Positions 1 to 39,409 of a DNA stretch of 39,409 bases are shown piece by piece. Below the pieces are notes generated by a model. It was not told the origin of the DNA. It saw nothing but the letters and a program-made list of their open reading frames with translations, and did no database searches. Each line of letters opens with the position of its first letter. Position 1 is the stretch's first letter. Source of the DNA: Candidatus Dependentiae bacterium. GTDB lineage: Bacteria > Babelota > Babeliae > Babelales > GCA-2401785. A program made the translations under genes and the position numbers. The DNA lies in assembly GCA_016871815.1 (NCBI GenBank), contig VHBT01000001.1, forward strand, positions 75,925-115,333, in the 5' to 3' direction.

Positions 1-922
1 CCTTGGTTCCAAAAAGATCTTCGTAATAAAAAATAAAAATTCCGCACAAAATCGATCCCGCTGCAACCAAAAGTCGCAAAGAAACAGGCTCTTTCAAAAA
101 AAAATATCCCAAAGCGGTAACATAAATAGGAATTGTCGCACCAGCAAGCGACAACAATGTTGCACTGTTATGCTTAAGCAAATAGCCATACAAGCTATAT
201 GCTATTAAATTTCCAAAAATCACCGTATATGCAAGCAGGAGAGATGATTTTAAGGTCCAAAAATGTGCACTTATAAAAAAAGATCCATCTCCTAATCCCA
301 AAAAGCCAAGAACAGGCACTAAGCCAAATGCTAAAAACCCAGCCGCTGTCATAACAATACCATTAACATCACTTGAAGAAAGGTCGTTTTTTCGCATTTC
401 ATCTTGGACCATCATCCACCCAAGTCTACCAACAGCTGTTGACGTCAAAGCTGCTAATTCAGGCCAAGAAATACGGAAAAAGAACTCTAAAGAATTCTCG
501 GCCAAAGAATGTTCTGAAAACAAAACGACAGCCCCACAAAAAGCTGATATCATTCCCACAAGCTTTTTTATCGATAATTCTTCATCAAATAAAAAATAGG
601 CGTATGCGGCGGTAATAAAAGGATCAAAACTTCCAATAAATGCAGCTTTTGAAGAAAGCATATTTTTAATTGCGTAGGCCTTACACACCGTAGGAATCAA
701 TACCGTAAAAAAAGTTATAGAAAAGAAAATTTTCCAATTTTTAGCTATTTTATTCAGGCTTCCCTGCTGATATGATTTTTTATTTAAAAACAAAAGAACA
801 AGCCCGGAAATAAACATACGAATTCCAGAAAGCAAACTAGGGCTTAGCGAAAAGAGCAGTAGCTTATTTACAAAAATGCTACTGGCAAACAGCGCAGAAC
901 AAAATAAAATCAGAAATATCAC
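1..922 (-). CDS. EamA/DMT-family permease, C-terminal end cut by window edge
   Basis: Reading the minus strand from a GTG at 922 gives an uninterrupted frame of about 307 residues to the window edge. It consists of hydrophobic segments separated by short polar loops, in the ten-helix, two-half layout of drug/metabolite transporters. Recognisable stretches include an N-terminal half ending in VGMISAFCGAVVLFSE and a C-terminal half ending in FFLKEPVSLRLLVAAGSIL; the E-P before the last helix is typical of EamA domains. Typical length is about 290-300 residues, so only a short tail is probably missing. An in-frame TGA three codons before the GTG limits the start, and no clear ribosome binding site is visible. 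Substrate is unknown. It is divergent from the secreted-protein gene at 1138. Confidence 0.8.
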   Translation of the reverse strand, partial: MIFLILFCSALFASSIFVNKLLLFSLSPSLLSGIRMFISGLVLLFLNKKSYQQGSLNKIAKNWKIFFSITFFTVLIPTVCKAYAIKNMLSSKAAFIGSFDPFITAAYAYFLFDEELSIKKLVGMISAFCGAVVLFSEHSLAENSLEFFFRISWPELAALTSTAVGRLGWMMVQDEMRKNDLSSSDVNGIVMTAAGFLAFGLVPVLGFLGLGDGSFFISAHFWTLKSSLLLAYTVIFGNLIAYSLYGYLLKHNSATLLSLAGATIPIYVTALGYFFLKEPVSLRLLVAAGSILCGIFIFYYEDLFGTK

Positions 923-1054
923 AACACATCACCACATACCGCGCACAAATACCAAACAACTATACCCAAACAAGAAAAAATCTCCAAAATTCCACGATAG
1001 ATGAACCGTGAAAGTTGTCCCACTCACAAAAAACTTACAAAAAGAAATGGTCTA

Positions 1055-1084
1055 TTGAACCCTGGCGACCTAGAACATTACAAT
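1055..1084 (+). promoter_or_regulatory. Putative sigma70-type promoter for the secreted-protein gene
   Basis: A TTGAAC box at 1055-1060 and a TACAAT box at 1079-1084 are separated by 18 bp. They match the consensus in 4 of 6 and 5 of 6 positions. The start codon at 1138 lies about 50 bp downstream of the -10 box. The rest of the 215-bp divergent intergenic region shows nothing I can name. Confidence 0.4.
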
Positions 1085-1137
1085 CGATACAAGAATGAGA
1101 ATTAATAATCATTTTTTTATTAAATCGAGGATTAGCT

Positions 1138-2175
1138 ATGAAAAATCTTAAATTACAAGCGCTGTTACTCGGCGTACTCGCTCTTTCTGCAACAAACATG
1201 CTTGCCCCACGATGGGGTAAAAAAGGTTCCCCGCAAACAGCTCAACCCCAAAAAAGAAAACGCTGGTGGTTGTTGTGTGGCGGTAACCCAAGAGAAGTTA
1301 TTCCTCCCGTGGTAATTGGTATTTCTACGCTTCTTTCTGCAATCGCCGCAGGAGATGAAGAAGATTTCGTTCTGTCTTCACGCAAAACATTTGGAACCGT
1401 CTTTAAAGAAGCCGCAGGCTCCTTTATTCTTGATGTAACCCAAAGCTATATTGCAAAACAAAGTATCTCTGGCATTACAACAGCAGAAGGGGAATACAAT
1501 CCAACACTTTTCAACTTAATAAATAGCTATTTCACCTCAATCTTCCAAGCAATTAGACCTGAGCAATCATCATTCCTGAGCCTTTCAGCTGATGATCGAT
1601 TAATTGTTATCAAAAATATAAAACGGCTTACCAAGTCGTCTCTCAGACATCTTCACAATCAAATAAAATTGCTCGATGAATCAATGCAGAGAGACCTTAT
1701 CCCAACTCTTATCAGCCTTATTGAGGCTGAAACCGAATCTCCCGTAAATCGCAACATGGCTCAAATGCTTTTAAAATTAGAAAATCCTCGCCTGGCAGCT
1801 CTCTACCTAGAAAAAGCTGCTGAAGCTGCCAAAGAACATGAATCACCATCGGGCTCTCGACGAGGAAGCAGAGTTTCTCTGGATACAATACGCAGACTTT
1901 CGCTTCGTCCAAGTGAAGATGCCCATGTTGCTGACGACAACAACGTCGGACTAGATCTAGATGCAATTGGAGTTGGATTACCAGCTCACGCAATGCACGA
2001 CCTTGCTCCAGTTGTTGCGCAAGTTGCAAGCGATGCTGTTGGTGAATTAGTTGTCGGATTAATTGACGCTGCCATGCCTGATGGACCAGCACAAGACCTT
2101 GTTCTTGGGACTGTTGCTATCGTAGCAGAAGAACTTGCTGACGCACTCAGAACTGATAACAATTCCACAGAATAA
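1138..2175 (+). CDS. Exported protein of unknown function with RRxS motifs
   Basis: The 345-residue product starts with a clear signal peptide (residues 1 to about 23: MKNLK, then a hydrophobic run ending SATNMLA), so it should leave the cytoplasm. A basic segment follows (KKRKR-like, about 38-42), then a helical region with few charges. Around residues 236-256 a basic, serine-rich stretch contains RRGSR and RRLSLRPS. The C-terminal 80 residues are Ala/Val/Asp-rich and probably helical. A GAGGA Shine-Dalgarno sits six bases before the ATG. I recognise no family. It stands alone, with its own putative promoter and an inverted repeat just after its stop. Low-complexity exported proteins like this are common in intracellular bacteria; a host-directed role is only a guess. 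Confidence 0.83.
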   Translation: MKNLKLQALLLGVLALSATNMLAPRWGKKGSPQTAQPQKRKRWWLLCGGNPREVIPPVVIGISTLLSAIAAGDEEDFVLSSRKTFGTVFKEAAGSFILDVTQSYIAKQSISGITTAEGEYNPTLFNLINSYFTSIFQAIRPEQSSFLSLSADDRLIVIKNIKRLTKSSLRHLHNQIKLLDESMQRDLIPTLISLIEAETESPVNRNMAQMLLKLENPRLAALYLEKAAEAAKEHESPSGSRRGSRVSLDTIRRLSLRPSEDAHVADDNNVGLDLDAIGVGLPAHAMHDLAPVVAQVASDAVGELVVGLIDAAMPDGPAQDLVLGTVAIVAEELADALRTDNNSTE

Positions 2176-2187
2176 ATATTCCCTCTT

Positions 2188-2244
2188 TATGCTTAAGTAA
2201 AACCTGATAAAATTTAAATAGTTAGACTGTTTTACTTAAGCATA
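2188..2244 (+). promoter_or_regulatory. 16-bp perfect inverted repeat bracketing an extended -10 promoter of grpE
   Basis: TATGCTTAAGTAAAAC at 2188-2203 is repeated exactly in inverted form at 2229-2244, with a 25-bp spacer. The spacer contains TGATAAAAT (2205-2213), a full match to the extended -10 motif TGnTAnAAT. Transcription would start near 2220, between the arms. The grpE ATG lies 18 bp after the right arm. The arrangement resembles a two-half-site operator, comparable in position to the CIRCE/HrcA site of heat-shock operons, but the sequence is not CIRCE (TTAGCACTC-N9-GAGTGCTAA). It could also act as a hairpin ending the upstream transcript, although no T-run follows. Confidence 0.6.
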
Positions 2245-2261
2245 CGGAGCAAACAATACCT

Positions 2262-2768
2262 ATGAGTACAGAAACACCACTGAACGAACAAGAAACAACT
2301 CAACATCAATCAACCCTCACTCAAGCCGAACAACTTGCGGCAACACTCAAAGAACAACTTCTTCGAACAACTGCGGATTTTGAAAATTTCAGAAAAAGAA
2401 CCGAAAAAGAACGTATTGAATGGATGAACATCACAAGAGCTACAACAATTCGTCTTTTCCTCCCAATAAACGATGATATCGATCGCGCATTAGCTACCCT
2501 CCCCGCAAAAAATGAACAGCACGACTCGTTAATTACCAGCGCTATCGATGGACTCTCTCTGATTCAAAAAAATATTTCAAAAGCCCTTGAGTCTGCGGGA
2601 GTTGAAGAAATTCCTACCAATGGTCAATTCAACCCAGAATTCCATGAAGCACTCATGCAGGTGGAATTAACTGAAAAAAGTAGTGGCGAAATTGTGCAAA
2701 CATTCGAAAAAGGATACAAGCTGGGCACAAATATCATCAGACACGCTAAAGTCAGCGTAGCAAAATAA
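2262..2768 (+). CDS. grpE: GrpE nucleotide exchange factor
   Basis: GrpE releases ADP from DnaK in the Hsp70 chaperone cycle in the cytoplasm. The 168-residue protein has a charged, Gln-rich N-terminus, the coiled-coil segment with the family signature ADFENFRKRTEKER (about 38-51), and the C-terminal beta domain with GQFNPEFHEALMQVE and the closing G-Y-K-L-G motif. Length is slightly short of the usual 180-200, mainly at the N-terminus. dnaK and dnaJ are not in this window, so the usual heat-shock cluster is broken up here. The gene is monocistronic, with the inverted-repeat promoter in front and a rho-independent terminator behind. Confidence 0.95.
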   Translation: MSTETPLNEQETTQHQSTLTQAEQLAATLKEQLLRTTADFENFRKRTEKERIEWMNITRATTIRLFLPINDDIDRALATLPAKNEQHDSLITSAIDGLSLIQKNISKALESAGVEEIPTNGQFNPEFHEALMQVELTEKSSGEIVQTFEKGYKLGTNIIRHAKVSVAK

Positions 2769-2788
2769 AAATAAGCTCAATTTTTTTT

Positions 2789-2825
2789 AAACGGTCGCAT
2801 TTTTAAGCGGCCGTTTTTTGTTTTT
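2789..2825 (+). terminator. Rho-independent terminator after grpE
   Basis: A ten-base arm (2789-2798, AAACGGTCGC) pairs with GCGGCCGTTT (2807-2816), with one G-T wobble and an eight-base loop. An interrupted T-run extends to 2825. Confidence 0.8.
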
Positions 2826-2830
2826 AAACA

Positions 2831-2854
2831 ATAAAAAAACCGTACATTGTACGG
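2831..2854 (-). terminator. Rho-independent terminator after tRNA-Ala
   Basis: On the minus strand CCGTAC and GTACGG (2849-2854 and 2840-2845) form a six-base-pair stem with a three-base loop, followed by seven T. It lies about 33 bases after the tRNA end. It faces the grpE terminator tail to tail. Confidence 0.7.
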
Positions 2855-2886
2855 CTGATCTTTTATTAAGAAAATTTATCTAAAAA

Positions 2887-2962
2887 TGGTGGAGGCAAGC
2901 GGATTCGAACCCCTGACCTTCCGCGTGCAAGGCGGACGCTCTACCAACTGAGCTATGCCCCC
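2887..2962 (-). tRNA. tRNA-Ala (anticodon TGC)
   Basis: The minus strand folds into a cloverleaf. The acceptor stem GGGGGCA pairs with TGCCTCC (one G-T pair), followed by discriminator A. The D-arm contains AGCTCAGTTGGTAGAGC, the anticodon loop is TTGCACG with anticodon TGC, and the T-arm contains GGTTCGAATCC. The 3' CCA (2887-2889) is encoded. It reads alanine GCN codons. It is a single tRNA, not embedded in an rRNA spacer. Confidence 0.96.
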
Positions 2963-2996
2963 AAATCTGATTTGGGTTTTTCAAAACCACCCCTTT

Positions 2997-3024
2997 ATTA
3001 TAAGGGCAAAGCATTTAGTTGCAA
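2997..3024 (-). promoter_or_regulatory. Promoter of tRNA-Ala
   Basis: On the minus strand a TTGCAA box (3019-3024) and a perfect TATAAT box (2997-3002) are 16 bp apart. The tRNA starts about 35 bases downstream of the -10 box. Confidence 0.6.
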
Positions 3025-3100
3025 CAACTTTTAATAAAAAATCTATAAATTTTAGATATTTTCGAAGAAAAAAACTTAAATACAATCATTTTGAGAAGGT

Positions 3101-3129
3101 TTGACATAGTTTTTAAGCAGCCATACCCT
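3101..3129 (+). promoter_or_regulatory. Weak putative promoter for prfB
   Basis: A perfect TTGACA (3101-3106) is followed after 17 bp by TACCCT (3124-3129), a poor -10. If used, transcription begins near 3136, which supports initiation of prfB at the ATG at 3166 and not upstream. Confidence 0.3.
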
Positions 3130-3165
3130 CTTAGCATGAATAAAATTTATAAAAAAAATACAATC

Positions 3166-4296
3166 ATGGTGCTTGACGATATAAAAGAACTCTTAAAAGA
3201 GATTAACACACACCTTACCGTTGTGAGCGAATTTGTAATCAACAGCAAATTACAGCAACAAATTGAATCGCTTACCACGCTCACCGAGTCAGAACAATCT
3301 TGGCAACAAAAAGAAACGATTCTCAGACTCAAAGAACTCCAAGCAAAAAAAACACTGCTCAGTGAATACGAAGAAATAAAAAAAGATTTTAAAAACCTAA
3401 ACGATCTTGCTGAATTTCTTTCCAGTGAGCCGGAAGCCGCGACAGAAGATGATCTTAATCAACTGTTAATTGACGCTCATGGGCAACTTAAAACAATCAA
3501 AAAGTTTAAACTTTATATTCTTTTGCAGAAAGAACATGACGATGCAAACTGCTTTGTCGAAATAAACTCAGGAGCCGGAGGAACAGAATCTCAAGACTGG
3601 GCTGAAATGCTTATGAGAATGTACCTACGATTTGGCGAACGAGAAGGATTTAAATCTTCGATTCTTGATATTCAAAATGGTGAGGAAGCTGGAATAAAAT
3701 CGGCGTCACTCTATTTTCAAAAAAAATATGCGTATGGGATTCTTTTTCCAGAATCAGGAGTCCACAGACTTGTAAGAATCTCACCGTATGACTCGAATAA
3801 ACGAAGACACACATCTTTTGCTTCGATTACCGTATATCCAGAGATCACAGATTCCTCGCTTGCCATTAATCCGGAAGAATTAAAAATAGATACCTATCGT
3901 GCTGGTGGCGCAGGCGGTCAACACGTTAACAAAACCGAATCAGCTGTACGAATTACCCACATTCCAACCGGGATTATTGTTCAATGCCAAAACGAACGAT
4001 CTCAAAATCAAAACAAAGCAACTGCAATGAAAATGCTATCCTCCAGACTTGCAGAAAAATATGAAGCTGAGCGCAAAGAAGCTCAAGATAAAAGTGTTGA
4101 ACGCAAAAAAATCGAATGGGGATCTCAGATCAGATCGTATGTTTTACACCCATACAAAATGGTAAAAGACCACCGAACAGGTTTTGAAATCTTCAATCCA
4201 ACTGAAGTTTTGGACGGTGACATTATGGGTTTTATTGAATCTTTTTTAACAAAGTCTCCAGGCGATGAAAAAACATTTGATTTACCGCAAGACTAA
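3166..4296 (+). CDS. prfB: Peptide chain release factor 2, no programmed frameshift
   Basis: RF2 recognises UGA and UAA stops and triggers peptide release. From the ATG at 3166 the 376-residue protein aligns with the start of Bacillus RF2 (MVLDDIKELL). An N-terminal coiled coil is followed by the decoding domain with GVHRLVRISPYDSNKRRHTSF, where the canonical SPF tripeptide reads SPY. The catalytic loop AGGAGGQHVNKTESAVR with GGQ and the C-terminal GSQIRSYVLHPY are intact. The usual CTT-TGA-C frameshift site is absent and the frame runs straight through. Codons continue in frame upstream to 3091, and an ATG at 3136 is a possible alternative start; none of these has a good Shine-Dalgarno. Confidence 0.93.
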   Translation: MVLDDIKELLKEINTHLTVVSEFVINSKLQQQIESLTTLTESEQSWQQKETILRLKELQAKKTLLSEYEEIKKDFKNLNDLAEFLSSEPEAATEDDLNQLLIDAHGQLKTIKKFKLYILLQKEHDDANCFVEINSGAGGTESQDWAEMLMRMYLRFGEREGFKSSILDIQNGEEAGIKSASLYFQKKYAYGILFPESGVHRLVRISPYDSNKRRHTSFASITVYPEITDSSLAINPEELKIDTYRAGGAGGQHVNKTESAVRITHIPTGIIVQCQNERSQNQNKATAMKMLSSRLAEKYEAERKEAQDKSVERKKIEWGSQIRSYVLHPYKMVKDHRTGFEIFNPTEVLDGDIMGFIESFLTKSPGDEKTFDLPQD

Positions 4297-4382
4297 ATAC
4301 TCTTATTTAAGAGTATGGAAAAAAATATTTTCTATCTGTTAACATCTACACATAAGAGCAAATAACAACAAGGTTAAAAGAA

Positions 4383-5012
4383 ATGAACAAGAATACCTTT
4401 TTCTTACAAGCTGCCCGACTAACAATTGGGCTCTCCCTTCAAGTATTACTCGTTGTGCTTTCTGTTACACACCCGCCATTTTCAACACAATCAAATCATT
4501 TCAAACAAATCGAAAATATAACATCAGCAGATCTTACAAGCGCATCAACCACTAAGAATGTTCAACTTACTCATCAAGAAGAAATTTCTCACCCCATCAG
4601 ATCACTAGAAACTGAATTTTTTTTCGAAAAAAGCTTAGAATTATTTTCTCAATTTAATACTGGGTATTCTGATGAATCAATTTACAATCACAAGACCCCA
4701 AAATATGCACAAGCCGGTCTTTGTGCAGAAAAATGCTATAAAAACAAAATCGAATATTATTTTACTGCGCAACTAGAATCACTTCAAAAAAAATATCGCC
4801 ACAAAATTGCCTTAAATCCAACTCGCCCAGAATGCTTACCTCGAGTTCAAGTGACAATTAATCGAAATGGCAGCATCACCGAAATAGGCCTTTTAAAAAC
4901 ATCTGGCAACAAAGCCTTTGATAATCTTTTCATTCAAGCCTTCAAAAAGGCTGCTCCATTTCCAAGCATTCCGCCACAAATCATGCGCAGTGAATTTGTT
5001 ATTTACACCTAA
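4383..5012 (+). CDS. TonB C-terminal-domain protein (TonB-like)
   Basis: The 209-residue protein has an N-terminal membrane anchor (about residues 10-30), a polar 100-residue linker, and a C-terminal domain from about 145. That domain has the TonB-fold pattern: a strand (VQVTINRNGSITEIGLL), the S-G before a helix (KTSGNKAFDNLFIQAFKKA) and PFPSIPP before the last strand. TonB proteins carry energy from ExbB/ExbD at the inner membrane to outer-membrane receptors. The linker lacks the Pro-rich repeats of classical TonB. No exbB, exbD or receptor gene is visible, so its partner is unknown. It could equally be a stand-alone TonB-domain envelope protein. Confidence 0.72.
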   Translation: MNKNTFFLQAARLTIGLSLQVLLVVLSVTHPPFSTQSNHFKQIENITSADLTSASTTKNVQLTHQEEISHPIRSLETEFFFEKSLELFSQFNTGYSDESIYNHKTPKYAQAGLCAEKCYKNKIEYYFTAQLESLQKKYRHKIALNPTRPECLPRVQVTINRNGSITEIGLLKTSGNKAFDNLFIQAFKKAAPFPSIPPQIMRSEFVIYT

Positions 5013-5015
5013 AAG

Positions 5016-5046
5016 TTGCCTTATTTTTAAAAAAAATCAGTATACT
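5016..5046 (+). promoter_or_regulatory. Putative promoter of the three-gene envelope operon
   Basis: A TATACT -10 box at 5041-5046 lies 35 bp before the ATG at 5081. A TTGCCT at 5016-5021 could be the -35 box, but the 19-bp spacing is long. The ribosome binding site GGGAGAG (from 5070) can pair with the preceding CTCTC, forming a small hairpin. Confidence 0.35.
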
Positions 5047-5080
5047 CTCTTGCTAGTTACCACTCTCTGGGAGAGATCGT

Positions 5081-6433
5081 ATGCAAAAAATAGTTATTAT
5101 TGGCGCTGGCCTTACTGGATTATCTGCCGCATATCATCTTGAAAAAAGTGGCATAACCTCATACGAAATCTATGAAAAGCAGCCAACAATTGGCGGGCTG
5201 ACACGATCTGTCTGTGAAAATGGATTTACAGTTGATTATACTGGTCACTTTTTGCATAGCAATAATGAGTATTTCTCAACGTTTCTAGCTACTCTTTTTG
5301 GACCTGCAGAATTACAATCAATTACAAGAAATGCGCATGTTTTTATGCACAACAGATACCTTGCGTACCCATTTCAAACAAATCTAAAAAATCTTCCTAC
5401 AAACATTATAGCTCAATGTATTGAGTCGTTTATAAAAAAACCTGGAAATACCTATACCCCCAAAACATTTAAACAATGGCTTTTAAAAGCCTTTGGAAAG
5501 GGCATGTGCTCAGAATTTTTTTATCCCTACAACTCAAAAATTTTACAATTTCCTCTTTCTAAAATAATGCCAGAACAAGGCGGACGCTTTATACCCACGA
5601 TAAAACTTGAAGACATTATTAAAAATTTTTCACATCAAGAATCTAGTTCACTTGGATATAACAGCTCTTTTTTATATCCACGAGAAAATGGGATTGCTCT
5701 TCTTCCAAACAGAATCGAATCAAAGCTGACATCAAAGATTCATTGCAATCACTCTGTTGAATTAATCAATTCAAAACAAAAAAAAATCTATTTTTCAAAT
5801 GGCTCTTCAACAATATACGACATCCTAATCGCAACAATGCCTCTTGATACTCTTTTGAAGTCTACAACCTTCTCAAGTGACTCCAACCTTGAAATTCAAT
5901 CATCAAATTTATATTGCAATACCGTAATAAATCTCAACCTTGGAATAAATAAGCCAAATTTCAACGACAAGCACTGGATTTATTTTCCAGAAAAGAAGTT
6001 CAGCTTTTATAGAATTGGATTTTGGAACGCAATTTCGGCCCATATGGCACCAAAAAACAAATCATCGCTCTTTGCTGAAATGTCTCTCATGAAACCCAAG
6101 AAAAAAGATATCGATAAAAAAGTAATTTCGGCAAAAAAAGAGCTCCTTACACTATTAAAGCTCAACCAATCGGATATCTGTTTTGAGAAAACATTAATGC
6201 TCGACCACGCTTATGTGATTTATAACGACTGGAGAAAAAACAATCTTTCAACGCTTCTTACATCGCTCGAAAAAAACAACATCTTCAGTATTGGACGGTT
6301 TGGAGAATGGAAGTACTCAAGCATGCAAGAAGCTGTTTTAGATGGACAAAAAGCCGCTGAAAAAATTTATACACAAACAACACCTTCTCGCACATCAATG
6401 ACACCGACGATAACCGAAAGAAATGTACCATGA
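5081..6433 (+). CDS. FAD-dependent oxidoreductase, UDP-galactopyranose mutase / amine oxidase-like
   Basis: The 450-residue protein starts with a Rossmann dinucleotide-binding motif (VIIGAGLTGLSAA, residues 5-17). The second FAD signature follows: an acidic end of strand two, then GGLTRS and GFTVDYTGHFLH. The YLAYPFQTNLKNLP segment near residue 100 resembles the active-site region of UDP-galactopyranose mutase-type enzymes. The C-terminus has the usual closing FAD motif (FSIGRFGEWKYSSMQEAVLDGQKAAE). Expected activity is flavin-dependent rearrangement or oxidation of a nucleotide-linked sugar for surface polysaccharide. It overlaps the next gene by four bases (ATGA), which supports coupling to the epimerase. 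The exact substrate cannot be read from sequence. Confidence 0.8.
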   Translation: MQKIVIIGAGLTGLSAAYHLEKSGITSYEIYEKQPTIGGLTRSVCENGFTVDYTGHFLHSNNEYFSTFLATLFGPAELQSITRNAHVFMHNRYLAYPFQTNLKNLPTNIIAQCIESFIKKPGNTYTPKTFKQWLLKAFGKGMCSEFFYPYNSKILQFPLSKIMPEQGGRFIPTIKLEDIIKNFSHQESSSLGYNSSFLYPRENGIALLPNRIESKLTSKIHCNHSVELINSKQKKIYFSNGSSTIYDILIATMPLDTLLKSTTFSSDSNLEIQSSNLYCNTVINLNLGINKPNFNDKHWIYFPEKKFSFYRIGFWNAISAHMAPKNKSSLFAEMSLMKPKKKDIDKKVISAKKELLTLLKLNQSDICFEKTLMLDHAYVIYNDWRKNNLSTLLTSLEKNNIFSIGRFGEWKYSSMQEAVLDGQKAAEKIYTQTTPSRTSMTPTITERNVP

Positions 6434-7344
6434 AAAAATTGTATAATTATTACGCGGGAAAAAACATTCTTGTAACTGGTGGCGCAGGTTTTATTGGATC
6501 GAGCGTTGTCGAAAAGCTTGTTGAATACAACGCTCAAGTAACAGTTTTGGACAATTTTTCGACTGGATCAATAGAAAACCTCTCCTCTTGTGCTAAAAAA
6601 ATAACAATTATTTCTGGTGATCTTACAAATCCTGAAACCTGTTTAATTACCGCAACCAACAAATCACACATTTTCCATCTCGCAGCAAAAACATCGGTTC
6701 AAGAATCGATTGAACAGCCCGATTTATACGAATTAAACAATTTGATTGGAACAAAAAACATTTTGAACGCCGCAAAAATATGTGGCGTTAAACGATTTGT
6801 TTTTTCTTCTTCTGCTGCCGTTTATGGAGATCAAAAAAATCGGTGCCAAGAAACAATGCCACTCAACCCATTATCGCCTTATGCTGAAACAAAAAGACTC
6901 GGAGAGCGATTGTGTATTGATTTTTATAAAAAAAACCAATTTATCCCAGTAATTTTAAGATATTTTAATGTCGATGGGTCAGCTCAAAATAAACTCTCAA
7001 ATTACAGCGCGGTTATTCCAATTTTTATCGAAAAAATAAAAAAAAGGCTGCCAATAACCCTTTTTGGCGACGGAATGCAAACGAGAGATTTTGTCAGCCT
7101 TGAAGACGTTGTAAATGCCAATCTTCTTGCAGGTGCATGTCCTTTCACTCAACCAGAAATTATCAACGTTGGAACAGGAAATAGCATCACACTCCTTGAA
7201 CTTGTTCGAAAACTTCAAAAACGCTTTGAGTTTCCAGAACAAACAATAACTTTCTTACCAGCACGGGCTGGCGATATTATAAAATCGGAAGCAGATTGTA
7301 CAAAATTTTTTGCCTTAAAACAGTGGGGTTTTGAAGAAAAATGA
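6430..7344 (+). CDS. NAD-dependent nucleotide-sugar epimerase/dehydratase (GalE-like)
   Basis: This is an extended short-chain dehydrogenase of 304 residues. The NAD-binding motif is VTGGAGFIG (15-23), with an Asp (D41) after strand two for the adenosine ribose. Catalytic residues are in SSSAAVYG (serines 126-128) and YAETK (Tyr151, Lys155). The C-terminal nucleotide-sugar part contains RYFNVDG and DGMQTRDFVSLEDVV, as in UDP-glucose 4-epimerase and UDP-GlcNAc C4-epimerases. It probably supplies UDP-galactose or a related sugar to the neighbouring mutase-like enzyme. Both ends overlap neighbours by ATGA. Confidence 0.85.
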   Translation: MKKLYNYYAGKNILVTGGAGFIGSSVVEKLVEYNAQVTVLDNFSTGSIENLSSCAKKITIISGDLTNPETCLITATNKSHIFHLAAKTSVQESIEQPDLYELNNLIGTKNILNAAKICGVKRFVFSSSAAVYGDQKNRCQETMPLNPLSPYAETKRLGERLCIDFYKKNQFIPVILRYFNVDGSAQNKLSNYSAVIPIFIEKIKKRLPITLFGDGMQTRDFVSLEDVVNANLLAGACPFTQPEIINVGTGNSITLLELVRKLQKRFEFPEQTITFLPARAGDIIKSEADCTKFFALKQWGFEEK

Positions 7345-8213
7345 ACATTCACAAAAGTGCTATAATTGCCGCTCAAATAATCGGTGAAACATTACCAATC
7401 AGTAGCAGCACACACGTTTGGATCATAGACACTATCTTCAGGCAAGCAGTTCCCTGGACCGACAAAATTGGAACTGAAAGCGTAATGGACTTGCTTTTTT
7501 TCCCAACTCTGATGGTTCTTCTGCTCTTTTTTAGACATTCAATTGTGTTCAGATTTAAAATCCTGATGCGTTTTTTTAAACAAAAAGAATGCTCTGTGCA
7601 CTCTAAAAAATGGTTTTCTCTTCTTTTTAGAGTGTTCGCATTTGTTTTTTTTTCATTAGTGAGCTTTACTCTAACTTTTTTTTCTCTAAAAAAAATACTC
7701 TCCCTGAGTACTCTTTCGCACCCTACACTTGCTGCAATCGGATTGAGCTGTACTGCTCTTTTACAAATTAGTACTTATTTTATTAAAAAAAATGATGAAA
7801 AATTGTCATTTATACGAGCGATTGGAATAGGTTTTTTTCAGGGATTTGCAGCGATTCCAGGTATATCACGTCTAAGCGTTACACTGGTAAGCGCAAGATG
7901 GCTCTCTATTCCCACTCACCGAGCGTTTGAGTTTTCAACACTTCTTCAACTCGCTACTTTTTTAGGGAATCCATTAAAAAATCTCTGCGACAAAAAAATA
8001 CATTTCTTTAATCTCTACAAAGACCATATCGCCAAGCTAAGTTTTGAAGATTTTTTAATAATAACAATGTGCGCGTTTATTTCTTTTTATGGATTAAGGC
8101 TTTCATGGCACCTTAACGAAAATCGATCGCTCTGGAAAATAGCTCCCTACTTTACGATTCCCCTGACACTACTTTATCTAATACGCAACCAATCTTTTTT
8201 ATACTTTCCGTAA
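7341..8213 (+). CDS. uppP: Undecaprenyl-diphosphatase (UppP/BacA-like), diverged
   Basis: UppP dephosphorylates undecaprenyl diphosphate so the lipid carrier can be reused for peptidoglycan and polysaccharide export. The 290-residue membrane protein keeps both catalytic regions. The first is QIIGETLPISSSTH (12-25), matching the family's (E/Q)xxxE...PxSSxxH. The second is PGISRLSVTL, where the usual PGISRSGAT has lost the glycine. About seven to eight hydrophobic segments are visible. It is the last gene of the coupled operon, which fits a role in recycling the carrier for the glycan made by the two upstream enzymes. Its last 15 bases overlap the end of the convergent gene at 8199. Confidence 0.8.
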   Translation: MNIHKSAIIAAQIIGETLPISSSTHVWIIDTIFRQAVPWTDKIGTESVMDLLFFPTLMVLLLFFRHSIVFRFKILMRFFKQKECSVHSKKWFSLLFRVFAFVFFSLVSFTLTFFSLKKILSLSTLSHPTLAAIGLSCTALLQISTYFIKKNDEKLSFIRAIGIGFFQGFAAIPGISRLSVTLVSARWLSIPTHRAFEFSTLLQLATFLGNPLKNLCDKKIHFFNLYKDHIAKLSFEDFLIITMCAFISFYGLRLSWHLNENRSLWKIAPYFTIPLTLLYLIRNQSFLYFP

Positions 8214-8570
8214 ACCACCAATAATTTCTTTCGAGAAATTACCGAATGTAGCTTCAGGATTATTTTGTAAAAAATGCCCTGTATCATGAACCATGTCTAC
8301 AACGAATAACTCATCCGCAGGATATTGCTCTTCAAGATTTACATTACATAAAACAATTGCTGAATCTATCGTTGAAACATCCATGAACTCGTGAGGCAAA
8401 AAAGCCGGACTCAGCCCCACAACAGAATCCTGCATATTTTTTTTATAGACATCTTTTAAATTAACCTCAGCCTCACAAACTGAGTCTAAATTTAAGGCGA
8501 TATCTTGGGAATCTGTAACCGTTGAGGAAAAAACAGACATGCAAAAAGTTAATACCAACAAAATCGTCAT
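8199..8570 (-). CDS. Small exported protein of unknown function
   Basis: A 123-residue protein with a hydrophobic N-terminus (MTILLVLTFCMSVFSS) that looks like a signal peptide with almost no positively charged n-region, then an acidic soluble part with two cysteines (one near residue 32, one in VLCNVN). No known motif. It starts 12 bases after the stop of the exported protein at 8583 and likely shares its transcript. The 3' end overlaps uppP tail to tail by 15 bases. Ribosome binding site weak. Confidence 0.68.
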   Translation of the reverse strand: MTILLVLTFCMSVFSSTVTDSQDIALNLDSVCEAEVNLKDVYKKNMQDSVVGLSPAFLPHEFMDVSTIDSAIVLCNVNLEEQYPADELFVVDMVHDTGHFLQNNPEATFGNFSKEIIGGLRKV

Positions 8571-8582
8571 AACTAATTGTCT

Positions 8583-9158
8583 CTAATTAATGGCCCTTAA
8601 ACCACAAACGATAACAATATCTATTTTCTCTGATAAAGAATCAAAATCCATTAATCGCCACTGAGATTGATGTTTACGTTTTTTTCTTATCACAATTGCT
8701 GCAGATTCTGAAGTTTGCTGGCTATTAGGTTGAACCAAAAGAGCTAATTCCTCTGATGAAGTTGGCTGCTCTGTAACAATCAATGCTGGAGGAACAACCG
8801 CACCAGGGCGAGGAACCTGAAAATAACCCTCAGCATTCATCATGGCAAGATGATATGCAGAAAGAGCTGGCACAACCGCAACAACTTCATTTGACTGATA
8901 TCGCTGCTCTCGAGAAATATCTCCCATGAAAAGAGTGTCTATCAACAAACACATATTTTGAGAGGGTATTGCGAAAATAGAAAAATTTTTACTTGGGATA
9001 TTTTTACAATAAGAACTAAATACCGATTGTAGCTCTTGATTACTTAAAGCAACTAAACAACGTTCTACAAAAGAATTTTCAACTACGACCCCATTAGCAG
9101 ACAAGGCAGAAAGACCCACAATAAAAAACAGGGTTGTTAAATAATTTTTGACCTTCAT
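8583..9158 (-). CDS. Exported protein of unknown function
   Basis: A 191-residue protein with a typical signal peptide (MKVKNYLTTLFFIVGLSALSANG). The mature part has three or four cysteines, a Pro/Val segment (VPRPGAVVPPALIV), a Ser/Glu/Gln-rich stretch and a basic RKKRKHQSQ motif. No family recognised. A GTG nine bases upstream (9167) is an alternative start; I prefer the ATG. Codons 3-10 are the 3' arm of a long inverted repeat whose other arm lies just after rplQ, so its translation may depend on RNA structure. It is first of a two-gene unit with the small exported protein downstream. Confidence 0.75.
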   Translation of the reverse strand: MKVKNYLTTLFFIVGLSALSANGVVVENSFVERCLVALSNQELQSVFSSYCKNIPSKNFSIFAIPSQNMCLLIDTLFMGDISREQRYQSNEVVAVVPALSAYHLAMMNAEGYFQVPRPGAVVPPALIVTEQPTSSEELALLVQPNSQQTSESAAIVIRKKRKHQSQWRLMDFDSLSEKIDIVIVCGLRAIN

Positions 9159-9257
9159 ATTTACCACAACTTTTATGATCCAAAATCATCACAAAAGAAA
9201 ATTACCAAGAGCGCAAAGCTATAGCAATATGATCAAAAAATTATCTAACAACCCTGT
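9128..9257. repeat. Long inverted repeat pairing the rplQ-downstream leader with codons 3-10 of the exported-protein gene
   Basis: The segment 9128-9151 (ACAGGGTTGTTA, then AATAATTTTTGA-like) reappears in inverted orientation at 9233-9257. There is one substitution, which becomes a G-U pair in the minus-strand RNA, and one extra base. In that RNA it forms a stem of about 24 bp. Its 81-base loop holds the ribosome binding site and the start codon at 9158, and its 3' arm is codons 3-10. The 5' arm begins 20 bases after the rplQ stop and includes part of a perfect TTGACA. It may be a regulatory hairpin, an RNase III site or the remnant of a mobile repeat; the sequence alone does not decide. Confidence 0.7.
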
Positions 9258-9276
9258 CAAGGAAAGTCAGAAAGAC

Positions 9277-9633
9277 CTACACCCACTCAATACGAGAAAT
9301 AGGAGCAGTGTCACTTGGGCGACGACCAAGATTATAAATTCTCAAATAACCACCTGGACGCTGTACATACTTAGGAGCAATTTCACGAATAAGCTTATAA
9401 ACAGCTTCTTTGTCGTAAGGCAATTCCTGAGAAATACGTCTGATCGTATTAAAATTATCACCAGCTCGCGCTAAGGTAACAATTTTTTCTACATAACTAC
9501 GCAAGACTTTTATGTGAGTTGTTGTCGATTGAATATGCCCATGAAGAATCAAGCTAATAGCCTGGTTTCTCAAAAGCGCCTTGCGGTGACCTTGTTTTAT
9601 ATTTAATTTTTTTCTATCACACTGATGCATCAT
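9277..9633 (-). CDS. rplQ: 50S ribosomal protein L17
   Basis: L17 binds 23S rRNA near the tunnel exit. The 118-residue product has the family N-terminus (RKKLNIKQGHRKALLRNQAISLILHG) and the closing GGYLRIYNLGRRPSDTAPISRIEWV. Its start overlaps the rpoA stop as ATGA, the conserved alpha-operon end. No terminator is visible after the stop, so the transcript may continue into the exported-protein genes. Confidence 0.97.
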   Translation of the reverse strand: MMHQCDRKKLNIKQGHRKALLRNQAISLILHGHIQSTTTHIKVLRSYVEKIVTLARAGDNFNTIRRISQELPYDKEAVYKLIREIAPKYVQRPGGYLRIYNLGRRPSDTAPISRIEWV

Positions 9634-10691
9634 AAGGATGATCCCTCTTGCTCTTTCAGAGCTTTTTTAAGATCAAGCTCTTTTATATTCATACCAAATC
9701 TAAGATTAAACGCACTTAAAATTTCTTTTACTTCGCGAAGCGATTTTCTGCCAAAGTTTTTAATTTTAAGAACTTCATCTTCTGTCAAATTTACTAAATC
9801 AATAACACGATTAATTCCAGCGCCAGCCAAGCAATTGTGTGCACGAACTGAAAACTCAAGCTCTTCGATAGGCTTCAAGAATAAATCAACTGGAAGACCT
9901 GTCGGACTTTTCTTTTCTTCAACAGCAAGATCCACAGATGGTTTTCCATCAACTAAAACAGTTGAAATTTCATTAAATGGAATTTCACCCGCATCCAAGA
10001 AGAACTCTAACTGTGAACGAAGAACAGAAGCTCCATAGTTAACAACATCCTGCGGAGAAATCGTTCCGTTTGTATAGATTCCAAGAGTTAATTTGTCGTA
10101 ATCAATATCCTGCCCAACACGAGTTTTTGAAATATTAAACTCAACTCGTCGCACAGGAGAAAACATCGCATCAACAAAAATCATACCATCAGCTCGTAAC
10201 GAAACACCACGCTCCCACTGAGCAGGTAAATAGCCACGACCATTTTCTACTTTAAAATCAATTTCAAGATCTCCATCTTCACCCAAGTGAGCAATGACAT
10301 GATCTTTGTTAATTAATTCTAAATTTTCACTGGGAACAATATCGGCAACCGTAACAACGCGAGAGCCCTTTACTTTGAGTTTTAAGGAACCAGGAAGTCC
10401 GGTGTTGTTTTTTATTACTATTCCCTTAATGTTCAAAATAAGTTGCAAAACATCCTCAACCACACCCTTAAGTGTAGAAAATTCGTTATTAACACCTTTA
10501 ATGACAACCGCTGTAACAGCAGCTCCTTCCACGGCAGATAACATAACACGTCGAAGAGCATTTCCAAGGGTCATTCCAAAACCTGTTTCTAGTGGCTCTA
10601 CAACAAGTTCCCCATATGATTCGGATACCGTTGCAAGATTCCAATGAGCTGTAGGAATAATCAATGGTTGATATTTATTTTTTAGCGACAT
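9630..10691 (-). CDS. rpoA: RNA polymerase subunit alpha
   Basis: The alpha subunit dimerises to nucleate RNA polymerase assembly, and its C-terminal domain contacts UP elements and activators. The N-terminal domain carries the hallmark EPLETGFGMTLGNALRRVML; the C-terminal domain (from about residue 265) contains VRAHNCLAGAGINRVIDL and KIKNFGRKSLREVKE, with the Arg and Asn expected at the DNA-contact position. From the ATG at 10691, preceded by GGGTGAG, the product is 353 residues, somewhat longer than usual (about 330). A GTG at 10700 is the alternative start. The gene follows rpsD by 16 bp. Confidence 0.98.
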   Translation of the reverse strand: MSLKNKYQPLIIPTAHWNLATVSESYGELVVEPLETGFGMTLGNALRRVMLSAVEGAAVTAVVIKGVNNEFSTLKGVVEDVLQLILNIKGIVIKNNTGLPGSLKLKVKGSRVVTVADIVPSENLELINKDHVIAHLGEDGDLEIDFKVENGRGYLPAQWERGVSLRADGMIFVDAMFSPVRRVEFNISKTRVGQDIDYDKLTLGIYTNGTISPQDVVNYGASVLRSQLEFFLDAGEIPFNEISTVLVDGKPSVDLAVEEKKSPTGLPVDLFLKPIEELEFSVRAHNCLAGAGINRVIDLVNLTEDEVLKIKNFGRKSLREVKEILSAFNLRFGMNIKELDLKKALKEQEGSSL

Positions 10692-10707
10692 AACTCTCAC
10701 CCATTAC

Positions 10708-11313
10708 TTATTTAGAATACAACTCAACAATCAAGTGCTCTTGAATGTCTGCATTAATATCTGATCGCTCTGGAAGACGAAGAACAACACCTGAGCGGTC
10801 TTTTTTTCGCAATTCCAACCATTCTGGAACCTTAATTCCAATATTTAAACGCTTATCAATAGCATTAACAACAAACGATTCACGCTCTAACGTTGCTTGT
10901 TTAAAAGAAACAACATCATCAACACTCATCAAATACGATGGCGATGTAACAATTTTACCATTTACTAAAACATGTCGGTGCACAATCATTTGACGCGCTT
11001 GAGTACGTGTTGTTGCAAGCTTTAACGAATAAACAACATTATCAAGTCGACGTTCCAACAAGACTAATAATGATTCACCTGTACCGGTACGTTGACGCTG
11101 CGCATTTTTATAAAAACGCTTAAATTGAGCTTCGCCAAGACCGTATTGATCTTTTAAGAAATTCTTTTCAGCCAACTGACGACCATACGCAGAAGTTCGT
11201 TTATTCACACGAGAAGTAGATTCTCTTGTTCCTGCGACATCTTCAGCGCTACGAATATTTTTTTTCTCAGAACCGCTTCGTTTCAAGCCAGCTCCGGTGG
11301 TTCCTGCTGCCAT
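10708..11313 (-). CDS. rpsD: 30S ribosomal protein S4 with atypical N-terminus
   Basis: S4 is a primary 16S rRNA binder. Residues from about 40 on match the family (AYGRQLAEKNFLKDQYGLGEAQF, then LLERRLDNVVY and the S4 RNA-binding domain QARQMIVHRHVLVNGK). The first 40 residues are unusual. The normal MARYxGP...R-R-x-G start is replaced by a Gly/Ser/Lys-rich sequence (MAAGTTGAGLKRSGSEKK), and no zinc-binding cysteines are present. An AAGGGG lies ten bases before the ATG, and an in-frame TAA just upstream rules out a longer start. Confidence 0.95.
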   Translation of the reverse strand: MAAGTTGAGLKRSGSEKKNIRSAEDVAGTRESTSRVNKRTSAYGRQLAEKNFLKDQYGLGEAQFKRFYKNAQRQRTGTGESLLVLLERRLDNVVYSLKLATTRTQARQMIVHRHVLVNGKIVTSPSYLMSVDDVVSFKQATLERESFVVNAIDKRLNIGIKVPEWLELRKKDRSGVVLRLPERSDINADIQEHLIVELYSK

Positions 11314-11359
11314 ATACTTAGCACCCCTTCACTTCAATTTTAAAAAACACCATTAACTT

Positions 11360-11743
11360 TTACACACGTCGCTTTTTAGGAGCTCTACCACCATTATGAG
11401 GAAGAGGAGTTACGTCTCGAAGAACCGAAATATTCAAACCAGACGACTGAAAAGCTCTAACAACAGAATCTCGACCTTGGCCCGGACCTTGAAGATTAAC
11501 TTCCATGAATCGAACACCTAATGCCAAAAGATCACGCGCAATATTTGTACCAATTTGAGTTGCTGCAAAAGGAGTCCCTTTTCGAGCACCTTTGAAACCC
11601 AACTGACCTGAACTACCACGCACAATAACATCACCAGTCATTGTTGTTACGGAAACAAGCGTGTTATTAAATGATGCTTGAACGTGAGCAATCACGGACT
11701 CAACATTTTTCAATACGCGCTTTTTGCCTTTTTTATACGCCAT
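11360..11743 (-). CDS. rpsK: 30S ribosomal protein S11
   Basis: S11 lies on the 30S platform at the mRNA exit. The 127-residue protein has AHVQASFNNTLVSVT, GFKGARKGTPFAATQ and the C-terminal VTPLPHNGGRAPKKRRV with its characteristic HNG-RPPKKRR ending (here APKKRR). It stands in the conserved rpsM-rpsK-rpsD order. Confidence 0.98.
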   Translation of the reverse strand: MAYKKGKKRVLKNVESVIAHVQASFNNTLVSVTTMTGDVIVRGSSGQLGFKGARKGTPFAATQIGTNIARDLLALGVRFMEVNLQGPGQGRDSVVRAFQSSGLNISVLRDVTPLPHNGGRAPKKRRV

Positions 11744-11769
11744 AAAAAAACCTCACAAACCTTTATTTA

Positions 11770-12156
11770 CTACTTTTTAGCTATTTTTTTATTCGCAATT
11801 ACACTATTTGCCTTACGAGGCCCTTTACGCGTACGCGCATTTGTTTTTGTACGCTGACCACGAACAGGCAAACCACGCTTATGACGAATGCCACGGTAAG
11901 CTTGAATTTCCTGTAGGCGCTTAATATTCAAAGCAACTTCCTTACGCAAATCACCTTCGACTTTAAATCCTGATGTTATTTCTTTTTGAATCGCCGCAAT
12001 GTTTTCAGGCGTTAAATCTTTTACCCGGGTGTCCGGATTTAAGCTAATAGCAGATAAAATCCGACGAGAACTAAAAAGACCAATACCATAAATATAAGTC
12101 AAACCGTACTCAATACGTTTTTCACTTGGAAGATACACACCTTCTATACGTGCCAT
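11770..12156 (-). CDS. rpsM: 30S ribosomal protein S13
   Basis: S13 sits in the 30S head and contacts the P-site tRNA and L5. The 128-residue protein has ARIEGVYLP at the start, the helix-hairpin [15 protein letters not shown], and the basic tail ([28 protein letters not shown] begins around residue 91). It follows rpmJ by 34 bp. Confidence 0.98.
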
Positions 12157-12190
12157 TTTTGTTTCCTTCTAAACTTTCTAATCAGGCAAC

Positions 12191-12307
12191 TTAACCTTGT
12201 CTTTGCTTATGACGAGGAGTTTTGCTGCATAAAACTCTTACAACCCCAGCTCTGCGAATAATTTTGCAACCTGAGCACATTTTTCCAACCGACGTACGAA
12301 CTTTCAT
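12191..12307 (-). CDS. rpmJ: 50S ribosomal protein L36, zinc-binding form
   Basis: This 38-residue gene is below common length cut-offs. The minus strand from the ATG at 12307 reads [20 protein letters not shown] and ends PRHKQRQG. Cys11, Cys14, Cys27 and His32 form the Cys3His zinc site of the C+ type L36. A GGGAGTGGT sits directly before the start. It lies between infA and rpsM, its usual place in bacterial spc/alpha clusters. Confidence 0.97.
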
Positions 12308-12354
12308 ACCACTCCCACTTCAACAAACTTTCATTAAAAATCGAAAACAGACTG

Positions 12355-12585
12355 TTATACGCGATACCGCACTATAATTCTGCCTTTTGTCAAATCGTAC
12401 GGAGACAACTCAACCGCGACACGATCTCCCGGCAACAAGCGCACATAATTTATCTTCATTTTTCCAGATATATGTGCAGTTACCGTATGACCTCCTTCGA
12501 GGATAACACTAAAAATAGTATTCGGTAAGACCTTGTCGACTACTCCATCAATAACAATAGCATCTTTTTTCGTTTTCATACTCAT
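12355..12585 (-). CDS. infA: Translation initiation factor IF-1
   Basis: IF-1 binds the 30S A site during initiation. The 76-residue protein is one OB-fold, with [21 protein letters not shown], the [20 protein letters not shown] core and [12 protein letters not shown] at the end. The start overlaps the map stop as ATGA; MKTKK two codons later is an alternative. The map-infA-rpmJ order is conserved in many bacteria. Confidence 0.97.
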
Positions 12586-13376
12586 CCAAAATTATCATGC
12601 TCTACGCATCGCGTCAAAATTTCCACACCACTATCAGTTAAAATAACCGTATCTTCAACATGCACAGCAATCCCATGGTCAACCGTTTTAACGCTCCAGC
12701 CATCAGAATCAACAAATACCTCATGAGAAAACTGAGTAATCATAGGCTCAATAGCAAGTGCCATTCCAACCATAAGTTCATCACCAGTACCCTCTTTTCC
12801 AAAATTTGGAACTTCTGGCCCTTCATGAATATTCCTACCAATCCCATGACCAGCAAATGCTCGCACAACTCCAAAACCCTGTTCTTCAACAATTTTTTGA
12901 ATTCTTGCTGCAATTGTTCCAATTCGAATTCCTGGTTTTATCATTCCAATAGCTTCATCAAGTGCACATTGTGCTGTTTCTTTCATTTTTTTTATATGAT
13001 CAGAAACTGATCCAACAAAAAAAGTACGCGCCATATCGACACAATAGCCTTGATAAGAAGCAACAACGTCTACCTTAACGCAATCACCTTGTTTAAAAAC
13101 GACTCTTTTACTCGGAACACCATGAATAACCACATCATTCACAGAAATACAAGTTGCATGGCGATACCCATGATACCCAATACACGCAGGAACCAGTCCA
13201 GCTCGACGAATTTCTTGTTCAACAATCGCATCCAAATCGGCTGACGAAATCCCAGGAACTATCTTATCTTCAAGCGTTGCTACAATTTTTCCAAGAAGCT
13301 TTCCAGCTATCCTCATTTTATCAAAAGCAACCGCATTTTTAAGTAAAACTCTATTCACAGATCTTAAATCCCACAC
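12582..13376 (-). CDS. map: Methionine aminopeptidase, type I
   Basis: It removes the initiator methionine from new proteins using two divalent metals. The five ligands are visible: Asp in KVDVV, Asp in YCVDMARTF, His in [15 protein letters not shown], Glu in AIEPM and Glu in VHVEDTV. The HGIG and EGPEVPNF segments are characteristic. The listed GTG start gives 264 residues and overlaps adk by 13 bp. A second GTG at 13358 (MNRVLLKN) would give 258 residues and avoid the overlap; neither has a strong ribosome binding site. Confidence 0.96.
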
Positions 13377-14059
13377 TGTGAAACAAATTGACTAAATACC
13401 GCAGATTCACTTTTGCCAAACAAATCAAGCTCACAAATTTCAACACCACGCCGCAGATAAACATCTAAAACGCCATTGGCATGCTTTTCATATTCACCTA
13501 ATCGCTCAAGAACAATATCTCCAGCATCATCAGATCGACGCATCAAGGCAGAATCACAAGCATCACAAAAACCTTCTCGCCTTAAGTGATGAATTAATTG
13601 TGAATAAGTCTGCTGGCAACGCTTATTTTGACATATCAATCTTGCAGACAGTCGTCTACGAATTTCATCAGAAGACAAACTAAAATAAACAACCTTAAAA
13701 ACAACCGATGGAAATTTTTTTGAAAATTCATTCAAAAAATCTTCCGCCTGGGATTCATTTCTAGGGTATCCATCTAAAATAAAAACACTTCCAACGGAAT
13801 TTGATAGAGCATTAAAAACTATTTTTGCGACAATATCATCAGAAACAAGGCCACCACGAGAAACGGTTTGCTGTATAAAAAGACCAAGGTCACTTCCACT
13901 CGCAACTTCCGCACGAAGCATTTCCCCTGTTGAAACCATAGAAAACCCAAGAGTGCGAACTGCTTCTCGGGCCACCGTCCCCTTACCGGTTCCTGGCGGC
14001 CCAAAGAATGAATAAACTACCTTCAATTGATCAGTACTACCAGCTGCATTATCAATCAT
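13364..14059 (-). CDS. adk: Adenylate kinase with zinc-type LID
   Basis: It interconverts AMP, ADP and ATP. The P-loop is GPPGTGKGT (about 20-28), the AMP site contains STGEMLRAEVASG, and DGYPRNESQAE is the conserved DGFPR segment. The LID holds four cysteines like zinc-type enzymes, but the first pair is spaced CX4C (CQNKRC) where CX2C is usual; the second pair is CDAC. The 231-residue protein is a little longer than the usual 215, with an N-terminal addition of about 12 residues. It overlaps secY by eight bases. Confidence 0.96.
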   Translation of the reverse strand: MIDNAAGSTDQLKVVYSFFGPPGTGKGTVAREAVRTLGFSMVSTGEMLRAEVASGSDLGLFIQQTVSRGGLVSDDIVAKIVFNALSNSVGSVFILDGYPRNESQAEDFLNEFSKKFPSVVFKVVYFSLSSDEIRRRLSARLICQNKRCQQTYSQLIHHLRREGFCDACDSALMRRSDDAGDIVLERLGEYEKHANGVLDVYLRRGVEICELDLFGKSESAVFSQFVSQCGI

Positions 14060-15377
14060 ATTTTTTTCGAGCCTTCCCTACCGACAAAAAACCTTCGTAT
14101 TTTTTGTCTAATAATGCCGTATCTAATTGATTAGATGTCTCTAAACCAGTACCCACAGCAATCAACAAAGAAGTTCCGGAAAACATGATTGGTGAAGATA
14201 AAAACTTCAACAATAAATCTGGAAAGACTGCAAGCGTTGCCAGATAGAATGCCCCAGGCAAACCAATACGTAACAACAGAGCCTCAAAAAACTCTGCTGT
14301 TTGTCTTCCTGGACGTAATGCCGAAACAAAACCACCAGATTTTCTAAGATTATCTGCCAGTTCATTTGGATCCATAATGATCGATGTGTAAACAAACGAA
14401 AAGAAGATTATAAAAAGCACCGTTAATAAAGTATAAATCGGTGATCCATAATCAAGCCAATCGCCAATAAAAGACAATGCTGAGAGCCATTCAAACGAAA
14501 GAAGCTTTTTTAATAAATAAACAGGCATCCCAAGTAACGCACTCGTAAAAATAACCGGAACAACGCCCGCTGGATTAATTTTAAACGGAATATGTCGACT
14601 AATGCCGCCGTATATTTTTTGCCCAATTACTCGTTTAGCATACTGAACATTAACTCTTCGTTCTCCTCGCTCAATGAAGACAATTACACATACAAGCGAT
14701 AACAAAAAACCAACAATTAACGCTGCAATACCCCAATCAAGATTACCAGAAGAAATTGATGAATAAATCTTAAAAATTCCTTCAGGCAATCCTGCAACAA
14801 TCCCTGCAAAAATAATCATTGATGAACCTTGGCCGATTCCTCGTTGAAGAATTTGCTCACCAAGCCACATGACAAACACAGAGCCAGCAGACAATATTAT
14901 TGTGCCCAATAATTTAAATTTCCATCCAGGAAACATTACAATACCAGGTGCCATATATTCCAAAGATGTTACATAAATAAAACTTTGCACAATAGCAATT
15001 GCCACAGACAAGTTACGTGTATAACCATTAAGAATTCTTCGACCAGATTCCCCTTCTTTTGAAAGGGCCTCAAGTGAAGGTACGATCAACCCAAGAACCT
15101 GCATAAAAATAGATGCTTGAATATACGGACCCACACCAAGAGCAAAAATAGCAACCTTCTTAAGAGCGCCACCGGAAAGTAAATCAAAGTACTTAAAAAA
15201 ACCAGATCCAAAGGACTCGGAATTTAAAAAACCAGCCAACATATTAGTGTCAATACCAGGAAGGGGAATGTGCACGCCTAAACGATACACGCCCAAGACC
15301 CACAACGTAAAAAAAAGTTTACGTCGCAAATCACTTTGTAAAAATACATTCTTAAAGTTGCTCAACAAGGCCAACAT
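14052..15377 (-). CDS. secY: Protein translocase channel SecY
   Basis: SecY forms the export pore in the inner membrane. The 441-residue protein has ten hydrophobic helices, the N-terminal LFFTLWVLGVYRLGVHIPLPG, the plug-region IFALGVGPYIQASIFMQ, and the cytoplasmic loops with GERRVNVQYAKR and the PNELADNLRKSGGFVSALRPG segment that contacts SecA and the ribosome. It is placed after rplO as in nearly all spc operons. Confidence 0.98.
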   Translation of the reverse strand: MLALLSNFKNVFLQSDLRRKLFFTLWVLGVYRLGVHIPLPGIDTNMLAGFLNSESFGSGFFKYFDLLSGGALKKVAIFALGVGPYIQASIFMQVLGLIVPSLEALSKEGESGRRILNGYTRNLSVAIAIVQSFIYVTSLEYMAPGIVMFPGWKFKLLGTIILSAGSVFVMWLGEQILQRGIGQGSSMIIFAGIVAGLPEGIFKIYSSISSGNLDWGIAALIVGFLLSLVCVIVFIERGERRVNVQYAKRVIGQKIYGGISRHIPFKINPAGVVPVIFTSALLGMPVYLLKKLLSFEWLSALSFIGDWLDYGSPIYTLLTVLFIIFFSFVYTSIIMDPNELADNLRKSGGFVSALRPGRQTAEFFEALLLRIGLPGAFYLATLAVFPDLLLKFLSSPIMFSGTSLLIAVGTGLETSNQLDTALLDKKYEGFLSVGKARKKYD

Positions 15378-15381
15378 CTAC

Positions 15382-15828
15382 TTACTCCCCGAGTAAAACG
15401 ACCTCACCACCAGCCTTCTGAATAGCAACACGAGCTGCTTCAGAAATAGCATGGACATGTACACTTAGTTTTTTGTTTAATTCGCCATTACACAAAACTT
15501 TAACCAACGCACGACGACGCTTTACTAATCCACGTTCTCTCAATGCTGCAACGTCAACGACTTGTCCTGCCTCAAAACTATTTTCAAGAACATCCAAACT
15601 CACCAACGCGAATTCTGTTTTGAATCTATTTTTGAAACCACGCTTCGGAATACGACGCAAAAGTGGCATTTGTCCGCCTTCAAAAGAAGGTCTAATCTCT
15701 GAATGCGAACCTGTTCTAGACTTTTGTCCTTCACTTCCTCGGCCAGACACACCACCACGTTTACCGCCACGACCGACGCGTTTACGTTTTTCTACTAACT
15801 GTTTAAGATTACTGAGCTTCAACAACAT
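15382..15828 (-). CDS. rplO: 50S ribosomal protein L15
   Basis: L15 is a 23S rRNA binder. The 148-residue protein has the Gly/Arg-rich extension (RVGRGGKRGGVSGRGSEGQ) and GGQMPLLRRIPKRGF, then a globular domain. The start lies inside rpsE by 20 bases, with GGAGAA five bases before the ATG. The L30 gene normally just upstream is absent. Confidence 0.97.
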   Translation of the reverse strand: MLLKLSNLKQLVEKRKRVGRGGKRGGVSGRGSEGQKSRTGSHSEIRPSFEGGQMPLLRRIPKRGFKNRFKTEFALVSLDVLENSFEAGQVVDVAALRERGLVKRRRALVKVLCNGELNKKLSVHVHAISEAARVAIQKAGGEVVLLGE

Positions 15829-16399
15829 TTGTCTTCTCCACTAAGTCACTCAATTTTTTTCCACGAAGCCGCGCAATGTGATGTGCAGAACGCAACTTTT
15901 GTAGTGCAATAACTGTTGCTTTTGCAACATTGTGCTTGTTTGATGCACCCAAAATTTTACCCAAAACGTCTTTCACGCCAACAGCTTGAAGCAACGATCT
16001 TACAGCACCACCTGCAATTAAACCCGTACCTTTAGAGGCAGAGCGCAACAAAACAGTGCTTGCTCCATGACGAGCAGTAACCTGAAAAGGAATAGTCGAA
16101 TTGTAAAAAGGAATTTCAAACATTTCCTTTTTAGCTCGCTTAGCAGCTTTTGAAACCGCTGATGCAAATTCTCTACTTTTACTGGAAGCAAGACCTACAC
16201 GACCTTTACCGTCACCAACAACAACAAGCGCTGAAAAGGTCAATCTGCGACCACCGGTCACGACCTTAGCCACACGCCGTACTTCAATAACTGTTTCAAC
16301 AAACTCTGGGGCCGCAGCCTTACCAGCTTTTGCGTGAACAACATCTTGATGTTTTTCTTCTCTTTTAATTTCCACGTTTTTTGCCTTACCGTCTGTCAC
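15809..16399 (-). CDS. rpsE: 30S ribosomal protein S5 with extended N-terminus
   Basis: S5 sits at the mRNA entrance and affects decoding accuracy. The core has VTGGRRLTFSALVVVGDGKGRVG, then STVLLRSASKGTGLIAGGAVRSLLQAVGV split over the second half, and the closing Lys/Arg-rich helix. At 196 residues it is about 25-30 longer than typical; the extra sequence is a Lys/Ala-rich N-terminal tail. It overlaps rplO by 20 bases. Confidence 0.97.
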   Translation of the reverse strand: MTDGKAKNVEIKREEKHQDVVHAKAGKAAAPEFVETVIEVRRVAKVVTGGRRLTFSALVVVGDGKGRVGLASSKSREFASAVSKAAKRAKKEMFEIPFYNSTIPFQVTARHGASTVLLRSASKGTGLIAGGAVRSLLQAVGVKDVLGKILGASNKHNVAKATVIALQKLRSAHHIARLRGKKLSDLVEKTNVVEAQ

Positions 16400-16400
16400 T

Positions 16401-16748
16401 TTAAAATACTAAACCGCTCTCACGCAAACCATCAGCAAGCGCCTGCACTCGTCCATGATAAAGGTTACTTCCTCTATCAAAACAAACCTTACTAACTGAA
16501 GCCTGGAGAGCCAATTTGCCCAACTCAAGACCAACTTGCTTAGCAATATCTTTATTTGCACATGAAGACTTCAACGCAACAGATGAAAACGATACGATTG
16601 TTTTTCCATCAGCATCATTAATCACCTGGGCTGAAATATGTCTATTGCTTTTAAAGACAGAAACCCGAGGATGTGATCCACGCAAAGAATTACGAACCCT
16701 AAAAGCTCGTCGAACTCGTCGCAATGCAACTTTTCTTTGAATACTCAT
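16401..16748 (-). CDS. rplR: 50S ribosomal protein L18
   Basis: L18 binds 5S rRNA with L5. The 115-residue product has RRVRRAFRVRNSL at the start, HPRVSVFKSNRHISAQVIND, and the C-terminal CFDRGSNLYHGRVQALADGLRESGL ([20 protein letters not shown]-like). Only one base separates it from rpsE. Confidence 0.97.
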   Translation of the reverse strand: MSIQRKVALRRVRRAFRVRNSLRGSHPRVSVFKSNRHISAQVINDADGKTIVSFSSVALKSSCANKDIAKQVGLELGKLALQASVSKVCFDRGSNLYHGRVQALADGLRESGLVF

Positions 16749-16774
16749 TTTTTAAAATTTCCTACCTACTTACG

Positions 16775-17314
16775 TTATGCTTTAGTTTTACCAGCTTTAC
16801 GAATGATTACCTCACCCTCAAGCATAATACCTGTTCCCTTATATGGTTCAGGCTTTCTGAAGGAACGAACAGTGTCACAAACTTTACCAAGCAACTCTTT
16901 ATCTGTGCCCTTGAAAGTTAACAACTGACCCGTTTTATCAATTTCTACAGCAATGCTCGCAGGCAGTTCATATTCCATCTTATGGCTATATCCAAGAGAA
17001 AATGTCATTTGACGACCAGTTGCCATAGCCTTAAAACCAAGACCAACAATTTTTACTTTTTGCTCAAAGCCAGACTCTACGCCTTTAATTTTGTTCGCAA
17101 GAAGAGCTCTATGAAGACCCCACAAAGTCTTGACCTCTCGATCATTCCTATCTGCGACATTCAACAAAAGCGAATTACCGTTAATAGTAAGAGAAAATCC
17201 TTGCGGAAGCTCATGACTAACGGTAGCCTTTGCGCCTTTTACCGTAACAACATTACCTGTCACTTCTACTTTTGCCGAAGAAACAATTATCGGCTTTCTT
17301 CCTATTTTTGACAT
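16775..17314 (-). CDS. rplF: 50S ribosomal protein L6
   Basis: L6 lies at the base of the L7/L12 stalk near the factor site. The 179-residue protein shows the two tandem L6 domains. The first starts MSKIGRKPI and VTVKGAKATVSHELP; the second contains VGLGFKAMATGRQMTFSLGYSH. The signature PEPYKGTGIMLEGEVI is near the end. Confidence 0.98.
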   Translation of the reverse strand: MSKIGRKPIIVSSAKVEVTGNVVTVKGAKATVSHELPQGFSLTINGNSLLLNVADRNDREVKTLWGLHRALLANKIKGVESGFEQKVKIVGLGFKAMATGRQMTFSLGYSHKMEYELPASIAVEIDKTGQLLTFKGTDKELLGKVCDTVRSFRKPEPYKGTGIMLEGEVIIRKAGKTKA

Positions 17315-17324
17315 AAGAATACTC

Positions 17325-17714
17325 CTACCAAACGTGACAAATTACTTCGCCGCCAACGTTTTCACGCCGAGCAACGCGATCGGAAACAACTCCCCGATTT
17401 GTTGAAAGAATCGCAAGACCAAGACCGCCCAATAATGGTCGAACCTCGGAAACACGCATATAAGAACGACATCCCGGAGTACTCATTCTTTTGATTTCAT
17501 GAATAGCAGATTCACCATCCACATATTGAAACCAAATAACTAAATTATCCTGAGCTGTACCTGTTACTTCTCGCTTAAAATCTTTAATAAAGCCTTCTTC
17601 TTTTAAGACACGAGCAATCTCGGCCTTTAATTTAGAATACGGCACAACTGCTGTTCGCTTGTATACCATCACGGCATTACGAAGAACAGTCAAAAAATTA
17701 CCAACTACATCCAC
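17325..17714 (-). CDS. rpsH: 30S ribosomal protein S8
   Basis: S8 is a primary binder of the 16S central domain and a known translational repressor of spc-type operons in Escherichia coli. The 129-residue product has VGNFLTVLRNAVMVYKR, VLKEEGFIKDF and the C-terminal ILSTNRGVVSDRVARRENVGGEVICHVW. The usual MTDPI-like start reads MDVVG. Confidence 0.97.
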   Translation of the reverse strand: MDVVGNFLTVLRNAVMVYKRTAVVPYSKLKAEIARVLKEEGFIKDFKREVTGTAQDNLVIWFQYVDGESAIHEIKRMSTPGCRSYMRVSEVRPLLGGLGLAILSTNRGVVSDRVARRENVGGEVICHVW

Positions 17715-17741
17715 TGTGTTGTCCTCTCGTAGTTTTATAAC

Positions 17742-17927
17742 CTACCAACTCGCCTTTTTAACACCCGGTAACATGCCTTCAAGTGCGAGCTTTCTGAAGA
17801 ACAACCGACCCAATCCGAATTTTCTCAAAAACCCACGTGGTCTACCTGAAAGCAAACAACGATTACGCTTTCTTGTAGAAAACTTAGGAGTTTTTTTTGA
17901 TTTTTCAATAAGTGCTTTACGTGCCAT
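17742..17927 (-). CDS. rpsN: 30S ribosomal protein S14, short form lacking zinc cysteines
   Basis: S14 binds in the 30S head. At 61 residues, with [24 protein letters not shown] and the end PGVKKASW, the length and N-terminus are those of the zinc-binding short type. However, of the four cysteines (CxxC...CxxC) only the first remains: the segments read CLLS and GRLF. The middle, [14 protein letters not shown], resembles the cysteine-free long S14 of proteobacteria. It is therefore a short, zinc-independent form. Confidence 0.96.
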
Positions 17928-17930
17928 TGA

Positions 17931-18503
17931 CTATCCCTTTAAACGACCAGCGCGACCTTCTTTGAATGGCATATTAAACGCTTTCATAAGCGCATATGCT
18001 TCACGGTCAGCTTGAGCTGTCGTACAAATCGTAATATTAAGACCTCGAGATTGATCGACTTTATCGTAATCAACTTCTGGAAAAATTAACCAATCCGTAA
18101 TCCCAAGATTGAAGTTACCAGACCCATCAAAGCCTGCACTCACACCCTGAAAATCACGAACCCCTGGCAATGCAATATTGATTAGTTTATCAAGAAAATC
18201 ATACATCTTATGCTTTCTCAATGTAACCTTAACACCAATTGCAACACCTTCACGCAACTTAAATCCTGCAATAGATTTATGCGCTATTGTTTTGACAGCG
18301 TTTTGCCCGGCAATCAACGTTAAAACGTCTTTGACTCCCTGCAGCATCTTACTGTCTTTCACGGCATCTTTAACACCGATATTTAAAACAATTTTTGAAA
18401 TTTTAGGAATTTGCATTACATTTTTAATGCCAAGTTCCTTTTGCAGTTGACCTTTAATGGTCGACTTATACATTTCTTCAAATCTAGTTGTTTTCATTTT
18501 CAA
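17931..18503 (-). CDS. rplE: 50S ribosomal protein L5
   Basis: L5 binds 5S rRNA and forms a bridge to S13. The 190-residue protein has IPKISKIVLNIGV, HKSIAGFKLREGVAIGVKVTLR, the GVRDFQGV motif and the TIVTTA-like segment (here ITICTTAQADREAYALMKAFNMPF). It is three bases from rpsN. Confidence 0.98.
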   Translation of the reverse strand: MKMKTTRFEEMYKSTIKGQLQKELGIKNVMQIPKISKIVLNIGVKDAVKDSKMLQGVKDVLTLIAGQNAVKTIAHKSIAGFKLREGVAIGVKVTLRKHKMYDFLDKLINIALPGVRDFQGVSAGFDGSGNFNLGITDWLIFPEVDYDKVDQSRGLNITICTTAQADREAYALMKAFNMPFKEGRAGRLKG

Positions 18504-18514
18504 TTCATCCGCAC

Positions 18515-18829
18515 TTACAGTTCAATCTGTGCGCGATGGCTCATTCGAACCCTCTCGCCCTGATCGTTAAGTTGAACTCGCACACGGCAAGCCTTCTTCG
18601 TTTCAGGACACAACGGCATAACTTTGCATGCCGGCATGTATGATTCTTCTTGTACAATTTTACCAACTTCTTTGTTTGACTTCGCCTTACGGTGACAAGT
18701 TTTAATTGCAACCCCACGAACCTTTACAAGATCTTTTTTTGTATCAATCTCGATAATTGGTCCTTGTTGGCCCTTATTCTTGCCTGAAATCACAACAACA
18801 ACATCATTTTTCTTTAATCTTGCAATCAT
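18515..18829 (-). CDS. rplX: 50S ribosomal protein L24
   Basis: L24 starts 50S assembly near the tunnel exit. The 104-residue product has the KOW motif (KKNDVVVVISGKNKGQQG) and a conserved middle (VRGVAIKTCHRKAKSN, where most have VKGVN...H.K). It stands between rplN and rplE as expected. Confidence 0.96.
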   Translation of the reverse strand: MIARLKKNDVVVVISGKNKGQQGPIIEIDTKKDLVKVRGVAIKTCHRKAKSNKEVGKIVQEESYMPACKVMPLCPETKKACRVRVQLNDQGERVRMSHRAQIEL

Positions 18830-18837
18830 ACTCGCCT

Positions 18838-19206
18838 CTACAAAACCTCTGGAGCAAGCGAAATAATCTTGCTAAAGCCACGAACTCTCAACTCACGAGC
18901 AATCGGACCAAAGATTCGCGATCCAACCGGTTGCTTATCTTTATCAACGATAACCGCAGCATTATCATCAAAACGAATATAGCTTGCATCTTCACGACGA
19001 ATTTCTTTACACGTTCTAACAATAACAGCCGTTTGAACAGTACCCTTTTTGACGTTCCCACCTGGAATTGCTTTTTTTACAGCAATTTTAACAAGATCAC
19101 CAACACGAGCAACATCCTTACCGGTACTTCCAACAATGTGGATAATCTTAGCTTCTTTTGCGCCAGAATTATCAGCAATAATAAGCTTAGTCTCTTTGCG
19201 TACCAT
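18838..19206 (-). CDS. rplN: 50S ribosomal protein L14
   Basis: L14 is at the subunit interface. All hallmarks are visible in 122 residues: [39 protein letters not shown], the central [30 protein letters not shown], and the closing [10 protein letters not shown]. Confidence 0.99.
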
Positions 19207-19208
19207 AC

Positions 19209-19487
19209 TTAATCCCCCTTAGCTTTCAAAATGCGCGAAAGGGTCATATGTTTTGTTTTTGACAACGGAGCTGTTTCCGTAATCTCAACAAAATCACCCA
19301 TCTTAGCAAGACCTTGCTCATCATGAGCTTTATATTTCTTGCTGCAACGCATAATTTTACCAAGACGAGGGTGTTGAAAGGCTCTTTGAACACTGACAAC
19401 AATTGTTTTTTGCATCTTGTCAGAAACAACAACGCCTTCAAGAGATCGCTTGATAACTTCTGTGTTACCTTTTTTTTGTAAACTCAT
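19209..19487 (-). CDS. rpsQ: 30S ribosomal protein S17
   Basis: S17 is an early 16S binder with an OB fold. The core has [25 protein letters not shown], then KKYKAHDE and [18 protein letters not shown] place the start at the ATG at 19487 (MSLQKKGN), with GGGAG five bases before it, giving 92 residues. An upstream in-frame start at 19526 would overlap rpmC by 23 bp and add an uncharacteristic tail. Confidence 0.96.
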
Positions 19488-19503
19488 TACATCTCCCACG
19501 CAA

Positions 19504-19704
19504 TTAAATTGCTTTATTTCGTTCATTCAGAAACGTGAGAATCCGAGCAATCTGAGCTTTGATTTTTCTGAACATAGATGTATCACGCAACTGATTTGTG
19601 GATCTGTTTAGACGCAAATCCAACTGCCCCTTACGTAGCACTGCCAATTCATCATGCAGCTCTTGAGCGCTAAGCTCACGCAAACTTTTAATGTCTTTAA
19701 TCAT
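19504..19704 (-). CDS. rpmC: 50S ribosomal protein L29
   Basis: L29 lies beside the exit tunnel. The 66-residue two-helix protein starts MIKDIKSLRELSAQELHDEL and keeps the motif LFKLRFQ in changed form (VLRKGQLDLRLN), then KIKAQIARILTFLNER. Confidence 0.95.
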   Translation of the reverse strand: MIKDIKSLRELSAQELHDELAVLRKGQLDLRLNRSTNQLRDTSMFRKIKAQIARILTFLNERNKAI

Positions 19705-19712
19705 ACTAACAC

Positions 19713-20147
19713 CTAATCCGGATATTGAATAGCAGCTTCACTGCCTTTTTCTACGAATCGAACTGCCATTGGCAATTTATACGCAGCCTGCTGAAGAATA
19801 GCCTTAGCGGTTGCTTTATCAACTCCAGAAACCTCAACAAGCACCCGACCTCTACGAACAACCGAAACCCAAAATTCAGGTGATCCTTTACCACCACCCA
19901 TACGAGTTTCAGCAGCTTTTTTAGAAACTGGCTTGTCTGGAAAAATTCTAAAAAAGAACTCCCCAACTTTTTTTAATTTTCGACTAATCGTGATTCGAAT
20001 TGCCTCGATTTGACGAGCTGTAACCCATGCAGGCTCCAGCGCCACCAAACCAAATTCTCCGAAGGCTACTTCTCGAGCACCCTTCGACCAACCGCCCATA
20101 TTTCCACGGTGAACTTTTCGAAATTTTGTTTTTTTGGGCATCAACAT
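19713..20147 (-). CDS. rplP: 50S ribosomal protein L16
   Basis: L16 helps position A-site tRNA. The 144-residue product has MPKKTKFRKVHRG, VAFGEFGLVALEPAWVTARQIEA, RIFPDKPVSKKAAETRMGGG with KGSPEFWVSVV, and AAYKLPMAVRFV. The stretch after RKVHRG is slightly altered (NMGGWSKGAREV). Confidence 0.98.
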   Translation of the reverse strand: MLMPKKTKFRKVHRGNMGGWSKGAREVAFGEFGLVALEPAWVTARQIEAIRITISRKLKKVGEFFFRIFPDKPVSKKAAETRMGGGKGSPEFWVSVVRRGRVLVEVSGVDKATAKAILQQAAYKLPMAVRFVEKGSEAAIQYPD

Positions 20148-20168
20148 TGACGAATACCCCCTTCAGAA

Positions 20169-20789
20169 CTACAATTCACCCTTGCAAATCCACACCTTAA
20201 CACCAATAATACCTGAGGTTGTTTTAGCCTCAGCAAGAGCATAATCGATATCTGCTCTTAATGTGTGAAGGGGGATCGAACCTAACCTAAGCCACTCGTC
20301 ACGTGCAATTTCTGCACCGCCAAGCTTACCAGCGCAACGAATCTTAATTCCCTTTGCTCCAGCTCTCATAGCAGCAAAACCAGCTTTCTTCATCAAGCGC
20401 TTATAACTAACTCGACGCTCAATTTGATCGGCAATGCTTTTTGCTACCAACATAGCATTAGTTTCAGGCTCTTTAACCTCTTGAACAGAAACATTCACAA
20501 CTCTACCAAATCTCTTGTGAAGACTTTCCTTGAGCTGCTCAATTCCCAATCCTTTTTTTCCAATTAACTGTCCTGGACGAGAAGAATGCAAAACAACTCT
20601 AGCGTCCTGACCAGCTTTTTCAATTTCAACTCGAGCAATATCGACACTATTTAAATTATCATCTAAATACTTACGAATCTGTAAATCTTCCCAAAGCTCT
20701 TTCCAATACGAACGCTTTGCGAACCATCGAGCATTCCAGTCTTTGTAAATACCAAGTCTAAATCCTAAAGGATGAACCTTTTGACCCAC
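20169..20789 (-). CDS. rpsC: 30S ribosomal protein S3
   Basis: S3 forms part of the mRNA entrance helicase. The 206-residue protein starts MGQKVHPLGFRLGIYKDW. Its KH-domain loop is GQLIGKKGLGIEQLKE, where GRKG is typical. The C-terminal half has IKIRCAGKLGGAEIARDEW, IPLHTLRADIDYALAEAKT and IIGVKVWICKGE. Confidence 0.98.
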   Translation of the reverse strand: MGQKVHPLGFRLGIYKDWNARWFAKRSYWKELWEDLQIRKYLDDNLNSVDIARVEIEKAGQDARVVLHSSRPGQLIGKKGLGIEQLKESLHKRFGRVVNVSVQEVKEPETNAMLVAKSIADQIERRVSYKRLMKKAGFAAMRAGAKGIKIRCAGKLGGAEIARDEWLRLGSIPLHTLRADIDYALAEAKTTSGIIGVKVWICKGEL

Positions 20790-20803
20790 CGTAACACCTC
20801 TTA

Positions 20804-21205
20804 TTAATCAACAGACTGGGATTCAGACGCTTTGCGATGCAAAACATCCTTAACTCCCAAAATAACTTCTATGCGACTTGAACGCTTACGTTGAGGACAT
20901 CCGCGTCCACGCGCTCCAGGTTTAACATAGCGAAAAAAACCATCTTCGTTAACACAAATTCTATGCAAAAAAACATCGCGAGAAGATTCTTGTGCGATGG
21001 TCCCTTTATGCTTAGCATTCGCATACGCGGAAATGATTACCTTGATCAACGGAACAGATCGATTACACCCAACCGTATTCAACCACGCAAGAGCTTGTTC
21101 TACAGATTTTCCCCTAATAACATCTGCATACAATCTCAACTTGTAAGGCGACATTCTTACGCCATTACTACGTGCAGCAGATACAACTGCAACATTTTGA
21201 CTCAT
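20804..21205 (-). CDS. rplV: 50S ribosomal protein L22
   Basis: L22 lines the exit tunnel with a long hairpin. The 133-residue product has RMSPYKLRLYADVIRGKSVEQAL, and the hairpin region contains RYVKPGARGRGCPQRKRSSRIEVIL, where RxxPRARGRA...KRTSHI is the usual form. The tip is thus slightly changed (GCPQRKRSS). Confidence 0.96.
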   Translation of the reverse strand: MSQNVAVVSAARSNGVRMSPYKLRLYADVIRGKSVEQALAWLNTVGCNRSVPLIKVIISAYANAKHKGTIAQESSRDVFLHRICVNEDGFFRYVKPGARGRGCPQRKRSSRIEVILGVKDVLHRKASESQSVD

Positions 21206-21217
21206 TTGATCTTACCC

Positions 21218-21502
21218 TTATTTCTTAGCAGCAGCTGCTTGACGCTGACCACTGTGCATTCTGAATGTACGAGTCAAAACAAACTCACCCAAACGATGCC
21301 CGACCATATTTTCAGTAACAAAAACTGAAACAAATTTTCGTCCATCGTGCACTGCAAATGTTTGTCCAACAAAATCTGGAATAATAACACTTGCCCGACT
21401 CCATGTCTTCAAGGGCAATCGTGAATTTGTATCACGAGCCACTTGAACTTTTTTCAGGAGACTTTCTGCAACGAAAGGACCTTTTTTTATAGACCTTGCC
21501 AT
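21218..21502 (-). CDS. rpsS: 30S ribosomal protein S19
   Basis: S19 is in the 30S head next to S13. The 94-residue protein has [18 protein letters not shown], the [22 protein letters not shown] and [13 protein letters not shown] signature segments and an Ala/Lys tail. Confidence 0.98.
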
Positions 21503-21544
21503 TCTACGTCCTCATAAAACCTTAATAGTATCCAAAACCACAAC

Positions 21545-22363
21545 TTACGGACGTCTTCTTCGAATAAGAAACGAACTCTTACGAGTACGCGTTCTAGCAC
21601 CCTTACACGACTTACCCCATGGGGTCGTTGGATGCTGTCCGGATTTTGATCGTCCCTCACCACCACCATGCGGGTGATCAACAGGGTTCATCGCCATTCC
21701 TCGAACAGACGGCTTAAAGCCAAGATGTCTCATTCTACCGGCCTTACCAATTACCATGTTTCTAAATTCGGCATTTGATAAAGTACCAATAGTAGCCCAA
21801 CATCGTTCATCAACATAACGCAATTCACCTGATGGCATCTTTAAGACAGCTCTACCATCTTCTTTTGCTACCAACTGAACAGCCGTTCCTGCACTTCGAG
21901 CAAACTTACCGCCCTGACCAGGAAAGGATTCTACGTTATGAACAAAGAAACCTGTTGGAATAGAGCTCAACGGAAGACTATTTCCAACATTAGCATCGGC
22001 ATTTTGACTTGCGATAATCGAACCGCCAACAGTCAAACCCTCTGGCCTAATTTGATAGGTTTTCGCACCATTAGCATATGAGATAAGCGCAATAGGAAGA
22101 TTACGGTTTGGGTCATATTCAATCGCTACAACTTTACCTGGAATGTTTTTGTACATTCTATCAAAATCAACAATACGATATTGACGTTTAACGCCACCAC
22201 CACGCCAACGAACAGTGATTCTTCCATAAGAATTACGTCCACCAGAATGAGGAAGCTTTGCTAAAAGCTTCTTTTCTGGAGCTTTTTTTGTTAAATCTGC
22301 AACCTTTACAAACGTTTGAGTACGCAAGGAAGCATTTCTTGGTTTTCTTGCAATAATAGCCAT
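21545..22363 (-). CDS. rplB: 50S ribosomal protein L2
   Basis: L2 is near the peptidyl transferase centre. The 272-residue product has HSGGRNSYGRITVRWRGGGVKR, IEYDPNRNLPIALISYANG, and the C-terminal GMAMNPVDHPHGGGEGRSKSG with the conserved histidine (HPHGGGEG). Length is normal (about 275). The C-terminal KGARTRTRK segment is the usual KG-x-KTR motif in altered form. Confidence 0.98.
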   Translation of the reverse strand: MAIIARKPRNASLRTQTFVKVADLTKKAPEKKLLAKLPHSGGRNSYGRITVRWRGGGVKRQYRIVDFDRMYKNIPGKVVAIEYDPNRNLPIALISYANGAKTYQIRPEGLTVGGSIIASQNADANVGNSLPLSSIPTGFFVHNVESFPGQGGKFARSAGTAVQLVAKEDGRAVLKMPSGELRYVDERCWATIGTLSNAEFRNMVIGKAGRMRHLGFKPSVRGMAMNPVDHPHGGGEGRSKSGQHPTTPWGKSCKGARTRTRKSSFLIRRRRP

Positions 22364-22366
22364 TAT

Positions 22367-22711
22367 CTACCCCTCACGCTCAACAACATCTTGTGAATCA
22401 AAAGCTGCCGCTGATTGCATTGCCTCACCAGGCAAATTAATTGAATGTCCTTCGCGAAGAGTAACAATTGCACGCTTCACGCCAGGTTTTACATATCTAC
22501 GACGAGCAAAAACACCTGATGAATCTGGCATATTAATTATGTTAACTTTATCAACCTTAACATCCCAGATTTTTTCTATAGCTTGCTTAACTTCAACTTT
22601 ATTAACACAACGCTCAACTTCAAAAGTCAATTTGCGAAGCTTTTGAAAGTTTTTCCACGTTTTTGGAGTCATTACTAATTTTCTAATAACTCCGTAAGAA
22701 TTTAACTCCAT
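22367..22711 (-). CDS. rplW: 50S ribosomal protein L23
   Basis: L23 docks trigger factor and SRP at the tunnel exit. In 114 residues: KLTFEVERCVNKVEVKQAIEKIWDVKVDKVN (in two blocks), then the basic RRRYVKPGVKRAIVTLREG. The N-terminal PxxTEK motif is degenerate (GVIRKLVMTPKTWKN). It overlaps rplD by ten bases. Confidence 0.94.
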   Translation of the reverse strand: MELNSYGVIRKLVMTPKTWKNFQKLRKLTFEVERCVNKVEVKQAIEKIWDVKVDKVNIINMPDSSGVFARRRYVKPGVKRAIVTLREGHSINLPGEAMQSAAAFDSQDVVEREG

Positions 22712-23340
22712 CGTTCCACCATTTTCTTAAACAATTCAACATCTTTCTTCATGAAAACCAACCGAGAAGCGTAAGAAAATGCAAACGCATTAGCTGCATC
22801 AAACGACGTTATCGAAACATTATGAATGTTTCCAAAAGACGCTCTTAGTGCAAAATCATGCAATGATGCGAGCACCACTACTTTTTCATTCTGCATTTGA
22901 GCCGCCTTTAATGCCTGCGCAGCCATCTTTGTGGAAGGCTTATCTTGATCAAAATCAAAATCAAAACAAACAGCACGACCAGACAAAATGACTTCATTCA
23001 TTAAATCTTGCAATACAAGTCTTTTTTGCTCTTTTCCAATAAACAATTTACGAGTACGTGGTTGAGGCCCAAAAATAACCCCACCCTTTCTCCACAAAGG
23101 AGACCGAATGGAAGAAACACGCGCACGACCAGTTCCCTTTTGTCTCCATGGCTTTTTGTTAGAAAATGCAAGTTCTCCACGAGTCTTACAAGCAACAGTT
23201 CCCTGTCTCCAATTCTGTCTTAAAACACGAATTGCCTGACTAAAAAGAGCCAAACTTGGAACACTGTTACTCACAGAAGAGAAAATACTTAAACCCTCGA
23301 GCACTGCACCGTTTTTATCAAATACTTGAATCATACTCAC
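22702..23340 (-). CDS. rplD: 50S ribosomal protein L4
   Basis: L4 lines the tunnel and in many bacteria represses its own S10 operon. The 212-residue protein has the conserved loop RQNWRQGTVACKTRGELAFS, NKKPWRQKGTGRARVSSIRSP, and WRKGGVIFGPQPR. The C-terminal half is more diverged. Confidence 0.96.
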   Translation of the reverse strand: MSMIQVFDKNGAVLEGLSIFSSVSNSVPSLALFSQAIRVLRQNWRQGTVACKTRGELAFSNKKPWRQKGTGRARVSSIRSPLWRKGGVIFGPQPRTRKLFIGKEQKRLVLQDLMNEVILSGRAVCFDFDFDQDKPSTKMAAQALKAAQMQNEKVVVLASLHDFALRASFGNIHNVSITSFDAANAFAFSYASRLVFMKKDVELFKKMVERWS

Positions 23341-23344
23341 AGCA

Positions 23345-23974
23345 CTACCCTCGCTTTGAAACCGTTACCAAAAAACCACTTTTTCCAGGAACAGCACCAC
23401 AAACAAAGATAACTCCAAGCTCAACATCAACCTTCACAACTTTTAAGTTGCGAACGGTCACATGTTCAGCACCAAGGTGACCAGGAAGTCTTTTTCCCTT
23501 ATCAACCTCACCATGAGTTCTTCTATGTCCAACAGCACCGGGAATTCTGTGAAAACAAGAACCGTGAGACGCTGGTCCACCAGCAAATCCATGGCGCTTG
23601 ATACCACCCGCAAATCCTCTTCCGATACTTGTTCCCTGAACATCAACAAGATCTCCAACGGAAATCGCAATATCAGCCAAACTTACAGCTCGACCAACTT
23701 GATAATCTTGTTCATTCAAGGAAGCAATAGAAACTTCTCTAACAAATAAAAAGAATTTTTTCTTATTCTTTAACCACTCTGGAGAAAACTCCAACGAACG
23801 ATACCGCTCACGAGGTAAGCCAACTTGAACAGCACTATAGCCGTCAGAAGAACCTTTTTTTACCTGTGTCACAAACCACGAACCCGTGGAAATAGCGGTC
23901 ACTGGAACAACGCGCCTGTTTTCATCAAACAGTTGCGTCATTCCAACTTTTGTACCTAATACAGCTTTTAGCAT
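23345..23974 (-). CDS. rplC: 50S ribosomal protein L3
   Basis: L3 nucleates 50S assembly near the peptidyl transferase centre. In 209 residues: LGTKVGMTQLFDENRRVVPVT, GTSIGRGFAGGIKRHGFAGGPASHG, HRIPGAVGHRRTHGEVDKGKRLPGHLG and VRNLKVVKVD. The loop with the methylated Gln region reads ASHGSCFHR. Confidence 0.98.
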   Translation of the reverse strand: MLKAVLGTKVGMTQLFDENRRVVPVTAISTGSWFVTQVKKGSSDGYSAVQVGLPRERYRSLEFSPEWLKNKKKFFLFVREVSIASLNEQDYQVGRAVSLADIAISVGDLVDVQGTSIGRGFAGGIKRHGFAGGPASHGSCFHRIPGAVGHRRTHGEVDKGKRLPGHLGAEHVTVRNLKVVKVDVELGVIFVCGAVPGKSGFLVTVSKRG

Positions 23975-23989
23975 GACCTGGGACTACCC

Positions 23990-24295
23990 TTATCGAATTT
24001 CAACATCTACACCAGCAGAGAGGTTGAGCTTCATCAAAGCGTCCATCGTTTGCTCTGCAGGAGAAACGATATCAACGACACGCTTATGAGTTACTAACTC
24101 GAACTGCTCTCGCGACTTTTTATCAATATGCGGCGAACGCAACACCGTGAAAACCTGTCGCTTCTTTGGAAGAGGAACGGGGCCTAAAACCTTAGAACCC
24201 GTTCGTTTCACTGTCATAACGATCTGCTTTACAGCACCATCAAGTAATTGATGGTCGTATGACTTGAGGGTGAGCCGAATTTTTTGTTTTTTCAT
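23990..24295 (-). CDS. rpsJ: 30S ribosomal protein S10
   Basis: S10 is in the 30S head and also joins NusB in antitermination complexes. The 101-residue protein has [40 protein letters not shown] and [17 protein letters not shown]. It starts the S10-type block here directly after tuf, with 21 bp between them. Confidence 0.98.
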
Positions 24296-24316
24296 ATAGC
24301 TCTACAACCTCAGCAG

Positions 24317-25507
24317 TTATGAAATAATTTTACCAACAACACCAGCACCGATTGTTCTTCCACCCTCACGAATAGCGAACTTCAATTCTGCTTCCATGGC
24401 AACTGAACTTACAAGTTCAACTGTTACAATAAGGTTATCCCCAGGCATGACCATTTCACGGCCAGCAGGCAAGGTAATAATCCCTGTAACGTCAGTTGTT
24501 CTGAAATAAAACTGAGGACGGTATCCTGAGAAGAATGGACTGTGACGACCACCTTCTTCTTTGGAAAGAACAAAAATTTGTGCTTCAAACTTTTTATGAG
24601 CCTTGATCGAACCAGGCGCAGCAAGAACTTGTCCACGCTCAACTTCATCTTTTTTGATACCACGAAGAAGCGCACCAATGTTATCACCAGGAATAGATTC
24701 ATTCATTTCCTTGTTAAACATCTCAATCCCGGTAACTGTTGTTTTTTTAGTATCAACAAAACCAACGATTTCAACTTCAGCACCAAGCTTAAGAATACCG
24801 GACTCCACACGGCCAGTAACAACTGTTCCACGACCAGGAATAGAGAAAACGTCTTCAACCGGCATCAAGAAAGGCTTTTCTGTTGGACGAGCTGGAATTG
24901 GAATGTAAGTATCAAGCGCTTCAACAAGTCTTTCGATTGCCTTAACACCAATATCACTTTGCTCACCAGCGAGAGCCTTGGTTGCAGATCCACGAATAAA
25001 TGGAATCTTGTCACCAGGGAAGCCCCACTTGCTCAACAATTCACGAACTTCTTCTTCAACAAGGTCAACCATTTCAGCATCATCAACCATGTCTACTTTG
25101 TTCAAGAACACAACCATCGCCGGAACACCAACCTGCTTTGCAAGCAAGATATGTTCACGAGTTTGAGGCATCGGTCCATCTGCAGCGGAAACAACCAAAA
25201 TCGCTCCGTCCATCTGAGCCGCACCGGTGATCATGTTTTTAACATAGTCAGCGTGACCAGGACAGTCAACGTGCGCATAGTGGCGATTTGCTGATTCATA
25301 CTCAACGTGCGAAGCAGCGATCGTAATACCACGTTCACGTTCTTCTGGCGCATTATCGATACTGTCAAATGCTCTTTTTTCAGCCAAACCCTTAGATGCC
25401 AACACTGTCGTGATAGCAGCTGTCAACGAAGTTTTACCATGATCAACGTGACCAATTGTTCCCACGTTAAGATGGGGTTTCGTTCTATTAAATACTCCCT
25501 TTGCCAT
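24317..25507 (-). CDS. tuf: Elongation factor Tu
   Basis: EF-Tu carries aminoacyl-tRNA to the ribosome as a GTP complex. From the ATG at 25507 (AAAGGG five bases upstream) it has 396 residues. G1 is GHVDHGKT, G2 is within [13 protein letters not shown]3 is [12 protein letters not shown]4 is NKVD and G5 is GSATKAL. Domain II has [11 protein letters not shown] and domain III ends [11 protein letters not shown]. The switch I tip IAASH differs from the common INTSH or IATAH. Only one tuf is in this window, in the str position between fusA and rpsJ. Confidence 0.99.
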
Positions 25508-25543
25508 CATCACCCTTTCAATAAATGAAATTTATACCAATTT

Positions 25544-27616
25544 TTAAGATTTTTTACTTGCTATTGCGTCTTGAACAGCTTGTGGAACCTCTCTGTATTC
25601 ACAGAATTCCATGCTTGCACTTGCACGCCCTTGCGTCATAGAACGCAATGATGTTGTATATCCAAACATTTCTGCCAAAGGAACTTCAGCAAGAACAACT
25701 TGAACACCAAAACGCTCATCGGCACCCATAACTCGACCACGACGAGACGAAAGATCTCCCATCACATCACCCATAAAATTCTCTGGGGTTGTAACTTCAA
25801 CCTTCATCACAGGTTCCAAAATTACAGGACTTGCCTTATTCATGCCGTCTTTCAACGCCATGGATGCAGCAATTTTGAAGGCCAACTCAGAAGAGTCAAC
25901 ATCATGATAAGAACCATCATACACTATTGCTTTAAGGTCGTCGACTGGATATCCACCAATAACCCCAGCGCCAATAGCTTCCTTCAAACCCTTTTCAATT
26001 GCAGGGATATATTCTTTTGGAATTGTTCCACCAACAACTTTACTTTCAAAAACAAACCCTGAACCTCGCTCAAGGGGCTCAAGCTCAAGCATGACGTGAC
26101 CATATTGACCACGGCCACCAGATTGACGAATAAACTTTCCTTCAGCCTTAACAGCCTTACGAATCGTTTCTTTGTACGCAACCTGAGGCTTTCCTTGAAC
26201 AACCTCAACCTTATGATCTCGGCGAAGAATATCAACCTTAATCTCAAGGTGAAGTTCACCCATACCTGCAATAATTGTTTGATTTGTTTCTGGATCAAAA
26301 CTGAATTTAAACGAAGGATCTTCTTGTGCAAGCTTTTTAAGCGCAAGCGTCATTTTTTCATAATCAGCTTTTGTTTTTGGCTCAACAGCCGCAGTCACAA
26401 CAGCTAACGGAACAACGATCGACTCGAGCAACACTGGATTTTTTTCATCACACAGCGTATCACCAGTTGTAACATCCTTTAAGCCAACAACACCGACGAT
26501 GTCCCCTGCATAGGCAACTTTAATTTCTTCTCGCTTATTTGCATGCAATCGCAACAATCGACTAACACGCTCACGCTTACCAGTTGTAGAATTGAACACA
26601 TACGAACCCGACTCAAGCGAACCAGAATAAATTCGTGTAAAAGTCAAAGAACCAATAAACGGATCGATTGTGATTTTAAATGCTAATGCAGCAAATGAAC
26701 CGTCAACATCTGATGGGCGATCTGTTTCTGCACCTGTATCAGGAACCGTTCCCTTAATCGCTGGACGATCAAGAGGCGATGGCAAATAATCAACAACCGC
26801 ATCAAGAAGAAGCTGAACACCCTTGTTTTTAAAGGCTGTTCCACAAAAGACCGGAGTCACTTTTTGCTGAAGAACACCAACTCGAAGAGCTTTTTTAACA
26901 GCATCAACTGAAACTTCTTCCCCAGCCAAATAAGCCGCAGCAAGATCATCATCAAAATCGCATGCGCGCTCAACAATCGCATCATACGCCTTGTTTACTT
27001 GATCAACATACTCTTCTGTTAACGGACGCCACTCAACAATAGAACCATTATCAACGGCAGGAAAATAAGCCATACGACGAGTTAAAACGTCAATTACACC
27101 TTCAAAGTTTTCTGATTCACCCAAAGGAATTTGCATCGCCAAAGCATTTGCTCGCAACTTTAAGTTCATGTCGGCAACAACAGAAAAATAGTTTCCACCA
27201 ACTCGATCAAGTTTATTTACAAATGCAATTCGAGGAACGCCGTAGTGAGTTGCTTGATGCCAAACGGTTTCAGACTGAGGCTGAACACGACCAACACCAC
27301 AAAAAACAGCTACCGCTCCGTCCAAAACCCTTAAAGAACGACCAACTTCAATCGTAAAGTCAACGTGTCCAGGAGTATCAATGATGTTAATCGTATGATC
27401 GCCCCATGAACAGGTTGTTGCAGCAGATTGAATGGTAATTCCACGCTCACGCTCTTGCTCCATGAAATCCATGGTAGCCGCACCTTCGTGAACTTCACCA
27501 ATCTTATGAGAAACCCCAGTATAAAAAAGGACACGCTCAGTAACAGTAGTTTTACCTGCGTCAATGTGCGCCATAATCCCTATATTGCGGTATTTTTTTA
27601 AATCAGAATTCTTCAT
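25544..27616 (-). CDS. fusA: Elongation factor G
   Basis: EF-G drives translocation and, with RRF, ribosome recycling. The start is taken at the ATG at 27616 ([21 protein letters not shown]), which has a G-rich GGGGTGGG just upstream; the TTG at 27631 would overlap rpsG. The 690-residue protein has G1 [22 protein letters not shown]3 DTPGHVDF, G4 NKLD, and the domain IV region with [15 protein letters not shown] and [22 protein letters not shown]. Closing domain V has [11 protein letters not shown] and [15 protein letters not shown]. Confidence 0.98.
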
Positions 27617-27624
27617 ACCCACCC

Positions 27625-28104
27625 CTACCAAGCGTAATGTGAGTAAGCGCGATTAGCTTCCGCCATTCTATGAACGTCCGCCTTCTTTTTCGCAGCTCCA
27701 CCACGATTTTCAAGCGCTTCAAGGAATTCAGCACCAAGTCTCAAGCCCATCGTTTTGTCTGAGCGCTTTGCTGCAGACTCGATAAGCCATCGAAACGCCA
27801 ATGCACGAGAACGTGATGGTCGAACTTCATCAGGAACCTGATAAACGCTACCACCAACACGACGAGACTTAACTTCAACCGTTGGGCTTACGTTAATCAA
27901 AACTTTTTCAAACATTTCATGAGCTGCTTCTTCGCTTCCTGCCTTTTTAACAAGAACATCCATAGCATCATAAACGATTTTGCGAGCAACATCTTTTTTG
28001 CCGCGTTCCATAACAACATTAATCAATTTTGCAATTGTTGCAGAATTAAATCTAAGGTCAGGGGTAATTTCTCTTACAAAATCAACGGATCTACGTCTTG
28101 GCAT
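27625..28104 (-). CDS. rpsG: 30S ribosomal protein S7
   Basis: S7 organises the 16S 3' domain and contacts E-site tRNA. The 159-residue protein has [13 protein letters not shown], the conserved [43 protein letters not shown] and [14 protein letters not shown]. Its ATG shares one base with the rpsL stop (TAATG). Confidence 0.98.
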
Positions 28105-28487
28105 TATTTAGCTCCTGCTTTAGGTCTCTTTGTTCCATACAATGAACGACCTTGCTTTCTATTCTTTACTCCGGCTGTATCAAGCGTACCACGCACAATA
28201 TGATACTTTACCCCTGGCAAATCGGGAACCCGACCACCACGAACAAGCACCACCGAGTGCTCCTGCAAGCTATGGCCTTCACCACCAATATACGCCGTAA
28301 TTTCTCTACCTGTGGTCAATTTCACACGGGCAACCTTACGTAACGCAGAGTTTGGTTTTTTAGGAGTAACGGTATACACACGGGTACACACGCCACGACG
28401 CTGCGGACACTCACTAAGCGCTGGAGACTTAGTTTTTTTAATTACATCTTCTCGCTCTTTGCGAGACAACTGACTTATTGTTGGCAT
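28104..28487 (-). CDS. rpsL: 30S ribosomal protein S12
   Basis: S12 sits at the decoding centre. From the ATG at 28487 (MPTISQL) it has 127 residues; a GTG four codons upstream is an unlikely alternative. The decoding loops [18 protein letters not shown] and [25 protein letters not shown] are present, with Lys at the classical streptomycin position (PKKPNS). The usual PGEGHNLQEH reads [10 protein letters not shown]. It is the first gene of the supercluster. Confidence 0.98.
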
Positions 28488-28622
28488 ACAATCACACACC
28501 TAACGAAATATACAAAACACCCCTCAAGCACAAAGAAATCTTCACATTAAATCACTTTCAGCATACTATGCACACAGAGGAAGCAATATGGTATATTCTC
28601 TTTACCCTAGGAAAACACTTTA

Positions 28623-28650
28623 ATTCTAACTCGATCATTATTTTTTTCAA
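28623..28650 (-). promoter_or_regulatory. Putative main promoter of the ribosomal-protein supercluster
   Basis: On the minus strand TTGAAA (28645-28650) and TAGAAT (28623-28628), each matching the consensus in five of six positions, are separated by 16 bp. Transcription would start near 28616, leaving a leader of about 130 bases before rpsL. The rest of this divergent region shows no clear promoter for rseP on the plus strand. Confidence 0.5.
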
Positions 28651-28726
28651 GCAACGCAATAATCAAAAAAGCTTAATCTCATTAGAGAAAAGCAAAACAT
28701 AAGCTCAAAAAAAAGGACTTTTTATC

Positions 28727-29857
28727 ATGTTTGAATTCACACTTTTTTATAAATTACTCAATACCGTTCAGCCCCTTCTAACCTCACTTATTTCATTTTT
28801 TTCGATTATCACAGTACACGAATTTGGCCACTTTATTTTTTGCAAATTATTCGGAGTAAAAACACCTACTTTTTCTATCGGAGCAGGACCAATTTTATTT
28901 AAAAAAAAATGGTGGGATACTGACTTTTGCTTCTCTCTTCTTCCAATTGGCGGCTTTGTTGAAATTGGAGGTCTTGAAGAACCTGGACAAGGATCACAAC
29001 TCCTTGCCAATGACACCAGCCCAGAATCGTTTACCTCAAAGCCATACTGGCAAAAAATGCTCATTCTCTCCGGTGGAATCATTTTTAATATTATTTTCGC
29101 CCTTATCATCTACACAGGATTATTCACGTCTGGAATGCCCAAAAATAAAATTTTGGACCTTACCGTTAACTCTGTAGTAGAAAATGGGGCTTCTGATCGC
29201 GCAGGACTTCAACCAGGAGACATTATTGTCGGCATCAACAATAAACTTTTTTCTGAAATAGAAACCGGCTTTTCACCTGCAGATCTTGGAAACAAAATAA
29301 ACTCAGCAACCGAAGAACCAATAACATTTCTTGTTACCAGAAAATCAGAAAAAATAACCATTTCCATACATCCATCTCGAGAGAACCCAGAAAATTCAAC
29401 ATCTCCGCTTTCTATTCAAGCTGTTCTATCATCTAACATGGCCTACGCTGAAATGCCAAAAACAACAATAAAGCAAGCTTTTTTGCTTGCCGTATCTACT
29501 ATTTACACACAAATAAGTGATTCATTTGCTACATTCAAAAGACTTTTTGAACAAAGGACAATTAAAGGAATTGGCGGACCTGTAATGATCATTTCACAAC
29601 TCTTTAAAACAGCTCGCACAAATATCAAATTGACGCTCCTTTTTACTGGTATCATCAATATCAGCCTTGCTACAATTAATGTTCTTCCCCTCGGAGCCCT
29701 TGACGGGGGCCAAATCGCATTTACAACAATCGAAGCTATCACCAGAAGAAAGTTAAGCAACACTTTTAAAATTGGTGTCAATATTGTTTCGCTTGTATTC
29801 TTTGGACTATTGCTGGCTTATCTAACATTTAAAGATGTTTTAGCTCTCTTCAATTAA
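28727..29857 (+). CDS. rseP: Site-2 zinc protease RseP (M50 family)
   Basis: An intramembrane protease that cleaves membrane-anchored regulators such as anti-sigma factors, and remnant signal peptides. The zinc motif HEFGH (31-35) lies in the first transmembrane helix and the third ligand is in NVLPLGALDGGQ (Asp326). A single PDZ domain spans about 143-210 (VNSVVENGASDRAGLQPGDII), and four hydrophobic helices are visible. At 376 residues it belongs to the shorter one-PDZ type; Escherichia coli RseP has two PDZ domains and about 450 residues. AAGGA lies nine bases before the ATG. It is divergent from rpsL and ends at a strong terminator. Confidence 0.95.
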   Translation: MFEFTLFYKLLNTVQPLLTSLISFFSIITVHEFGHFIFCKLFGVKTPTFSIGAGPILFKKKWWDTDFCFSLLPIGGFVEIGGLEEPGQGSQLLANDTSPESFTSKPYWQKMLILSGGIIFNIIFALIIYTGLFTSGMPKNKILDLTVNSVVENGASDRAGLQPGDIIVGINNKLFSEIETGFSPADLGNKINSATEEPITFLVTRKSEKITISIHPSRENPENSTSPLSIQAVLSSNMAYAEMPKTTIKQAFLLAVSTIYTQISDSFATFKRLFEQRTIKGIGGPVMIISQLFKTARTNIKLTLLFTGIINISLATINVLPLGALDGGQIAFTTIEAITRRKLSNTFKIGVNIVSLVFFGLLLAYLTFKDVLALFN

Positions 29858-29870
29858 AAAGCTACCCAAT

Positions 29871-29905
29871 AAAAAGAGGCCCATGTAAAACATGGGCCTC
29901 TTTTT
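29871..29905. terminator. Bidirectional rho-independent terminator between rseP and rplM
   Basis: A perfect 15-bp stem (29871-29885 with 29891-29905) with a five-base loop. It has A5 on the left and T6 on the right, so it can end transcripts from both rseP (plus) and rplM (minus). The GC-rich core is GAGGCCCATG. Confidence 0.92.
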
Positions 29906-29925
29906 TAATTTGATATGTACAAATA

Positions 29926-30354
29926 TTATTTTGTACCAACTTGTGCAATATGAGGGTGCTCACCACCAACATAAACACGAAGCTTTGAAAGAACTTGGTC
30001 GCTCAATTTATTTTTTGGCAACATTCCCTTCACAGCCTTATAAACAAGATCAGTTGGTCTTTTTGCAAGTACTTGACGAGCTGTCTCAACCTTCAAGCCG
30101 CTCTTATAGCCGGAGTAACGAGAATATGTCTTACCTTCCCATTTATTTCCAGTAAGATCAACAGCTTCACAGTCAGTTACAACAACATAATCACCACTAT
30201 CGGTATGCGCTGTAAATTCTGGTTTCCCTTTGCCTCTCAACAAATCAGCAATCTCTGTTGCCAATCTCCCTAAGACCTTGCCCTTAGCACTCAAAACATG
30301 CCAACGTGGGGCACGATCTTCTTTGTGCAAAAAAAATGCTTTATTCATATCCAT
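29926..30354 (-). CDS. rplM: 50S ribosomal protein L13
   Basis: L13 is an early 23S binder. From the ATG at 30354 (AAGGA eight bases upstream) it has 142 residues, with WHVLSAKGKVLGRLATEIADLLRGK, HTDSGDYVVVTDCEAVDLTGNK, AVKGMLPKNKL and LRVYVGGEHPHIAQ. Upstream in-frame codons reach 30402 but show no L13 features. In most bacteria rpsI (S9) follows directly; here a terminator follows, so S9 must be encoded elsewhere. Confidence 0.97.
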   Translation of the reverse strand: MDMNKAFFLHKEDRAPRWHVLSAKGKVLGRLATEIADLLRGKGKPEFTAHTDSGDYVVVTDCEAVDLTGNKWEGKTYSRYSGYKSGLKVETARQVLAKRPTDLVYKAVKGMLPKNKLSDQVLSKLRVYVGGEHPHIAQVGTK

Positions 30355-30381
30355 GCAATTATTCCTTAAAACATACAGTGC

Positions 30382-30451
30382 GCCGCGACTTTTACAGCGC
30401 AATAAAATTCTACTTCAGATATATACTAAAAAATATTCCTAAAAAGTCGGC
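30382..30451 (-). other. Possible leader stem upstream of rplM
   Basis: In the 122-bp pepP-rplM gap the minus strand has GCCGACTTTTTA (30440-30451) that can pair with TAAAAGTCGCGGC (30382-30394), leaving a two-base bulge and a loop of about 45 bases. This could be an mRNA leader fold or a processing site. The evidence is only complementarity. Confidence 0.3.
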
Positions 30452-30476
30452 ATTTAATAATGGTAATCAAAACAAT

Positions 30477-31772
30477 TTATTCGGTCAAATTAAAACCCTG
30501 CACTTTTTCAGCCAAAAGGGCTTCGATATCATCTGCTTCTTTTGGCAAATCCTCACTGAGACAAATAAGTCCATCATCAGCAAGCACATAATCATCTTCA
30601 ATTCGAATCCCTAACCGTTCTTCTGGAAAATACAATCCTGGCTCTAATGTAAAAGCATCTCCCGAACAAAGAGGCACGGAATAATCTCCAACGTCATGAA
30701 CATCCAAACCCAAATAATGCCCTATTGAATGAGTAAAATATTTTTCAACGCCAGCATCTTTAAACATTTTAACAGCCAAATGATGAAGCGAAAGATCCGG
30801 AAAATCCGCATTTCTTAAAAACATTCCAGGCTTTACTAACAGCTCCAAAGTCTTTTGAACCCTTAAAACAAGCTCATAGATTTCTTTTTGTCGTGGAGTA
30901 AACATTCCAGAAACAGGATATGTACGAGTAACATCTGCACAATACATGCGATACTCAGCGCCACAGTCAATCACGACCAAGTCACCATCCATTAATTGAG
31001 AACCACCCTGAGTATAATGCAACCTTGTTGAGTTTAGTCCCGAGCCAACAATCGTTGGAAATGCTGGCCGCTCAGCCCCAGACAATGCAAAAACGGACTC
31101 AACACCAGCCCGCAACTCATACTCAAAGGCTCCTGATTTTATAGCTTTTGCAACGAATTTATGAGCAGCAATAGTAACTTGCGCAGCATCATACATTAAC
31201 GCAATTTCAGAAACAGACTTTTCTCTTCGTAGCTCATGCAACAACGGAGAAACATCTCGAACTTCTTTATATGAAATTCCAAATGTATCAACAACCATAC
31301 TCAAGAGCTCTGACTGTGTTTTATAATGCCCTCCAGAAACATCATGCAACACGAATAAAGATCCTCCTGTATTAAGCCAAAGCGCAAGATCTTCCCCTAA
31401 AATTTTATAATTTTCAGCCTTAAAAACACCTGAAATGCTATATCCTTTAATAGCATCCCCAAGATATTTTACCTCAGGAAAACCAAGTTCTTCCGGATTA
31501 AAACGAACACCAGTCCAAGACTCTCGATCTATCGAATACGCAGGCCGATATAAAACCTGGCGCCCATCAGAATATATTACCACCGCAATCGCAGGCTCAT
31601 GAATTCCTGTTAAATAAAAAAAGGAACTTTCAGATCTAAATCGCTCTTTATGATTTTCGTAATCATTTACCAACACCAAGGCCCACGGAGCTAATGGATC
31701 TTGCAGGGTCTTTTTTATGACCTGCAACAATCGCTCTCTATTACCGCGTGACCACTCTACTAATGACTTCAT
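30477..31772 (-). CDS. pepP: Xaa-Pro aminopeptidase (M24B, PepP-like)
   Basis: It removes N-terminal residues that precede proline, with two manganese-type metals. The start is set at the ATG at 31772, with GGAGAG four bases upstream, giving 431 residues; the earlier frame (to 31826) is not supported. An N-terminal creatinase-like domain is followed by the pita-bread domain. Ligands are the two Asp in VVIDCGAEYRMYCADVTRTYP, His in HSIGHYLGLDVHDVGD, Glu in TLEPGLYF and Glu in GIRIEDDYVL. It lies between recR and rplM. Confidence 0.94.
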   Translation of the reverse strand: MKSLVEWSRGNRERLLQVIKKTLQDPLAPWALVLVNDYENHKERFRSESSFFYLTGIHEPAIAVVIYSDGRQVLYRPAYSIDRESWTGVRFNPEELGFPEVKYLGDAIKGYSISGVFKAENYKILGEDLALWLNTGGSLFVLHDVSGGHYKTQSELLSMVVDTFGISYKEVRDVSPLLHELRREKSVSEIALMYDAAQVTIAAHKFVAKAIKSGAFEYELRAGVESVFALSGAERPAFPTIVGSGLNSTRLHYTQGGSQLMDGDLVVIDCGAEYRMYCADVTRTYPVSGMFTPRQKEIYELVLRVQKTLELLVKPGMFLRNADFPDLSLHHLAVKMFKDAGVEKYFTHSIGHYLGLDVHDVGDYSVPLCSGDAFTLEPGLYFPEERLGIRIEDDYVLADDGLICLSEDLPKEADDIEALLAEKVQGFNLTE

Positions 31773-31855
31773 AAAGCTCTCCAATACGCATAATCTGCAT
31801 ATTACCAATAGCAGAACGTGTATCAAAATTCGTTTAATTTATCTATATCTTAGGA

Positions 31856-32455
31856 TTAATAAGGTCGACGACCGACATACGCCTGATGAATGGTAACCTT
31901 ATCCATAAATTCAATTGAAGCACCTGTCGGTAAGCCACTTGCAAATTTTGACATAAAAATTTTTCCGGGCCCAACCAAAGATGCAATATATCCCGCAGTC
32001 GCTTCTCCCTCAGGGGTTGGATTTGTTGCAAAAATTAGTTCCTTAACTTCACCATCTAAACGCTTAAGTAGATGATCAATCGTCAAACTTGAAGGACCTA
32101 TTCCGTCAAGCGGACACAAAGCCCCACCCAACACATGATAAACCCCACGAAAAATCCCAATGCGCTCAATAGCTATCAAGTCATACCATTGCTCAACAAC
32201 ACACACGATTGATCTATCTCGAGAGCCATCCAAACAAATTTGACACGTATCTTTATTTTCGGTCCAATTTGAACAGACCAGACAGCGTCCAATATTTTTT
32301 CGCGCATCCAAAATAGCTGCACATAATTCCTCCGCCACAGACTCCTTGCTCGTCAAAACATACGATGCCAATTTATACGCATGTTTTGACGCCAAATAAG
32401 GAATTTTCTGCAACTGAGTAATTAGCTTTTTAAACGATGGCAGGGGATGATTCAT
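31856..32455 (-). CDS. recR: Recombination protein RecR
   Basis: RecR works with RecO (and RecF) to load RecA onto SSB-coated DNA. The 199-residue protein has a diverged helix-hairpin-helix (IPYLASKHAYKLASYVL), a zinc finger with Cys58, Cys61, Cys71 and Cys74, a Toprim domain (VCVVEQWYDLIAIER, YHVLGGALCPLDGIGP, ATNPTPEGEATAGYI) and the terminal ASGLPTGASIEFMDKVT motif with VGRR. It is 15 bp after yidC. dnaX, its usual neighbour, is absent. Confidence 0.96.
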   Translation of the reverse strand: MNHPLPSFKKLITQLQKIPYLASKHAYKLASYVLTSKESVAEELCAAILDARKNIGRCLVCSNWTENKDTCQICLDGSRDRSIVCVVEQWYDLIAIERIGIFRGVYHVLGGALCPLDGIGPSSLTIDHLLKRLDGEVKELIFATNPTPEGEATAGYIASLVGPGKIFMSKFASGLPTGASIEFMDKVTIHQAYVGRRPY

Positions 32456-32470
32456 CTCTCATTACAATCG

Positions 32471-34066
32471 CTAAATAACTACAGGAAATAAATATTTTAC
32501 CAAAAGCTCATCAACAATCATCAGCAAAGAATTTGTTGCAAGATAAATCAATACGCCTGCTGAAAAATTTATACCAACAAAAAAGAAAACTACCGGCAAC
32601 ACAATCTTCATAATAACCATTCCTGCGCCAAATAACTTCATCGATCGCTGATGATATACAAAGCCGGCAACAAGCAATAATGGTAAAATATAAAGCGGAT
32701 CTGGCGCACCTAAATTTTTAATCCACAACACAAATGGTGCGTGGTACAGCGCAAGAGAATTATTCATAATAGCTGAAAACGTGCTAAAGATTAAAAAGAA
32801 GATCAAGTTTGAAACCAAACCCCAAGCCCCTCCATTTCTTGCAACACCATGAGCATCATAAAATTTGGAAATCTCAGCCTCTCGCGAAACAAAATCATCT
32901 TTAAATTTTTGCTTAATTGCCTGCAATTCCAAAGAATAACGTGCTTCAAGCATCGAAGCCTTCAATGCTTCTCGCTTGGAAAAAATAAACAGTGGTAAGA
33001 AAAGAAGTTTAACCATTACCGTTAAGACAATAATAACTAATCCATAATTTCCCACGTACTCATACAAAAGCTCCATTAACCACAAAAAGAATTTTGCCAG
33101 CCAAGAGAAAAATCCAAGAGACAAAAATGATGTCAACTTTGAATCAACTTTCTCCATCTCCGCAACTGATTTTGGACCCACATACAAGCTTAACTTTACA
33201 TCAGCTTTTTCTGTTACTTTTGCACACTCCAAAATGGCAACCAATCCAGATCCTGTCACATCTTTTTTCTTAAGTTCACCAAGCCCAGCAACTCTTTTAA
33301 AGAACGCACGATTTACAAATCCAGGGCTATATTCAATCAACGCATGAATAAAATACTTATCTTCAACAGCAACAATCCGCGGAGCATCCCAATACGCCAA
33401 CAACTCATTTTTCCCAGACACATTTTTTTCAAGTCGTTGATCATCACCTCTTATTACAGCCCCTTCAACCTTATCCTTTTCAAGCTCTGCCAAAAGCGGC
33501 CCTGAAACAAAGACCCTTGGAGATAATGGCTGCACCTCGTTTTTTAAAGGCTCAAAAAGAATCGATAGATCAATTGAGTAAGAAGTATTACTTAAATGAA
33601 ATTTTTTAAAAATTCGCCATTCTTTGTTGCTTGTTTCTGTTGAAAAAACAAGCTCAACACCTGAAATCAAGTCATTCTGCGAAACAAGTTTATAGTTAAG
33701 AGGAGTTTTTTCCTCAAGCGCCAACAAAAACAACCCTTGATCTTTTTCGAACTGGCCGTGCTCATAGACTGTTTTTAACGGCTGCCCATCTTTACCCAAA
33801 TGTTTTTTATATACCTGATCAACGAGAATTGCACCTTCAAGCGAAAAAACATACTCGCATAGTGGCGTTTCAACCCATACTTGATTTTCTTCATCTGTGC
33901 GCTTGAACGGCTCGCATACAACATCTCTATTTAAAAAAGGAGCGATAACATCTTTTGCGGTATTTGATGGAAAAAACCACTGAAAACCCAGCATAAAAAG
34001 AAGTGACAACAGCACTGGCCAAGAGAAGACTGACTCCAAAAAGATACTTATTTTACTTTGACTCAT
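32471..34066 (-). CDS. yidC: Membrane protein insertase YidC
   Basis: YidC inserts and folds inner-membrane proteins, alone or with SecYEG. From the ATG at 34066 (AGGA five bases upstream) it has 531 residues. An N-terminal helix (FSWPVLLSLLFMLGFQWFF) is followed by a large periplasmic beta domain (about 45-300), then the five-helix insertase core (from about 335: LMELLYEYVGNYGLVIIVLTV, FLPLFIFSKREALKASML). The large periplasmic domain is the Gram-negative type. rnpA and rpmH, commonly adjacent, are not here. Confidence 0.95.
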   Translation of the reverse strand: MSQSKISIFLESVFSWPVLLSLLFMLGFQWFFPSNTAKDVIAPFLNRDVVCEPFKRTDEENQVWVETPLCEYVFSLEGAILVDQVYKKHLGKDGQPLKTVYEHGQFEKDQGLFLLALEEKTPLNYKLVSQNDLISGVELVFSTETSNKEWRIFKKFHLSNTSYSIDLSILFEPLKNEVQPLSPRVFVSGPLLAELEKDKVEGAVIRGDDQRLEKNVSGKNELLAYWDAPRIVAVEDKYFIHALIEYSPGFVNRAFFKRVAGLGELKKKDVTGSGLVAILECAKVTEKADVKLSLYVGPKSVAEMEKVDSKLTSFLSLGFFSWLAKFFLWLMELLYEYVGNYGLVIIVLTVMVKLLFLPLFIFSKREALKASMLEARYSLELQAIKQKFKDDFVSREAEISKFYDAHGVARNGGAWGLVSNLIFFLIFSTFSAIMNNSLALYHAPFVLWIKNLGAPDPLYILPLLLVAGFVYHQRSMKLFGAGMVIMKIVLPVVFFFVGINFSAGVLIYLATNSLLMIVDELLVKYLFPVVI

Positions 34067-34223
34067 ATTTTTCCTAATTATTTTATCAAACAAATATTTT
34101 TAAAACGTTATTAACCTTACCATAATATTTTTTTTTAACCACTCAAAAGACCTCAAAAAGAGCTTATAGTTTTAAAAAAATGCCTTACACTTATTTATTT
34201 AAAAGCTCTTTAACTCTTTTTTT

Positions 34224-34967
34224 ATGAACGGATTTCTTTTTATACATAAACCTGTTGGAATTACATCTTTTGACTGCATTAGAAGATTAAAAAAACTTCT
34301 GCCCAGAAAAACTAAAATTGGACACGCAGGCACCCTTGATCCTTTTGCTGAAGGACTCATGATTATTGGGATTGGAAAAGGAACAAAACAACTCAACGAC
34401 CTACTCGGGTCAAATAAAAGTTATCGAGCCGTTGCAAAAATTGGCGAAAGAACAGACACATTAGACCACACTGGAACAATTATGGAGTCATTTGAAAATC
34501 CAACTCCATTTGATTTTTATAGTGCAGCACTCAATCTCATGCCCTCATACGAACAAACTCCCCCTATTTTTTCTAGCGTAAAAATTAACGGAGAGCGCCT
34601 TTACAAACTCGCAAGAAAAGCCAGTGAACCCACTTCAGAAGATCCCGCTCTTTTTGCACTAGCAGAAAATCGCAAGAAAACATGCACCATCTACTCACTT
34701 AAAGTCACACACTCATCATGGCCTTTTATAACATTTGAAACAACAACATCCAAAGGAACTTACATTCGGTCTCTTGCCAATGATATCGCAAAAACTCAAA
34801 ACTCTTGCGCCACCCTCTATGAACTTACGCGAACTCAGATTGGAAAAATACCATTAAGCGAGGCCATTTCTCTCGATAAAATTACAGATAGTGCAATCCT
34901 GGATGCACAATTGTTAAAAAACACGCTTTTTTTTAACACTCTCACTTTTCCCGAAAAAACCATTTAG
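34224..34967 (+). CDS. truB: tRNA pseudouridine(55) synthase TruB
   Basis: It makes pseudouridine 55 in the T-loop of tRNAs. The catalytic motif is GHAGTLDPFAEGL with Asp39; other family segments are KSYRAVAKIGERTDTLDHTG, TPPIFSSVKINGERLYKLAR and SKGTYIRSLANDIA. The 247-residue length is that of the core domain without a C-terminal PUA domain. The start has no Shine-Dalgarno; the sequence before ATG is a pyrimidine run (CTCTTTTTTT). Confidence 0.95.
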   Translation: MNGFLFIHKPVGITSFDCIRRLKKLLPRKTKIGHAGTLDPFAEGLMIIGIGKGTKQLNDLLGSNKSYRAVAKIGERTDTLDHTGTIMESFENPTPFDFYSAALNLMPSYEQTPPIFSSVKINGERLYKLARKASEPTSEDPALFALAENRKKTCTIYSLKVTHSSWPFITFETTTSKGTYIRSLANDIAKTQNSCATLYELTRTQIGKIPLSEAISLDKITDSAILDAQLLKNTLFFNTLTFPEKTI

Positions 34968-35002
34968 AAACCTTCATAATAAGAAAAAAGAGTCGTGTTT
35001 GC

Positions 35003-35031
35003 TGTAAAACAGTCAGTAGCTCGGATATAGT
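35003..35031 (+). promoter_or_regulatory. Putative promoter of the small exported protein
   Basis: A TATAGT -10 box (35026-35031, five of six) lies 48 bp before the ATG at 35080. The best -35 candidate at 17 bp is TGTAAA (35003-35008), which is weak. Confidence 0.4.
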
Positions 35032-35079
35032 ATCCAGGGGGACATGACTTTATGTATTTCTATTTATAAGGGGTATCTT

Positions 35080-35274
35080 ATGAAAAAAATGTTTGCATTG
35101 CTTTTTGCTGTTTCAGCAGTTTCATTCGTTTCTGCTAACGAAGAAGTTGCTCAACCAGAAGTTGTAGCCGAAGTTGCACAACAAGAAGCTCCAGCGGAAC
35201 TTGTTCCTGCGGCTGAAGTTGTTCCTGCAGCTGAAGTTGTTCCTGCAGAACAAGCAACAGAAGCAGCTGAGTAA
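35080..35274 (+). CDS. Small Ala/Val/Glu-rich exported protein
   Basis: A 64-residue precursor. The start at 35080 has AAGGGG six bases upstream. The signal peptide is MKKMFALLFAVSAVSFVSA, cut probably after SANE or FVSA, leaving about 45 residues made almost only of Ala, Val, Glu, Pro and Gln. The mature part contains a tandem VPAAEV repeat encoded by 18-bp units. No cysteine or aromatic residue remains after cleavage. Strong ribosome binding site, own promoter and a very stable terminator suggest abundant expression. Function unknown; an unstructured, strongly acidic periplasmic peptide is the likely product. Confidence 0.85.
   Translation: MKKMFALLFAVSAVSFVSANEEVAQPEVVAEVAQQEAPAELVPAAEVVPAAEVVPAEQATEAAE
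35203..35250 (+). repeat. 18-bp tandem repeat in the small exported-protein gene
   Basis: The unit GTTCCTGCRGCTGAAGTT occurs at 35203-35220 and 35221-35238, followed by 12 bases of a third copy. The two full copies differ at one base. It encodes VPAAEV-VPAAEV-VPAE. Confidence 0.85.
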
Positions 35275-35280
35275 TTTCAC

Positions 35281-35327
35281 AAAAATACAAAAGGGCGGGA
35301 GTCAGACTCCCGCCCTTTTGTATTTTT
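35281..35327. terminator. Bidirectional terminator with 22-bp perfect stem
   Basis: Positions 35281-35302 pair without mismatch with 35306-35327 around a three-base loop. The core GGGCGGGAGT is GC-rich and flanked by A5 on the left and T5 on the right, so it serves both the small exported-protein gene (plus) and the VOC-protein gene (minus). Confidence 0.93.
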
Positions 35328-35337
35328 AACAGCTCAA

Positions 35338-35943
35338 TTATTTATTTTTAGCAGCAGACTTAACCTGCTTCACCCAAGTTCTCACAAATTTTTGAGAAAT
35401 TCGCTTTAATAAACCTAAATCTTTAAGAACATCAACCATTGGCTCAATAGATGATTTATTTCGTTGATCAATTGATAAAATTCTCTCTCTTGAAAGACCA
35501 AGACCTGCGGCATTAAACACTGATGGATCCACAGCAACAGACCCAACAAGCTTTTCAATAAAAATAAGCTTTAATCCAAACGGATCTCTTGCAGCAAACC
35601 ATAACTGGCCCAAATGATTTTTATTAAGATCTGTTATGACAGGAACGCCCTTTTTCTTACATCGCTGAAAATACTTAGAAACGCCCTTATTCATTTCTAC
35701 AAAAAGACCTGCGCTTCGGCCTGAACAGCGCTTGACCATTCCAAACTCTGCAAGTTCTTCGATCGCAGGCGCACGTAAATTAACAATTACGTTGCCCTTT
35801 TTTACATCCGCCGAAGAAATAAAAAGCTCTCCATCACGTTGAATCACAACATCATGAAGAGCAAATCCTAATCGTTCAGTATAAAACTTGATAGCTTTTT
35901 CTACCGATTCGACAACAACTAACGTTTTGCCAACTTTGAACAT
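35338..35943 (-). CDS. VOC-fold (glyoxalase/bleomycin-resistance-like) protein
   Basis: From the ATG at 35943 (GGAGGGG seven bases upstream) the product has 201 residues. The first 120 follow the vicinal-oxygen-chelate pattern: a strand, the helix VEKAIKFYTERLGF, a strand GELFISSA, and the final module with WFAARDPFGLKLIFIEK (the DPxGN-like motif). Metal ligands are not obvious. Residues 120-201 are an extra basic region with no match I know, ending VKQVKSAAKNK. Substrate unknown. It could be a resistance or metabolite-repair enzyme, or a non-enzymatic binder. Confidence 0.78.
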   Translation of the reverse strand: MFKVGKTLVVVESVEKAIKFYTERLGFALHDVVIQRDGELFISSADVKKGNVIVNLRAPAIEELAEFGMVKRCSGRSAGLFVEMNKGVSKYFQRCKKKGVPVITDLNKNHLGQLWFAARDPFGLKLIFIEKLVGSVAVDPSVFNAAGLGLSRERILSIDQRNKSSIEPMVDVLKDLGLLKRISQKFVRTWVKQVKSAAKNK

Positions 35944-36010
35944 TTGTTTTCCCCTCCCAAACAACCTGTTCGCATAGACAGCCAAAACTCAGATGCATCT
36001 CAATCGAATA

Positions 36011-36280
36011 CTACCCCTTTTTCACTGAAGCAAGGCATCGCGCAAGACGACCTACTCGACGAGCAGCAGCATTCTTTTTGACAACACCCTTTTTACAAGC
36101 AAGCCCAATTTTAGACTGTGCTTGTTGTAAAAGTTCAGCTGCTTTTGCTGCATCTGCACCATCAACAGCAGCAAAAAACTTCTTCATAACAGTCTTTACT
36201 GATGTTTGGTAAGCTGCATTTCTCTTAGCACTTACCCTACTTCTTTTAGCATCTTTTTTGGAAGACTTTAAATTGGCCAT
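36011..36280 (-). CDS. rpsT: 30S ribosomal protein S20
   Basis: S20 binds the 5' domain and helix 44 of 16S rRNA. The 89-residue protein starts MANLKSSKKDAKRSRVSAKRN and has the Lys-rich three-helix layout ending VVKKNAAARRVGRLARCLA. The ATG at 36280 is preferred; a non-ATG codon two positions earlier is possible. It lies between rpmB and the VOC gene. Confidence 0.96.
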   Translation of the reverse strand: MANLKSSKKDAKRSRVSAKRNAAYQTSVKTVMKKFFAAVDGADAAKAAELLQQAQSKIGLACKKGVVKKNAAARRVGRLARCLASVKKG

Positions 36281-36323
36281 TCTCAAACGCCCTCAATAAT
36301 TCCAATCAACTCGATTGAATAAA

Positions 36324-36521
36324 CTAAACAACTTTTTTAACAAGGCCGGCTTTAATACATTTTGTACAAACCGCACCACGATGCACACACGCAGAACTTG
36401 GATACGAAAATCGAATCACATGAACATTTGGGAAAACCCAACGCTTAGTCCTGTTGTTAGCATTACTGACGCTACACGCAACTTGCGGACGCTTGTCGCA
36501 CACCGCACATACTCTGGACAT
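36324..36521 (-). CDS. rpmB: 50S ribosomal protein L28, zinc-binding form
   Basis: L28 is a late-assembling 50S protein. In 65 residues it shows MSRVCAVCDKRPQVACSVSN, the TKRWVFPNVHVIRF core and the ending CTKCIKAGLVKKVV. Two CxxC pairs (residues 5/8 and near 52/55) form the zinc ribbon of the C+ type, in contrast to the cysteine-free S14 in this genome. rpmG, a common neighbour, is not present. Confidence 0.95.
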   Translation of the reverse strand: MSRVCAVCDKRPQVACSVSNANNRTKRWVFPNVHVIRFSYPSSACVHRGAVCTKCIKAGLVKKVV

Positions 36522-36642
36522 CTTTGCTACCCTTCTTAATTAATCAATCATTACATAAAGCAAATATTTAATGATTCTACACAAGAATCACAAACTCGAC
36601 AATGCGCAAACTACGATTTTTTATAACTCAACACTATCATTT

Positions 36643-38511
36643 TTACGAATCAAGCACTTGCTGCTCAAAACTAGGCTCCGCAGATAAAACCTTCTGTTCT
36701 TTTTTTACAAAAGATAAATCTTCACGCGGAGTCAACCCCAAAAGCTCATAAACCTGCCCTGCATTCAACGTTTCGGCTTTGAATAACTCATCAGCAAGCT
36801 TATCCAGTAAATGGATGTTTGCTTTTATAAGCTCCTCCGCCTCGGCATAAGCTTTTCTTAAAATCTCTTCAACAGCAAGGTCCAACTTTTCTTTTGTTGC
36901 TGGAGCCAAACCATCAAACCCCACAGAGAGAGACATGGGCCCAGTTGACGCCATACCCCAATAAATAGCCATGCTTCGTGCAATTTGGGTTGCATTTTGC
37001 AAATCACTGCTTACGCCGGCTGTCGTTGTTCCCATTTTAATTAATTCAGCAATCATACCACCAAAAGACACTTTGATTCTTGCTATTGACTGTTTTTTCG
37101 TCTGTTGCAATTCATCATCTGGAGAAAGTAATGACCATGAAATACCAAGCGTATTTCCCCTTGGAAGAATTGTTACCTTATGAAAAATAAACGCATCCTC
37201 AAGTAAAACACTCAAAAGAGCATGACCAGCCTCATGAATTGCCGTTTCTTTTCTTATTTTTTCGGATTGAACTAAATTTTTACGAGCAGCACCAACCCTT
37301 AATCGATCACGAGCCTCCTCAAAATCATCCATTTCAACTAGTTTTCTATTAAATCGCGTTGCCCGCAAAGCAGCTTCATTAATCAAGCTCGCCAATTCAG
37401 CTCCACTCATTCCAGGAGTACCCCTACCAATCTTTTCAAAATCAACGTCATCGGCCAAGGGAACTTTTCGAGAATGAATTTCTAAAAGTTTTATTCTAGC
37501 TTTTATATCTGGATAGGAAACAACAACATTTCTATCAAAACGACCAGGGCGAACCAGCGCTTTATCTAAAATATCAGGTCTATTTGTCGCTGCAAGAACA
37601 ATGACAGCACCAGGCTCTGTTGCAAACCCATCAAGCTCTGCCAGCAACTGGTTAAGAGTTTGATCTCGCTCATCCTGTCCCCCGCCGCCCAGTCCATTAC
37701 TTCGCTGCTTACCAATTGCATCAATCTCATCAATAAACAATATACATGGTGCGCTTTTTCGCGCCTGAATAAACAAATCGCGAACTCGAGCAGCACCAAC
37801 CCCAACATACATTTCGATAAAATCCGACCCACTCATTGCAAAAAAACCACAATGAGCCTCTCCAGCAACAGCCTTTGCAAGGAGAGTTTTCCCATTACCT
37901 GGTTCTCCACACAACAAAACGCCACGAGGAATTTTAGCACCAAGCGCTTTATACTTTTCCGGATTCTTCAAAAAATAAATAATATCTTCTAAGTCTTCTT
38001 TTGCTTCTTCAAGCCCTGCAACGTCTTTAAATTTGGTTTTCACTTCTCCTGGCTCAAAAAACTGCGCTTTTGACTTACCCACTGAAAACATTTTAGAAGA
38101 GCCACCCATAGAGCCATTCATAAGTCGTGTATAAATGAAAAAGATTAAAAGCAACATAAAAATAATTGAAATAAGTGTTGACCAGATTGAACCATCGCCT
38201 GAATCTTGAGTCGCAACTTTAACATTAACTCCCTGCTTTATCATCTCATCCATCAATGATTCTGTTGGAACAATCGTTGCCTTATAACTAGAACCATCAA
38301 CACATTTACCACTAACGGATTGCCCATTAATTTCTGCAGTCTTAAAGGAACCCTTTTCAAGGTTGATGCGAAATTCTGAATAACTTAAATTACGAACAAC
38401 CGAAGAAGATGGTTCTTCTTCATAAAAAATAGCCCCAAAAAACAATACAACGCATGCTATAAAAATATAAACAGCGTAAGACTTTGGACTCATATTGCGC
38501 TTAAATTTCAT
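36643..38511 (-). CDS. ftsH: ATP-dependent zinc metalloprotease FtsH
   Basis: FtsH degrades misfolded membrane proteins and unstable regulators at the inner membrane. In 622 residues: TM1 (about 11-30), a periplasmic domain, TM2 (about 110-130), and the AAA domain with Walker A GEPGNGKT (202-209; the family norm is GPPGTGKT) and Walker B ILFIDEID. The pore motif is YVG where FVG is usual, and the second region of homology is ATNRPDILDKALVRPGRFDR. The zinc site is HEAGH (426-430), with the third ligand in TAGVSSDLQNAT. It runs toward rpmB with 121 bp between them. Confidence 0.97.
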   Translation of the reverse strand: MKFKRNMSPKSYAVYIFIACVVLFFGAIFYEEEPSSSVVRNLSYSEFRINLEKGSFKTAEINGQSVSGKCVDGSSYKATIVPTESLMDEMIKQGVNVKVATQDSGDGSIWSTLISIIFMLLLIFFIYTRLMNGSMGGSSKMFSVGKSKAQFFEPGEVKTKFKDVAGLEEAKEDLEDIIYFLKNPEKYKALGAKIPRGVLLCGEPGNGKTLLAKAVAGEAHCGFFAMSGSDFIEMYVGVGAARVRDLFIQARKSAPCILFIDEIDAIGKQRSNGLGGGGQDERDQTLNQLLAELDGFATEPGAVIVLAATNRPDILDKALVRPGRFDRNVVVSYPDIKARIKLLEIHSRKVPLADDVDFEKIGRGTPGMSGAELASLINEAALRATRFNRKLVEMDDFEEARDRLRVGAARKNLVQSEKIRKETAIHEAGHALLSVLLEDAFIFHKVTILPRGNTLGISWSLLSPDDELQQTKKQSIARIKVSFGGMIAELIKMGTTTAGVSSDLQNATQIARSMAIYWGMASTGPMSLSVGFDGLAPATKEKLDLAVEEILRKAYAEAEELIKANIHLLDKLADELFKAETLNAGQVYELLGLTPREDLSFVKKEQKVLSAEPSFEQQVLDS

Positions 38512-38644
38512 ATCTCAAATCTAACCAAACGGCATAAGCAAAAAGCTGCCTACACACTCAAAAAACAATTTAAACTGATACGAAGACAGACTAATATAAT
38601 GTAAAAAACTTATCCAGTATTTCTAAGCAGAAAAACCAAACCGA

Positions 38645-38917
38645 TTACTGCTCAGAGATATCACCAAGCTGTAAATCAAGTTCAATCTTTATCCTATTCG
38701 GAAACTCTTGAAACCAAACAACAATTCCTTGCTTTTGAAAGTAAGCCAACAACTGCTCAAACTCAAAAACATACGACGGGCTTACAAAAAATTCCATAAC
38801 ATCGCTTGTACCCTCAAGCGTTCGCTCCAGAACATATCCCTCTGCACTACGCAAAACTGCCGTCAAAAACCAAATTTTATTTCTTACCAGTCTTGCTCGA
38901 TAATAAACACTCATCAT
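38645..38917 (-). CDS. Small conserved-type protein, possibly DUF4911
   Basis: A 90-residue protein without signal peptide or membrane segment. The pattern of an N-terminal strand (YYRARLVRNKIWFLTAVLRS), EGYVLERTLEG, then a strand and helix (MEFFVSPSYVFEFEQLLAYF) resembles the short DUF4911 proteins, from memory and unverified. No catalytic motif is seen. It is located 133 bp upstream of ftsH on the same strand and may be cotranscribed. Confidence 0.65.
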   Translation of the reverse strand: MMSVYYRARLVRNKIWFLTAVLRSAEGYVLERTLEGTSDVMEFFVSPSYVFEFEQLLAYFQKQGIVVWFQEFPNRIKIELDLQLGDISEQ

Positions 38918-38940
38918 CTCAAAAATCTCACCTCTATCTC

Positions 38941-38975
38941 AAAAAAACCATGGGGGCTTTTAACCCCCATAGATT
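38941..38975 (-). terminator. Rho-independent terminator after the repeat-protein gene
   Basis: On the minus strand ATGGGGG (38964-38970) pairs with CCCCCAT (38950-38956) around a seven-base loop, followed by GG and seven T. It ends transcription of the gene that stops at 39016. Confidence 0.78.
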
Positions 38976-39015
38976 TTTTAATAATATCAGCTGAAATAAT
39001 CTTATCAATCACCCA

Positions 39016-39409
39016 CTAAATACTTAATGGTGGCTTCTGGCCAAGCGAAGCCGAGCCCATATTTAAACCAGCAGGAGGCGTTGACGAACTAGATGGAGCC
39101 GTCATCGTGGAGTCTGGCAATGATGTAGTTGCTCCGGGTAATGGCAGTGATGTTGATGAACTCACATTTAAACCCGTAGAAGATGTTGGCAAACTAGCAG
39201 GTGCCGTCATCGTGGAGTCTGGCAGTGATGTAGTTGCTCCTGGTAATGGCAGTGATGTTGATGAACCCAAACTTAAACCAGCAGAAGATGTTGGCAAACT
39301 AACAGGCGCAGTCATCGTGGAGTCTGGCAGTGATGTAGTTGCTCCGGGTAATGGCAGTGATGTTGATGAACCCAAACTTGAACCAGCAGAAGATGTTGGC
39401 AAACTAGCA
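39016..39409 (-). CDS. Ser/Thr/Pro-rich tandem-repeat protein, N-terminal part outside window
   Basis: The frame is open to the window edge, so only the last 130 or so residues are seen. They are three 35-residue repeats (LPTSSAG...SSTSLPLPGATTSLPDSTMTAPVS), then a degenerate start of a fourth (SSTPPAGLNMGSAS) and the tail LGQKPPLSI. Composition is Ser, Thr, Pro, Leu, Ala and Gly with hardly any charge and no aromatics, as in extended stalks or mucin-like surface proteins. The only acidic residue per repeat is the Asp in LPDST. Neither a signal peptide nor an anchor can be judged here. Function unknown. Confidence 0.8.
   Translation of the reverse strand, partial: ASLPTSSAGSSLGSSTSLPLPGATTSLPDSTMTAPVSLPTSSAGLSLGSSTSLPLPGATTSLPDSTMTAPASLPTSSTGLNVSSSTSLPLPGATTSLPDSTMTAPSSSSTPPAGLNMGSASLGQKPPLSI
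39088..39402 (-). repeat. Three 105-bp tandem repeats
   Basis: Units 39088-39192, 39193-39297 and 39298-39402 are each exactly 105 bp. The anchor GTCATCGTGG occurs at 39101, 39206 and 39311. The array continues or begins outside the window. The central part of the unit is nearly identical at DNA level, including synonymous sites, while the AxLPTSS-G part varies more. Confidence 0.92.

Follow-up and report, generated by a model that had tools for sequence, protein, structure and literature searches.

The long hairpin that joins the region behind rplQ to the first codons of the following gene in a Dependentiae genome is probably the transcription terminator of the rplQ operon, which also hides the start codon of that following gene in read-through RNA. 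The hairpin is genuine and does not owe its existence to chance, and the element as a whole has an ordinary main role (termination and insulation) in an unusual layout. It was found in a window of 39,409 nt (the whole stretch of DNA that was analysed) from a genome of 1.03 Mb in 52 contigs, 96% complete, the closest RpoA matches of which are TM6/Dependentiae genomes; the host is a parasitic Dependentiae (TM6) bacterium. As read from the translations, the end of the operon on the minus strand has the gene order S13-S11-S4-RpoA-L17, beyond which lie, on the same strand, two orphan ORFs with signal-peptide-like starts and then the convergent uppP/bacA (Table 1).

Structure of the hairpin and its gene context

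The outer stem is formed by gapless pairing over 22 bp (minus strand, 9257-9236 with 9149-9128) with one G-U pair at 9245/9140, and a one-base bulge at 9235 is followed by two further pairs which extend it to 24 bp, in line with a preliminary description of this DNA that had reported a stem of about 24 bp with one G-U pair and one bulge. The same description had placed the 5' arm shortly after rplQ and the 3' arm in codons 3-10 of the next gene, and both placements held; with the ATG at 9158 taken as codon 1, the 3' arm also includes one base, the first, of codon 11. Its assignment of the ribosome binding site and the start codon to the loop was not upheld: the AUG (9158-9156) pairs with 9231-9229 within an inner helix (9232-9217 with 9171-9155), the bases immediately before it are likewise paired, and no clear Shine-Dalgarno sequence was found at this start codon. 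The outer stem encloses 86 nt, filled by the inner helix, as against about 3-10 nt in the loops of classical intrinsic terminators. The base of the stem, ACAGGG/CCCTGT, is followed directly by TTTTTATT, which is T at seven of its eight positions, so that the G-C pairs and the T-tract of an intrinsic terminator are both present. The T-tract flanks the 3' arm on the minus strand only, and the 5' arm has no A-tract before it, which gives the element an orientation away from rplQ. The T-tract is weaker evidence for a terminator than it would otherwise be, because it also encodes Phe-Phe-Ile, a combination that is common in signal peptides.

Table 1. Features at the rplQ end of the ribosomal operon (window coordinates).
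Feature	Position	Strand	Remarks
rplQ (ribosomal protein L17)	9277..9633	-	Final gene of the ribosomal operon; stop ends at 9277; Pfam PF01196, E 2.5e-24
TTGACA, possible -35 element	9257..9262	-	Overlaps the 5' edge of the stem; word about 2.4-fold enriched upstream of genes in the genome
5' arm of outer stem, ACAGGGTTGTTAGATAATTTTT	9236..9257	-	Begins 19 nt past the rplQ stop
5' arm of inner helix	9217..9232	-	Four pairs G-U; inner duplex -17.9 kcal/mol
Small apical hairpin, TTTTGTGATGATTTTGGATCATAAAA	9172..9195	-	Immediately 5' of the start codon; fold prediction
3' arm of inner helix	9155..9171	-	Includes ATG 9158-9156 and the bases immediately upstream
3' arm of outer stem, AAAAATTATTTAACAACCCTGT	9128..9149	-	Covers codons 4-10 and reaches the first base of codon 11; the two extra pairs add codon 3
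U-tract, TTTTTATT	9120..9127	-	Directly 3' of the 3' arm; codons 11-13 (Phe-Phe-Ile); recovered as a terminator tail in the scan
Orphan gene, 191 aa	8583..9158	-	Coding score (codon usage) 0.125 in the frame of the gene and below zero in the other frames
Second orphan ORF, 123 aa	8199..8570	-	Signal-peptide-like start; coding score 0.082, other frames negative

The gene into which the 3' arm reaches encodes a 191-aa orphan protein with an N-terminus, MKVKNYLTTLFFIVGLSALSANG, that by eye resembles a signal peptide. Its coding score may be set against a median of 0.16 for genes of similar size, and no relatives were found in 49 genomes, in a scan of GTDB contigs, in Pfam or in NCBIfam. The second orphan ORF, for which Pfam and NCBIfam searches returned no significant relatives, begins 12 nt past the first and is probably co-transcribed with it; its 3' end overlaps that of the convergent uppP/bacA by 15 nt (8199-8213).

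Burial of the start codon was assessed by predicted accessibility, and the probability that it is unpaired is 0.01-0.11 in read-through RNA as against 0.24-0.88 when the RNA begins at 9230 or further downstream; for RNAs that begin inside the loop, folding is at chance level (z 0.03). The word TTGACA at the 5' edge of the stem was found 24 times upstream of genes in this genome where about ten were expected, and this enrichment was the only usable outcome of the promoter search; a two-box model trained without supervision moved towards A-rich words and was set aside. No good -10 element follows TTGACA at 9262-9257, the TANNNT preferred in this genome being absent at a spacing of 18, and scans of the loop for a consensus promoter did not rise above background.

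On the favoured reading, the inner and outer helices would zip up directly behind the U-tract (9127-9120) once RNA polymerase has copied the 3' arm, and the ribosomal transcript would be released inside codons 11-13 of the next gene. Transcripts that escape termination would keep the same fold, with the AUG of the secreted-protein gene buried, and the very strong ribosomal transcription would thereby be kept from spilling into that gene. The gene itself would depend on a promoter within the loop region of about 86 nt, which is to be assumed if its expression is to reach a useful level, and mRNA from such a promoter would lack the outer 5' arm, so that neither the terminator nor the start-codon clamp could form. 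Termination in vivo, the block of translation and the internal promoter are what we infer from the layout and the predicted folds.

Statistical strength and uniqueness

The preliminary description had considered pairing of this kind rare by chance, and the calculations agree: the fold of 9277-9100 reaches -56 kcal/mol (z -7.1), with none of 200 dinucleotide shuffles as good, and the inner pairing tested alone was equalled by one of 2000 shuffles and by none of 3000 random 24-mers from the window. An inverted-repeat scan that covered 966,916 bases (about 93% of the genome) returned 36 inverted repeats with arms of 16 nt or longer, in 33 of which the spacer is at most 15 nt, many of these being terminator-like with A/T-rich outer arms. 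The hairpin is the sole repeat in these 967 kb whose arms reach 20 nt (at 90% complementarity or more) and whose spacer exceeds 15 nt, and two first-order Markov genomes contained no repeat of this kind. It is also the only one among 203 tandem gene gaps (40-220 nt) to rank in the top four for both folding z and the number of leader-to-codon pairs. Other leader-to-codon hairpins of the genome (L093, L073, L052 and L079) proved on inspection to be weaker or based on A/T runs, and an ordinary terminator is already present upstream of two of them (L093 and L073).

The imperfect pairs of the main stem are five G-U (of 39 pairs) and no A-C in minus-strand RNA, a bias that would arise about once in 32 by chance and, as a small count, is supportive at most. 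The minus strand folds to -48.8 kcal/mol as compared to -34.2 kcal/mol for the plus strand. Both the bias and the better fold of the minus strand are what is expected of an RNA element that is read from the rplQ side.

Further repeats were recorded in the window and elsewhere in this genome. An inverted repeat at 2183-2249 of the window, TATGCTTAAGTAAAAC / GTTTTACTTAAGCATA (perfect over 16 nt and 90% over 21 nt; spacer of 25 nt), sits in the gap between the ORFs at 1138-2175 and 2262-2768; it is not a terminator, since it has no T-tract, and is possibly an operator. Two perfect hairpins with A/T-rich outer arms, at 35281-35327 (23 bp, 1-nt loop) and 29871-29905 (16 bp, 3-nt loop), are likely bidirectional terminators. 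The longest palindrome of the 967-kb scan that is not terminator-like is a 27-nt inverted repeat (26 matching, 4-nt loop, no T-tract), TATTTTGTACGATACCGGCTTCAATAA, at positions 4195-4252 of L089 (contig C19). In L070 (contig C7) an 18-bp terminator-type hairpin occurs twice in identical form (1555-1598 and 2870-2913), at a distance of 1.3 kb, which suggests a recent tandem duplication.

rplQ ends in related genomes

A terminator-type hairpin with a T-rich tail lies within about 120 nt of the rplQ stop in 33 of 60 distinct Dependentiae sequences, and at most of the rplQ ends that have none a NifU-like gene follows closely. The loops of these terminators are nearly always 3-9 nt long, the larger ones being 34 nt (L113) and 20 nt (L155). 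Seven relatives have the next gene beginning 12-37 nt behind the terminator, and in L113, the one with the 34-nt loop, a gene with a signal-peptide-like start follows 22 nt after the T-tract. The window hairpin lies 19 nt past rplQ, at the 3' end of the unit and in the right orientation, as the terminators of the relatives do, and, judged by these sequences, it would be the extreme of their series, in which the start of the next gene has come to lie inside the terminator. A pattern scan between rplQ and the convergent uppP listed no comparable terminator, the weak site at 8484-8466 being its only entry. As about half of the relatives have a terminator at the same place, the hairpin occupies the place of the operon terminator. 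The standard pattern scan itself misses the hairpin, and this, along with the enclosure of 86 nt, counts against reading it as a terminator.

No relative sharing the pair of rplQ and the orphan gene was found among the Dependentiae compared, and there is consequently no covariation support; the nearest relative found (L111, RpoA 75% identical) has its sequence end inside rplQ at a contig end. In L035, where a secreted gene also follows rplQ, no such fold was detected (z -0.6). In L047, from another Dependentiae family (genome G010), the leader pairs with signal-peptide codons within the first 180 nt after rplQ (z -3.0); its secreted-looking gene differs from that of the window, and no T-tract is present at the pairing. 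The NifU-like gene behind rplQ in many Dependentiae (L033, L036, L037, L042, L045, L128 and others) contains, in the codons around its G-A-C-x-G-C-P motif, a terminator-like hairpin with a T-rich tail, e.g. AGGGCGCTTG...CGGGTGCCCT TTTTCTTT. A broken second copy of rplQ was observed, in fragments, downstream of the intact gene in L043 (G003:C124:2354-2630).

Alternative readings and known systems

The preliminary description had offered three readings, namely a translation switch, a processing site at the end of the ribosomal transcript, and a mobile palindrome captured as a signal-peptide sequence. Of these, the reading that ties the element to the end of the ribosomal transcript has the best support, although the T-tract and the terminators of relatives speak for a terminator rather than for a processing site alone. 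A near-perfect duplex of 22-24 bp that closes a ribosomal operon could plausibly be cut by RNase III or a similar enzyme, which would split off the downstream mRNA and leave rplQ with a stable 3' end; such a processing site appears quite improbable, since cleavage would wreck the start of the secreted ORF, and the T-tract and the terminators of relatives are explained without it. The translation switch survives in a constitutive form, in which the start codon is predicted to be hidden in read-through RNA, while for switching as such no alternative structure, RNA family or covariation was found. We consider it unlikely that the element is a regulated attenuator, with the secreted genes transcribed together with the ribosomal operon and the terminator opened conditionally, e.g. 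by an early ribosome start at AUG 9158 as a translation-coupled switch. The start codon between the arms would make ribosome binding and hairpin formation mutually exclusive, and the scans did not reveal a convincing separate promoter, both of which would suit an attenuator; against this, the leader before the 3' arm has no strong antiterminator fold (z -1.3), Rfam gave no family match (one chance-level score, far below the gathering score), no leader peptide or ligand pocket was recognised, and typical attenuators open more easily than a stem of 40 bp would. That terminator and clamp in one are opened by early ribosome binding, such that this intracellular parasite couples ribosomal output to its secreted, possibly host-directed orphan proteins, is a speculative extension to which we give little credence.

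The inverted repeat might also have no function and merely be young, a template switch having copied the start of the gene in inverted form after rplQ. The homology of about 40 nt with small gaps, as in an inverted duplication, the uniqueness of the repeat in the genome and the want of covariation that would prove selection agree with such a quasi-palindrome, which we nevertheless regard as improbable given the five G-U to no A-C pairs in the sense RNA and a position and T-tract that match the terminator expected after rplQ. The arms and their spacing resemble small invertons, and a flipped 86-bp segment would, on reading the sequence, place a stop in the new reading frame, so that the arms could be recombination sites of a switch that toggles the secreted gene. 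This is very improbable: a recombinase survey of the genome gave no serine recombinase and just two tyrosine recombinases, both similar in size to XerC/XerD and located on other contigs, the spacer itself is internally symmetric, and a 22-bp arm with a one-sided T-tract fits a terminator better. As regards the captured mobile palindrome (REP- or MITE-like), little more than its palindromic form recommends it, and it is hardly credible, since a whole-genome DNA search showed it to be single-copy, the best other matches being of 14-22 nt, at chance level.

The closest precedent is found at sigG of B. subtilis, where a very large hairpin (20+ bp) has been proposed to keep RNA that reads in from the operon upstream from being translated; a promoter has been mapped between the arms of this hairpin, and sigG RNA made from it cannot adopt the structure (PMC5942855). 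The two cases are alike in the pairing of upstream-operon RNA over 20 bp or more with the start region of the next gene, which here involves 24 bp of outer stem and the inner helix. They differ in that no terminator role is claimed for sigG, while the 3' arm in the window runs into a U-tract within the coding region; furthermore, the promoter between the arms is mapped in sigG and inferred here (TTGACA at 9262-9257 without a good -10), and the counterpart of the translation block in the window is a predicted low accessibility of the start codon. In IS10 and IS200, structures that are unique to impinging transcripts stop expression through termination and/or hiding of the ribosome binding site. 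As is proposed for the window hairpin, the structure is present only in RNA that reads in from outside, but these are mobile elements, and here a single-copy chromosomal gene beside a ribosomal operon is concerned; the protection of the transposase genes of Tn10/IS10 and IS200 from outside promoters is cited in PMC2965389. Work on 5' terminators and attenuators (PMC2965389) and on E. coli 3' ends that fall within ORFs (PMC7815308) indicates that premature termination around gene starts is common and often regulatory, from which the window hairpin differs in that no signal-sensing element or alternative fold was detected by Rfam and the fold test. The rplQ terminators of other Dependentiae resemble it in place, orientation and the T-tract after the 3' arm, and differ in their loop (mostly 3-9 nt versus 86 nt) and in having the next gene behind rather than inside the terminator. 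On this comparison, what appears to set the window hairpin apart from sigG and the transposase genes is that a single stem, with a 3' arm and a U-tract that are coding, would serve as terminator and clamp at once.

The principle is therefore already known, and the unusual part is that the hairpin is built into the first codons of the gene itself. In this way, a compact genome could insulate a gene that directly follows the operon with its strongest transcription and spend no additional intergenic sequence on it, as the upstream terminator would borrow the first codons of the next gene. If confirmed, this would mean that searches for terminators and attenuators that consider only short loops and intergenic regions miss a class of elements.
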